NCBI GenBank assembly: GCA_016208905.1 | Contig: JACQXG010000006.1 | Coordinates: 1 to 36,777 of the forward strand | Length of the DNA: 36,777 bases | Reading direction: 5' to 3' | From: Nitrospirota bacterium | Lineage (GTDB): Bacteria > Nitrospirota > Thermodesulfovibrionia > UBA6902 | Part shown: positions 1 to 36,777 of the stretch, piece after piece | Numbering within the stretch: the first letter of the stretch is position 1 | Layout of the letters: each line of letters opens with the position of its first letter | Program-made: the position numbers and the translations under genes | The notes under the pieces: generated by a model | Told to the model about the DNA's origin: nothing | The model's database searches: none | What the model saw: the letters and a program-made list of their open reading frames with translations, nothing else

Positions 1-1
1 C

Positions 2-91
2 GGATGTGAGGACTCAGGGGAGAAGTTCCTGCACGACTTTATAGCGGCATGGAACAAAGTCATGAACCTTGACCGCTTCGACCTTGCCTGA
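2..91 (+). CDS. katG: Catalase-peroxidase KatG, C-terminal end (partial)
   Basis: Only the last 29 codons are inside the window; the gene begins upstream of position 1. The visible residues end in KVMNLDRFDLA, preceded by EKFLHDFIAAW, which is the highly conserved terminus of bacterial bifunctional catalase-peroxidases (heme enzymes that remove hydrogen peroxide). The heme-binding and catalytic residues lie outside the window, so integrity of the rest cannot be judged. The stop is TGA at 89-91. A palindromic repeat begins 21 bases after the stop. Recognition rests on the terminal motif alone but that motif is very characteristic. Confidence 0.85.
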   Translation, partial: GCEDSGEKFLHDFIAAWNKVMNLDRFDLA

Positions 92-112
92 TCGCGGCAT
101 AAACGCAAGCGA

Positions 113-178
113 CAGGGGTCAAACCTACAATTTACATTTAATGAATTGTGCAAACTGTAAATTGTAGGTTTGACCCTG
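113..178. repeat. Palindromic REP-like element with GGGGTCAAACCTACA ends
   Basis: Two arms, 113-136 and 156-178, are reverse complements apart from one extra G in the left arm, separated by a 19-base loop. Each arm carries the GGGTCAAACCTACAATTTAC sequence. A diverged relative lies at 1704-1754 beside a transposase remnant, so I read this as a non-autonomous element of a RAYT-associated palindrome family rather than as a terminator; there is no T-run after it. Confidence 0.7.
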
Positions 179-298
179 TATGCTCCTACCCTTCCAGCGC
201 ATATGATAAATATCATGGTCTTAGAATATTCTTTGTGTAAATATATAACTGATCTGCATGAGTGCGATAGAACAAGCGAAATTCGGAGGTGAAAGCAA

Positions 299-493
299 AT
301 GTATATAGCCGTAGTGAATTGGGACAAGTGCACGGGGTGTGGGGATTGCGTAACCGCCTGCCCGATCAAGTGTTTTGAGATGTCAGACGGGAAGTGCCTG
401 CCTCACCGGGCGGCCGAGTGCATCGACTGCGGCAACTGCCCGGAGATCTGTCCATCCGATGCTATAGCGATCGCCATAGGCTGGGGCGGCTAA
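299..493 (+). CDS. 2[4Fe-4S] ferredoxin
   Basis: A 64-residue bacterial-type ferredoxin, an electron carrier in the cytoplasm. Two cluster motifs are visible: CTGCGDCVTACP (residues 11-22) and CIDCGNCPEICP (about residues 41-52), both with the CxxCxxCxxxCP spacing of clostridial-type ferredoxins. The protein ends in a short Gly-rich tail. GGAGGTG stands eight bases before the ATG, fixing the start. It stands alone between katG and a divergent repeat region, so no partner enzyme can be named; the ferredoxin-dependent glutamate synthase further downstream is one possible client but is not in the same operon. Family assignment is secure, partner is unknown. Confidence 0.93.
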   Translation: MYIAVVNWDKCTGCGDCVTACPIKCFEMSDGKCLPHRAAECIDCGNCPEICPSDAIAIAIGWGG

Positions 494-502
494 GCGCATA
501 GG

Positions 503-607
503 GCACTTTAGTGACGTTGTTGCCTAATTTAACTTACTTCATGAATAATGGAGGCCCAACCTCGATATTTTTTTCTTTCTCTCTCCCAAATCCTATCTTC
601 CGCTGAC
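503..607. repeat. Mosaic repeat fragment
   Basis: The first part (503 to about 550) closely matches 2928-2972, and the second part (about 563-607) closely matches 1924-1972, which includes the 3' end of the ORF6N gene. The segment therefore joins two sequences that lie apart elsewhere in the window, as expected for debris of repeated transposition or recombination. No coding capacity is visible. Confidence 0.7.
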
Positions 608-651
608 ATAACAGGTCATCGACGGTACAGATAAACCGGTGTTATTTAAAA

Positions 652-677
652 CAGGGGCATGGCGCGCCATGCCCCTG
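652..677. repeat. Perfect 26-bp palindrome, GGGGCATGGCG type
   Basis: Positions 652-677 are a perfect palindrome centred on GGCGCGCC, followed by GCAAACG. A similar palindrome with the same CCCCTGCA right edge occurs at 12239-12260. It lies 44 bases past the 3' end of the minus-strand gene at 721-1446, so it could also act as a transcription end for that gene, but no T-run follows on either strand. Confidence 0.75.
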
Positions 678-720
678 CAAACGTTACCCGTATTAATAAG
701 CTGTTCAGGCAGCCTGCAAC

Positions 721-1446
721 TTAGAATCCCAGGGATGCCTTACAGGAATTATAATTATCAAGCGTAAGGTCCACTAGTTTGATGGCCTGTTTTCCATAGC
801 TGTTGTCGCAATAATAGGGGCCTCCGCCTCCGTAGTAAGGGCCGGTATGCAGGACAGGAGTGGTTATGTCACCGTTAATATAGCAGACTATGCCGCCTTC
901 TTTTGTGGACTGGCATGAAAGCTCAGGATGTTCAGTTGTTATCACCGCTATTTCTTCCTTGGTCCAGCACGGACAGCCCGTGTACGGCGCTTTAACGTAC
1001 GGTTCGATTATTGCATAACAGGCGTCTGATTCTTCTAAGCTGATAATTTTTTTCTCGGCGAGAAGCGAATTCACGCAAACATTGTCCTTGTCGGTGGACG
1101 GCATTATACTGAATATTATAGTGTAGAGAGCCTTGTCCTTATAACAGGTTACCCCTCCTTTTGCATCATTCACGCACGTGAGGTCATAGTTGGCGGCAAA
1201 GTCCTTTACCTGCTGCAGTGACCAGCATGAACATTCTACGGGAATGACCGTTGTATCAGCGTGTTCCGCTGCATTTTCAATACCCTGACGCGCCGCCTCT
1301 GGCACGCAGACCGTTTTCTGCTGCCCGCTCGGTGTTTGTATCAGGAGTTCAAATTTCCCCTCCGCGCATGCTGCCAGCGCCTGAGACGCAAACAATACTG
1401 AACTGACCAGAAAAATGAAACTGAAGAATAAAACATTTCTTTTCAT
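721..1446 (-). CDS. Secreted Cys-rich protein with two internal repeats, function unknown
   Basis: I do not recognise this family. I start at the ATG at 1446 (241 residues) because a GGGGGG ribosome site lies just before it and a good signal peptide follows: MKRN, a hydrophobic stretch, then ASQALA before ACAEGK, a likely signal peptidase I site. The upstream start at 1497 would bury the signal. The mature part has two copies of a module: CSCWSLQQV...LTC...KGGVTCY and CPCWTKEEI...LSC...EGGIVCY, about 75 residues apart. Many cysteines suggest disulfides in the periplasm or outside. A Gly/Tyr-rich stretch (GPYYGGGGPYYC) follows the second module. Next to mobile-element debris; no operon partner. 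Confidence 0.6.
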   Translation of the reverse strand: MKRNVLFFSFIFLVSSVLFASQALAACAEGKFELLIQTPSGQQKTVCVPEAARQGIENAAEHADTTVIPVECSCWSLQQVKDFAANYDLTCVNDAKGGVTCYKDKALYTIIFSIMPSTDKDNVCVNSLLAEKKIISLEESDACYAIIEPYVKAPYTGCPCWTKEEIAVITTEHPELSCQSTKEGGIVCYINGDITTPVLHTGPYYGGGGPYYCDNSYGKQAIKLVDLTLDNYNSCKASLGF

Positions 1447-1497
1447 ACTACCCCCCTTTGTAAAAGATTTGATAAAAAAATAACGCTGCTGCTTCAT

Positions 1498-1733
1498 TTA
1501 TATGATCAGGCATAAAAAGCCCTGTTATTTTACTGAGAGCTAATTACAAGGGAATGAATCCTAAAACAAGCAAAAAATATTCCCTTAATTAAAAACATTG
1601 AAAATCAAAAGGGTTGAAATTACGAGATGAGATATGCGACGTTATTCTGGTATGATGACCATGTCAATCAGTAAAATAACCAAAAATTGAAGCGACCGGG
1701 GTCAAACCTACATTATACATTTGAGGATATTTG
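1498..1733. other. Non-coding region upstream of the secreted-protein gene
   Basis: AT-rich intergenic DNA between the minus-strand secreted-protein gene and the transposase remnant. The promoter of the minus-strand gene should lie here. I see no convincing gene. The only structured part is the left arm of the palindrome that begins at about 1697. Confidence 0.4.
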
Positions 1734-1754
1734 TTAAATGTTAATTGTAGGTTT
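1697..1754. repeat. Imperfect palindrome related to the 113-178 element
   Basis: AAACCTACATTATACATTT (1704-1722) pairs imperfectly with AAATGTTAATTGTAGGTTT (1736-1754). The head CCGGGGTCAAACCTACA matches the element at 113-178. The right arm overlaps the stop codon of a minus-strand transposase remnant, the arrangement typical of RAYT genes and their REP sequences. Confidence 0.6.
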
Positions 1755-1901
1755 CCATAATTTCTCCATAATCAGCTCAATGTTCTTTCCAGGCTTTCTC
1801 TCCCTTTGCATTGCCTTCCTGAAACGACAACTTGCCAAAGTCACGGCAGATTCACATATACCAAAATGCTCTCCAATTTCTTTAAGGGATTTCCCGCTGA
1901 A
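1734..1901 (-). pseudogene. 3' remnant of a REP-associated (RAYT) transposase, DnaA-like HTH part
   Basis: Reading the minus strand gives an open stretch of 55 residues: SLKEIGEHFGICESAVTLAS, then RFRKAMQRE and a Lys-rich tail. SLKEIGEHFGI.ESAVT resembles the C-terminal helix-turn-helix (DnaA C-terminal-like) often attached to Y1 transposases of the RAYT group. The catalytic Y1 domain is absent, and an in-frame stop (1902-1904) precedes the fragment. The stop codon lies inside the palindrome at 1697-1754. This is a dead fragment; the family call is from recall of typical RAYT tails. Confidence 0.55.
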
Positions 1902-1934
1902 TTATGGAGGTGTGGAGGTGCAACCTCGATATTC

Positions 1935-2450
1935 TTATTCCTTCTCTCTCCCAAATCCTATCTTCCGCTGACTCTTACTGTCAGAAGGTTCCATTATCTT
2001 ATATATGGCTTCAAACACAACACGAAACTGCTCATCATATTTCTTTTCCAGAGTTTTGACCTTACGGGTCAATGCAGCATTGGATGCAAGCATTTTCCGG
2101 AGGCGAATAAAAGCCCTCATAATCTCAATGTTCACACTAACGGCCCGATCACTATTCAAAACGCCGGAAAGCATGGCAATGCCCTGTTCAGTAAAAGCAT
2201 ATGGACGGGAGCCCCCGAAATATTTTTTATGTGGTATCACAGTTTGTGATACCAGCTTGTCAGTCTCCGATTCATTGAGCTGGAACATAAAGTCCTCAGG
2301 AAATCTTTTTATGTTCCTTTGTACAGCCTGATTCAAAACCCTTGTCTCTACTCCATAAAGCTCCGCCAGATGGGCGCTCAGCATAACCTTCTGCCCCCGA
2401 ACAAAAAGAATCCTCCTCTCAATAGTTTCCAGTGGAATGATTTCATTCAT
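1935..2450 (-). CDS. ORF6N domain-containing protein (KilA-N/Bro-related DNA-binding)
   Basis: 171 residues from the ATG at 2450; the GTG two codons upstream overlaps a GGGGGG ribosome site, so the ATG is preferred. The N-terminal two thirds has the ORF6N hallmarks: [20 protein letters not shown], then [27 protein letters not shown], and [20 protein letters not shown] followed by [13 protein letters not shown]. The rest is a coiled-coil-like segment ([13 protein letters not shown]) and a charged tail. The family is common on phages and in mobile regions of bacterial chromosomes, where it is thought to bind DNA; a precise role is not known. Its 3' end has been copied to 563-607, and transposase remnants lie on both sides, so horizontal origin is likely. 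Confidence 0.85.
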
Positions 2451-2530
2451 GCGCACCCCCCCTTAAAATTCTGTGTAAATTTGATGACAGCCAACGTCCC
2501 CGTAATGACCGTTGATTATAACATGGAGGC

Positions 2531-2552
2531 CGGGATCAAGTCTTTCATTTTC
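2531..2552. repeat. Direct repeat, GGGATCAAGTCTTTCATTTT type
   Basis: This 22-base stretch matches 2682-2702 except for a G/A change in the head. The second copy forms the 3' end of the RAYT remnant at 2696-2914, so both copies look like ends of RAYT-associated elements. Between them is about 130 bases with no gene that I can support. Confidence 0.6.
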
Positions 2553-2681
2553 CACTTCTGCATTTGACGAACCAAATAATTCAGTACAGACCAGCATCAA
2601 TTCAGGGGACAGGGCAAAAATGGTAAGAATACTCTATAGGTATTTAGGCTGAAGACCGAAGACTGAAGGTTACCGAGGACC

Positions 2682-2702
2682 CGGGGTCAAGTCTTTCATT
2701 TT
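2682..2702. repeat. Direct repeat, GGGGTCAAGTCTTTCATTTT type
   Basis: Second copy of the 2531-2552 repeat. It overlaps the TGA stop (2696-2698) of the minus-strand transposase remnant, so the element end and the gene end coincide. Confidence 0.65.
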
Positions 2703-2914
2703 GCTGTTTTCCTGAGTTTGTTATTGATCAATCTGCTTATCGTGGAATAATGCATTCCTAAATAATCTGCAAGCTCTTTCTGACTATATCCGCACTGATA
2801 GTTTGCCGACTGAATCTTCTCGTTCCTCTTCTTCCTATCGGCGCTTGCACCCTCGAATATTTTTTGAAGAGACTGCCTGTTCATAAACCGCTGCTCCCTC
2901 GGAATCTCCTGCAT
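2696..2914 (-). pseudogene. REP-associated transposase, C-terminal HTH fragment
   Basis: 72 residues remain. They begin EIPREQRFMNRQSLQKIFEG, continue through DRKKRNEKIQSA and end in the helix-turn-helix GYSQKELADYLGMHYSTISR. This is the typical tail of Nitrospirota and deltaproteobacterial Y1 (RAYT-type) transposases, in which PREQRF precedes a KEIADHLG.HYSTVSRI helix-turn-helix. The N-terminal Y1 catalytic domain, with its HUH histidines and tyrosine, is gone. The reading frame upstream closes at once where the sequence switches to the repeat beginning at 2928, which marks the breakpoint. It cannot be an active transposase by itself; a DNA-binding relic is conceivable. Confidence 0.65.
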
Positions 2915-2927
2915 CTCCTCATATAAA

Positions 2928-2990
2928 GCACTTTAGTGACGTTGTTGCCTAATTTAACTTACTTCATGAGTTATGGAAGTTCTCGGTATT
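2928..2990. repeat. Second copy of the GCACTTTAGTGACG repeat
   Basis: Matches the first half of the mosaic fragment at 503-607, almost base for base up to about 2975, then diverges. It joins the truncated transposase on the left to the glutamate synthase relic on the right, so it lies at a rearrangement junction. Confidence 0.65.
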
Positions 2991-2996
2991 TTCTTA

Positions 2997-3143
2997 TGTT
3001 ATTACGAGGCGATCAGCAAGAAGGATAATCCCGACTACTCATACTAATGCGTGTTTGATGTAACTCTCTGCATTGGCTGCAGCTTCTGCGCAGACAGGTG
3101 CTGCGGGGTCTGGGAGATGGTGAGAATGTTTGAGACAGGCTAA
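2997..3143 (+). pseudogene. Decayed 3' end of a glutamate synthase FAD/ferredoxin subunit gene
   Basis: Translated from 2997 this gives CYYEAISKKDNPDYSY, a stop, then LCIGCSFCADRCCGVWEMV. The intact gene at 9063-9208 reads CYYSAISRKDTPDGSYEY and then LCIGCSFCAGICPCGVWEMV, so the two are clearly related at protein and DNA level. The relic has an in-frame TAA, has lost the CP proline of its last cluster motif, and lacks everything upstream. It ends at 3141-3143, overlapping the 3' end of the convergent HepT gene. I infer that a second copy of the glutamate synthase subunit once stood here and was deleted apart from this stub. Confidence 0.8.
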
Positions 3144-3490
3144 TTACTTTCAGACAAGTCTTTAAGGATACCGTCAATTATCTCTCTTATTTCAGGCAGT
3201 CTTTCTTTAACAACCTTCCACACGATCGCATAGTCAATCCCAAAATAAAAATGAGCGATTTTATCTCGTATCCCGGCCATATCCTTCCAGGGAAGTTTTT
3301 TATATTTTGACTTTATTGTCGAGGGTATATTTTTTGTCGCTTCACCGATTACATGTATCTCCCAGACAACGGCATTTTTTGTCTTGTTGTCTTTAAGGAA
3401 TTCTTCATATCCCATATTTCCAATGAATTCCTCTATGTCTTTTATCGCATCGGCAATATCACTAATAAACAGCTTGTAGTCTCTTGTCAT
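3140..3490 (-). CDS. hepT: HepT-like ribonuclease toxin (HEPN, DUF86)
   Basis: 116 residues, the usual length of the HepT/DUF86 family of HEPN RNases. The catalytic motif Rx4HxY is present as RDKIAHFY with Arg75, His80 and Tyr82. The surrounding helical pattern (WEIHVIGEATKNIP, LPWKDMAGIRDKIAH) is typical. The ATG overlaps the stop of the upstream nucleotidyltransferase by four bases, so the pair is translationally coupled in the order antitoxin then toxin. In characterised pairs, the MntA partner blocks HepT by AMPylating a tyrosine next to the RNase motif; Tyr82 would be the candidate here. Its 3' end touches a glutamate synthase relic. Family and catalytic motif are clear; toxicity is inferred. 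Confidence 0.9.
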   Translation of the reverse strand: MTRDYKLFISDIADAIKDIEEFIGNMGYEEFLKDNKTKNAVVWEIHVIGEATKNIPSTIKSKYKKLPWKDMAGIRDKIAHFYFGIDYAIVWKVVKERLPEIREIIDGILKDLSESN

Positions 3491-3786
3491 ATATACACTA
3501 CCTCTTGCAAAACAACGTCTTTCAGCTCTGGTCTTATTCCGCCTCTTCTTACCAGATCAACTTTTTTCCTTAACAATCGTTTGAGATGTCTTTCAAATTC
3601 AATAAACTTAAACAGGTCGGGTATGTCTTCCTCATCGAACTCAACGAGGATATCAATATCGCTTTTCTCTTTCTGCTCACCTCTTACATAAGAACCGAAA
3701 ATGCCGATTTCTTTGACCCCGTATTTTTCCTGCAGGCTTTCTTTGTGCTGTTGAATTGTCAGTTTGATTTCCTCAAGAGTCTTCAT
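3487..3786 (-). CDS. mntA: MntA-like nucleotidyltransferase antitoxin
   Basis: 99 residues, a minimal nucleotidyltransferase of the MNT family. The GSx10DxD motif is visible as GSYVRGEQKEKSDID (Gly31, Ser32, Asp43, Asp45), and the third acidic residue is in KKVDLV near residue 76. Such proteins neutralise HepT toxins by adding AMP. AAGGAG lies upstream of the ATG. The downstream hepT start overlaps its stop by four bases. A second, unrelated-looking pair in reverse gene order lies at 9307-10007, so the two could be separate acquisitions. Confidence 0.88.
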   Translation of the reverse strand: MKTLEEIKLTIQQHKESLQEKYGVKEIGIFGSYVRGEQKEKSDIDILVEFDEEDIPDLFKFIEFERHLKRLLRKKVDLVRRGGIRPELKDVVLQEVVYI

Positions 3787-3924
3787 GCCTTGATTCTCCT
3801 TTAGTTATTTTACAGATTATCACTTTTATCTACAATTGAAATCTTGTAAAGGGGAAAAGGTTAGGAGTAGCTATTCAGTGACGAGTGGACTTGACGGTCC
3901 CCCGGAGCCCGCTGGATCAGCAGG

Positions 3925-3955
3925 TTGACAATGACGGCCTCTCTGTTATTATAAT
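3925..3955 (+). promoter_or_regulatory. Probable sigma-70 promoter of the glutamate synthase operon
   Basis: TTGACA at 3925-3930 and TATAAT at 3950-3955, both perfect hexamers, with a 19-base spacer, slightly longer than ideal. Transcription would start near 3962, leaving a leader of about 90 bases before the first gene. Confidence 0.55.
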
Positions 3956-3998
3956 TAACTGTCGGTTATCACTATACTCGTTAAAGGATAATAAATCG

Positions 3999-4035
3999 GC
4001 GTCTCGCACCAGCAGCATGGTCGAGACGCTCTTTT
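3999..4035 (+). promoter_or_regulatory. Leader hairpin before the glutamate synthase operon
   Basis: GCGTCTCG (3999-4006) pairs with CGAGACGC (4022-4029), with an inner ACC/GGT extension, then TCTTTT follows. It lies between the promoter and the start codon, so it could be an attenuator-type terminator or a simple mRNA stabiliser. The T-run is short, which lowers confidence in termination. Confidence 0.45.
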
Positions 4036-4054
4036 GTCGAAAAGGTAATTGATT

Positions 4055-5164
4055 ATGTGCAGACTCGCTGCAATAACATCAAACGAATATTTTTCTCCGG
4101 TTGAGAACATAGCCGCCCTTGAGACCATGAAGGAAGGGCATGACGGCTCAGGGATGGGACTTGTCCTGAAGACCCTCGGCGGAGAGTTTGAGGAATTAAA
4201 AGACCACCCGATACTTTCAGGCATCTGTTCAAAGAACGGGATGCATACACTTGATGAGTACATGAACAAACTCGGGTTTAAACTTAAATACGCGTGGACC
4301 CCGAGGACCAAGCCGGTAAAGGGGATTGCCCACAGAGACCACTATTTCGCGAGGGTTTACGATTATCCTGATGTTTATAAAGACAGGTCCGGGGACGAAA
4401 AAGAGGACCTGTTGCTGAAGACAAGATTGGCCCTCAGAAAATTAGGGGAGAACGACGAGTCGATAATCGTCTTTTCCTTTTACCCCGACATACTGACATT
4501 GAAAGAGGTCGGTGATCCGCTGGAGTTGTGCGAATTTTTCGGCCTTGAAAGATCGCCTCTCAAGGCAAAGATCATATTGGCACAGGGAAGACAGAATACA
4601 AATTATGCGATTAATCTCTATGCCTGTCACCCATTTTTTATTCAGGGCTACGGCTCAATGACTAATGGGGAGAACACCGCCTTCGTTCCCATTCGTGAAT
4701 TCTTAATGAGCAGGGGCTTCCCCGGATACCTCGGCTATAACAGCGACAGTGAGGTCTTCTGTCATATACTGCACTATACATGCAAGCATTTAGGTTATCC
4801 GCTTACATATTATAAGGATGTCATTACTCCGCTGAAATCAAAAGAAATAGACGCGCGGCCGGACAGTGAAGCGCTGAGATTACTGAAGATATCTCTAAGA
4901 CCGCTTTGCATAGACGGACCGAATTGCGTAATAGCATTCACGCCTGACGGGACCTGCTTCATGGTCCAGGACGCGAAAAAACTTCGACCGGGCGCTGTAG
5001 GAGGGACAAAAGGCAAATACGGTCTGATGTCTGAGGAATGCGGCCTTGACAGCGTAGTCCCTATGCGTGATAAATCGCAGGATATTTTCCCCATGAAATA
5101 TGATATGGTTATCATAAAACCGGGGGCTGAGGAGGTGACGGTATGGAACCAGCTTCACGGTTAG
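4055..5164 (+). CDS. Glutamate synthase, glutaminase (class II amidotransferase) subunit
   Basis: 369 residues. I choose the ATG at 4055, not the TTG two codons earlier, because it places Cys at position 2 (MCRLAAITS); class II (Ntn-type) amidotransferases lose Met1 and use this cysteine to release ammonia from glutamine. AAAGG precedes it by nine bases. Other family features are EGHDGSGMGLVL (about residues 27-38), KGIAHRDHYFAR with the substrate-side region, and GYGSMTNGENTAF. This is the first of three separate genes that correspond to the domains of a large GltB, the split arrangement known from archaea and some deep-branching bacteria. It overlaps the next gene by 22 bases. Role: supply ammonia to the FMN subunit for glutamate synthesis from 2-oxoglutarate. 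Confidence 0.9.
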   Translation: MCRLAAITSNEYFSPVENIAALETMKEGHDGSGMGLVLKTLGGEFEELKDHPILSGICSKNGMHTLDEYMNKLGFKLKYAWTPRTKPVKGIAHRDHYFARVYDYPDVYKDRSGDEKEDLLLKTRLALRKLGENDESIIVFSFYPDILTLKEVGDPLELCEFFGLERSPLKAKIILAQGRQNTNYAINLYACHPFFIQGYGSMTNGENTAFVPIREFLMSRGFPGYLGYNSDSEVFCHILHYTCKHLGYPLTYYKDVITPLKSKEIDARPDSEALRLLKISLRPLCIDGPNCVIAFTPDGTCFMVQDAKKLRPGAVGGTKGKYGLMSEECGLDSVVPMRDKSQDIFPMKYDMVIIKPGAEEVTVWNQLHG

Positions 5165-6804
5165 ACCATAATCACGAACTGGCAATAAAGGACCTTCCAT
5201 ACATCATCAGATGGCGCGACGACAGGTGCAAACGCTGCGGCAGATGCACCGCGGTCTGTCCCATGCTTTCGATAGAGCCTGCTGTTGTTGTGAAACGCGT
5301 TGTGCAGTCCGAAGGATTGACCCCCGAACCCAAGGCGCTTCGTTACACTACCAATATTGTCAAACAGACAACGAACATTGATCGTTACTGTATCGGCTGC
5401 GGGACATGTACTCTTGTATGTCCCAATGAGGCCATAGAGCCGGAATATAATCCGCAGCATAAATTTAATTTTCATAAAAATAAAGGCGGGCTTCCTTATC
5501 GAAGAGGCGGCAGGAGAAATGATCCGAACCCTTCAACGCTCGACCGCCTGAGATTCACCAGAATATCGATGCTCACTGACCCTGCTCTCGATGCGGGAAG
5601 ACACGAGTTCAGGATAAGGACATATCTCGGAAGGATACTTCCTGCCGAGGACCTGCCGGTAAAAATGGTGAACGGGAAGCTTGAAATTGATAAAACATCA
5701 GGCAAATTCATCCCGCCTGTCCGCGAGATTTATCCAGTAATGATAGGCAGCATGTCCATTGGCGCTCTCTCACCGACCATGTGGGAAGGGCTCGCAATGG
5801 GTATCACTTATCTGAATGAGGTTGAGGGAATGCCGGTTGTCATGTGCTCCGGCGAGGGCGGAATGCCGCATCGACTTTTGAAATCAAGGTTTCTGAAATA
5901 CTTTATACCCCAGATCGCGTCCGGTTATTTCGGCTGGGATGAAATAGTGCGGGCACTTCCGCATATGATCGAAGACCCCTGTGCGATTGAGATTAAATAC
6001 GGTCAGGGCGCAAAGCCGGGGGACGGCGGACTGCTCATGGCGCACAAGGTATTGAAATTGATCTCCGAGATCAGGGGAGTGCCGATGGGGGTAGACCTTC
6101 CATCACCTCCAACGCACCAGACCCAATACTCGATTGAAGAGTCCGTTGCTAAGATGATCCAGTCTATGTCTATGGCGTGGGGCTTCAGGGTGCCTGTTTA
6201 TCCGAAGATATCAGGCTCAAGGACCGCAAAGGCGGTACTGAACAATCTCGTAAGGAACCCATATGCCGCGGGACTGTCGATCGACGGAGAAGACGGCGGC
6301 ACAGGGGCTGCCTACAACGTATCAATGGATACGATGGGACATCCCATTGCTTCAAATATAAGAGATTGTTATCTCGACCTGATTGCTCAGGGAAAGCAGA
6401 ACGAACTCCCGTTGATCGCCGCAGGCGGCATCGGGAAAAAAGGCAACCTTGCGTCAAATGCAGCGGCGTTGTTCATGCTTGGCGCATCTGCCGTGTCGAT
6501 AGGGAAATATATAATGCAGGCCGCGGCAGGGTGTTTCGGCGATGAAATGAACCGCTGCAATGTCTGCAATCTCGGCAAATGCCCCCGAGGCATCACTACC
6601 CAGGACCCGAAACTTTACAGAAGGCTCGACCCTGATGTTGTCGCGGAGAGGGTTGTTGAGGTCTATAAATCGGTTGACGTGGAATTGAAGAAGATATTTG
6701 CCCCGATGGGTAGGAGCATGGAACTTCCTATAGGAATGTCCGATGGCATAAGCACGGACGACCATGCGATAGCAGAGAGGTTGCAGATTAATTATGTGTG
6801 CTGA
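5143..6804 (+). CDS. gltB: Glutamate synthase, ferredoxin-FMN synthase subunit
   Basis: 553 residues. An N-terminal insert carries two [4Fe-4S] motifs, CKRCGRCTAVCP (about residues 30-41) and CIGCGTCTLVCP (83-94). The rest is the FMN-binding synthase barrel: YPVMIGSMSIGALSP, EGGMPHRLLK, AIEIKYGQGAKPGDGG, GVDLPSPPTHQTQYS, SIDGEDGGTGAAYN, and LIAAGGIGKKGNLASNAAAL. The 3Fe-4S cysteines follow in CFGDEMNRCNVCNLGKCP (about 464-481). The enzyme aminates 2-oxoglutarate using ammonia channelled from the glutaminase. GGAGGTG lies six bases before its ATG, inside the preceding gene. The length and the N-terminal ferredoxin domain match the split, ferredoxin-linked class, not the single-chain enterobacterial enzyme. 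All key residues that I can see are intact. Confidence 0.93.
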   Translation: MEPASRLDHNHELAIKDLPYIIRWRDDRCKRCGRCTAVCPMLSIEPAVVVKRVVQSEGLTPEPKALRYTTNIVKQTTNIDRYCIGCGTCTLVCPNEAIEPEYNPQHKFNFHKNKGGLPYRRGGRRNDPNPSTLDRLRFTRISMLTDPALDAGRHEFRIRTYLGRILPAEDLPVKMVNGKLEIDKTSGKFIPPVREIYPVMIGSMSIGALSPTMWEGLAMGITYLNEVEGMPVVMCSGEGGMPHRLLKSRFLKYFIPQIASGYFGWDEIVRALPHMIEDPCAIEIKYGQGAKPGDGGLLMAHKVLKLISEIRGVPMGVDLPSPPTHQTQYSIEESVAKMIQSMSMAWGFRVPVYPKISGSRTAKAVLNNLVRNPYAAGLSIDGEDGGTGAAYNVSMDTMGHPIASNIRDCYLDLIAQGKQNELPLIAAGGIGKKGNLASNAAALFMLGASAVSIGKYIMQAAAGCFGDEMNRCNVCNLGKCPRGITTQDPKLYRRLDPDVVAERVVEVYKSVDVELKKIFAPMGRSMELPIGMSDGISTDDHAIAERLQINYVC

Positions 6805-6822
6805 CACTGCACAACAATAGTT

Positions 6823-6951
6823 CAATAATAGCTTAACATGGCTCAATATCTATATTGAGCTTAATTACATTAAGCAACTTAAGCTATTTTGAACTACATT
6901 AAGCATAGTTAAATTAAGCAACTATTAAGCTATGTTAAATTATATTGAGCT
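6823..6951. repeat. AT-rich array of TTAAGC / GAGCTT repeats between glutamate synthase genes
   Basis: The 165-base gap between the FMN subunit and the next gene contains repeated short words: TTAAGC or GCTTAA occurs at least six times, and TATATTGAGCT occurs at 6851-6861 and again at 6941-6951. Positions 6841-6860 form an inverted repeat (GCTCAATAT...ATATTGAGC). The neighbouring genes show no such composition. It may fold into several hairpins in the operon mRNA, or be a small mobile repeat. Confidence 0.6.
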
Positions 6952-6969
6952 GATTTACCAATTGAAACA

Positions 6970-8778
6970 ATGAATAAAATAACAATAAAAGGAAACATTA
7001 AAGGCAGCCGGACCCCTTCGAGGATCCTGGAAGAACAAATCCAGGATGCTGTCCGTAACGGCGCAAGGGACCTGCAGGTCATTGCCGACGGACAGCATGG
7101 TATAGGCGGAAGGATCTGGCCAAGAGGCGAAGGGATAAAAATAACTATTGAAGGCCCTGTCGGGCAGCGGCTCGGCAGTATGGGCATGTTCGGCACGGAG
7201 ATTGTCATTAATGGAAGCGTTTCTGATGATGCAGGCTGGATAAATTGCGGCGCTAAAATTACCGTTCTCGGCGACGTCACAAACGGCGCCCACAATGCAG
7301 CAGCCCAGGGGACACTCTATGTGCAGGGCGGCGGCGGAGCGCGCTGTGACACGATGATGAAGCACAATCCCAGGTTCGACCCGCCTCAGTCATGGTATTT
7401 CAGAGACGTCGGCGATACATTCGCTGAATTCAAGGCAGGCGGTATTGCTGTTGTCTGCGGAGTGGATCCGCGAAATCCGGAAAACATCCTCGGCTACCGT
7501 CCCTGCGTCGGCATGGTAGGAGGAGTAGTATATTTTCGCGGGCCGATACAGGGATACAGCACAGGCGACGTTCAGCTTCTTGCCCTTACGGATCAGGACT
7601 GGCAGTGGCTCACCGAAAATATGAAGCCGTACCTTGAGGCGATAGAGCGCACTGAATATTACGATGATCTCACCAATTCAAGAGACGCCTGGAAAAAACT
7701 TATTCCGTACACCGCACAGGAACGTGCTAAGAAAAAGGTCTTTAAGATGTCTATCGCGGAATTCCGCTCAAACATCTGGGAATCTGGCGTCGGCAAGGGG
7801 GGGATTTTTTCAGAATATTTAAATCATCCCTCCACAGTTCTTCCATATGTGACAACCGGAGAAGACAGGAGATACAGGCCGGTATGGAACAATTACAAAT
7901 ATGCCCCACCTTGCGAATACTCATGTCCAAGCGGGATACCGACACAGAAACGCGCGCAACTGATAAGGGAAGGAAAACTGAAGGAGGCGCTTCAGCTCGT
8001 GCTTCAATACAGTCCTCTTCCGGCATCCGTGTGTGGTGAGATATGTCCCAATCTCTGCATGCAGACTTGTACAAGGGCAAACGTTGACGCGCCGATCAAT
8101 ATAAAAGAACTGGGCAGGGCAAGTATATATCTCAAGCTACCTAAACGCGGGAAAAAGACCGGTAAGAAAGTCGCCGTGATCGGCGGCGGCCCCGGCGGAT
8201 TATCCGCCGCATGGCAACTGGCATTGAAGGGACATGACGTTGCCCTCTATGAGGCAGAGGAAAAGCTTGGCGGCAAGCTTGAACTCTGCATCCCACGTGA
8301 TAGAATGCCTCAGGAAATTTTGCAAAAAGAGCTTTCGCGTTTTGAAGAGATAGGCATCAAAGTCCATCTCGGCGCAACAGTGAACAAGAAAAAATTTGAC
8401 GACATATACAAAAAGCACGATGCAGTTGTAGTCGCTTGCGGGGCCCACAAACCTAGAATGATGAATGTCCCAGGTTCGGATGATATGGTCTCCGCATATG
8501 ACTTTTTAAAGGGAATAAATATCGGCGATGTTCCTAACCTGAAAGATAAGAGAGTAGTCGTCATAGGCGCGGGTAATGTCGGAATGGACGTTGCAGCACA
8601 GGCTTACCACTGCGGGGCAAAGGAAGTGACTGCGGTTGATATTCAGAAACCTGCGGCCTTCGGCAATGAATTGGAGATCGCCCAGTCTCTTGGAACAAAG
8701 ATTGTCTGGCCTAAATTTACTTACGGAATTCCTTCCAGCCTCAGTGCATACAAACAAACAGGGCTGGATCGAAGCTGA
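6970..8778 (+). CDS. gltD: Glutamate synthase, GXGXG plus FAD/NAD(P)H subunit, frameshifted (5' part)
   Basis: 602 residues before a premature stop. Residues 1 to about 250 are the GXGXG right-handed helix domain of GltB (repeated G-rich turns such as GSVSDDAGWINCGAKITVLG). A GltD-like module follows: the N-terminal Fe-S region with CEYSCPSGIP and CGEICPNLCMQTCTR (about 314-367), the FAD motif VAVIGGGPGGLSAAW (about 400) and the NAD(P)H motif VVVIGAGNVGMDVA (about 530). After VWPKFT the frame shifts; the last 18 or so residues are out of frame and end at 8778. The true continuation is in another frame from 8726, and roughly 25-30 residues of the usual protein seem missing. No clear ribosome site precedes the ATG. 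It should feed NAD(P)H electrons to the FMN subunit. Confidence 0.85.
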   Translation: MNKITIKGNIKGSRTPSRILEEQIQDAVRNGARDLQVIADGQHGIGGRIWPRGEGIKITIEGPVGQRLGSMGMFGTEIVINGSVSDDAGWINCGAKITVLGDVTNGAHNAAAQGTLYVQGGGGARCDTMMKHNPRFDPPQSWYFRDVGDTFAEFKAGGIAVVCGVDPRNPENILGYRPCVGMVGGVVYFRGPIQGYSTGDVQLLALTDQDWQWLTENMKPYLEAIERTEYYDDLTNSRDAWKKLIPYTAQERAKKKVFKMSIAEFRSNIWESGVGKGGIFSEYLNHPSTVLPYVTTGEDRRYRPVWNNYKYAPPCEYSCPSGIPTQKRAQLIREGKLKEALQLVLQYSPLPASVCGEICPNLCMQTCTRANVDAPINIKELGRASIYLKLPKRGKKTGKKVAVIGGGPGGLSAAWQLALKGHDVALYEAEEKLGGKLELCIPRDRMPQEILQKELSRFEEIGIKVHLGATVNKKKFDDIYKKHDAVVVACGAHKPRMMNVPGSDDMVSAYDFLKGINIGDVPNLKDKRVVVIGAGNVGMDVAAQAYHCGAKEVTAVDIQKPAAFGNELEIAQSLGTKIVWPKFTYGIPSSLSAYKQTGLDRS

Positions 8779-9208
8779 CGAGGCCGGACACACTTCTGAC
8801 CCTAAGGTTTTCGCAATCGGTGATGCCATAAAACTCGGCCTCGTAACACACGCTATCGGTCATGGTAGAAAGTCAGCGGATGCCATTCACGCACTGCTTT
8901 CAGGAAGGTCTTATTATATGCCCGCTCCAAAACCGATGGTCTCATACGACAAGATAAAAACCTCATATTATGACATCTGCAAAGGCGAGCACTTCAAGCC
9001 AAAGACAGAGGCAAACCGCTGCATGTCCTGCGCAGTATGCAGGGACTGCAAAATGTGCGAGGCTACTTGCTATTACAGCGCGATTAGCAGGAAGGACACT
9101 CCCGACGGCTCATACGAATACGTGGTTGATGAAAACCTCTGCATAGGCTGCAGCTTCTGCGCCGGCATATGCCCTTGCGGTGTGTGGGAGATGGTGGAGA
9201 ATATTTAG
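8726..9208 (+). pseudogene. gltD: Glutamate synthase FAD/NAD(P)H subunit, 3' part after the frameshift
   Basis: Continues the preceding reading frame after a shift. EFLPASVHTNKQGWIEADEA, then DPKVFAIGDAIKLGLVTHAI is the C-terminal FAD-binding segment of GltD-like proteins, and it leads into an additional ferredoxin domain: CMSCAVCRDCKMCEATCYYS and CIGCSFCAGICPCGVWE. An open frame reaches back to 8636, but 8636-8725 is the shadow of the first part. The junction near 8715-8726 lacks the segment that normally joins the NAD(P)H domain to FLP. Either this is a real deletion that inactivates the subunit, or an assembly error. A decayed copy of this ferredoxin tail lies at 2997-3143. Confidence 0.82.
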
Positions 9209-9270
9209 AATTTTGATTTCTTTTGAATAAATTCCTCGTTTAGAATAAACAAGAACCCCGGCAATTATTT

Positions 9271-9300
9271 TTGACACCATCATTTTATCTTTGTTATGAT
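9271..9300 (+). promoter_or_regulatory. Sigma-70 promoter placed for leaderless transcription of the HEPN gene
   Basis: TTGACA (9271-9276) and TATGAT (9295-9300) are separated by 18 bases. The ATG of the HEPN gene begins at 9307, seven bases after the end of the -10 box, which is where transcription should begin. The mRNA would then have little or no 5' leader, and no ribosome site is visible. An apparent TTG start at 9271 is simply the -35 box. Confidence 0.65.
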
Positions 9301-9306
9301 TCTTTT

Positions 9307-9708
9307 ATGAAAAAGGCTTCAGTGAACTGGTTGTTATCGTCGCAATATGACTTGAAAACTGCTGAAACGTTACTGAAAAACAGACGATATATTTATGTAG
9401 TCTTTATGTGTCATCTGGCGTTGGAGAAAGCCCTCAAGGCGGTATTATCCGAAAAAGTTAGAGAGCTGCCTCCATATACACATAATCTCAATCGCCTTAT
9501 TGAATTAGGAGGTATTGCATTACCGGAAAAGCATAAAATGTTTATTGACAAGATAAATCTTCTAAGTGTTCCAACAAGGTATCCTGAAGATTTCAAGAGG
9601 CTGTCAAAAGAATTTAATAAAAAGATTGCAGGGGATTATTTGAAAGAGGCAAAAGGAATAATAATATGGTTAAAGCGAAATATACCCGAACTGAAATCAA
9701 AAAGCTGA
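9307..9708 (+). CDS. HEPN domain protein (probable RNase toxin)
   Basis: 133 residues from the ATG at 9307. The upstream TTG at 9271 coincides with a promoter -35 box and is rejected. The protein is a HEPN-domain family member: VNWLLSSQYDLKTAETLLKN, then YVVFMCHLALEKALKAVL, then RELPPYTHNLNRL. The RNase motif Rx4-6H is met by Arg52 and His59 (RELPPYTH). HEPN proteins of this class pair with small nucleotidyltransferases; the partner follows and overlaps it by 43 bases. The order is toxin first, opposite to the pair at 3140-3786. It follows the 3' end of the broken glutamate synthase gene, as the other pair follows the relic of the same gene. Toxicity is inferred. Confidence 0.85.
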   Translation: MKKASVNWLLSSQYDLKTAETLLKNRRYIYVVFMCHLALEKALKAVLSEKVRELPPYTHNLNRLIELGGIALPEKHKMFIDKINLLSVPTRYPEDFKRLSKEFNKKIAGDYLKEAKGIIIWLKRNIPELKSKS

Positions 9709-10007
9709 TAAAGACATTGGCTGCCGAGCTTGAAAGAAATAAGATAAAGGTTTCAAAGATTATTCTTTACGGCTCTTATGCAAGAGGCAATCCACGAAAT
9801 TATTCTGATATCGACATAGCCATTATCTCCCCAACATTTAAAGGCCTGCGGTTACTTGCGATACAGGAGCAGCTTTCGCGGGTCTTGTCGAAATATCTTG
9901 CAGTAATAGAACCCCTGGGATATTCTCCTGAAGACTATAAACTTGCAAGCCCCGAAACATTTTTAGGAGAGATAAAGAGATCAGGCAAGGTTTTGTACTC
10001 CGCATGA
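9666..10007 (+). CDS. MNT-family nucleotidyltransferase (probable antitoxin)
   Basis: 113 residues. GSx10DxD is present as GSYARGNPRNYSDID (Gly36, Ser37, Asp48, Asp50), preceded by KVSKIILYGSYA, the usual strand before the motif. This is the minimal nucleotidyltransferase fold found as the partner of HEPN toxins. The start lies inside the HEPN gene (43-base overlap), so translation is probably coupled. The C-terminal part (YSPEDYKLASPETFLGEIKR, then SGKVLY) is typical of this group. It is convergent with the XRE regulator at 10070-10693. Confidence 0.87.
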   Translation: MVKAKYTRTEIKKLIKTLAAELERNKIKVSKIILYGSYARGNPRNYSDIDIAIISPTFKGLRLLAIQEQLSRVLSKYLAVIEPLGYSPEDYKLASPETFLGEIKRSGKVLYSA

Positions 10008-10069
10008 TAACCCGGAGAGTACGACGAGCATATTAATGTCCGATTCCGATTCGGATTCCTGCCCTTCAC

Positions 10070-10693
10070 CTAATACTTTTTTCTTATCTCGCCGACCCTG
10101 AACATCCGCACGTCCCTTTTCTGTCTTTTTTTGCATTCCACAATAAACGGTTCGGAGGCCTGTCTTAACGGCTGGATAATACAAACATTTATGCGATGAT
10201 AGAGCCTGGCGATATCGATTTTATTTTTTGATAAAATCAACGATATGTCCCCATCCTGAATTTTTGCCATTGGTTCAATTAAGAGCAAATCACCCAGAGT
10301 GATTGAAGCTATGCCGCTAAATATATCTGTTGACAACAGGAAGAACGCCTGAGGATCAGTGGAAAGCGAGGGCTCAAAAGAGGAAGTTCTGACTTTATTC
10401 ATGTTCCCCTTTGCCTTGATGAATTCATCTGCCTTGATGACCGGAAGCATTCTCGATGTTTGATAAGGCGCCTTTTCCTCTCTCACCATAGGGGCTTCTT
10501 CTAACAGATGCAGAATGGGGACCTCAAGGGCTGAGGCCAGCTTTTCAATGGTCGCCGTTTTGAGATTCTTCTGCTGATTTGCCTCTATCCGTGCAATACT
10601 TGCCTGTGAGATGCCGCTCTTCTGACTTAGCTCAAGTTGTGACAGGCCGAGCTGATCTCTAAAATGTTTTAACCGGCTGCCTATATTTCGCAT
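10070..10693 (-). CDS. XRE-family repressor with degenerate S24 (LexA/CI-like) C-terminal domain
   Basis: 207 residues from the ATG at 10693; a TTG two codons upstream is possible. Residues 3-65 form a Cro/CI helix-turn-helix (LKHFRDQLGLSQLELSQKSG, then ISQASIARIEAN). The C-terminal half has the pattern of an S24 peptidase domain (DPQAFFLLSTDIFS, TLGDLLLIEP, DGDISLIL), but the GDSM serine position reads TDIFS and the usual lysine (vKR) reads IARLY, so self-cleavage is probably lost. Divergently transcribed from the gene at 10820; three GTATAAT half-sites lie between them and are the likely operator. It is therefore probably a local autoregulator not released by RecA-induced cleavage. Confidence 0.8.
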   Translation of the reverse strand: MRNIGSRLKHFRDQLGLSQLELSQKSGISQASIARIEANQQKNLKTATIEKLASALEVPILHLLEEAPMVREEKAPYQTSRMLPVIKADEFIKAKGNMNKVRTSSFEPSLSTDPQAFFLLSTDIFSGIASITLGDLLLIEPMAKIQDGDISLILSKNKIDIARLYHRINVCIIQPLRQASEPFIVECKKRQKRDVRMFRVGEIRKKY

Positions 10694-10740
10694 TGCCAAT
10701 AGCTTTGCACTTGGGATCGTACTTAATCAATAACCTGCAT

Positions 10741-10780
10741 GTATAATACTTGACTTTAATTATACACGCCCGTATAATTA
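10741..10780. promoter_or_regulatory. Operator-promoter region for the XRE repressor and divergent gene
   Basis: GTATAAT occurs at 10741-10747 and 10772-10778 and in inverse form at 10759-10765. TAATTATAC and GTATAATTA around ACGCCC (10757-10780) form a perfect inverted repeat with nine-base arms. Embedded in it is a plus-strand promoter: TTGACT (10750-10755), 17-base spacer, TATAAT (10773-10778), leading to the gene at 10820. A protein bound here would block that promoter. Confidence 0.7.
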
Positions 10781-10819
10781 AGCCTGAATTATTAACTTAA
10801 TGGGGAGGTGGATGAAGCC

Positions 10820-11275
10820 ATGAAGCTTGCGGAATTGTTGAATGAAAGAAAAGCCGTTAAAGAGGAAATCAAAAAAATTAAAGACAGACTTAGTCTTGCA
10901 GTAAAGATGCAGGAGGGTGATGAAAAGCCTGTCGAGGCTCCTGATGAACTCAAAAATAAACTTGTTGAACTATATGCAAGGCACGGAGATTTGATTGTCA
11001 AAATCAACAGGGCTAATATGGATATGAAGATCGACGGGAAGACCCTTATGCAATTGATTGCAGAAAGAGATCAGCATATTGCAATTGCGGGCACACTGCA
11101 TGACATTGCAAAGGAAGCGACTCCCAAGCACTCTATGTTTTCAAGGAATGAAATCCGGTTTGTTCCGACGATAGACATTAAAAGGATTCACAGGGAGGCT
11201 GACAATTACGCAAAAATCGCACGCGAGACGGACAACAAAATTCAGGCTGCAAACTGGAATACCGAAGTATTATAA
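10820..11275 (+). CDS. DIP1984 family (septicolysin-like) protein
   Basis: 151 residues from the ATG at 10820, placed 11 bases after GGAGG; an upstream GTG at 10808 overlaps that ribosome site and is rejected. The protein is largely alpha-helical and charged: MKLAELLNERKAVKEEIKKI, then KLVELYARHGDLIVKINRAN, LMQLIAERDQH, and a C-terminal RNEIRFVPTIDIKRIHREAD motif. This pattern matches the DIP1984/septicolysin family, whose function is not established. The promoter lies in a palindromic operator next to the divergent XRE repressor, so the pair probably forms a small regulated unit. No signal peptide is seen, so it is probably cytoplasmic. Confidence 0.75.
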   Translation: MKLAELLNERKAVKEEIKKIKDRLSLAVKMQEGDEKPVEAPDELKNKLVELYARHGDLIVKINRANMDMKIDGKTLMQLIAERDQHIAIAGTLHDIAKEATPKHSMFSRNEIRFVPTIDIKRIHREADNYAKIARETDNKIQAANWNTEVL

Positions 11276-11533
11276 CAGCACAGATTTTTGACAAATGATT
11301 CAGAAGGTAGCTTTTCTTTTGTATTGAGGGATGCAAGCCAGTGTAGTTTTTAAAACTACATAATGGACCCGACAGCTAATTGGGATTGAGGTTCAAATCC
11401 TCCTTACTGTAACGGCTTAGGCTTACAGAAGCAGGTGAAAAACCATTAAATATGTTAAGGTAACTACCGGCATCCGAATACAATAGCTTAGCGAGGGTGG
11501 GAATGGGGATTTTGATATTATCAGCAAAAGATA

Positions 11534-11698
11534 ATGGGTAAGGGTTACAAAGACAAAAAATCAAAAGGCTGTGCATTGTGCAAACCGCATAAGCATGGCT
11601 GGTCTCCGAAAAAGAAAGCGAAAGTCGTTGCTGTTGAAAAAGTGATGGACGGAGAGATTACAGCCTCAGGCCTCCAGCATCTCCCTGAGCGTTCTTAA
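11534..11698 (+). CDS. Small basic protein with CxxCKPHK motif
   Basis: 54 residues: MGKGYKDKKSKGCALCKPHK, then a Lys-rich run (KKKAKVV) and a short acidic tail. Small proteins starting KGYK.KKS.CALCKPHK are, from memory, recurrent in bacteria, often as unannotated ORFs near toxin-antitoxin genes; their role is unknown. CALC with a following His may bind zinc or nucleic acid. The last 33 bases overlap the 3' end of the convergent nuclease gene, so part of the C-terminus may be extended beyond the family core. There is no strong ribosome site. Being below common gene-size cut-offs, it is easily missed. Confidence 0.6.
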   Translation: MGKGYKDKKSKGCALCKPHKHGWSPKKKAKVVAVEKVMDGEITASGLQHLPERS

Positions 11699-12154
11699 AT
11701 TCAAAACATCCTCTTCATTATATTTCAACAGCGTTGCAAGGGCGTCCCGGTCGCCGTAGTTGACGTAATCCCACCATAACTGCACCGCGGCCCATCCGTC
11801 GATGCCGGTCAATTCCCTTGCGATCCCGAGCTGTCTTTCAACGCTCTTTAATCCGCCTTTCAGATTTCTCTTCCAGCAGGCGTACATCAGGTCTTCATGG
11901 AGGCAGCATTCTGTGAGGTCGACGTTGAGCTTTGCCTTAATAAAGGGCAGATCAAACCGCGATCCGTTATACGTATAGAGCGTTGTTACATTCCCGATAG
12001 CCGTTATCAGGCTGCCGGACGATATATCGTCACCGACCAGCTGCATGACCCGGCTGTCATTTCCGTTTTCTCTATAAATCCCGATTACAGTTAATTCACT
12101 CTCAACGGGACTTAGACCCGTAGTCTCTATGTCAAGATAAGCACGATATTCCAT
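11666..12154 (-). CDS. RNase H-like / DEDD exonuclease domain protein (YprB type)
   Basis: 162 residues from the ATG at 12154, with GGAAGG upstream. The DEDD residues are visible: LDIETTGL (Asp8, Glu10), YNGSRFDLPFI, and YNEEDVLNL. This is the predicted 3'-5' exonuclease fold of the RNase_H_2 family, seen alone or attached to helicases. The domain is complete and the protein has nothing else. The likely role is nucleic-acid trimming in the cytoplasm, substrate unknown. Its 3' end overlaps a small convergent gene by 33 bases. Confidence 0.8.
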   Translation of the reverse strand: MEYRAYLDIETTGLSPVESELTVIGIYRENGNDSRVMQLVGDDISSGSLITAIGNVTTLYTYNGSRFDLPFIKAKLNVDLTECCLHEDLMYACWKRNLKGGLKSVERQLGIARELTGIDGWAAVQLWWDYVNYGDRDALATLLKYNEEDVLNLRTLREMLEA

Positions 12155-12238
12155 CAAAAGATGCCTTCCTTTTTAAAAATTCTATATGCTCCAAGAAGGG
12201 GAAGTCAAGAATGGTCAATAAATGTGTTGATTCCCGTT

Positions 12239-12286
12239 GGGGCAATTCATGAATTGCCCCTGCACGCATTGCCCTGACAAGGGCAA
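12239..12286. repeat. Perfect 22-bp palindrome plus adjacent hairpin
   Basis: GGGGCAATTC and GAATTGCCCC around AT form a perfect palindrome (12239-12260), followed by TGCACGCATTGCCCT; TTGCCCT...AGGGCAA then forms a second hairpin (about 12269-12286). The right edge CCCCTGCA is shared with the palindrome at 652-677. It lies immediately before the radical SAM gene. No T-run follows, so I call it an interspersed repeat, not a terminator. Confidence 0.7.
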
Positions 12287-12303
12287 ACCGTTAAAATAAT
12301 TAT

Positions 12304-13068
12304 ATGAACCCTGCAATCAATGAAATACAGGTCAGGTCGGTCCTTACTAAATCCGGCATTCCGGGTATGAAATACTGCGTCAATCCATATGTGGGATGCT
12401 CCCATGCATGCCATTACTGTTATGCCACTTTCATGAAGAGGTTCACTGGCCACATTGAGCCATGGGGCAGCTTTGTTGATGTGAAGATAAATGCTCCGGA
12501 TGTTTTGCGGCGACAGCTCAAGCGGGCCGAAAGAGGCACTGTCATGGTAAGTTCAGTGACTGACGCATATCAGGCGGTTGAGGCAAGATATGAGCTCACA
12601 CGCAAATGTCTGGAGGTCCTTTCGCTGTATAAATTTCCCGTGAGCATTCTTACGAAGTCCCCTCTTGTAGTACGGGACATGGACATTATTTCAAAAATGG
12701 ACGAGGTTGAAGTAGGTTTGACCATAACTACAGATGATGACCGGACAAGAAAAATCTTTGAGCCCTCTGCTCCTCCGGTCGCGGCCCGTATTGATGCATT
12801 GAAAAAGCTTCACAAGGCAGGAATAAACACGTATGTATTTATAGGTCCCCTTCTCCCTATGAATCCTGAATTGTTGGCGGAGCAGATAAGACCATATGCA
12901 AACAGCATTCTTGTTGACCGAATGAACTACATAAATAAAACAACCTGGCTGTACAAAAAAAATAAACTGGGGAAATGGCTTGAAGAAGGATTCACCGACA
13001 ATATAATTTCGCGGCTTAAGAAAAGCCTTTCATCAAAAGATATCTCTGTTATTTGCCAAAATAGCTGA
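12304..13068 (+). CDS. SPL-family radical SAM protein
   Basis: 254 residues. The CxxxCxxC motif that binds the S-adenosylmethionine-linked [4Fe-4S] cluster is GCSHACHYCYA (Cys32, Cys36, Cys39). The context NPYVGCSHACHYCYA, then TDAYQAVEARYELTRKCLEV and SILTKSPLVVRD, is typical of the COG1533 group related to spore photoproduct lyase. Members of this group are mostly uncharacterised, and in a non-sporing bacterium the substrate is not known; I do not claim DNA photoproduct repair. Sequence ends with SLSSKDISVICQNS. No convincing ribosome site precedes the ATG. It stands alone after the palindromic repeat. Confidence 0.85.
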   Translation: MNPAINEIQVRSVLTKSGIPGMKYCVNPYVGCSHACHYCYATFMKRFTGHIEPWGSFVDVKINAPDVLRRQLKRAERGTVMVSSVTDAYQAVEARYELTRKCLEVLSLYKFPVSILTKSPLVVRDMDIISKMDEVEVGLTITTDDDRTRKIFEPSAPPVAARIDALKKLHKAGINTYVFIGPLLPMNPELLAEQIRPYANSILVDRMNYINKTTWLYKKNKLGKWLEEGFTDNIISRLKKSLSSKDISVICQNS

Positions 13069-13330
13069 TCCTGCCAGAGCAGTTCCTTACCCCCTAAAGG
13101 TTTTACCTCTTTTGTCCGACAAGTGTACTTATATAAAAGATATTTCACACATCATGACATTAAACCAGAAGGGGGCATGAGCTGAAGTTTTAAATTTAAA
13201 TTAGGTTAAGAGACAAGAAACAACAGGTGATTGGATATTCAATAAGCTTTAATTCATTCGAAGCCCGAAGAAAGTAAGTACAGCTGACTGGATGGAACTC
13301 AAGGCCATGATTTGTAACTAAAGTATTGAA

Positions 13331-14548
13331 ATGGGAAAAAGGATATTAACAGCTTTAATTATTGGACAGACGGCATTATATATTTGTGGATGTGTACCTG
13401 AAAATAAAAACGTAGGAAAAACCCCCGGCATTACTGATACTGAAATTATAATCGGCTCCTCATCCGCATTAGGCGGACATGCGAGCTTTCTGGGCACCCA
13501 GACTATCCACGGGTCATTGGCATATGTTAATGAAATAAATGAACAGGGCGGCATTCACGGCAGAAAAATAAGAGTCATCACGTATGACGACCAATACGAC
13601 CCCCCAAAGACAGTCACAAATACTCAAAGGTTAATTAAATATGATAAGGTCTTTGCCTTATTTGATTATGTTGGAACACCCACATCCGTAAAAATAATTG
13701 ATATCGTTCAAGAGGCTGGAATTCCCGCACTCGGTTTCTTTACCGGAGCCGAAGCATTGAGAACTCCATACAGGCCTTATATGTTTCATGTAAGGGACTC
13801 CTATTATTCGGAAGCAGAAGGATCTGTTGCGTATTTTGTCGACATGCTCGGACTTAAAAAAATTGCCGTTATGTACCAGGAAGATGATTTTGGCCTGGCC
13901 GTTCTTACGGGAGTGCAACTTGCCCTCGAAAGAAGAAATATGGAAACTATCGCAACTGCAACGTATATCAGAGGGACAATGGATGTGGAGGAGGCTGTTC
14001 AAACCATAAAGAAAAGCGGCGCTGAAGCAGTGGTAATGGTCGGGACCTACAGCCCCCTGGCCAAGTTTATAAAAAAATCACACGATGCAGGATTCACGCC
14101 GTATTTCCATACGGTATCATTCGTCGGCTCAGAGGCCTTCGGCAAAGAAATCGTAGAAACACAGAAAATCAACCCTGCCCAGCATGACAAGATCATCGTG
14201 ACTCAGGTTGTGCCGTGCCCTTTCTCTGATCATCTGGCAGGAGTCAGAGAATATCAGAAATTAATAAAGAAGTATTATCCGAATGACAAGCCTAATTTCG
14301 TGGCGCTGGAAGGCTTCATAAATGCAAAGGTCCTTGTCAAGGCTTTAAGAGATGCCGGGCGTGATTTAACCAGGGGAAAATTCATCGCTGCTTTGGAATC
14401 ATTGCAAAATTACGACATCGGCATTGACAAAGGGATAACTTATGGCGCCCTGGACCACCAGGGACTGGAAGGCATTTATTACTCAAAAGTAACAAAACAG
14501 GGGATATTCAGGTTTTCCGGCCATAATGAGAAGAAAGATATAAAATGA
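13331..14548 (+). CDS. LivJ-like periplasmic binding lipoprotein
   Basis: 405 residues. The N-terminus has a short signal with a lipobox-like YICGC (Cys21), so a membrane-anchored lipoprotein is likely. The body is the type I binding fold of branched-chain amino-acid and amide transporters: TDTEIIIGSSSALGGHASFL, NEQGGIHGRKIRVITYDDQY, KVFALFDYVGTPTS, KKIAVMYQEDDFG. No transporter permease or ATPase follows. Instead the next gene is a membrane GGDEF-EAL sensor whose ATG overlaps this stop (ATGA), so the protein probably serves as a ligand receptor for signalling rather than for uptake. Ligand identity cannot be read from the sequence. Confidence 0.87.
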   Translation: MGKRILTALIIGQTALYICGCVPENKNVGKTPGITDTEIIIGSSSALGGHASFLGTQTIHGSLAYVNEINEQGGIHGRKIRVITYDDQYDPPKTVTNTQRLIKYDKVFALFDYVGTPTSVKIIDIVQEAGIPALGFFTGAEALRTPYRPYMFHVRDSYYSEAEGSVAYFVDMLGLKKIAVMYQEDDFGLAVLTGVQLALERRNMETIATATYIRGTMDVEEAVQTIKKSGAEAVVMVGTYSPLAKFIKKSHDAGFTPYFHTVSFVGSEAFGKEIVETQKINPAQHDKIIVTQVVPCPFSDHLAGVREYQKLIKKYYPNDKPNFVALEGFINAKVLVKALRDAGRDLTRGKFIAALESLQNYDIGIDKGITYGALDHQGLEGIYYSKVTKQGIFRFSGHNEKKDIK

Positions 14549-17169
14549 ATTTAACGTTTAAGACCATTCTAAGTTTTATCCTGATTATAGTCCTTGTAGC
14601 CGCTGCCAATATTTACTCAACGTCTTACGTACTCAGAAATCTCCAGGAAGAAAGACTGAAAACCTCGGAGGTCTTATTTGCAAAGAGCCTCTCCAAACGG
14701 CTTTTCCGTGCTGTCATAGATCAGAGAATTAACAAAATTACGGATGTGCTGTTTGAAGAAAAAGGCCTGAGGGAAGAAAAAATAGAATATATCATGGTAG
14801 TCGACAAAAAGGGACATTTATTGGCCCATACATATTTGAATAATATACCCGGGAAATTTTTGAAAATAGAAAACGCCTTTGCAAAGAAAGAAGAATACAG
14901 GCTGGAGAAAATAGAAGACAGGGAATTGTCCGTTTATAATATTGCCGTTCCTGTAATGGAGGGGATAAAACAGGTCGGCGCCATCCATGTAGGGATAAGG
15001 TCGGATTATGTAGAAAATATTGTCACTCCGACAAAAACCGCCTCGCATTTCTCATTAATTATAACGCTCATAATTACACTGATTGCAGTTGTTATCGCCA
15101 TACCTTTATCGCGAACCATAACAAACCCCCTTGTGCGGCTAAAGAACTTTGCGGAAAAAATCAGCAGGGGCGAGCTGGAAACCCAAATAGACATAAAAAC
15201 CAGGGATGAGATCGGAGATCTCGCCGGGGCCTTTAATAAGATGAGCACCGACATGCATAAAACTATTTCATCACTTGATCAGGAGATCAGCGAGCGTAAA
15301 AAGGCAGAAGATGAAATAAAGAGCAATTACCAGGTCCAGTCTGTTTTAAGTAAATTACTTAATATCTCATTGCAGGAAATCTCACTGGAAGAACAACTGA
15401 AAATTATCCTGGAGCATATACTTTCCATATCATGGGTTTCACTGGTGTCAAAGGGGGCCATCTTTCTTGTTGAAGACGATGCCGGGGTGCTTGTTATGAA
15501 GGCCCAGCATGAGCTGGCCGCTCCATTACTGAAGTCGTGCGCCCGGGTCCCGTTCGGCAGATGTATGTGCGGCAGGGCGGCGGCGTCAGGCGAGATCGAG
15601 TTTGCCGATCGTATCGATGAGCGGCATGACACGCGGTATGACGGCATTGCACCCCATGGTCATTATTGTGTTCCCATAATGCATGAAGGGAAAGTGCTGG
15701 GAATTATAAACCTGTACGTGAAAGAGGGGCACAAGCGTGATCAAAGGGAGGAGAGATTTCTCTGGGCGGTTGCAGACGTTCTGGCCGGCATTATAAGGCA
15801 CAAGCAGGCTGAAAAACAGATCAAATACCTTGCCTATTATGATGACCTGACGGGGCTGCCAAATCGTGTCCTGTTTAAAGACAGGGTGGAAAATTCTTTA
15901 AAAGAGACTCAACGTTACAATGGCCTTATAGCTGTGTTGTTTTTAGACCTGGATAACTTTAAAAAAATAAACGATACCCTCGGGCACCGGATGGGAGACC
16001 TGATGTTAAAGGAAGTTGCGATGCGATTAAAGACGTGTTTGCGCGAGAGTGACACCATTGCCCGCAAGAACGAGAACTTATCAGAAAGTATTTTGGCCCG
16101 CCTCGGCGGCGATGAGTTCACCGTATTACTAATCAATATCGGGCACATAGAGGATGCGGCAAAAGTATCGCAGCGCATACTGGAAGTAATATCCCAGCCG
16201 ATTACATTAGACAGCCATGAGGTCATTATTACTGCCAGTATCGGTATTTCAACATGCTGTATTGAGGAGGAAAACGTTGACAGCCTGCTTAAACATGCGG
16301 ATACGGCAATGTATAAAGCCAAAAAAGACGGCAAAAACAATTACAAATTTTTTAATCAGTCCATGAACGCCGCGGTCATGCGGAGACTTGACCTTGAGAA
16401 CAAACTGCGCAAGGCCTATATTAACAGAGAATTTATGCTTTACTATCAGCCCCAGTTTGAAATCGTCACAGGAAAGATAGTAGGTATGGAGGCCTTAATA
16501 CGCTGGCAGCACCCTGAAATGGGAATGGTCCCTCCGATGGAGTTTATCCCGCTGGCAGAAGAGACAGGCCTTATAGTGCCAATCGGTGAATGGGTGTTAA
16601 ACGCTGCATGTACACAAAACAAGGCATGGCAGGATGAAGGTTATTTACCAATTAAATTATCAGTCAATCTGTCCAGCCAGCAGTTTAAGAACAACGATAT
16701 CATAAAAACCATATCAAAGGTACTGAAAGATACTTGCATGGACCCCCGATACCTCGTATTGGAAATAACCGAAAGCATTATTATGCAAAACAAGGAGAAG
16801 ACAATCTCAATGTTGAATACATTAAATACAATGGGACTGAGTCTTGCCATGGATGACTTTGGGACAGGATATTCTTCCCTGAGTTATTTGAAACGCTTCC
16901 CTTTAGACGTAGTAAAGATCGATAGGTCCTTTATAAAAGATGTTACCGGCAGCAAGGAAGACGCAGCCATAGTCAAAGCCATCATTGCTATGGTGCACAG
17001 TCTGGAATTGAAGGTAATTGCAGAAGGGGTTGAGACAGAGCAGCAACTTAATTTTCTCCTGGAACACGGATGTGATGAAGTGCAGGGTTATCTCTTTAGC
17101 CGCCCTTTGCCGTCAAAAGATGTCTCAAATCTACTAAGGAAAGGTTTGGTCTTACCTGTGCCCCGTTAG
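14545..17169 (+). CDS. Membrane sensor with HAMP, GAF, GGDEF and EAL domains
   Basis: 874 residues. Transmembrane helix 1 (about 7-27), periplasmic Cache-like sensor (30-170; YIMVVDKKGHLLAHTY, YNIAVPVMEG, GAIHVGI), helix 2 (about 171-190), HAMP (to about 242), GAF (about 265-430), GGDEF domain with intact GGDEF at 521-525, and EAL domain from about 630 with EAL at 649-651 and DDFGTGYSSLSYLKRFP. Both the c-di-GMP synthase and phosphodiesterase motifs look intact. A short insertion (about 12 residues) separates RESD from GGDEF, so the usual product-inhibition I-site is displaced. The start overlaps the upstream binding protein, suggesting the two act together. The sensor resembles that of the kinase at 25311. 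Confidence 0.92.
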   Translation: MNLTFKTILSFILIIVLVAAANIYSTSYVLRNLQEERLKTSEVLFAKSLSKRLFRAVIDQRINKITDVLFEEKGLREEKIEYIMVVDKKGHLLAHTYLNNIPGKFLKIENAFAKKEEYRLEKIEDRELSVYNIAVPVMEGIKQVGAIHVGIRSDYVENIVTPTKTASHFSLIITLIITLIAVVIAIPLSRTITNPLVRLKNFAEKISRGELETQIDIKTRDEIGDLAGAFNKMSTDMHKTISSLDQEISERKKAEDEIKSNYQVQSVLSKLLNISLQEISLEEQLKIILEHILSISWVSLVSKGAIFLVEDDAGVLVMKAQHELAAPLLKSCARVPFGRCMCGRAAASGEIEFADRIDERHDTRYDGIAPHGHYCVPIMHEGKVLGIINLYVKEGHKRDQREERFLWAVADVLAGIIRHKQAEKQIKYLAYYDDLTGLPNRVLFKDRVENSLKETQRYNGLIAVLFLDLDNFKKINDTLGHRMGDLMLKEVAMRLKTCLRESDTIARKNENLSESILARLGGDEFTVLLINIGHIEDAAKVSQRILEVISQPITLDSHEVIITASIGISTCCIEEENVDSLLKHADTAMYKAKKDGKNNYKFFNQSMNAAVMRRLDLENKLRKAYINREFMLYYQPQFEIVTGKIVGMEALIRWQHPEMGMVPPMEFIPLAEETGLIVPIGEWVLNAACTQNKAWQDEGYLPIKLSVNLSSQQFKNNDIIKTISKVLKDTCMDPRYLVLEITESIIMQNKEKTISMLNTLNTMGLSLAMDDFGTGYSSLSYLKRFPLDVVKIDRSFIKDVTGSKEDAAIVKAIIAMVHSLELKVIAEGVETEQQLNFLLEHGCDEVQGYLFSRPLPSKDVSNLLRKGLVLPVPR

Positions 17170-17350
17170 ACCTAACCTTGGTTTTTTTGTCTCTTTTAAT
17201 ATCAATGGCACGCCTAATCTTAGGGTCATCTCAAGTTTCTTACTGCAAGTGCCGAATCTGAATATATTTAATAAGCATAATCCCTAAGGCAGGGGTATAC
17301 ATAGTTTTATTTAGAGTATTACTCCAAAGAATATAGAGAGGACACCCAAG

Positions 17351-17812
17351 ATGGCTATTGAAAGACATGAGGTACCAATCCTTATGGCCGATGACGATGA
17401 AGATGACCGGCTCATGGCGCGTGAGGCCCTTGAAGAAGCACATTTGTCCAATAACATATATTTCGTTGAGAATGGAGAGGAACTCCTTGATTATCTTTAT
17501 CATCGCGGGAAGTATGCTAATCCGGCTGATTCACCTAATCCAGGCCTTATACTTCTTGATCTGAATATGCCTAAGAAGGACGGCAGAGAGGCTCTTAAAG
17601 AGATCAAGGCAGACCAGAATCTCAGACATATTCCGATCGTCGTGCTGACAACATCGAAGGCAGAAGACGATATCTTTAAAACCTATCGTCTGGGGGCCAA
17701 TTCTTTTATCACAAAACCTGTCTCTTTTGAAAGTCTCGTGGATGTTATGAAGACGCTGGCGAACTACTGGTTCCAGATCGTGAAACTGCCATACTGCAAT
17801 AATGATAAATAA
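17351..17812 (+). CDS. Rcp1-like single-domain response regulator
   Basis: 153 residues, only a receiver domain. The acidic pocket is ADDDEDDR (residues 13-20), the phospho-acceptor is Asp70 in LILLDLNMPKKDGREALKEI, the threonine is in VVLTTSKAEDD and the lysine in FITKP. The YLYHRGKY loop is typical of the Rcp1 group, the partners of phytochrome-like kinases with HDLQEPLRK boxes, two of which lie downstream (19784 and 22611). GAGAGGA precedes the ATG. The stop lies 11 bases inside the next gene, so translation is coupled. Its paralogue at 22062 is very similar. No output domain, so it must act through protein contacts or as a phosphorelay intermediate. Confidence 0.92.
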   Translation: MAIERHEVPILMADDDEDDRLMAREALEEAHLSNNIYFVENGEELLDYLYHRGKYANPADSPNPGLILLDLNMPKKDGREALKEIKADQNLRHIPIVVLTTSKAEDDIFKTYRLGANSFITKPVSFESLVDVMKTLANYWFQIVKLPYCNNDK

Positions 17813-19667
17813 ACACCTTAACATACTGCTTGTTGAGGACGATGAAGACGACTTCATCCTGACTCGTGACCTGCTTTACGAAGTCGAAGGAGTTAGTTAC
17901 GACATAGAGTGGGCATCAACCTATGAAACCGCCCTCGAGGCGATCAAACGTAAATGTCATGATATATATTTGTTCGATTACCGGCTGGGGGAAAGAACAG
18001 GGCTTGAACTTTTACGTACCGCACTCGATTCCGGCAGCAAAGTCCCTGTAATCCTGATGACCGGCCAGGGAGACAAGGAAATCGACATGGAGGCCATGAG
18101 CGCCGGGGCATCGGATTACCTTGTAAAGGGGCACATAGACGCGCAGCTTCTGGAGCGCTCCATACGTTATGCAGTCGAGCGTAAAAAAGCCAACGATCAA
18201 ATTTCTCATATGGCCTATTACGACAGTTTGACCAATTTACATAACCGCATTTCATTTAAAGAGAGTCTCAAACAGACTATAACCATCAACAAAGGCTGCG
18301 ATAAAATTACTGCTCTCCTGTTTCTTGACCTCGACAACTTTAAGCGCATCAATGACACGTTCGGTCATACAGTGGGAGATGATTTGCTGAAAGAAGTTGC
18401 TGATCGTCTCAAAAAATGTGTACGTAAAAGCGATTGTATTGCACGCAATGTTTTTAATGAAACAAATCATACTATTGCGCGATTGGGCGGTGATGAGTTT
18501 ACAATAGTATTGTCCGCCGGCCACATCCATGATGCTGCCAATGCAGCTCAACGTATTCTCGATGCATTGTCCTCTCCATTTGAACTGGAAGGGGACAAGA
18601 TGTTTATTACTGCCAGTATAGGGATCGCCGTGCATCCCCTTGACGGAGAAGACGTTGAAACTCTTATCAAGAACGCTGATGCAGCAATGTATCATGCCAA
18701 GGAACTTGATAAAAACAATTACCAGTTTTATAAAAAGTCCCTGAACGAAACCTCATTGAGACGCCTTACAGTAGAAAACAGCCTCAGGAAGGCGGTAGAG
18801 AACTGCAATTTTACTCTTTTATATCAGCCTAAGATGGAGATTAGTACGGGAAAAATTGTCGGTATGGAGGCCTTAATACGCTGGGAAGACCCTGAAGAAG
18901 GAATGATATCCCCGACGGAATTTATCCCCCTGGCAGAAGAAATGGGCCTGATCAATCCTATAGGCGAATGGGTCTTAAGAACGGCCTGCGCACAAAACAT
19001 GTCCTGGCAAAAAGCCGGCCTGACACCGATCCGCGTTTCCATCAATATGTCAGGCCGTCAGTTTAAGCAGAAAAATCTGATCACAATGGTTTCAGACATA
19101 TTGAATGATACAGGACTTGATCCCCGGTATCTGGAACTCGAGATCACGGAAAGCATTGTCATGGAAAACGTAAATACCACCATAGCAACGCTGAATGATT
19201 TAAAAAAAATGGGGCTGCGGCTCTCCATGGACGATTTCGGCACAGGTTATTCATCATTCAGTTATCTGAAGCGCATACCTCTGGATATCATAAAGATAGA
19301 TCAGACATTCATTAAAGACATTCATTCAGATCCTCAGGACAGAACAATAATTAATGCTATTATCGTCATGGCGCACAGCCTCGGTATGGAGGTCATCGCT
19401 GAGGGCGTTGAAACTGAAAGACAGCTGTCATTCCTTGTGGCAAGCAAATGCAGAGAAATCCAGGGGTTCCTTTTAAGCAGCCCCCTTACCTCCGCAGAGG
19501 CTACGGAGTGTCTGGAAAAAGAAGCGCTCGGGGACGGTATCGGCGTGCGGCTTTACCGCAAAATTACGGATCGTTTTGATGATATCACTGCGGTACAGCG
19601 CGTCATCCGCCAGGAGGAAGGAACTGGCAGGGTATTTGATGCCATTGAGGGAAATGCATGTGAATGA
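17802..19667 (+). CDS. Response regulator with GGDEF and EAL domains
   Basis: 621 residues, soluble. REC domain (about 1-125; VEDDEDD, phospho-acceptor Asp59 in FDYRLGERTG), GGDEF domain (about 150-310, GGDEF at 229-233), EAL domain (about 340-575, EAL at 356-358, DDFGTGYSSFSYLKRIPLDI). Motifs of both catalytic domains appear intact. As in the upstream sensor, an insertion lies between the RKSD site and GGDEF. The gene overlaps the upstream receiver gene by 11 bases. The short REC-only protein and this REC-effector may therefore share a kinase. In-frame codons after its stop look protein-like up to about 19780. Confidence 0.92.
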   Translation: MINKHLNILLVEDDEDDFILTRDLLYEVEGVSYDIEWASTYETALEAIKRKCHDIYLFDYRLGERTGLELLRTALDSGSKVPVILMTGQGDKEIDMEAMSAGASDYLVKGHIDAQLLERSIRYAVERKKANDQISHMAYYDSLTNLHNRISFKESLKQTITINKGCDKITALLFLDLDNFKRINDTFGHTVGDDLLKEVADRLKKCVRKSDCIARNVFNETNHTIARLGGDEFTIVLSAGHIHDAANAAQRILDALSSPFELEGDKMFITASIGIAVHPLDGEDVETLIKNADAAMYHAKELDKNNYQFYKKSLNETSLRRLTVENSLRKAVENCNFTLLYQPKMEISTGKIVGMEALIRWEDPEEGMISPTEFIPLAEEMGLINPIGEWVLRTACAQNMSWQKAGLTPIRVSINMSGRQFKQKNLITMVSDILNDTGLDPRYLELEITESIVMENVNTTIATLNDLKKMGLRLSMDDFGTGYSSFSYLKRIPLDIIKIDQTFIKDIHSDPQDRTIINAIIVMAHSLGMEVIAEGVETERQLSFLVASKCREIQGFLLSSPLTSAEATECLEKEALGDGIGVRLYRKITDRFDDITAVQRVIRQEEGTGRVFDAIEGNACE

Positions 19668-19783
19668 ACATGCGTTACCTATAACGGGTCGTATCTCCGG
19701 GCGCTTGAAGGAATACTTTGATCTACACTAACAAGAGACGGCATATTCATAACATTAAGCAGTGGAAATGAGGTCCCGCTAGC

Positions 19784-22069
19784 ATGAAAATAACGTACAA
19801 AATAATACTGGGCTTTGTCACAAACCCGCTGCTGAAACTGAAGGGGCTTGCAAAGATGATCTGCAAGGATGATATGGCACAGGACATCACGAGCCTCAGG
19901 CATGCCGAGGATGAACTTATTGTGCGCGCACATCAGCAGGAAGTGATTGTTGAACTCGGTCATCGTGCCCTGGCAAACGATAATCTTGACGATCTGATGG
20001 ATGCGGCAGTTACCCTGGTTGCTAATACCCTTGGTGTTAAATTTTGCAGGATCCTGGAATTTCTTGCTGACGATAATTCTTTTCTTCTGAAGGCGGGGGT
20101 CGGCTGGAACAAAGGATTGGTTGGAAACTCAATCATTCAGGCTGGAAAGGATTCACAGGCGGGATATACACTGCTCTCCAGAGAGCCGGTAGTTGTCCAG
20201 GACATAAGGGAAGAAACCCGCTTCAGCTGTCTGTCCATACTTTCAGACCATGGAGTAATCAGCGGGATCAGCGTTACCATCGGCGACCACGGGAGTCCAT
20301 ATGGCTTACTTGGCGCACACGCAGGCACAAGACGGAATTTTTCTGAAAATGATATCAAATTCCTGCAGGCGGTTTCCAATATACTGGCCGAAGCAATCGA
20401 ACGCAAAAAGTCTGAAGAAAGAATAAGAGAGTCAGAAGAAAAATACAGGAATCTGCTGGAAACGGCTAACGATTTGATACAAAGCGTGGATATGAACGGC
20501 AGCTTTTTATACGTAAACAGAAAATGGCTGGATGTGCTGGGATATACTTTGGATGAAGTTAATAAAATGACATTTATGGATGTCATATCTGAAGACCATA
20601 AACCTCATTACGCCGAAATCTTCAGGAAAATTTGCGCAGGCGAACCTGTCGGCCAGGTTGAAACAGAATTTTTGACCAGATACGGCAAGATCATACAGGT
20701 AGAGGGTAATATTAACGTGCAGTTCAAAAATGGCAAGTTCGTTGCGACTCAGGGGATATTCAGGGACATTACCGAACGTAAACAGGCAGAGGAGGAGCTC
20801 ACCGAACGAATGCATCATGCGGCTGTGCTTGCAGATGTGGGCGCTGCCCTGACCCAGTCCGACGACCTGCAAACGGTTTTACAGTCCTGCACAGATTCCA
20901 TAGTAATAAACCTTAAAGCAGCCTTTGCACGCATCTGGACGCTCAATGAAAACAGTAATGTACTGGAGCTTCAGGCAAGTTCAGGCATATATACACATTT
21001 TGACGGTTCCCACAGGCGAATTCCCGTCGGCAAATCAAGGATAGGGCTCATCGCACTGGAACGCGGGCCGCATCTGACCAATAATGTCTTTGAAGACCCG
21101 GAGCTAGGAGAGCCGGAATGGGCAAGGCAGTATGGCCTGACAGCGTTTGCCGGACATCCCCTGGTTGTTGCGGACAAACTTATAGGAGTTGTTGCGCTAT
21201 TCCATTATCATCCTCTCAGGGAAATCACATTAAACGCCCTGTCCTGTGTAGCGGACGAGATCGCGATAGGAATAGAACGCAATAATGCCAAGGAACGATT
21301 AAAGGAATATTCCCGGAAACTGAAGAAGAGTAACGAGGAACTGGAGCAGTTCGCATATGTCGCATCTCATGATCTTCAGGAACCGCTGCGCAAAGTCATG
21401 ACATTCGGAGACCGGCTGAAGACCAAATACGCTGATTCTCTCGGAGAAAATGGCAAGGACTACCTTGAGAGGATGCAGGGCGCGGCCGGACGCATGCAGA
21501 CACTTATCAACGACCTGCTTTCATTTTCGAGGGTGATGACCAAGGCACAACCCTTTGTCCCGGTTGACCTTGCCGCAGTCACCAGGGAAGTTGTCACCGA
21601 CCTGGAAATACGTATTGAACAGACAGGCGCGCGCATAGAAGTAGACAAGCTGGAGGTAATAGACGCCGACCCCCTTCAGATACGTCAATTATTGCAGAAC
21701 CTGATCGGCAATTCACTAAAATTCATTAAAAAAGACGGGACCCCAGTTATTAAGGTCTCCGGTAAATTTGTTAACAGCAATGGAAAAGTTCCAGGCAGGC
21801 ATTTATCAGACAATGGTTCGTATAAAATCACTGTTGAGGACAATGGAATAGGATTTGAAGAAAAATATGCGGACCGTATTTTCGGGGTCTTTCAGCGTCT
21901 GCATGGAAGAAGTGAATATGCGGGAACGGGCATCGGCCTTTCCATTTGTAAAAAGATAGTTGTTCGGCACAACGGAAGCATAACAACACAAAGCTCACCT
22001 GGTGAAGGAGCGAAATTTATTGTCACATTACCTGTAAAACAGCAGGAGGGTACAGCAAACAATGAATAA
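19784..22069 (+). CDS. Histidine kinase with GAF-PAS-GAF, truncated membrane sensor
   Basis: 761 residues. The N-terminus reads MKITYKIILGFV, the start of a transmembrane helix, joined directly to TNPLLKLKGLAKMI, which looks like the start of a HAMP domain; the periplasmic sensor, second helix and the rest of HAMP are missing. Then GAF (about 55-205), PAS (about 215-340), GAF (about 350-505), dimerisation domain with His529 in YVASHDLQEPLRKVM, and an ATPase domain with VEDNGIGFEEKYADRIF and GTGIGLSICKK. The kinase core seems intact. It overlaps the response regulator at 22062 by eight bases, an obvious partner. Probably cytoplasmic or weakly membrane-associated now. Confidence 0.9.
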   Translation: MKITYKIILGFVTNPLLKLKGLAKMICKDDMAQDITSLRHAEDELIVRAHQQEVIVELGHRALANDNLDDLMDAAVTLVANTLGVKFCRILEFLADDNSFLLKAGVGWNKGLVGNSIIQAGKDSQAGYTLLSREPVVVQDIREETRFSCLSILSDHGVISGISVTIGDHGSPYGLLGAHAGTRRNFSENDIKFLQAVSNILAEAIERKKSEERIRESEEKYRNLLETANDLIQSVDMNGSFLYVNRKWLDVLGYTLDEVNKMTFMDVISEDHKPHYAEIFRKICAGEPVGQVETEFLTRYGKIIQVEGNINVQFKNGKFVATQGIFRDITERKQAEEELTERMHHAAVLADVGAALTQSDDLQTVLQSCTDSIVINLKAAFARIWTLNENSNVLELQASSGIYTHFDGSHRRIPVGKSRIGLIALERGPHLTNNVFEDPELGEPEWARQYGLTAFAGHPLVVADKLIGVVALFHYHPLREITLNALSCVADEIAIGIERNNAKERLKEYSRKLKKSNEELEQFAYVASHDLQEPLRKVMTFGDRLKTKYADSLGENGKDYLERMQGAAGRMQTLINDLLSFSRVMTKAQPFVPVDLAAVTREVVTDLEIRIEQTGARIEVDKLEVIDADPLQIRQLLQNLIGNSLKFIKKDGTPVIKVSGKFVNSNGKVPGRHLSDNGSYKITVEDNGIGFEEKYADRIFGVFQRLHGRSEYAGTGIGLSICKKIVVRHNGSITTQSSPGEGAKFIVTLPVKQQEGTANNE

Positions 22070-22511
22070 CCACTGGCAATCAATAACCATCCTGATGGCG
22101 GATGACGATGCAGATGACAGACTCATGACGCAGGAAGCCCTGAACGAGGCAAAGCTGTCAAATGACCTGTATTTTGTTGAAGACGGGGAGGAGCTGATGG
22201 ATTATCTGTACCATCGCGGCAAATATGAAGACCCGCACAGTTCACCGAGGCCGGGACTGATACTGCTGGATTTGAACATGCCGAGGAAAGACGGGCGTGA
22301 GGCGCTTAAGGAGATCAAGGCCGATCAGGAACTGAAACGTGTCCCGGTTGTAGTGCTTACGACATCGAAGGCAGAGGAAGATATTTTTCGTGCCTATGAT
22401 CTCGGCGTTAATTCATTCATTTCAAAGCCGTTGACCTTTGAAGACCTTGTGAATGTAATGAAATCGCTCGCACAGTACTGGTTCCGGATTGTCAAACTGC
22501 CTTATGAATAA
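22062..22511 (+). CDS. Rcp1-like single-domain response regulator
   Basis: 149 residues, receiver domain only: ADDDADDR, phospho-acceptor Asp70 in LILLDLNMPRKDGREALKEI, TTSKAEED and FISKP. Close paralogue of the protein at 17351, with the same YLYHRGKYEDP and ending YWFRIVKLPYE. It overlaps the end of the kinase gene by eight bases, so the kinase and regulator are made together. The kinase box HDLQEPLRK plus this receiver recall the Cph1/Rcp1 type of pair. Output partner unknown. Confidence 0.92.
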   Translation: MNNHWQSITILMADDDADDRLMTQEALNEAKLSNDLYFVEDGEELMDYLYHRGKYEDPHSSPRPGLILLDLNMPRKDGREALKEIKADQELKRVPVVVLTTSKAEEDIFRAYDLGVNSFISKPLTFEDLVNVMKSLAQYWFRIVKLPYE

Positions 22512-22610
22512 ATCGGAGATTGCTATGGACAAAGAATGGTCTTCTAATGCGCTGGACCGGGTCAAAGATGAGTGCAGGGGAAGTGGGTCTTAGTGATAAG
22601 GATATGTTAA

Positions 22611-24194
22611 ATGAGAATACGTAACAAATTTTTAATTAATTATATTTCAGTGGCTGTCCTTATAGTTGTAATTGCTGTTTGGGGGGTCAGGGCCATCAAT
22701 GCCATAAATAATGAATTCAATGGAGTTACCAATGATACCCTGCCGCTGATTAAGGCCGTTGATGATTTGAGATTTGCCGCCCTGAGGATAATTACGTCGA
22801 CAAATGAGTACGGATTTAAACTTGCAGAAAGAAAAGCGGGAAAAGTTATTGATGGCGGAGACGCACTGGCCTTTGAAGAAGAATTGATTGTGTCCTCTGA
22901 AAAATTATATCAAAAATCATTTGAAAAATATGAAGATATAGTAAAGAAATTTCACAAGGAAGACCAGTATCTTGTAGATGTGCTCAGAATAGCAGGACAG
23001 GAAATCCTGAAGACCAGCGGGGAATTAATAGAACATAAGAAAAAAGGGGTATCCGGACAAGATATCCTGAAGATAAAAGAGACGCTGCAAATAGATGAAA
23101 TTTCATTTCTGGACCTGGTGCAGGATGTTCTTTCGCACATTGAAAAGGACCTTGAAGATCAAAAAAAAGACGTAATGCATGCAATGAAAAACGCAGTGTA
23201 CACACTGATAGCAGTGTGTGTATTTACCATTATAATATCCCTGATAAGCATTATCCTGCTGACGAATTCCATTTATTACCCGATAAAAAAACTTAAAGAT
23301 GCTACTGAGGAAATTGGTGCAGGCGCTCTGGAAAAAACAGTGACCATCACATCGAAAGATGAGATAGGGGAGCTTGCAGTATCCTTCAACAAGATGTCCG
23401 GCAATTTAAATATTTCCCGGAGTGGATTGATTTCAACCGCTATCCGGCTTGATCAAAGCAATAAAGAGTTAGAGAATTTTCTTAAAATATCCTCACATGA
23501 CCTGCAGGAGCCGTTGCGCAAATTAATACTGTTTGGAGGCCTGCTTAAGGACAGATATGCTGAATTACTTGAAGATCAGGGCCGGGATTACATTGAGAGG
23601 ATGCAAAAAGCCGTACAGCGTATGCAGGAATTGATAAACGACCTGGTTACATACTCACAGGTCACAACAAATGCCGGGTCAATTATTCCGGTTGATATCA
23701 CTGCGATTGTGCATAAAGTCTTAGCCGACCTGAAGGTCAAAGAAGTCAACGGAAGAGTGGAAGTAAGTGAATTACCGACGATTGATGCTGATCCCTTACA
23801 AATGCAGCATTTATTTCAGGGCCTTATCGGTAATGCGCTGAAATTCCGCAAAAAAGACGAACCACCTTTTGTAAAAATCAATTGCACGTTGATTCAAAAC
23901 AAGGCGGGAAAACCGGACAATGGCGCCCCGAACAATAAATTTTATCAAATTACAGTAGAGGACAACGGAATTGGTTTTCAGGAAGAGTATTCAGAACGTA
24001 TCTTCGATTTCTTCCAGCGCCTGCACAGCAGCAGCGAATATGGAGGGGCCGGCATAGGGCTCTCAATATGCAGAAAGATAGCCGAGAGTCACGGGGGCAG
24101 CATAACGGCAAAGGGCATGCCGGGTCAGGGCGCTAAGTTCATTGTTACACTGCCTGCAAGTCAAACGGAAATGGGAATGACGAATTGGGGATGA
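22611..24194 (+). CDS. Membrane histidine kinase with HAMP domain
   Basis: 527 residues. Helix 1 (about 7-28), a mostly helical periplasmic region (about 30-190), helix 2 (about 198-220), HAMP (220-270; KDEIGELAVSFNKM), then the dimerisation domain with His296 in ISSHDLQEPLRKLILFG and an ATPase domain (VEDNGIGFQEEYSERIFDFF, GGAGIGLSICRK). AAGGAT precedes the ATG. Its kinase core closely resembles that of the protein at 19784, so they are paralogues. The regulator that should follow has been reduced to a short scar (24195-24225). The helical sensor may be of the four-helix-bundle type; ligand unknown. Confidence 0.92.
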   Translation: MRIRNKFLINYISVAVLIVVIAVWGVRAINAINNEFNGVTNDTLPLIKAVDDLRFAALRIITSTNEYGFKLAERKAGKVIDGGDALAFEEELIVSSEKLYQKSFEKYEDIVKKFHKEDQYLVDVLRIAGQEILKTSGELIEHKKKGVSGQDILKIKETLQIDEISFLDLVQDVLSHIEKDLEDQKKDVMHAMKNAVYTLIAVCVFTIIISLISIILLTNSIYYPIKKLKDATEEIGAGALEKTVTITSKDEIGELAVSFNKMSGNLNISRSGLISTAIRLDQSNKELENFLKISSHDLQEPLRKLILFGGLLKDRYAELLEDQGRDYIERMQKAVQRMQELINDLVTYSQVTTNAGSIIPVDITAIVHKVLADLKVKEVNGRVEVSELPTIDADPLQMQHLFQGLIGNALKFRKKDEPPFVKINCTLIQNKAGKPDNGAPNNKFYQITVEDNGIGFQEEYSERIFDFFQRLHSSSEYGGAGIGLSICRKIAESHGGSITAKGMPGQGAKFIVTLPASQTEMGMTNWG

Positions 24195-24225
24195 TGGTCC
24201 AGGATTGTAAACTGCCTTCATATGA
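24195..24225 (+). pseudogene. 3' scar of a third Rcp1-like response regulator gene
   Basis: GGTCCAGGATTGTAAACTGC directly after the kinase stop resembles the last codons of the other two regulators (ending ...GGTTCCGGATTGTCAAACTGC, which encodes YWFRIVKLP). Small insertions and deletions break the frame. I infer a kinase-regulator pair whose regulator was deleted, leaving only its end. Confidence 0.5.
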
Positions 24226-24381
24226 TCATGCTGAGCCATATGTACAGCCCGGTTTAACGCATTCTTCTTAAGATTCGTTCTTAATTATCCGATATTAAAC
24301 GTACGGAAACAGCGTATTGGAATAAGTCGCTGACTATTTAAAGGAAATTTCCAGGATAAGCGTTTAAGGTGGTTATCTGCA
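24226..24381. other. Intergenic spacer before the PhnD-like gene
   Basis: No gene is visible. The spacer separates the two halves of the signalling island and presumably holds the promoter of the second half. I found no promoter good enough to place. Confidence 0.35.
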
Positions 24382-25314
24382 TTGAAGAAAATAATTTTTC
24401 TTAGCGTCGTCCTTCTCCTTTTTTGCGGCATATCAGGCTGCAGCAGGGATGAAGACGTCAAGAGGATAGACCTTTCCCAAAAGATAGACGTAAAAGCAGC
24501 ACAGTCGCAGTCAAGCGGCCCCCCCCTCCGAATCGCCGTCGGTGGCATGATTACGCCCAAAGAAGGCTTTTCTTATTACAAGCAACTTCTTGATTATATC
24601 GGAGAGAAACTTGGCAGAAAAGTAGAATTCGTAGACAGGGAAGATTATGCGGAAATAAACGCCCTGGTCAAAAAAAGAGACGTGGACGTTGCTTTTGTAT
24701 GCGGCGGGCCATATGTTGACGGGCATGCGGATTTCGGAATGGAGCTTTTAGCGGCCCCTGTGGCTTACGGTGGGACGGTATATTATTCGTATATCATCGT
24801 ATCAAAAGACAGCCCTGTCGACAGCCTTGAGGGATTGCGTGGAAAGACTTTCGCCTTTACCGACCCCTTGTCCAATACGGGAAAGCTCGTGCCTACCTAT
24901 ATGCTGGCTAAAATGAATGAGACGCCGGAAACTTTTTTCAAGAGCTTCGATTACACGCATGCTCATGACAAATCTATCAAGGCGGTCGCTACAGGTGTTG
25001 CAGACGGCGCAGCGGTAGACAGCCTTATCTGGGAATATGCAAACCGGACAAATCCCGAGTTTACATCCAGGACAAAGATAATAAAAAAGTCTCCGCCATA
25101 TGGCATCCCGCCCGTTGCGGTCCATCCTGACATGGAGGCGCGATTAAAGGAAAGTTTAAGGCAGATTTACCTGAACGCTCATAACGATGGAAAAGGCAGA
25201 GGGATTTTAAAAGGCATGATGGTGGATAAATTTGTGCCCATAGACGACGGAGCATATGATTCGATAAGGGAAATGAAGCAATGGATTGCCGACATAAGGA
25301 CGGTCAAGCAGTGA
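24382..25314 (+). CDS. PhnD-like periplasmic binding lipoprotein
   Basis: 310 residues with a TTG start, supported by AAGGTGG nine bases upstream. Signal MKKIIFLSVVLLLFCGISGC ends in a lipobox, with Cys20 as the anchor. The body is a type II binding fold of the phosphate/phosphonate group: LRIAVGGMITPKEGFSYYKQ, LLDYIGEKLGRKVEFVDRED, DVAFVCGGPYVDG, GKTFAFTDPLSNTGKLVPTY and VATGVADGAAVDSLIWEY. No ABC transporter genes follow. Its TGA overlaps the GTG start of the next kinase (GTGA), so it is most likely the ligand-binding partner of that kinase. Phosphonate itself need not be the ligand; the family binds several anions. Confidence 0.9.
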   Translation: MKKIIFLSVVLLLFCGISGCSRDEDVKRIDLSQKIDVKAAQSQSSGPPLRIAVGGMITPKEGFSYYKQLLDYIGEKLGRKVEFVDREDYAEINALVKKRDVDVAFVCGGPYVDGHADFGMELLAAPVAYGGTVYYSYIIVSKDSPVDSLEGLRGKTFAFTDPLSNTGKLVPTYMLAKMNETPETFFKSFDYTHAHDKSIKAVATGVADGAAVDSLIWEYANRTNPEFTSRTKIIKKSPPYGIPPVAVHPDMEARLKESLRQIYLNAHNDGKGRGILKGMMVDKFVPIDDGAYDSIREMKQWIADIRTVKQ

Positions 25315-28055
25315 AGTTATTCAGACTGAAATTAGGCCACAAATTTTTAGCGGGGACCCTGGGGATAATACTTTTATTAGGCCTGTCGTTGATTGTTTTT
25401 ATAAGGTCGACATTGACACAAAAACTCATTTTGGAGATCCAGGAAAAAGGGATATACATAGCAAAGCATCTGGCCGACGCCAGCTCTGATCCCCTGCTTA
25501 CGGAGCATATTCTCAACCTCCAGATGACGATCAATGAGCAAACATCGGACAGCGACGTGGAATACATATTCATTCGGGACAATAATGGAAAGGTCCCGGT
25601 GCATACGTTCAGAGATGGCTTTCCGGCGGCGCTGATTGATATGAATATTCCCGAAGCCTCGCAGGAATTCAGCATGCGGTCTTTTGTGTCGGAAGGCATG
25701 ACCATGTATGACATAGCCGTCCCGATAATGAAAGGCGACCTGGGGGCCGTGCATGTAGGAATATCCGAGGCCTTTATCAGGGGAAGCGTTGCCGATATTA
25801 TCAGCCTGATCATAAAAATAGTGGCGGGAGTATTAATTGTTGGGGGCCTGACAGCGATTATTTTAGCCCGGAGGGTGACAAAACCCCTTGCTGAACTCGT
25901 TGAAACGTCAAGACAAATAGGCAGCGGGAATTTTGATACGAAGGTTGCTGTCAGGACAGATGATGAAATCGGACAACTGGGACTGACCTTCAATGCGATG
26001 GCCGGTCATTTAAAGGACACGACTGTTTCAAGGGATCATTTGATTATGGCGGAAGAAAAGGCGCGGGCGGAAAGGGACCGGGCGCAAAACTATCTTGATG
26101 TTGCCGGGGTCATGCTCGTGGCGCTTGACTCAGATGGCATAGTCACTTTGATAAACAAAAAAGGCTGTGAGATATTGGGGTATATGGAGGGTGATGTCGC
26201 AGGCAGGAACTGGTTTGACACCTTTGTCCCGGAAAGGATGAGAAACGAAGTAAGGACTGTTTTTAAGAGGTTAATGTCCGGGGAAGTTGCCGAAGTCGAA
26301 TGCTTTGAAAATTCTGTATTGACCCATAATAATAAAGAAAAATTAATTGCCTGGCATAACACGGTACTAAAAGACGGCAGTGGCAAAATCACTGGTACCC
26401 TGAGCTCCGGAGAAGATATAACGAAACGCAGGGGGACAGAGGCGGAAGTGGTGCGGAACCAGGAAGAACTCGTTAGAAATCATGCGGAGCTGAACAAACT
26501 CTTCAGGGCGGTCGAGATCGCAAATAAAGAACAGCAGAAAATCATGGATTCGCTGGGAGATATTATCATCCTCACTGACGACGAAGGGAAAATAAAGAGG
26601 ATAAACAACGCCATAAGGAAATTCACGGATAAACCTTACCATGAAATCTTCGACCATATATGGGAAGACCTGATATTTGAAAATGAACTTGAAGCCACCA
26701 CTCTCTACGAAGGCAGCACCGAGCTCCTGCACAGGCCGTCCCAAAAATGGTTCGAGCTTCAGGCTTATCCCTTCGAGGACGTAGAACTCGGGTTTTCCGG
26801 GAATGTTATTACAATCCACGAAACCACTGAGATAAAAAAAATCACCAAGGAGCTTGAAAATTACAGCAGGAAGACGGACGAAGACCGGATTAATCTGCAG
26901 AATGCCCTTGATCAGATATCCTCGCTTATGCAGAACGTCGCCAAGCAGACGGACACGAGCATCAGGCTTTCCAGCGACAATCTGAAGAAATGCTATGAAG
27001 TAAAGAATTGCTCCAAAAAAGACTGCGCATGTTACGGGAAAGGACCCATGAGGTGCTGGCAGGTTGCAGGGACGTACTGCGGCGGGCAGATTCAGGGGGC
27101 TTTTGCGCAAAAGTACAATAACTGCGCGGGGTGCGAGGTATTCAAAGAAGCCACGAAAGATCCCATTTATCAGATTGGCGAGCACTTTAACAATATGATG
27201 CACGTCCTTGAGGTGAAAAGCCGGGAGCTTGAGAACGCATATTCGGAGCTCAAGAACACCCAGGCACAGATACTCCAGCGCGAAAAAATGGCCTCCATCG
27301 GCCAGCTTGCAGCGGGGGTGGCGCACGAGATCAACAATCCTACGGGATTCATATTGAGCAACCTCGGGACCCTCGGCAAATACGTCAACAAGCTGACCGA
27401 GTACATCCAGGCCCAGTCTCTGGCCCTGGAGTCCATGAAAGCGGATGAATTAACGGCGGGGTTGAAAGAAACCAGGAAAAAGCTGAAACTCGATTACGTA
27501 ATTGAAGATGTAGGACAGTTGATCAAAGAGTCCATTGAAGGAGGAGAAAGGATAAAAAAGATAGTCCAGAACCTCAAGACCTTTTCAAGGGTCGACCAGG
27601 CGGAGTATAAGGCCGCCGACATCAATGAGTGCATTGAAAGCACATTAAACATAGTCTGGAACGAGCTGAAATATAAAACGACGGTGGAGAAAGAATATGG
27701 CGCTCTGCCTCTTGCCAAATGCTATCCGCAGCAGCTTAACCAGATATTTATGAACCTTCTTGTCAATGCGGCCCAGTCGATAGAGAAGCAGGGAGTCATA
27801 AAGATAAAGACATGGAACGGGGACGGAACAATAAACATCTTGATATCGGACACAGGCAGCGGAATCCCTGAGGACAAGTTAGGCAAGATTTTTGAGCCGT
27901 TTTATACCACTAAACCGGTCGGCCAAGGCACCGGGCTGGGGCTGAGCATAGTCTATGACATAGTAAAGAAGCACAAGGGGGATATCAGGGTGGAAAGCAA
28001 AGTTGGAAGCGGCACGGTTTTTACAATAAAGATACCCGTTGCGGAGGAAGCATAA
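25311..28055 (+). CDS. Membrane histidine kinase: Cache-HAMP-PAS-PAS-two-CW
   Basis: 914 residues from the GTG at 25311, which overlaps the stop of the PhnD-like gene; an ATG ten codons upstream is the alternative. Helix 1 (about 10-30), Cache-like sensor (about 35-165; YIFIRDNNGKVPVHTF, YDIAVPIMKGDLGAVHVGI), helix 2, HAMP, PAS (about 258-375), PAS (about 405-515), a Cys-rich two-CW domain (about 560-620; CYEVKNCSKKDC, RCWQVAGTYCGG, NCAGCEVF), dimerisation domain with His672 in GVAHEINNPTGF, and ATPase domain. The two-CW segment is a known but uncharacterised Cys motif and could bind a metal or sense redox. Its C-terminal half is nearly repeated in the next gene. Confidence 0.92.
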   Translation: MKLFRLKLGHKFLAGTLGIILLLGLSLIVFIRSTLTQKLILEIQEKGIYIAKHLADASSDPLLTEHILNLQMTINEQTSDSDVEYIFIRDNNGKVPVHTFRDGFPAALIDMNIPEASQEFSMRSFVSEGMTMYDIAVPIMKGDLGAVHVGISEAFIRGSVADIISLIIKIVAGVLIVGGLTAIILARRVTKPLAELVETSRQIGSGNFDTKVAVRTDDEIGQLGLTFNAMAGHLKDTTVSRDHLIMAEEKARAERDRAQNYLDVAGVMLVALDSDGIVTLINKKGCEILGYMEGDVAGRNWFDTFVPERMRNEVRTVFKRLMSGEVAEVECFENSVLTHNNKEKLIAWHNTVLKDGSGKITGTLSSGEDITKRRGTEAEVVRNQEELVRNHAELNKLFRAVEIANKEQQKIMDSLGDIIILTDDEGKIKRINNAIRKFTDKPYHEIFDHIWEDLIFENELEATTLYEGSTELLHRPSQKWFELQAYPFEDVELGFSGNVITIHETTEIKKITKELENYSRKTDEDRINLQNALDQISSLMQNVAKQTDTSIRLSSDNLKKCYEVKNCSKKDCACYGKGPMRCWQVAGTYCGGQIQGAFAQKYNNCAGCEVFKEATKDPIYQIGEHFNNMMHVLEVKSRELENAYSELKNTQAQILQREKMASIGQLAAGVAHEINNPTGFILSNLGTLGKYVNKLTEYIQAQSLALESMKADELTAGLKETRKKLKLDYVIEDVGQLIKESIEGGERIKKIVQNLKTFSRVDQAEYKAADINECIESTLNIVWNELKYKTTVEKEYGALPLAKCYPQQLNQIFMNLLVNAAQSIEKQGVIKIKTWNGDGTINILISDTGSGIPEDKLGKIFEPFYTTKPVGQGTGLGLSIVYDIVKKHKGDIRVESKVGSGTVFTIKIPVAEEA

Positions 28056-28056
28056 A

Positions 28057-30168
28057 TTGGATAACCGGCTTTACATAAATGCCCCTGGCAACTCAGAGAA
28101 GACAAGGGAACAGCTTATAGATGAAATAGAGGAATTACAGCGCCGGATTGAGGAGCACAAATGGATGGAAGACTCACTGAGGTCATCAGAAGAATACTTC
28201 CGTTCGTTTATCGAAAGCTCTCAGGACTGCATGTGTAATATTTCAATTGACGGTCTCTATATGAGCATGAACCCGGCAGGCTGTGTTCTTAATGACATTG
28301 ACTGCCAGGAAGATATTATCGGGACAGACTTAACGGCAAATATTTCAGAAAACAGGGAGGCAGTGGAGAAAGCCCTCGCGCAGGCTACAAAAGGGGAGAA
28401 GGTCTCCGTTCAGTTTCAAACTGTCAGTAAAAAGGGAAGAGAAGTGTGGTGGGACTCGAAATTCACTCCTGTGGCGGACATTGACGGCAGTATCAAGAGC
28501 ATCCTGCTGGTTTCAAGAGATATAAGCGAATATAAGAAAATGGAGGAGTCTCTGGTCAATGCGCAGGAAATGCTCATTAAAGAACACGATGAATTAAGCC
28601 TGTTGTTCAGGCAGGTGGAAGCAGGCAAGAAGGAATGGGAAAATACGATGGATTGTGTCGGTGATATTTTAATACTGACCGACATGGATGGCAGGATTAA
28701 AAGATACAATAAGGCCCTTTCACTGTTAACTAATAATAAATCTGTAGGAGAACTCATCGGTCAAGACTGGGAATCTGTAATGAGTGACTGCGAGCTGGAA
28801 ACCGTGACTTTTTATGCGGGAAGCATAGAGCTTTATCACAAACCTACACAGAGATGGTTCACCCTTAGTTCATATCCGTTTAAGGACAGCAGCACGGAAT
28901 TTTCAGGCGTAGTCATATCGCTGCACGAAACGACGGAAGTTAAGCACATTACCGAAGAACTGGAACAATCCAACAAAAAAATAGAAAAAAACAGGGAAAA
29001 GCTCCAAACTGCCCTTAATGAGATATCCGACCTCATTCAGAATGTCACCACCCGCACTGATACAAGCATCCGGCTTGACAATCCTCACCTGAAACCATGC
29101 TATAAAATAAAAAACTGCGGCAAAAAAGACTGCCCATGTTATGGGAAAGAGGCCACGAGATGCTGGCAGGTTGCGGGAACTTACTGCGGAGGACAAGTTC
29201 AGGGCGCATTCGCGCAAAAATATGGAAACTGCTCGGCATGCGAAGTGTACAAAGAAGCTACGTCAGATCCTATATATCAGATAGGCGAACAGTTTAACAA
29301 TATGATGCATGTGCTTGAAGTCAGGAGCAGCGAACTTGAGAATGCGTACTCGGAGCTGAAGGCCACCCAGGCGCAGATACTGCAAAGGGAAAAGATGGCC
29401 TCCATAGGACAGCTTGCCGCCGGAGTGGCCCATGAAATCAATAACCCCATGGGCTTTATCACAAGCAACCTCGGCACCCTCGACAAATATATACACAAAT
29501 TTACCGACTATATTGATGCCCAGACCGAGGCCCTGGCCTCTTTTGAATCAGAGGAAGTTAAGGCAAAGCTTAAAGATATCCGCAAAAAATTGAAGCTGGA
29601 TTACGTCCTTGAAGACATAGGAAAATTGATAGAGGAGTCACAGGAAGGCGCTGACCGTGTAAAAAAGATCGTCCAGAACCTCAAGACCTTCTCCAGGGTC
29701 GACCAGGCGGAGAACAAGCCGGCTGATATCAATGAATGCATTGAAAGCACATTAAACATAGTATGGAATGAGCTGAAATACAAGACCACGGTGGAGAAAG
29801 AGTATGGAAAACTTCCCCTGCTCAAATGCTATCCGCAGCAGCTCAACCAGGTATTTATGAACCTCCTGGTCAATGCAGCGCAGGCGATAGAGAAGCAAGG
29901 GGTTATAAGAATAAAGACATGGAACGGGGACGGATCGATAAATATATCCATATCAGACACGGGAAGCGGGATCCCGGAAGACAAACTCAGCAAGATATTC
30001 GATCCCTTCTTTACAACAAAGCCTGTCGGCCAGGGGACCGGTCTCGGACTGAGCATAACTTATGACATAATCAAAAAACATCAAGGGGAGATCAGCGTTG
30101 AAAGCGAAGTCGGAAAGGGGACAGTTTTCAATTTAAGAATTCCAGTCACGGAGGACAAGCAGGAATGA
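28057..30168 (+). CDS. Cytoplasmic histidine kinase: PAS-PAS-two-CW
   Basis: 703 residues from the TTG at 28057, chosen because GGAGGAAG stands seven bases before it; a TTG at 28039 lies inside the upstream gene. A coiled-coil start is followed by PAS (about 42-165), PAS (about 190-300), the two-CW Cys-rich segment (about 347-410; CYKIKNCGKKDCPCYG, RCWQVAGTYCGG, NCSACEVY), His459 in GVAHEINNPMGF, and an ATPase domain ending GTVFNLRIPV. No transmembrane helix is seen. The half from the second PAS onward is very close to the upstream kinase, so the two arose by tandem duplication in which one copy lost, or never had, the membrane sensor. It overlaps the next gene by four bases (ATGA). Confidence 0.92.
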   Translation: MDNRLYINAPGNSEKTREQLIDEIEELQRRIEEHKWMEDSLRSSEEYFRSFIESSQDCMCNISIDGLYMSMNPAGCVLNDIDCQEDIIGTDLTANISENREAVEKALAQATKGEKVSVQFQTVSKKGREVWWDSKFTPVADIDGSIKSILLVSRDISEYKKMEESLVNAQEMLIKEHDELSLLFRQVEAGKKEWENTMDCVGDILILTDMDGRIKRYNKALSLLTNNKSVGELIGQDWESVMSDCELETVTFYAGSIELYHKPTQRWFTLSSYPFKDSSTEFSGVVISLHETTEVKHITEELEQSNKKIEKNREKLQTALNEISDLIQNVTTRTDTSIRLDNPHLKPCYKIKNCGKKDCPCYGKEATRCWQVAGTYCGGQVQGAFAQKYGNCSACEVYKEATSDPIYQIGEQFNNMMHVLEVRSSELENAYSELKATQAQILQREKMASIGQLAAGVAHEINNPMGFITSNLGTLDKYIHKFTDYIDAQTEALASFESEEVKAKLKDIRKKLKLDYVLEDIGKLIEESQEGADRVKKIVQNLKTFSRVDQAENKPADINECIESTLNIVWNELKYKTTVEKEYGKLPLLKCYPQQLNQVFMNLLVNAAQAIEKQGVIRIKTWNGDGSINISISDTGSGIPEDKLSKIFDPFFTTKPVGQGTGLGLSITYDIIKKHQGEISVESEVGKGTVFNLRIPVTEDKQE

Positions 30169-30989
30169 ACGAGGCAGTAAAAATATTGTGCGTAGATGAT
30201 GAAAAAAGTGTTCTCAAAGCGTTAGAGAGGCTTTTTCTCGATACTGACTATGAAATTATCACGGCAGAATCAGGTGATGAGGGGCTTGATATCCTCAAAA
30301 ACACAGCGCAGATTCAACTGGTAGTATCAGACTTCAGAATGCCCAGGATGAACGGCGTTGACTTTCTCAAGGAAGTCTATAATATCCGGCCGGACACAGT
30401 GAGGATCGTGCTGTCGGGATATGCCGATACAGCAGCGATAGTCGAGGCCATTAATGAAGGGAAAATATATAAATTCATACCCAAACCATGGAATGATGAT
30501 GAGCTGAAAATCACAATATCCCATGCCCTTGAACATTTCTTTACAAAACAGAGGAATATAGAGCTTGCATTGCAACTGGAAAGGGCGAATACTGAACTTA
30601 TGGAAATAAATTCCAGTCTTGAGAGACTTGTAGAGGAAAGAACATCCGAACTGATGATGCAGAACAGGATACTGACCGCCTCTCAAAACATCCTCGACGC
30701 TCTGCCTGTCGGCGTGGTAGGCATTGACCCCGAGGGATTAATAGTGCAGTGCAACAAGAAGGGCCTGGAGATTTTCAGACTGGATGAAGGCAATATCCTG
30801 GGCATGGATAGAAGAGATTCCCTCCCCGAAGATATAAATAATTTAATTGAAGTTATTATCAGGGAAAAAACACTTACTGCGCATATCGCAGATAACGGCT
30901 CTCATATTTCGGCCAAAGGCGTATACATGCAGCACTCAACCGGGCAGGAAGGGATCATTCTCGTTCTTGACGATGGGGGCAAGATATGA
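30165..30989 (+). CDS. Response regulator with receiver and PAS-like domain
   Basis: 274 residues. Receiver domain (about 1-125): CVDDEKS, phospho-acceptor Asp56 in VVSDFRMPRMNGVDFLKEV, SGYADTAAIVEAINEGKIYK, FIPKPWNDDE. Then a coiled coil (LERANTELMEINSSLERLVE) and a PAS-like domain (about 178-272; NILDALPVGVVGIDPEGLIV). No DNA-binding or enzymatic output is seen. Start overlaps the kinase stop and the stop overlaps the next start, both as ATGA. The receiver with the GYADTAAIVEAINEGKIYKF signature is of the type usually joined to HD-GYP domains, so this may be an adaptor between the kinases and the next protein. Confidence 0.88.
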   Translation: MNEAVKILCVDDEKSVLKALERLFLDTDYEIITAESGDEGLDILKNTAQIQLVVSDFRMPRMNGVDFLKEVYNIRPDTVRIVLSGYADTAAIVEAINEGKIYKFIPKPWNDDELKITISHALEHFFTKQRNIELALQLERANTELMEINSSLERLVEERTSELMMQNRILTASQNILDALPVGVVGIDPEGLIVQCNKKGLEIFRLDEGNILGMDRRDSLPEDINNLIEVIIREKTLTAHIADNGSHISAKGVYMQHSTGQEGIILVLDDGGKI

Positions 30990-32323
30990 TGGATACGGCA
31001 AATGAAATAAAATCCGAGGCCCCGATGGAGATCCTTTTTGTCGATGATGAAAAGAATGTGCTCTACTCATTAAGACGCCTGTTCATGGATGAAGATTATG
31101 AAATTCTCGTTGCAAATTCAGGGGAAGAGGCACTCGAAATTCTTAAGGCAAATCCCAACATAGGACTCATCGTCTCGGACCAGAGAATGCCGGGATTAAC
31201 AGGCGTTGACTTCCTCGAAAAGGCAAAAGAGATAGTCCCTGATGCGCTGAGGATACTGCTGACCGGGTATGCCGACATTAATGCCGTGGCAGATGCAATA
31301 AACAGGGGCGGGGCCTACAGGTATGTAACAAAGCCCTGGAAGGACGAGGAACTTGTACAGGTCATAGGGGAAGCGGCACAGCATTATTCACTGAGAAAAG
31401 AAAACAAGCGGCTTAATGAAATTGTAAAAAAGCAGAACCTGGAACTCAAGAAATGGAATTCCCAACTTGAATTCTTTGTGCAGGAACAGACCCTTGAAAT
31501 ACAGAAGAAGAACAAGGAGCTGGAGGGCCTTAACGAAAATCTGAAGAAAAATTTCAAGAACTCCATCCGCGCCTTCTCAAGCCTCCTGGAACTCCGGGAC
31601 AGGAAAACCGGATCTCATTCAAAAAACGTTGCGGAGCTTTCAGTAAAGATAGCCAGGAACATGAACTTGTCCGTCAAAGACACAGAGACAATCGCAGTTG
31701 CCGCGCTCCTGCATGATATCGGGAAAATAGGCATACCCGATACACTGCTTCTCAGGGATTTTGATGATATGGACAAGGAAGCAAAGAAGGAATACATGCA
31801 GCATCCGGTGAGGGGACAAGCCGCGGTTGATTCTGTTGAAGACCTGAGACCTGCCGGAATTTTAATCAGGCATCACCATGAATGGTTCAACGGACACGGT
31901 TATCCGGACGGGCTTTCAGGAGGTAAAATCCCGGCAGGCGCAAGGATCATTGCAGTCGCTGATTTTATAGATAAGACTATCAGGGAACTGGACGGGGACG
32001 GCGCTTTTGAAATAGTGCTGGACAAAGTCAGAAACTGGCTGGGCACACGGTTTGATTCCCAATTGTATCCATATATTGAAAAAGAGATCAAAGGCGTCTA
32101 TTCAAAAATACTGCCTCAGAGCAAGCACAGAATGCTTGAGGTAGAGCTTAATGTAAACGATATCAAGGAAGGGATGATACTTTCACGGGACGTAAAAAGC
32201 GGAACAGGGCTTATCCTCCTTTCCAGGGGGACCATACTGAACATGAAAAGCATCCAGGCGCTCAGGCGTTATTATCAGCTTGATCCGTCAAGGACAGGCA
32301 TATTCGTGTCGGTGGAGCGGTGA
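30986..32323 (+). CDS. Response regulator with HD-GYP domain (c-di-GMP phosphodiesterase)
   Basis: 445 residues. Receiver (about 13-135; phospho-acceptor Asp65 in IVSDQRMPGLTGVDFLEKAK), a long coiled coil (about 145-190), then an HD-GYP domain: HSKNVAEL, LLHDIGKIGIPD (His243, Asp244), HHHEWFNGHGYPDGLSGGKI and IIAVADFID. The metal-binding and GYP residues are present, so degradation of c-di-GMP is likely. A C-terminal extension (about 370-445) has a DIKEGMILSRDV motif often seen after such domains. It overlaps the upstream gene by four bases. Together with the EAL proteins it gives the island two distinct kinds of c-di-GMP hydrolase. Confidence 0.93.
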   Translation: MMDTANEIKSEAPMEILFVDDEKNVLYSLRRLFMDEDYEILVANSGEEALEILKANPNIGLIVSDQRMPGLTGVDFLEKAKEIVPDALRILLTGYADINAVADAINRGGAYRYVTKPWKDEELVQVIGEAAQHYSLRKENKRLNEIVKKQNLELKKWNSQLEFFVQEQTLEIQKKNKELEGLNENLKKNFKNSIRAFSSLLELRDRKTGSHSKNVAELSVKIARNMNLSVKDTETIAVAALLHDIGKIGIPDTLLLRDFDDMDKEAKKEYMQHPVRGQAAVDSVEDLRPAGILIRHHHEWFNGHGYPDGLSGGKIPAGARIIAVADFIDKTIRELDGDGAFEIVLDKVRNWLGTRFDSQLYPYIEKEIKGVYSKILPQSKHRMLEVELNVNDIKEGMILSRDVKSGTGLILLSRGTILNMKSIQALRRYYQLDPSRTGIFVSVER

Positions 32324-32338
32324 AAAGAAAAAGTTGTC

Positions 32339-32378
32339 AGTTGTTGGTTGTTAGTTTTTAGACTAATAACCAACAACT
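32339..32378. repeat. Inverted repeat between the HD-GYP gene and the last receiver gene
   Basis: AGTTGTTGGTTGTTAG (32339-32354) and CTAATAACCAACAACT (32363-32378) pair with one wobble, around an eight-base loop. A ribosome site (AAGGAG) follows directly. It could separate the expression of the last gene from the operon, but there is no T-run after it on the plus strand. Confidence 0.5.
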
Positions 32379-32392
32379 AAAAGGAGAGTAAA

Positions 32393-32974
32393 ATGAATAG
32401 TGCAATATTATTGGTTGATGATGAGACCAATGTAGTTTCATCACTTGAAAGGGCCCTTATCGATGAACCTTATAAAATCCATACTGCAGGCAGCGGTGTT
32501 GAGGGGCTCAGTATTCTTAAGGGAAACAGGATAAAGCTTGTAATCTCGGATGAAAAAATGCCGGGCATGACGGGAAGTGAATTTTTATCGGTCGTTAAAA
32601 AGCTGTTCCCTGACACTATCAGGATCATGCTTACCGGTCATGCAAGTTTGCAGGCGGCAATGAATGCAGTTAATAACGGGGAGATATACAGGTTCTTTGC
32701 CAAGCCGTGGAACGAGATAGAATTGAAATTAGCCATCCGCTCGGCCATTGAAAAATTTGACCTTGAGGAAGAAAACAAAAGGCTTCTTAAGACTGTAAAG
32801 CGCCAGGCATGTGAACTTCAGCAGCTTGAGAAATCGTATCCCGGCATTACCAGCATGCAGAAGGACACTGAAGGCAATCTGATCGTTCCTGAAATATCGA
32901 CTTCGGATGAAGATCTGTCCGAAATTGTGTCGCTGATTGAAACACAGCTTAAAGCAAAAGGTGATTTTGAGTAG
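32393..32974 (+). CDS. Response regulator, receiver with C-terminal helical tail
   Basis: 193 residues. Receiver domain with LLVDDETN, phospho-acceptor Asp53 in LVISDEKMPGMTGSEFL, TGHASLQAAMNAVNNGEIYR, FFAKPWNEIE. The remaining 65 residues are a coiled coil (EEENKRLLKTVKRQACELQQ) and an acidic tail with no known domain. AAGGAG precedes the ATG. It closes the signalling island and resembles the receivers of the two preceding regulators. With no output domain it may act on the HD-GYP protein or as a phosphate sink. Confidence 0.9.
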   Translation: MNSAILLVDDETNVVSSLERALIDEPYKIHTAGSGVEGLSILKGNRIKLVISDEKMPGMTGSEFLSVVKKLFPDTIRIMLTGHASLQAAMNAVNNGEIYRFFAKPWNEIELKLAIRSAIEKFDLEEENKRLLKTVKRQACELQQLEKSYPGITSMQKDTEGNLIVPEISTSDEDLSEIVSLIETQLKAKGDFE

Positions 32975-33055
32975 AAATAACCTCGATGTAATTGAATCGT
33001 GTTACTCTCCTTTTGGTTATTACCAGGACAACTTCTTTTAAAGTAAATGGCCGGT

Positions 33056-33084
33056 TTGATTTTTTTCCGGGGTATCAGTAGAAT
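33056..33084 (+). promoter_or_regulatory. Probable rpmH promoter
   Basis: TTGATT (33056-33061), 17-base spacer, TAGAAT (33079-33084), 65 bases before the rpmH start codon. A new transcription unit is expected here because the upstream gene belongs to the signalling island. Confidence 0.45.
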
Positions 33085-33148
33085 AATAGCTTGAAATTCG
33101 GGATTAAATTTATTCCCTGATAGTCATTAATTAAACAAGGAGAGCATC

Positions 33149-33286
33149 ATGACATATACAACATATCGTCCTCACAACAAAAAGCGCAAAAGGACCCACG
33201 GTTTTTTAATAAGGATGAGCAGCCCGGGCGGCGCCAAAGTTATCAAAAGCAGACGCGCCAAGGGCAGGAAAAAATTGTCTGTTTAA
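33149..33286 (+). CDS. rpmH: 50S ribosomal protein L34
   Basis: 45 residues, too short for many gene finders. [20 protein letters not shown] is followed by [20 protein letters not shown] and KKLSV, the standard L34 pattern (RTHGF.RM.T..G..VI..RR.KGR..L). The protein is a basic component of the large ribosomal subunit. AAGGAG lies just before the ATG. In most bacteria rnpA follows directly; here it does not, and the next gene is yidD after 233 bases. Identification is secure. Confidence 0.96.
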
Positions 33287-33334
33287 TACCGGGGCGAATC
33301 TCCACCTTTCACGAACAACAATTAATCCAGATAA

Positions 33335-33475
33335 TGCAGACATTGAAAAATAAATTAATTAACTCGATGACTATAATAGAAATAATGCATGAGGCTTTGA
33401 ATTAAAGTGTGTACGCTCCGATTAATGAATATTGCGTTTAAAGTATCGACAATTAATTTATTTTCCAACATCTGC
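33335..33475. repeat. Large inverted repeat at the usual rnpA position
   Basis: TGCAGACATTGAAAAATAAA with ATTAATT (33335-33360) pairs with AATTAATTTATTTTCCAACA with TCTGCA (33451-33476 region), and TCGAT/ATCGA extends the pairing inward. About 80 bases lie between the arms. The segment is AT-rich and has no open frame that I can support. It could be an insertion relic or encode a structured RNA. Confidence 0.6.
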
Positions 33476-33519
33476 ACTATTTGAAATGCATTTTTCGGGT
33501 TAATAGCATAAAGGAAAAA

Positions 33520-33765
33520 GTGAAGTCATTAGCACTTGCTGTCATTATTGGCTATAAAAAATATATATCTCCATTCCTGCCTCATTCCTGCAGGTTCCAT
33601 CCGTCATGCTCAAGTTACTGTATCGAGGCAATAGAAAGATATGGTTTAGTTAAAGGTCTCTGGCTTTTCTCCGGGCGGATTCTAAAATGCCACCCTTTTC
33701 ATCCGGGAGGGTATGATCCGGTTGCATACCCGGATAATTCATGTCTTAAAATGAGAGTGAAATAA
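33520..33765 (+). CDS. yidD: Membrane protein insertion efficiency factor YidD
   Basis: 81 residues from the GTG at 33520, which has AAGGA five bases upstream; a TTG at 33481 would add 13 residues that do not look like the family. Features of YidD: IIGYKKYISPFLPHSCRFHP, then SCSSYCIEAIERYGLVKGLW, CHPFHPGGYDPV. The three conserved cysteines of CRFHPSCSSYC and KCHPFHPGGYDPV are present. YidD is a small peripheral inner-membrane protein that assists YidC-dependent insertion. Its TAA shares one base with the yidC ATG, so the two are tightly coupled. Confidence 0.92.
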   Translation: MKSLALAVIIGYKKYISPFLPHSCRFHPSCSSYCIEAIERYGLVKGLWLFSGRILKCHPFHPGGYDPVAYPDNSCLKMRVK

Positions 33766-35324
33766 TGGATAAGCGTACACTGTTAGCTGTCATATTGTCG
33801 CTTGTTGTGCTGCTCGGCTGGTCATACTTTTTTACTCCGAAGCCGGACCCGCAAAAGCCCGTCCCTGTCCCGTCCGTGCAGGACGCATCACCTTTAAAAC
33901 CTGAGGCCCCGGCAAAACCGGAAACTGTAACACCCGAAGCTCAAATACCCGTTGAATACATTGCCCCGGCAGGCGCCGAAGTAAGCGATGTCGTAGTTGA
34001 GACGGATTTATTCAAGGCTGTTTTTTCAACAGAGGGGGCCGTTATAAAACACTGGGAGCTGAAGACTTATAAAGACAAGAATAATATGCCGGTCGTTCTT
34101 TTAAGAGAGCCGGGTATTGTCCCGCCATTGGGAATTGTATTTGAAGGGCCCGACAAAAACCTGTCTCAAAAATTAATATATACGGTCAACACAAAAACCC
34201 TCTCACTTTCCGAACGGGGTGACACACAGGGCGAATTAATTTTTTCATATGACAATCAGGGGATGTCCATCAAAAAGAGGCTTATATTCCACAATAATGA
34301 CTACAAGGTCGACATCTCAGTAGAGACCGCAAACACACCTTCATATATGCTGCCGGTTGGGACCAATTTCGGTGTTTATGACAAAGAGCAAAGTGAGCAT
34401 AAAGGTCCTGTCATCCTTATTGACGCTGACAGGGAGGAGTTCGACGAGAAGTTGAAAAGCCCGAAATACTTCCCTGGCAAAATAAACTGGATTGCCCAGG
34501 AAGACAAGTATTTTGCCGCTGCTATTATCCCGGTGACCCCGGTTGAGGGCGCAAATGTCTGGAAGGAAAAAGATTCGGCGGAGATAGCGTTAAAACTTAA
34601 GCCTCAAAAAAATGAGTTCATTTTTTATGCGGGACCCAAGGAATACGACAGGCTCAAGCGTTTAAACGCCGGGCTCGAACATATTATTGATTTTGGCTGG
34701 TTTTCTATCGTAGCAATGCCTCTTTTCTGGGTATTGAAGTTCTTCTACACCTATCTGGGCAATTACGGCTGGGCCATAATCATTCTGACTATAGTTACAA
34801 GAATACCGTTTATTCCTATAATGCATAAGAGCCAGAAGTCCATGAAGAAGCTGCAGACAATACAGCCCATGATGGCCGAGTTAAAAGAAAAATATAAAAA
34901 AGACCCTCAAAAAATGCAGCAGGAAACAATGGCGCTTTACAAAAAATACAAGGTCAACCCTATCGGCGGCTGCTTGCCGATGCTCCTGCAGATCCCTGTC
35001 TTTATTGCGCTGTATAACGTCCTTCTCAGGGCCATTGAATTAAGAGGAGCGCCCTTTGTCCTGTGGATAACTGATCTCTCAATAAAAGACCCTTATTATG
35101 TGCTTCCGATTGTCATGGGGCTTACGATGGTGATCCAGCAGAAGATGACTCCATCTGCAATGGAACCGACCCAGGCCAAAATAATGATGCTGATGCCGAT
35201 TATATTTACATTCATGTTTCTCTCGTTCGCCTCAGGCCTGGTCATGTACTGGCTGGTCAACAACGTCCTCGGCATTGCCCAGCAGTTTTACTCAAATAAA
35301 AAGGCTGCTGCTGAAGGGACATGA
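33765..35324 (+). CDS. yidC: Membrane protein insertase YidC
   Basis: 519 residues, the length usual for Gram-negative YidC. First helix at about 5-23 (LLAVILSLVVLLGWSYFF), a Pro-rich linker, the periplasmic P1 domain (about 60-305), then the conserved insertase core: FGWFSIVAMPLFWVLKFFYT, YGWAIIILTIVTRIPFIPIM with the core arginine, MKKLQTIQPMMAELKEKYKK, GGCLPMLLQIPVFIALYNVL, and the last helices ending in SGLVMYWLVNNVLGIAQQFY. It inserts proteins into the inner membrane, alone or with SecYEG. It begins one base inside the yidD stop codon. jag, which often follows yidC, is absent; mnmE comes next. Confidence 0.96.
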   Translation: MDKRTLLAVILSLVVLLGWSYFFTPKPDPQKPVPVPSVQDASPLKPEAPAKPETVTPEAQIPVEYIAPAGAEVSDVVVETDLFKAVFSTEGAVIKHWELKTYKDKNNMPVVLLREPGIVPPLGIVFEGPDKNLSQKLIYTVNTKTLSLSERGDTQGELIFSYDNQGMSIKKRLIFHNNDYKVDISVETANTPSYMLPVGTNFGVYDKEQSEHKGPVILIDADREEFDEKLKSPKYFPGKINWIAQEDKYFAAAIIPVTPVEGANVWKEKDSAEIALKLKPQKNEFIFYAGPKEYDRLKRLNAGLEHIIDFGWFSIVAMPLFWVLKFFYTYLGNYGWAIIILTIVTRIPFIPIMHKSQKSMKKLQTIQPMMAELKEKYKKDPQKMQQETMALYKKYKVNPIGGCLPMLLQIPVFIALYNVLLRAIELRGAPFVLWITDLSIKDPYYVLPIVMGLTMVIQQKMTPSAMEPTQAKIMMLMPIIFTFMFLSFASGLVMYWLVNNVLGIAQQFYSNKKAAAEGT

Positions 35325-35392
35325 CCTGCCGGCAATCGGTCTGGAATAAAGATGTCCTGACAACTGCCCCCCATTATCTGTAAACTACATGC

Positions 35393-36777
35393 ATGCAAAC
35401 CGAAGACACAATCGCCGCAATATCAACAGCTCCAGGGCACAGCGGTATCGGAATAGTCAGGCTTTCAGGCAAAGACGCAGTCAAGATAGCTGAGAAGATT
35501 TTCCTTTCCGCCAGGCAGAAAAAAATCAGAAAGACACCCTCTCACCGTATGCTTTACGGTCATATCATTGATCCCGCAAATAAGGAGACCATCGACGAGG
35601 TCCTGGTTTCCGTGATGAAGGCCCCGAATACATATACCAGGGAAGATGTTGTTGAGATAAATTCTCACGGCGGGCCTGTGCCGCTGCGCAGGATTTTGGA
35701 CCTTGTGATAAATGCAGGAGCGCGGCTTGCGGAACCCGGGGAATTTACGCAGAGGGCTTTTTTAAACGGAAGGATCGACCTTGCGCAGGCAGAGGCAGTG
35801 ATCGATGTTATCAATGCCCTTACAGAGCAGAGCCGGAAGAGCGCGATTAGCCAGCTCAGGGGAGGCCTTTCAAAAAAGGTTGGGTCCATACGTGAGGAAT
35901 TGATAGGGCTTGCCGCCTTTGTCGAGGCGTATATAGATTTCCCGGATGAAGACATCGAGGCCCTTTCCCTTGAAGACATGAAAAAAAGGGCACGGAATAT
36001 TCATCAGGCCCTGCAAAAACTCATAGAGAGTTCACGCTATGGAATGATTTTAAGGGAAGGGCTTAAAACCGCAATCATTGGCAGGCCGAATGTCGGCAAG
36101 TCGTCTTTACTCAATGCACTGCTTGAGCATGACAGGGCCATTGTGACCGAAGTGCCGGGAACCACAAGAGATGTCATCGAGGAATATTTAAACATAAAAG
36201 GAATTCCGGTAAGGATCATGGATACAGCCGGGATAAGAGACGTTAAAGACATAGCTGAAAAGGAAGGGGTAAAGAGGAGCCTGATGGCGATGGAGGATGC
36301 GGATTTGGTGCTGCTTGTGCTTGACGGAAGCGAAGAACTGCATAATACTGACAGAGAGTTGATTAGGAAAGCGAAGTCAAAGAATACCATTATAGTTATA
36401 AATAAAAGTGATCTACCTCAAAAGATAAGTCCTGCGATGGTCGTAGGGGCGGGTTTTAAACCCGCCCTTACAATCAGAGTCTCCGCCAAAAAAGAAACCG
36501 GCCTTGATGAATTAAAAAACAGGATAACTGAGATGGTTTTGTCCGGCAGTGCCGAAGGCAGCACGGAGGTTGTTACCAGCGCCAGGCATGTGCATGCCCT
36601 TGAAAAAGCGCTTGCTTCTACGAACTCTTTCATAATGGCAGTTGATAAAAAAACATCTCCTGAATTCCTGTCAGTAGAATTAAGAGACGCCCTTGATGCA
36701 ATCGGTGACATAATCGGCATTACGACTCCCGATGAGATACTGAATAGAATTTTCAGCAATTTTTGTATTGGGAAGTA
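35393..36777 (+). CDS. mnmE: tRNA modification GTPase MnmE, last base of stop codon cut off by window end
   Basis: 461 codons followed by TA at the window edge, so only the last base of the stop codon is missing. MQTEDTIAAISTAPGHSGIG opens the folate-binding N-terminal domain; EPGEFTQRAFLNGRIDLAQA is the central signature. The G domain has G1 GRPNVGKSS (about 230), GTTRD, G3 DTAGIRD, G4 NKSDL, and G5 SAK. The C-terminus is FCIGK with the reactive cysteine. MnmE with MnmG modifies the wobble uridine of several tRNAs. Between G4 and G5 about ten codons (VVGAGFKPALT) are encoded by a palindromic repeat (36443-36471). No clear ribosome site is seen. This gene closes the conserved rpmH block. Confidence 0.95.
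   Translation, partial: MQTEDTIAAISTAPGHSGIGIVRLSGKDAVKIAEKIFLSARQKKIRKTPSHRMLYGHIIDPANKETIDEVLVSVMKAPNTYTREDVVEINSHGGPVPLRRILDLVINAGARLAEPGEFTQRAFLNGRIDLAQAEAVIDVINALTEQSRKSAISQLRGGLSKKVGSIREELIGLAAFVEAYIDFPDEDIEALSLEDMKKRARNIHQALQKLIESSRYGMILREGLKTAIIGRPNVGKSSLLNALLEHDRAIVTEVPGTTRDVIEEYLNIKGIPVRIMDTAGIRDVKDIAEKEGVKRSLMAMEDADLVLLVLDGSEELHNTDRELIRKAKSKNTIIVINKSDLPQKISPAMVVGAGFKPALTIRVSAKKETGLDELKNRITEMVLSGSAEGSTEVVTSARHVHALEKALASTNSFIMAVDKKTSPEFLSVELRDALDAIGDIIGITTPDEILNRIFSNFCIGK
36443..36471. repeat. Palindromic element inside mnmE
   Basis: GTAGGGGCGGGTTT pairs with AAACCCGCCCTTAC around a single T at 36457, with one G-T pair. It is read in frame within mnmE as VGAGFKPALT. The GTAGGGGC...GCCC edge style resembles the intergenic palindromes at 652 and 12239. 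Confidence 0.8.

Follow-up and report, generated by a model that had tools for sequence, protein, structure and literature searches.

The overlapping gene pair and its products

The window analysed here is the whole 36,777-nucleotide stretch of Nitrospirota DNA. On its forward strand two genes, at 13331-14548 and 14545-17169, encode proteins of 405 and 874 amino acids, and the stop codon of the first overlaps the start codon of the second in the sequence ATGA (14545-14548). An earlier note, made from the sequence alone, had described a LivJ-like lipoprotein gene with no transporter genes beside it, overlapping by ATGA the gene of a membrane sensor that makes and degrades c-di-GMP. The gene pair and its overlap are as that note had them, and the open reading frames and Pfam matches in the neighborhood of 13331-17169 include no transporter gene.

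The first gene (13331-14548) encodes a LivJ-like periplasmic binding protein with a type I fold, the proposed ligand sensor. It matches Peripla_BP_6 with an E-value of 1.8e-60, and the only other Pfam families matched are ANF_receptor and Peripla_BP_5. Its AF2 model has a pLDDT of 91. By sequence and fold together, the best matches in the PDB are 4kv7 from Rhodopirellula baltica, with which it shares the motifs GTPT, FTGA, RASY and SFVG, and 3lop from Ralstonia. A signal peptide can be read at 13331-13393, with a lipobox-like ICG/C at Cys21. The protein is thus a plausible lipoprotein, on a motif slightly off the consensus; judged from the aligned sequences lipidation is not a feature of its clade, because several homologues lack the cysteine.

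The description 'LivJ-like' should not be taken to mean leucine-binding, given that the pocket positions appear to differ. We take Ser79, Thr102 and Glu226 to be positions of the amino-acid pocket of E. coli LivJ. In an alignment of ~20% identity these correspond to Thr116, Gly139 and Ser263 of the window protein, and across the clade the Gly139 and Ser263 positions are invariant and the Thr116 position is Thr in 32 of 33 rows. Because the pocket positions carry other, conserved residues a standard amino acid is a doubtful ligand, a modest conclusion at ~20% identity, and the protein probably binds something other than a plain branched-chain amino acid. Ligand prediction for the window protein gave no firm result. 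In another family (f13; L024:115-10576 and similar loci) the genes for LivJ, kinase and receiver adjoin a molybdopterin oxidoreductase/NrfD operon and an isochorismatase-family gene. This neighborhood is a possible lead to the ligand in that one lineage; the window has no such neighbors.

The second gene (14545-17169) encodes a membrane sensor with the order TM-Cache-TM-HAMP-GAF-GGDEF-EAL. Pfam finds sCache_3_2, HAMP, GAF_2, GGDEF and EAL, the first of these just above its cut-off (30.8 versus 28.4 bits), and hydropathy gives two hydrophobic segments. TM1, a single periplasmic Cache domain and TM2 occupy aa 1-194 (14545-15126), which we propose as the docking site of the binding protein. The AF2 model of the N-terminus is rated fair (pLDDT 84), and in a fold search it matches the Cache domains of WalK, KinD and CitA. 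There follow a HAMP domain (aa 188-236; 15106-15252) and a GAF domain (aa 280-417; 15382-15795) that was missing from the earlier description. The GGDEF domain (15832-16341) has an intact GGDEF motif at aa 521-525, and the EAL domain (16399-17106) retains the motifs EAL, NLS, EITES, DDFGTG, KID and AEGVE. Because the catalytic motifs of both domains are intact the sensor can in principle both synthesize and break c-di-GMP. To that extent the activities claimed for it stand; real bifunctionality is something we infer.

A family of binding proteins beside membrane sensors

A profile of the window binding protein and its relatives matches 46 of the 396 genomes of its own phylum, and 14 of 384 genomes of a second phylum (that of L010, labelled Omnitrophota). 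Close members were taken as those scoring at least 490 bits, giving 29 loci that include the window and L074. In all 29 the binding-protein gene is followed on its own strand by a gene for a membrane sensor or a putative one. Histidine kinases account for 25 of these neighbors, a methyl-accepting chemotaxis protein (MCP) for one and the GGDEF-EAL protein of the window for one. The remaining two are cut by contig ends, with Cache-HAMP visible in L011 and, in L023, the start of a membrane segment with no Pfam match. The genes overlap by 1-22 nt in 20 of 24 kinase-paired homologues. At greater distance (300-490 bits, 28 loci) the next gene encodes an MCP in 10 cases and a kinase in seven; a few others have a sensor one gene further on and several have none.

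In the tree 34 subfamily rows lie on one side of a branch with SH-aLRT 100, a single clade that is partly by construction since the rows were chosen by similarity. E. coli LivJ and LivK fall in a different clade. They have the same superfamily and fold as the window protein, but differ from it in identity (~16% by structure alignment), in the pocket and in the livHMGF genes, which do not adjoin the window gene. From the sequences it appears that the Nitrospirota and Omnitrophota hold a clade of dedicated sensory binding proteins. The gene arrangement is not due to chance, because it recurs across dozens of genomes, mostly with another output domain. The conserved unit is the binding protein together with a Cache-HAMP module, and its usual output is a histidine kinase or a chemoreceptor.

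The GGDEF-EAL output is a single case, found in the window genome only, on one contig of an 86%-complete metagenome-assembled genome (MAG). Among 37 genomes of the family and among the surveyed loci no GGDEF-EAL partner for the binding protein was found besides that of the window, nor did 231 genomes of the class yield a full-length relative of the fused sensor. The earlier note had suggested a survey for LivJ-like genes next to Cache-HAMP-GGDEF-EAL genes, and regarded lack of conservation of the pair as evidence against its reading. The survey gives a divided answer. Cache-HAMP partners recur and their pairing with the binding protein is conserved, but the GGDEF-EAL pairing was found in this genome alone.

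Two other loci came to light. At L097:3993-9236 (G205) a distant LivJ relative is followed by an NMT1-like binding protein and then by a HAMP-PAS-GAF-GGDEF sensor, which is another possible binding-protein/c-di-GMP cluster. A LivJ-kinase pair lies at L013:2111-5139, on a contig labelled Candidatus Methanoperedens, an archaeon; either the pair was transferred to the archaeon or the contig is mis-binned.

The mosaic origin of the sensor

The closest LivJ homologues of the window protein are from Omnitrophota, with 66-71% identity, and the Cache-HAMP part of the window sensor is 46-48% identical to the Omnitrophota sensors adjoining these same homologues. The LivJ protein and the Cache-HAMP part therefore share their nearest relatives. 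For the GGDEF-EAL half the most similar proteins (up to 61% identity) belong to the window's own family, with which it groups in trees. It also has a loop insertion common to its own family, such that the I-site RxxD (aa 500-503) and the GGDEF motif are separated by 17 residues (16042-16119) instead of five. Where the I-site can be read in the Omnitrophota and f14 proteins, the spacing is five residues. An Omnitrophota origin for the entire sensor was rejected for the GGDEF-EAL half by the tree grouping and the loop insertion. Family f14, of the same class, also has the order GAF-GGDEF-EAL. It was rejected as the source of the output, with GGDEF-EAL merely 45-51% identical and the canonical I-site spacing in its testable members; an f14-like contribution would be at most the GAF part.

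On these sequence comparisons the window protein is a mosaic, of an Omnitrophota-like LivJ and Cache-HAMP and a native GGDEF-EAL half. Two genomes of the same genus (G001 and G003) have the neighboring radical-SAM gene and the signalling cluster, and at this locus lack the pair. The simplest story, leaving aside the order of events, would be that the binding-protein/Cache-HAMP module arrived and became fused to an output of the host lineage.

The loop insertion extends to other GGDEF domains of the window's family, for example that at 17802-19667, with ~8-18 residues between the RxxD and GGDEF motifs. It may alter product inhibition.

A putative two-protein receptor for c-di-GMP control

Control of kinases and chemoreceptors by binding proteins is well documented (PMC9602780). 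In the NspS-MbaA system of Vibrio cholerae, found also in Sinorhizobium, ligand occupancy of NspS sets the balance between the DGC and PDE activities of MbaA (PMC8967002). In ScrABC of Vibrio parahaemolyticus the docking of ScrB on the GGDEF-EAL protein ScrC switches the latter to a phosphodiesterase (PMC11315295). By the standards of these systems the window pair has adjacent genes, a binding protein encoded outside any transporter operon and intact catalytic motifs in both output domains. Like NspS-MbaA it pairs a periplasmic binding protein with an inner-membrane GGDEF-EAL protein; unlike ScrABC it has no adjacent scrA-like signal-synthase gene. NspS binds polyamines and is from a different SBP family, PotD-like with a type II fold, whereas the window protein belongs to Peripla_BP_6 and is of type I. 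MbaA has SGDEF and EVL where the window sensor has canonical GGDEF and EAL motifs, and the sensor domain of the latter is a single Cache domain of a family otherwise paired with kinases. In the part of the literature covered by our search no pairing of a LivJ or Peripla_BP_6 protein with a GGDEF protein was found. The novelty lies in the use of a type I binding protein, in the conserved clade of sensory proteins that lies behind it and in the exchange of output.

The best reading is of an NspS-MbaA/ScrB-ScrC-like system that uses a type I binding protein, in which we infer the coupling. The LivJ-like protein would catch a small ligand in the periplasm and, closed upon it, dock on the sensor's single Cache domain. 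A signal helix running through TM2, HAMP and GAF would then tip the balance between c-di-GMP synthesis by GGDEF and its breakdown by EAL. The binding protein and Cache-HAMP, together the input half, would be a portable sensory module, driving histidine kinases in relatives and chemoreceptors in distant ones, and joined in the window to the host lineage's own type of GGDEF-EAL output. We put the probability of such a two-protein extracytoplasmic receptor at about three in four. Sequence supplies the gene pair, its domains and catalytic motifs, the conservation of the module, the absence of linkage to transporters and the mosaic origin; docking and the direction of the switch are the conjectural steps. 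The earlier suggestion, that a bound ligand is reported directly to c-di-GMP metabolism, is thus the best-supported reading, given the conserved pairing and the separation from permeases described below, but with this output it is seen only here.

Some observations count against coupling. A published counter-example shows that an SBP gene and a kinase gene can be neighbors without a functional link (PMC11113362). Some of the lower-scoring LivJ relatives have no adjoining sensor. The first point would also fit a sensor in which the Cache domain detects the ligand by itself, the binding protein being unrelated or accessory. Direct binding of small ligands is a property of single Cache domains of the CitA/DcuS type, and the window sensor exceeds the sCache_3_2 cut-off and has a model matching that fold. 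Unlike the sCache_3_2 kinases it is paired with a binding-protein gene and has GAF-GGDEF-EAL as its output. Against autonomous sensing, LivJ and Cache-HAMP stay together across large divergence, apparent inter-phylum transfer and changes of output domain, so that an autonomous Cache sensor is unlikely.

The other alternatives involve transport. The genome (2.19 Mb in 107 contigs) has two complete livJHMGF operons elsewhere, and these transporters could in principle use the window protein. Each has its own LivJ, with ~26% identity to the window protein. In 30 genomes none of 31 subfamily genes has a LIV permease within 6 kb, whereas 29 of the 62 remaining Peripla_BP_6 genes there do, a comparison that is indicative only as the 30 genomes are mutually related. 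Six of the 30, two of them 99-100% complete, have no match to BPD_transp_2, the LIV permease. A role as transport subunit was therefore rejected as the main one. The earlier note had held that a cognate LIV transporter elsewhere using this protein would count against its reading. Such transporters are present, but because each operon has its own LivJ the objection does not apply in its strong form.

A dual role has been considered, in which the binding protein docks on both a LivHMGF transporter and the sensor, so that the sensor reads the flux of ligand. Binding proteins with dual use are known in general (PMC9602780) and the permeases exist in this genome, yet several genomes have subfamily members and no detectable permease, so transport is not the general role. 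We regard this too as improbable. An orphan transport subunit feeding a LivHMGF encoded elsewhere, with its place beside the sensor incidental, is very unlikely. The two operons would provide the transporter, but against this stand their own divergent LivJ proteins, the failure of the subfamily ever to lie near a permease, the sensor adjoining every close member, the permease-less genomes, and the score of the window protein with the NCBIfam LivJ model (68.6 bits, below the cut-off of 477). Lastly, it is most improbable that assembly joined two genomes of the bin into a chimeric reading frame: the contig is from a MAG and the halves of the sensor have different nearest relatives, but the 874-codon frame is uninterrupted with HAMP-GAF-GGDEF-EAL in the correct order, and because the sequence to either side of the pair matches genomes of the same genus such an error would have had to happen twice and keep the frame.

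If the two-protein receptor is real, a chemical outside the cell would set c-di-GMP directly, and a principle known from Vibrio, with NspS-MbaA also in Sinorhizobium, would be extended to a binding protein of LivJ type from uncultivated lineages that have been little studied. One input module with three kinds of output would provide a natural comparison, making the rules of coupling between binding protein and receptor testable. There is also a warning for annotation, as such genes are likely to be named as subunits of branched-chain amino acid transporters and are yet probably sensors. A broader proposition seems to us evenly balanced. It holds that signalling is the sole role of this type I family of the Nitrospirota and Omnitrophota, that together with a Cache-HAMP half-receptor the family forms a portable input to kinases, chemoreceptors and, here, a c-di-GMP enzyme, that the window sensor is a natural output-swap chimera, and that the ligand is not a standard branched-chain amino acid.

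Other signalling genes lie in the window. The product of 30986-32323 is a response regulator with HD_5 that scores above the cut-off of the NCBIfam NosR-family c-di-GMP phosphodiesterase model, and is a further candidate c-di-GMP enzyme in the cluster. Relatives have a small PilZ-type gene just after the one for REC-GGDEF-EAL (L189:8907-9251, confirmed by Pfam; also L183, L184, L186, L187 and L188); none was seen beside the REC-GGDEF-EAL copy of the window. Two small overlapping reading frames at 9271-10007 resemble, by eye, a HEPN/nucleotidyltransferase (MNT) pair. A second pairing of binding protein and sensor is formed by a PhnD-like protein (24382-25314) whose gene overlaps that of a HAMP-PAS histidine kinase (25281-28055). 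This pair resembles systems of the AioX-AioS type, and it is kept in G001 of the same genus with 74% and 61% identity.
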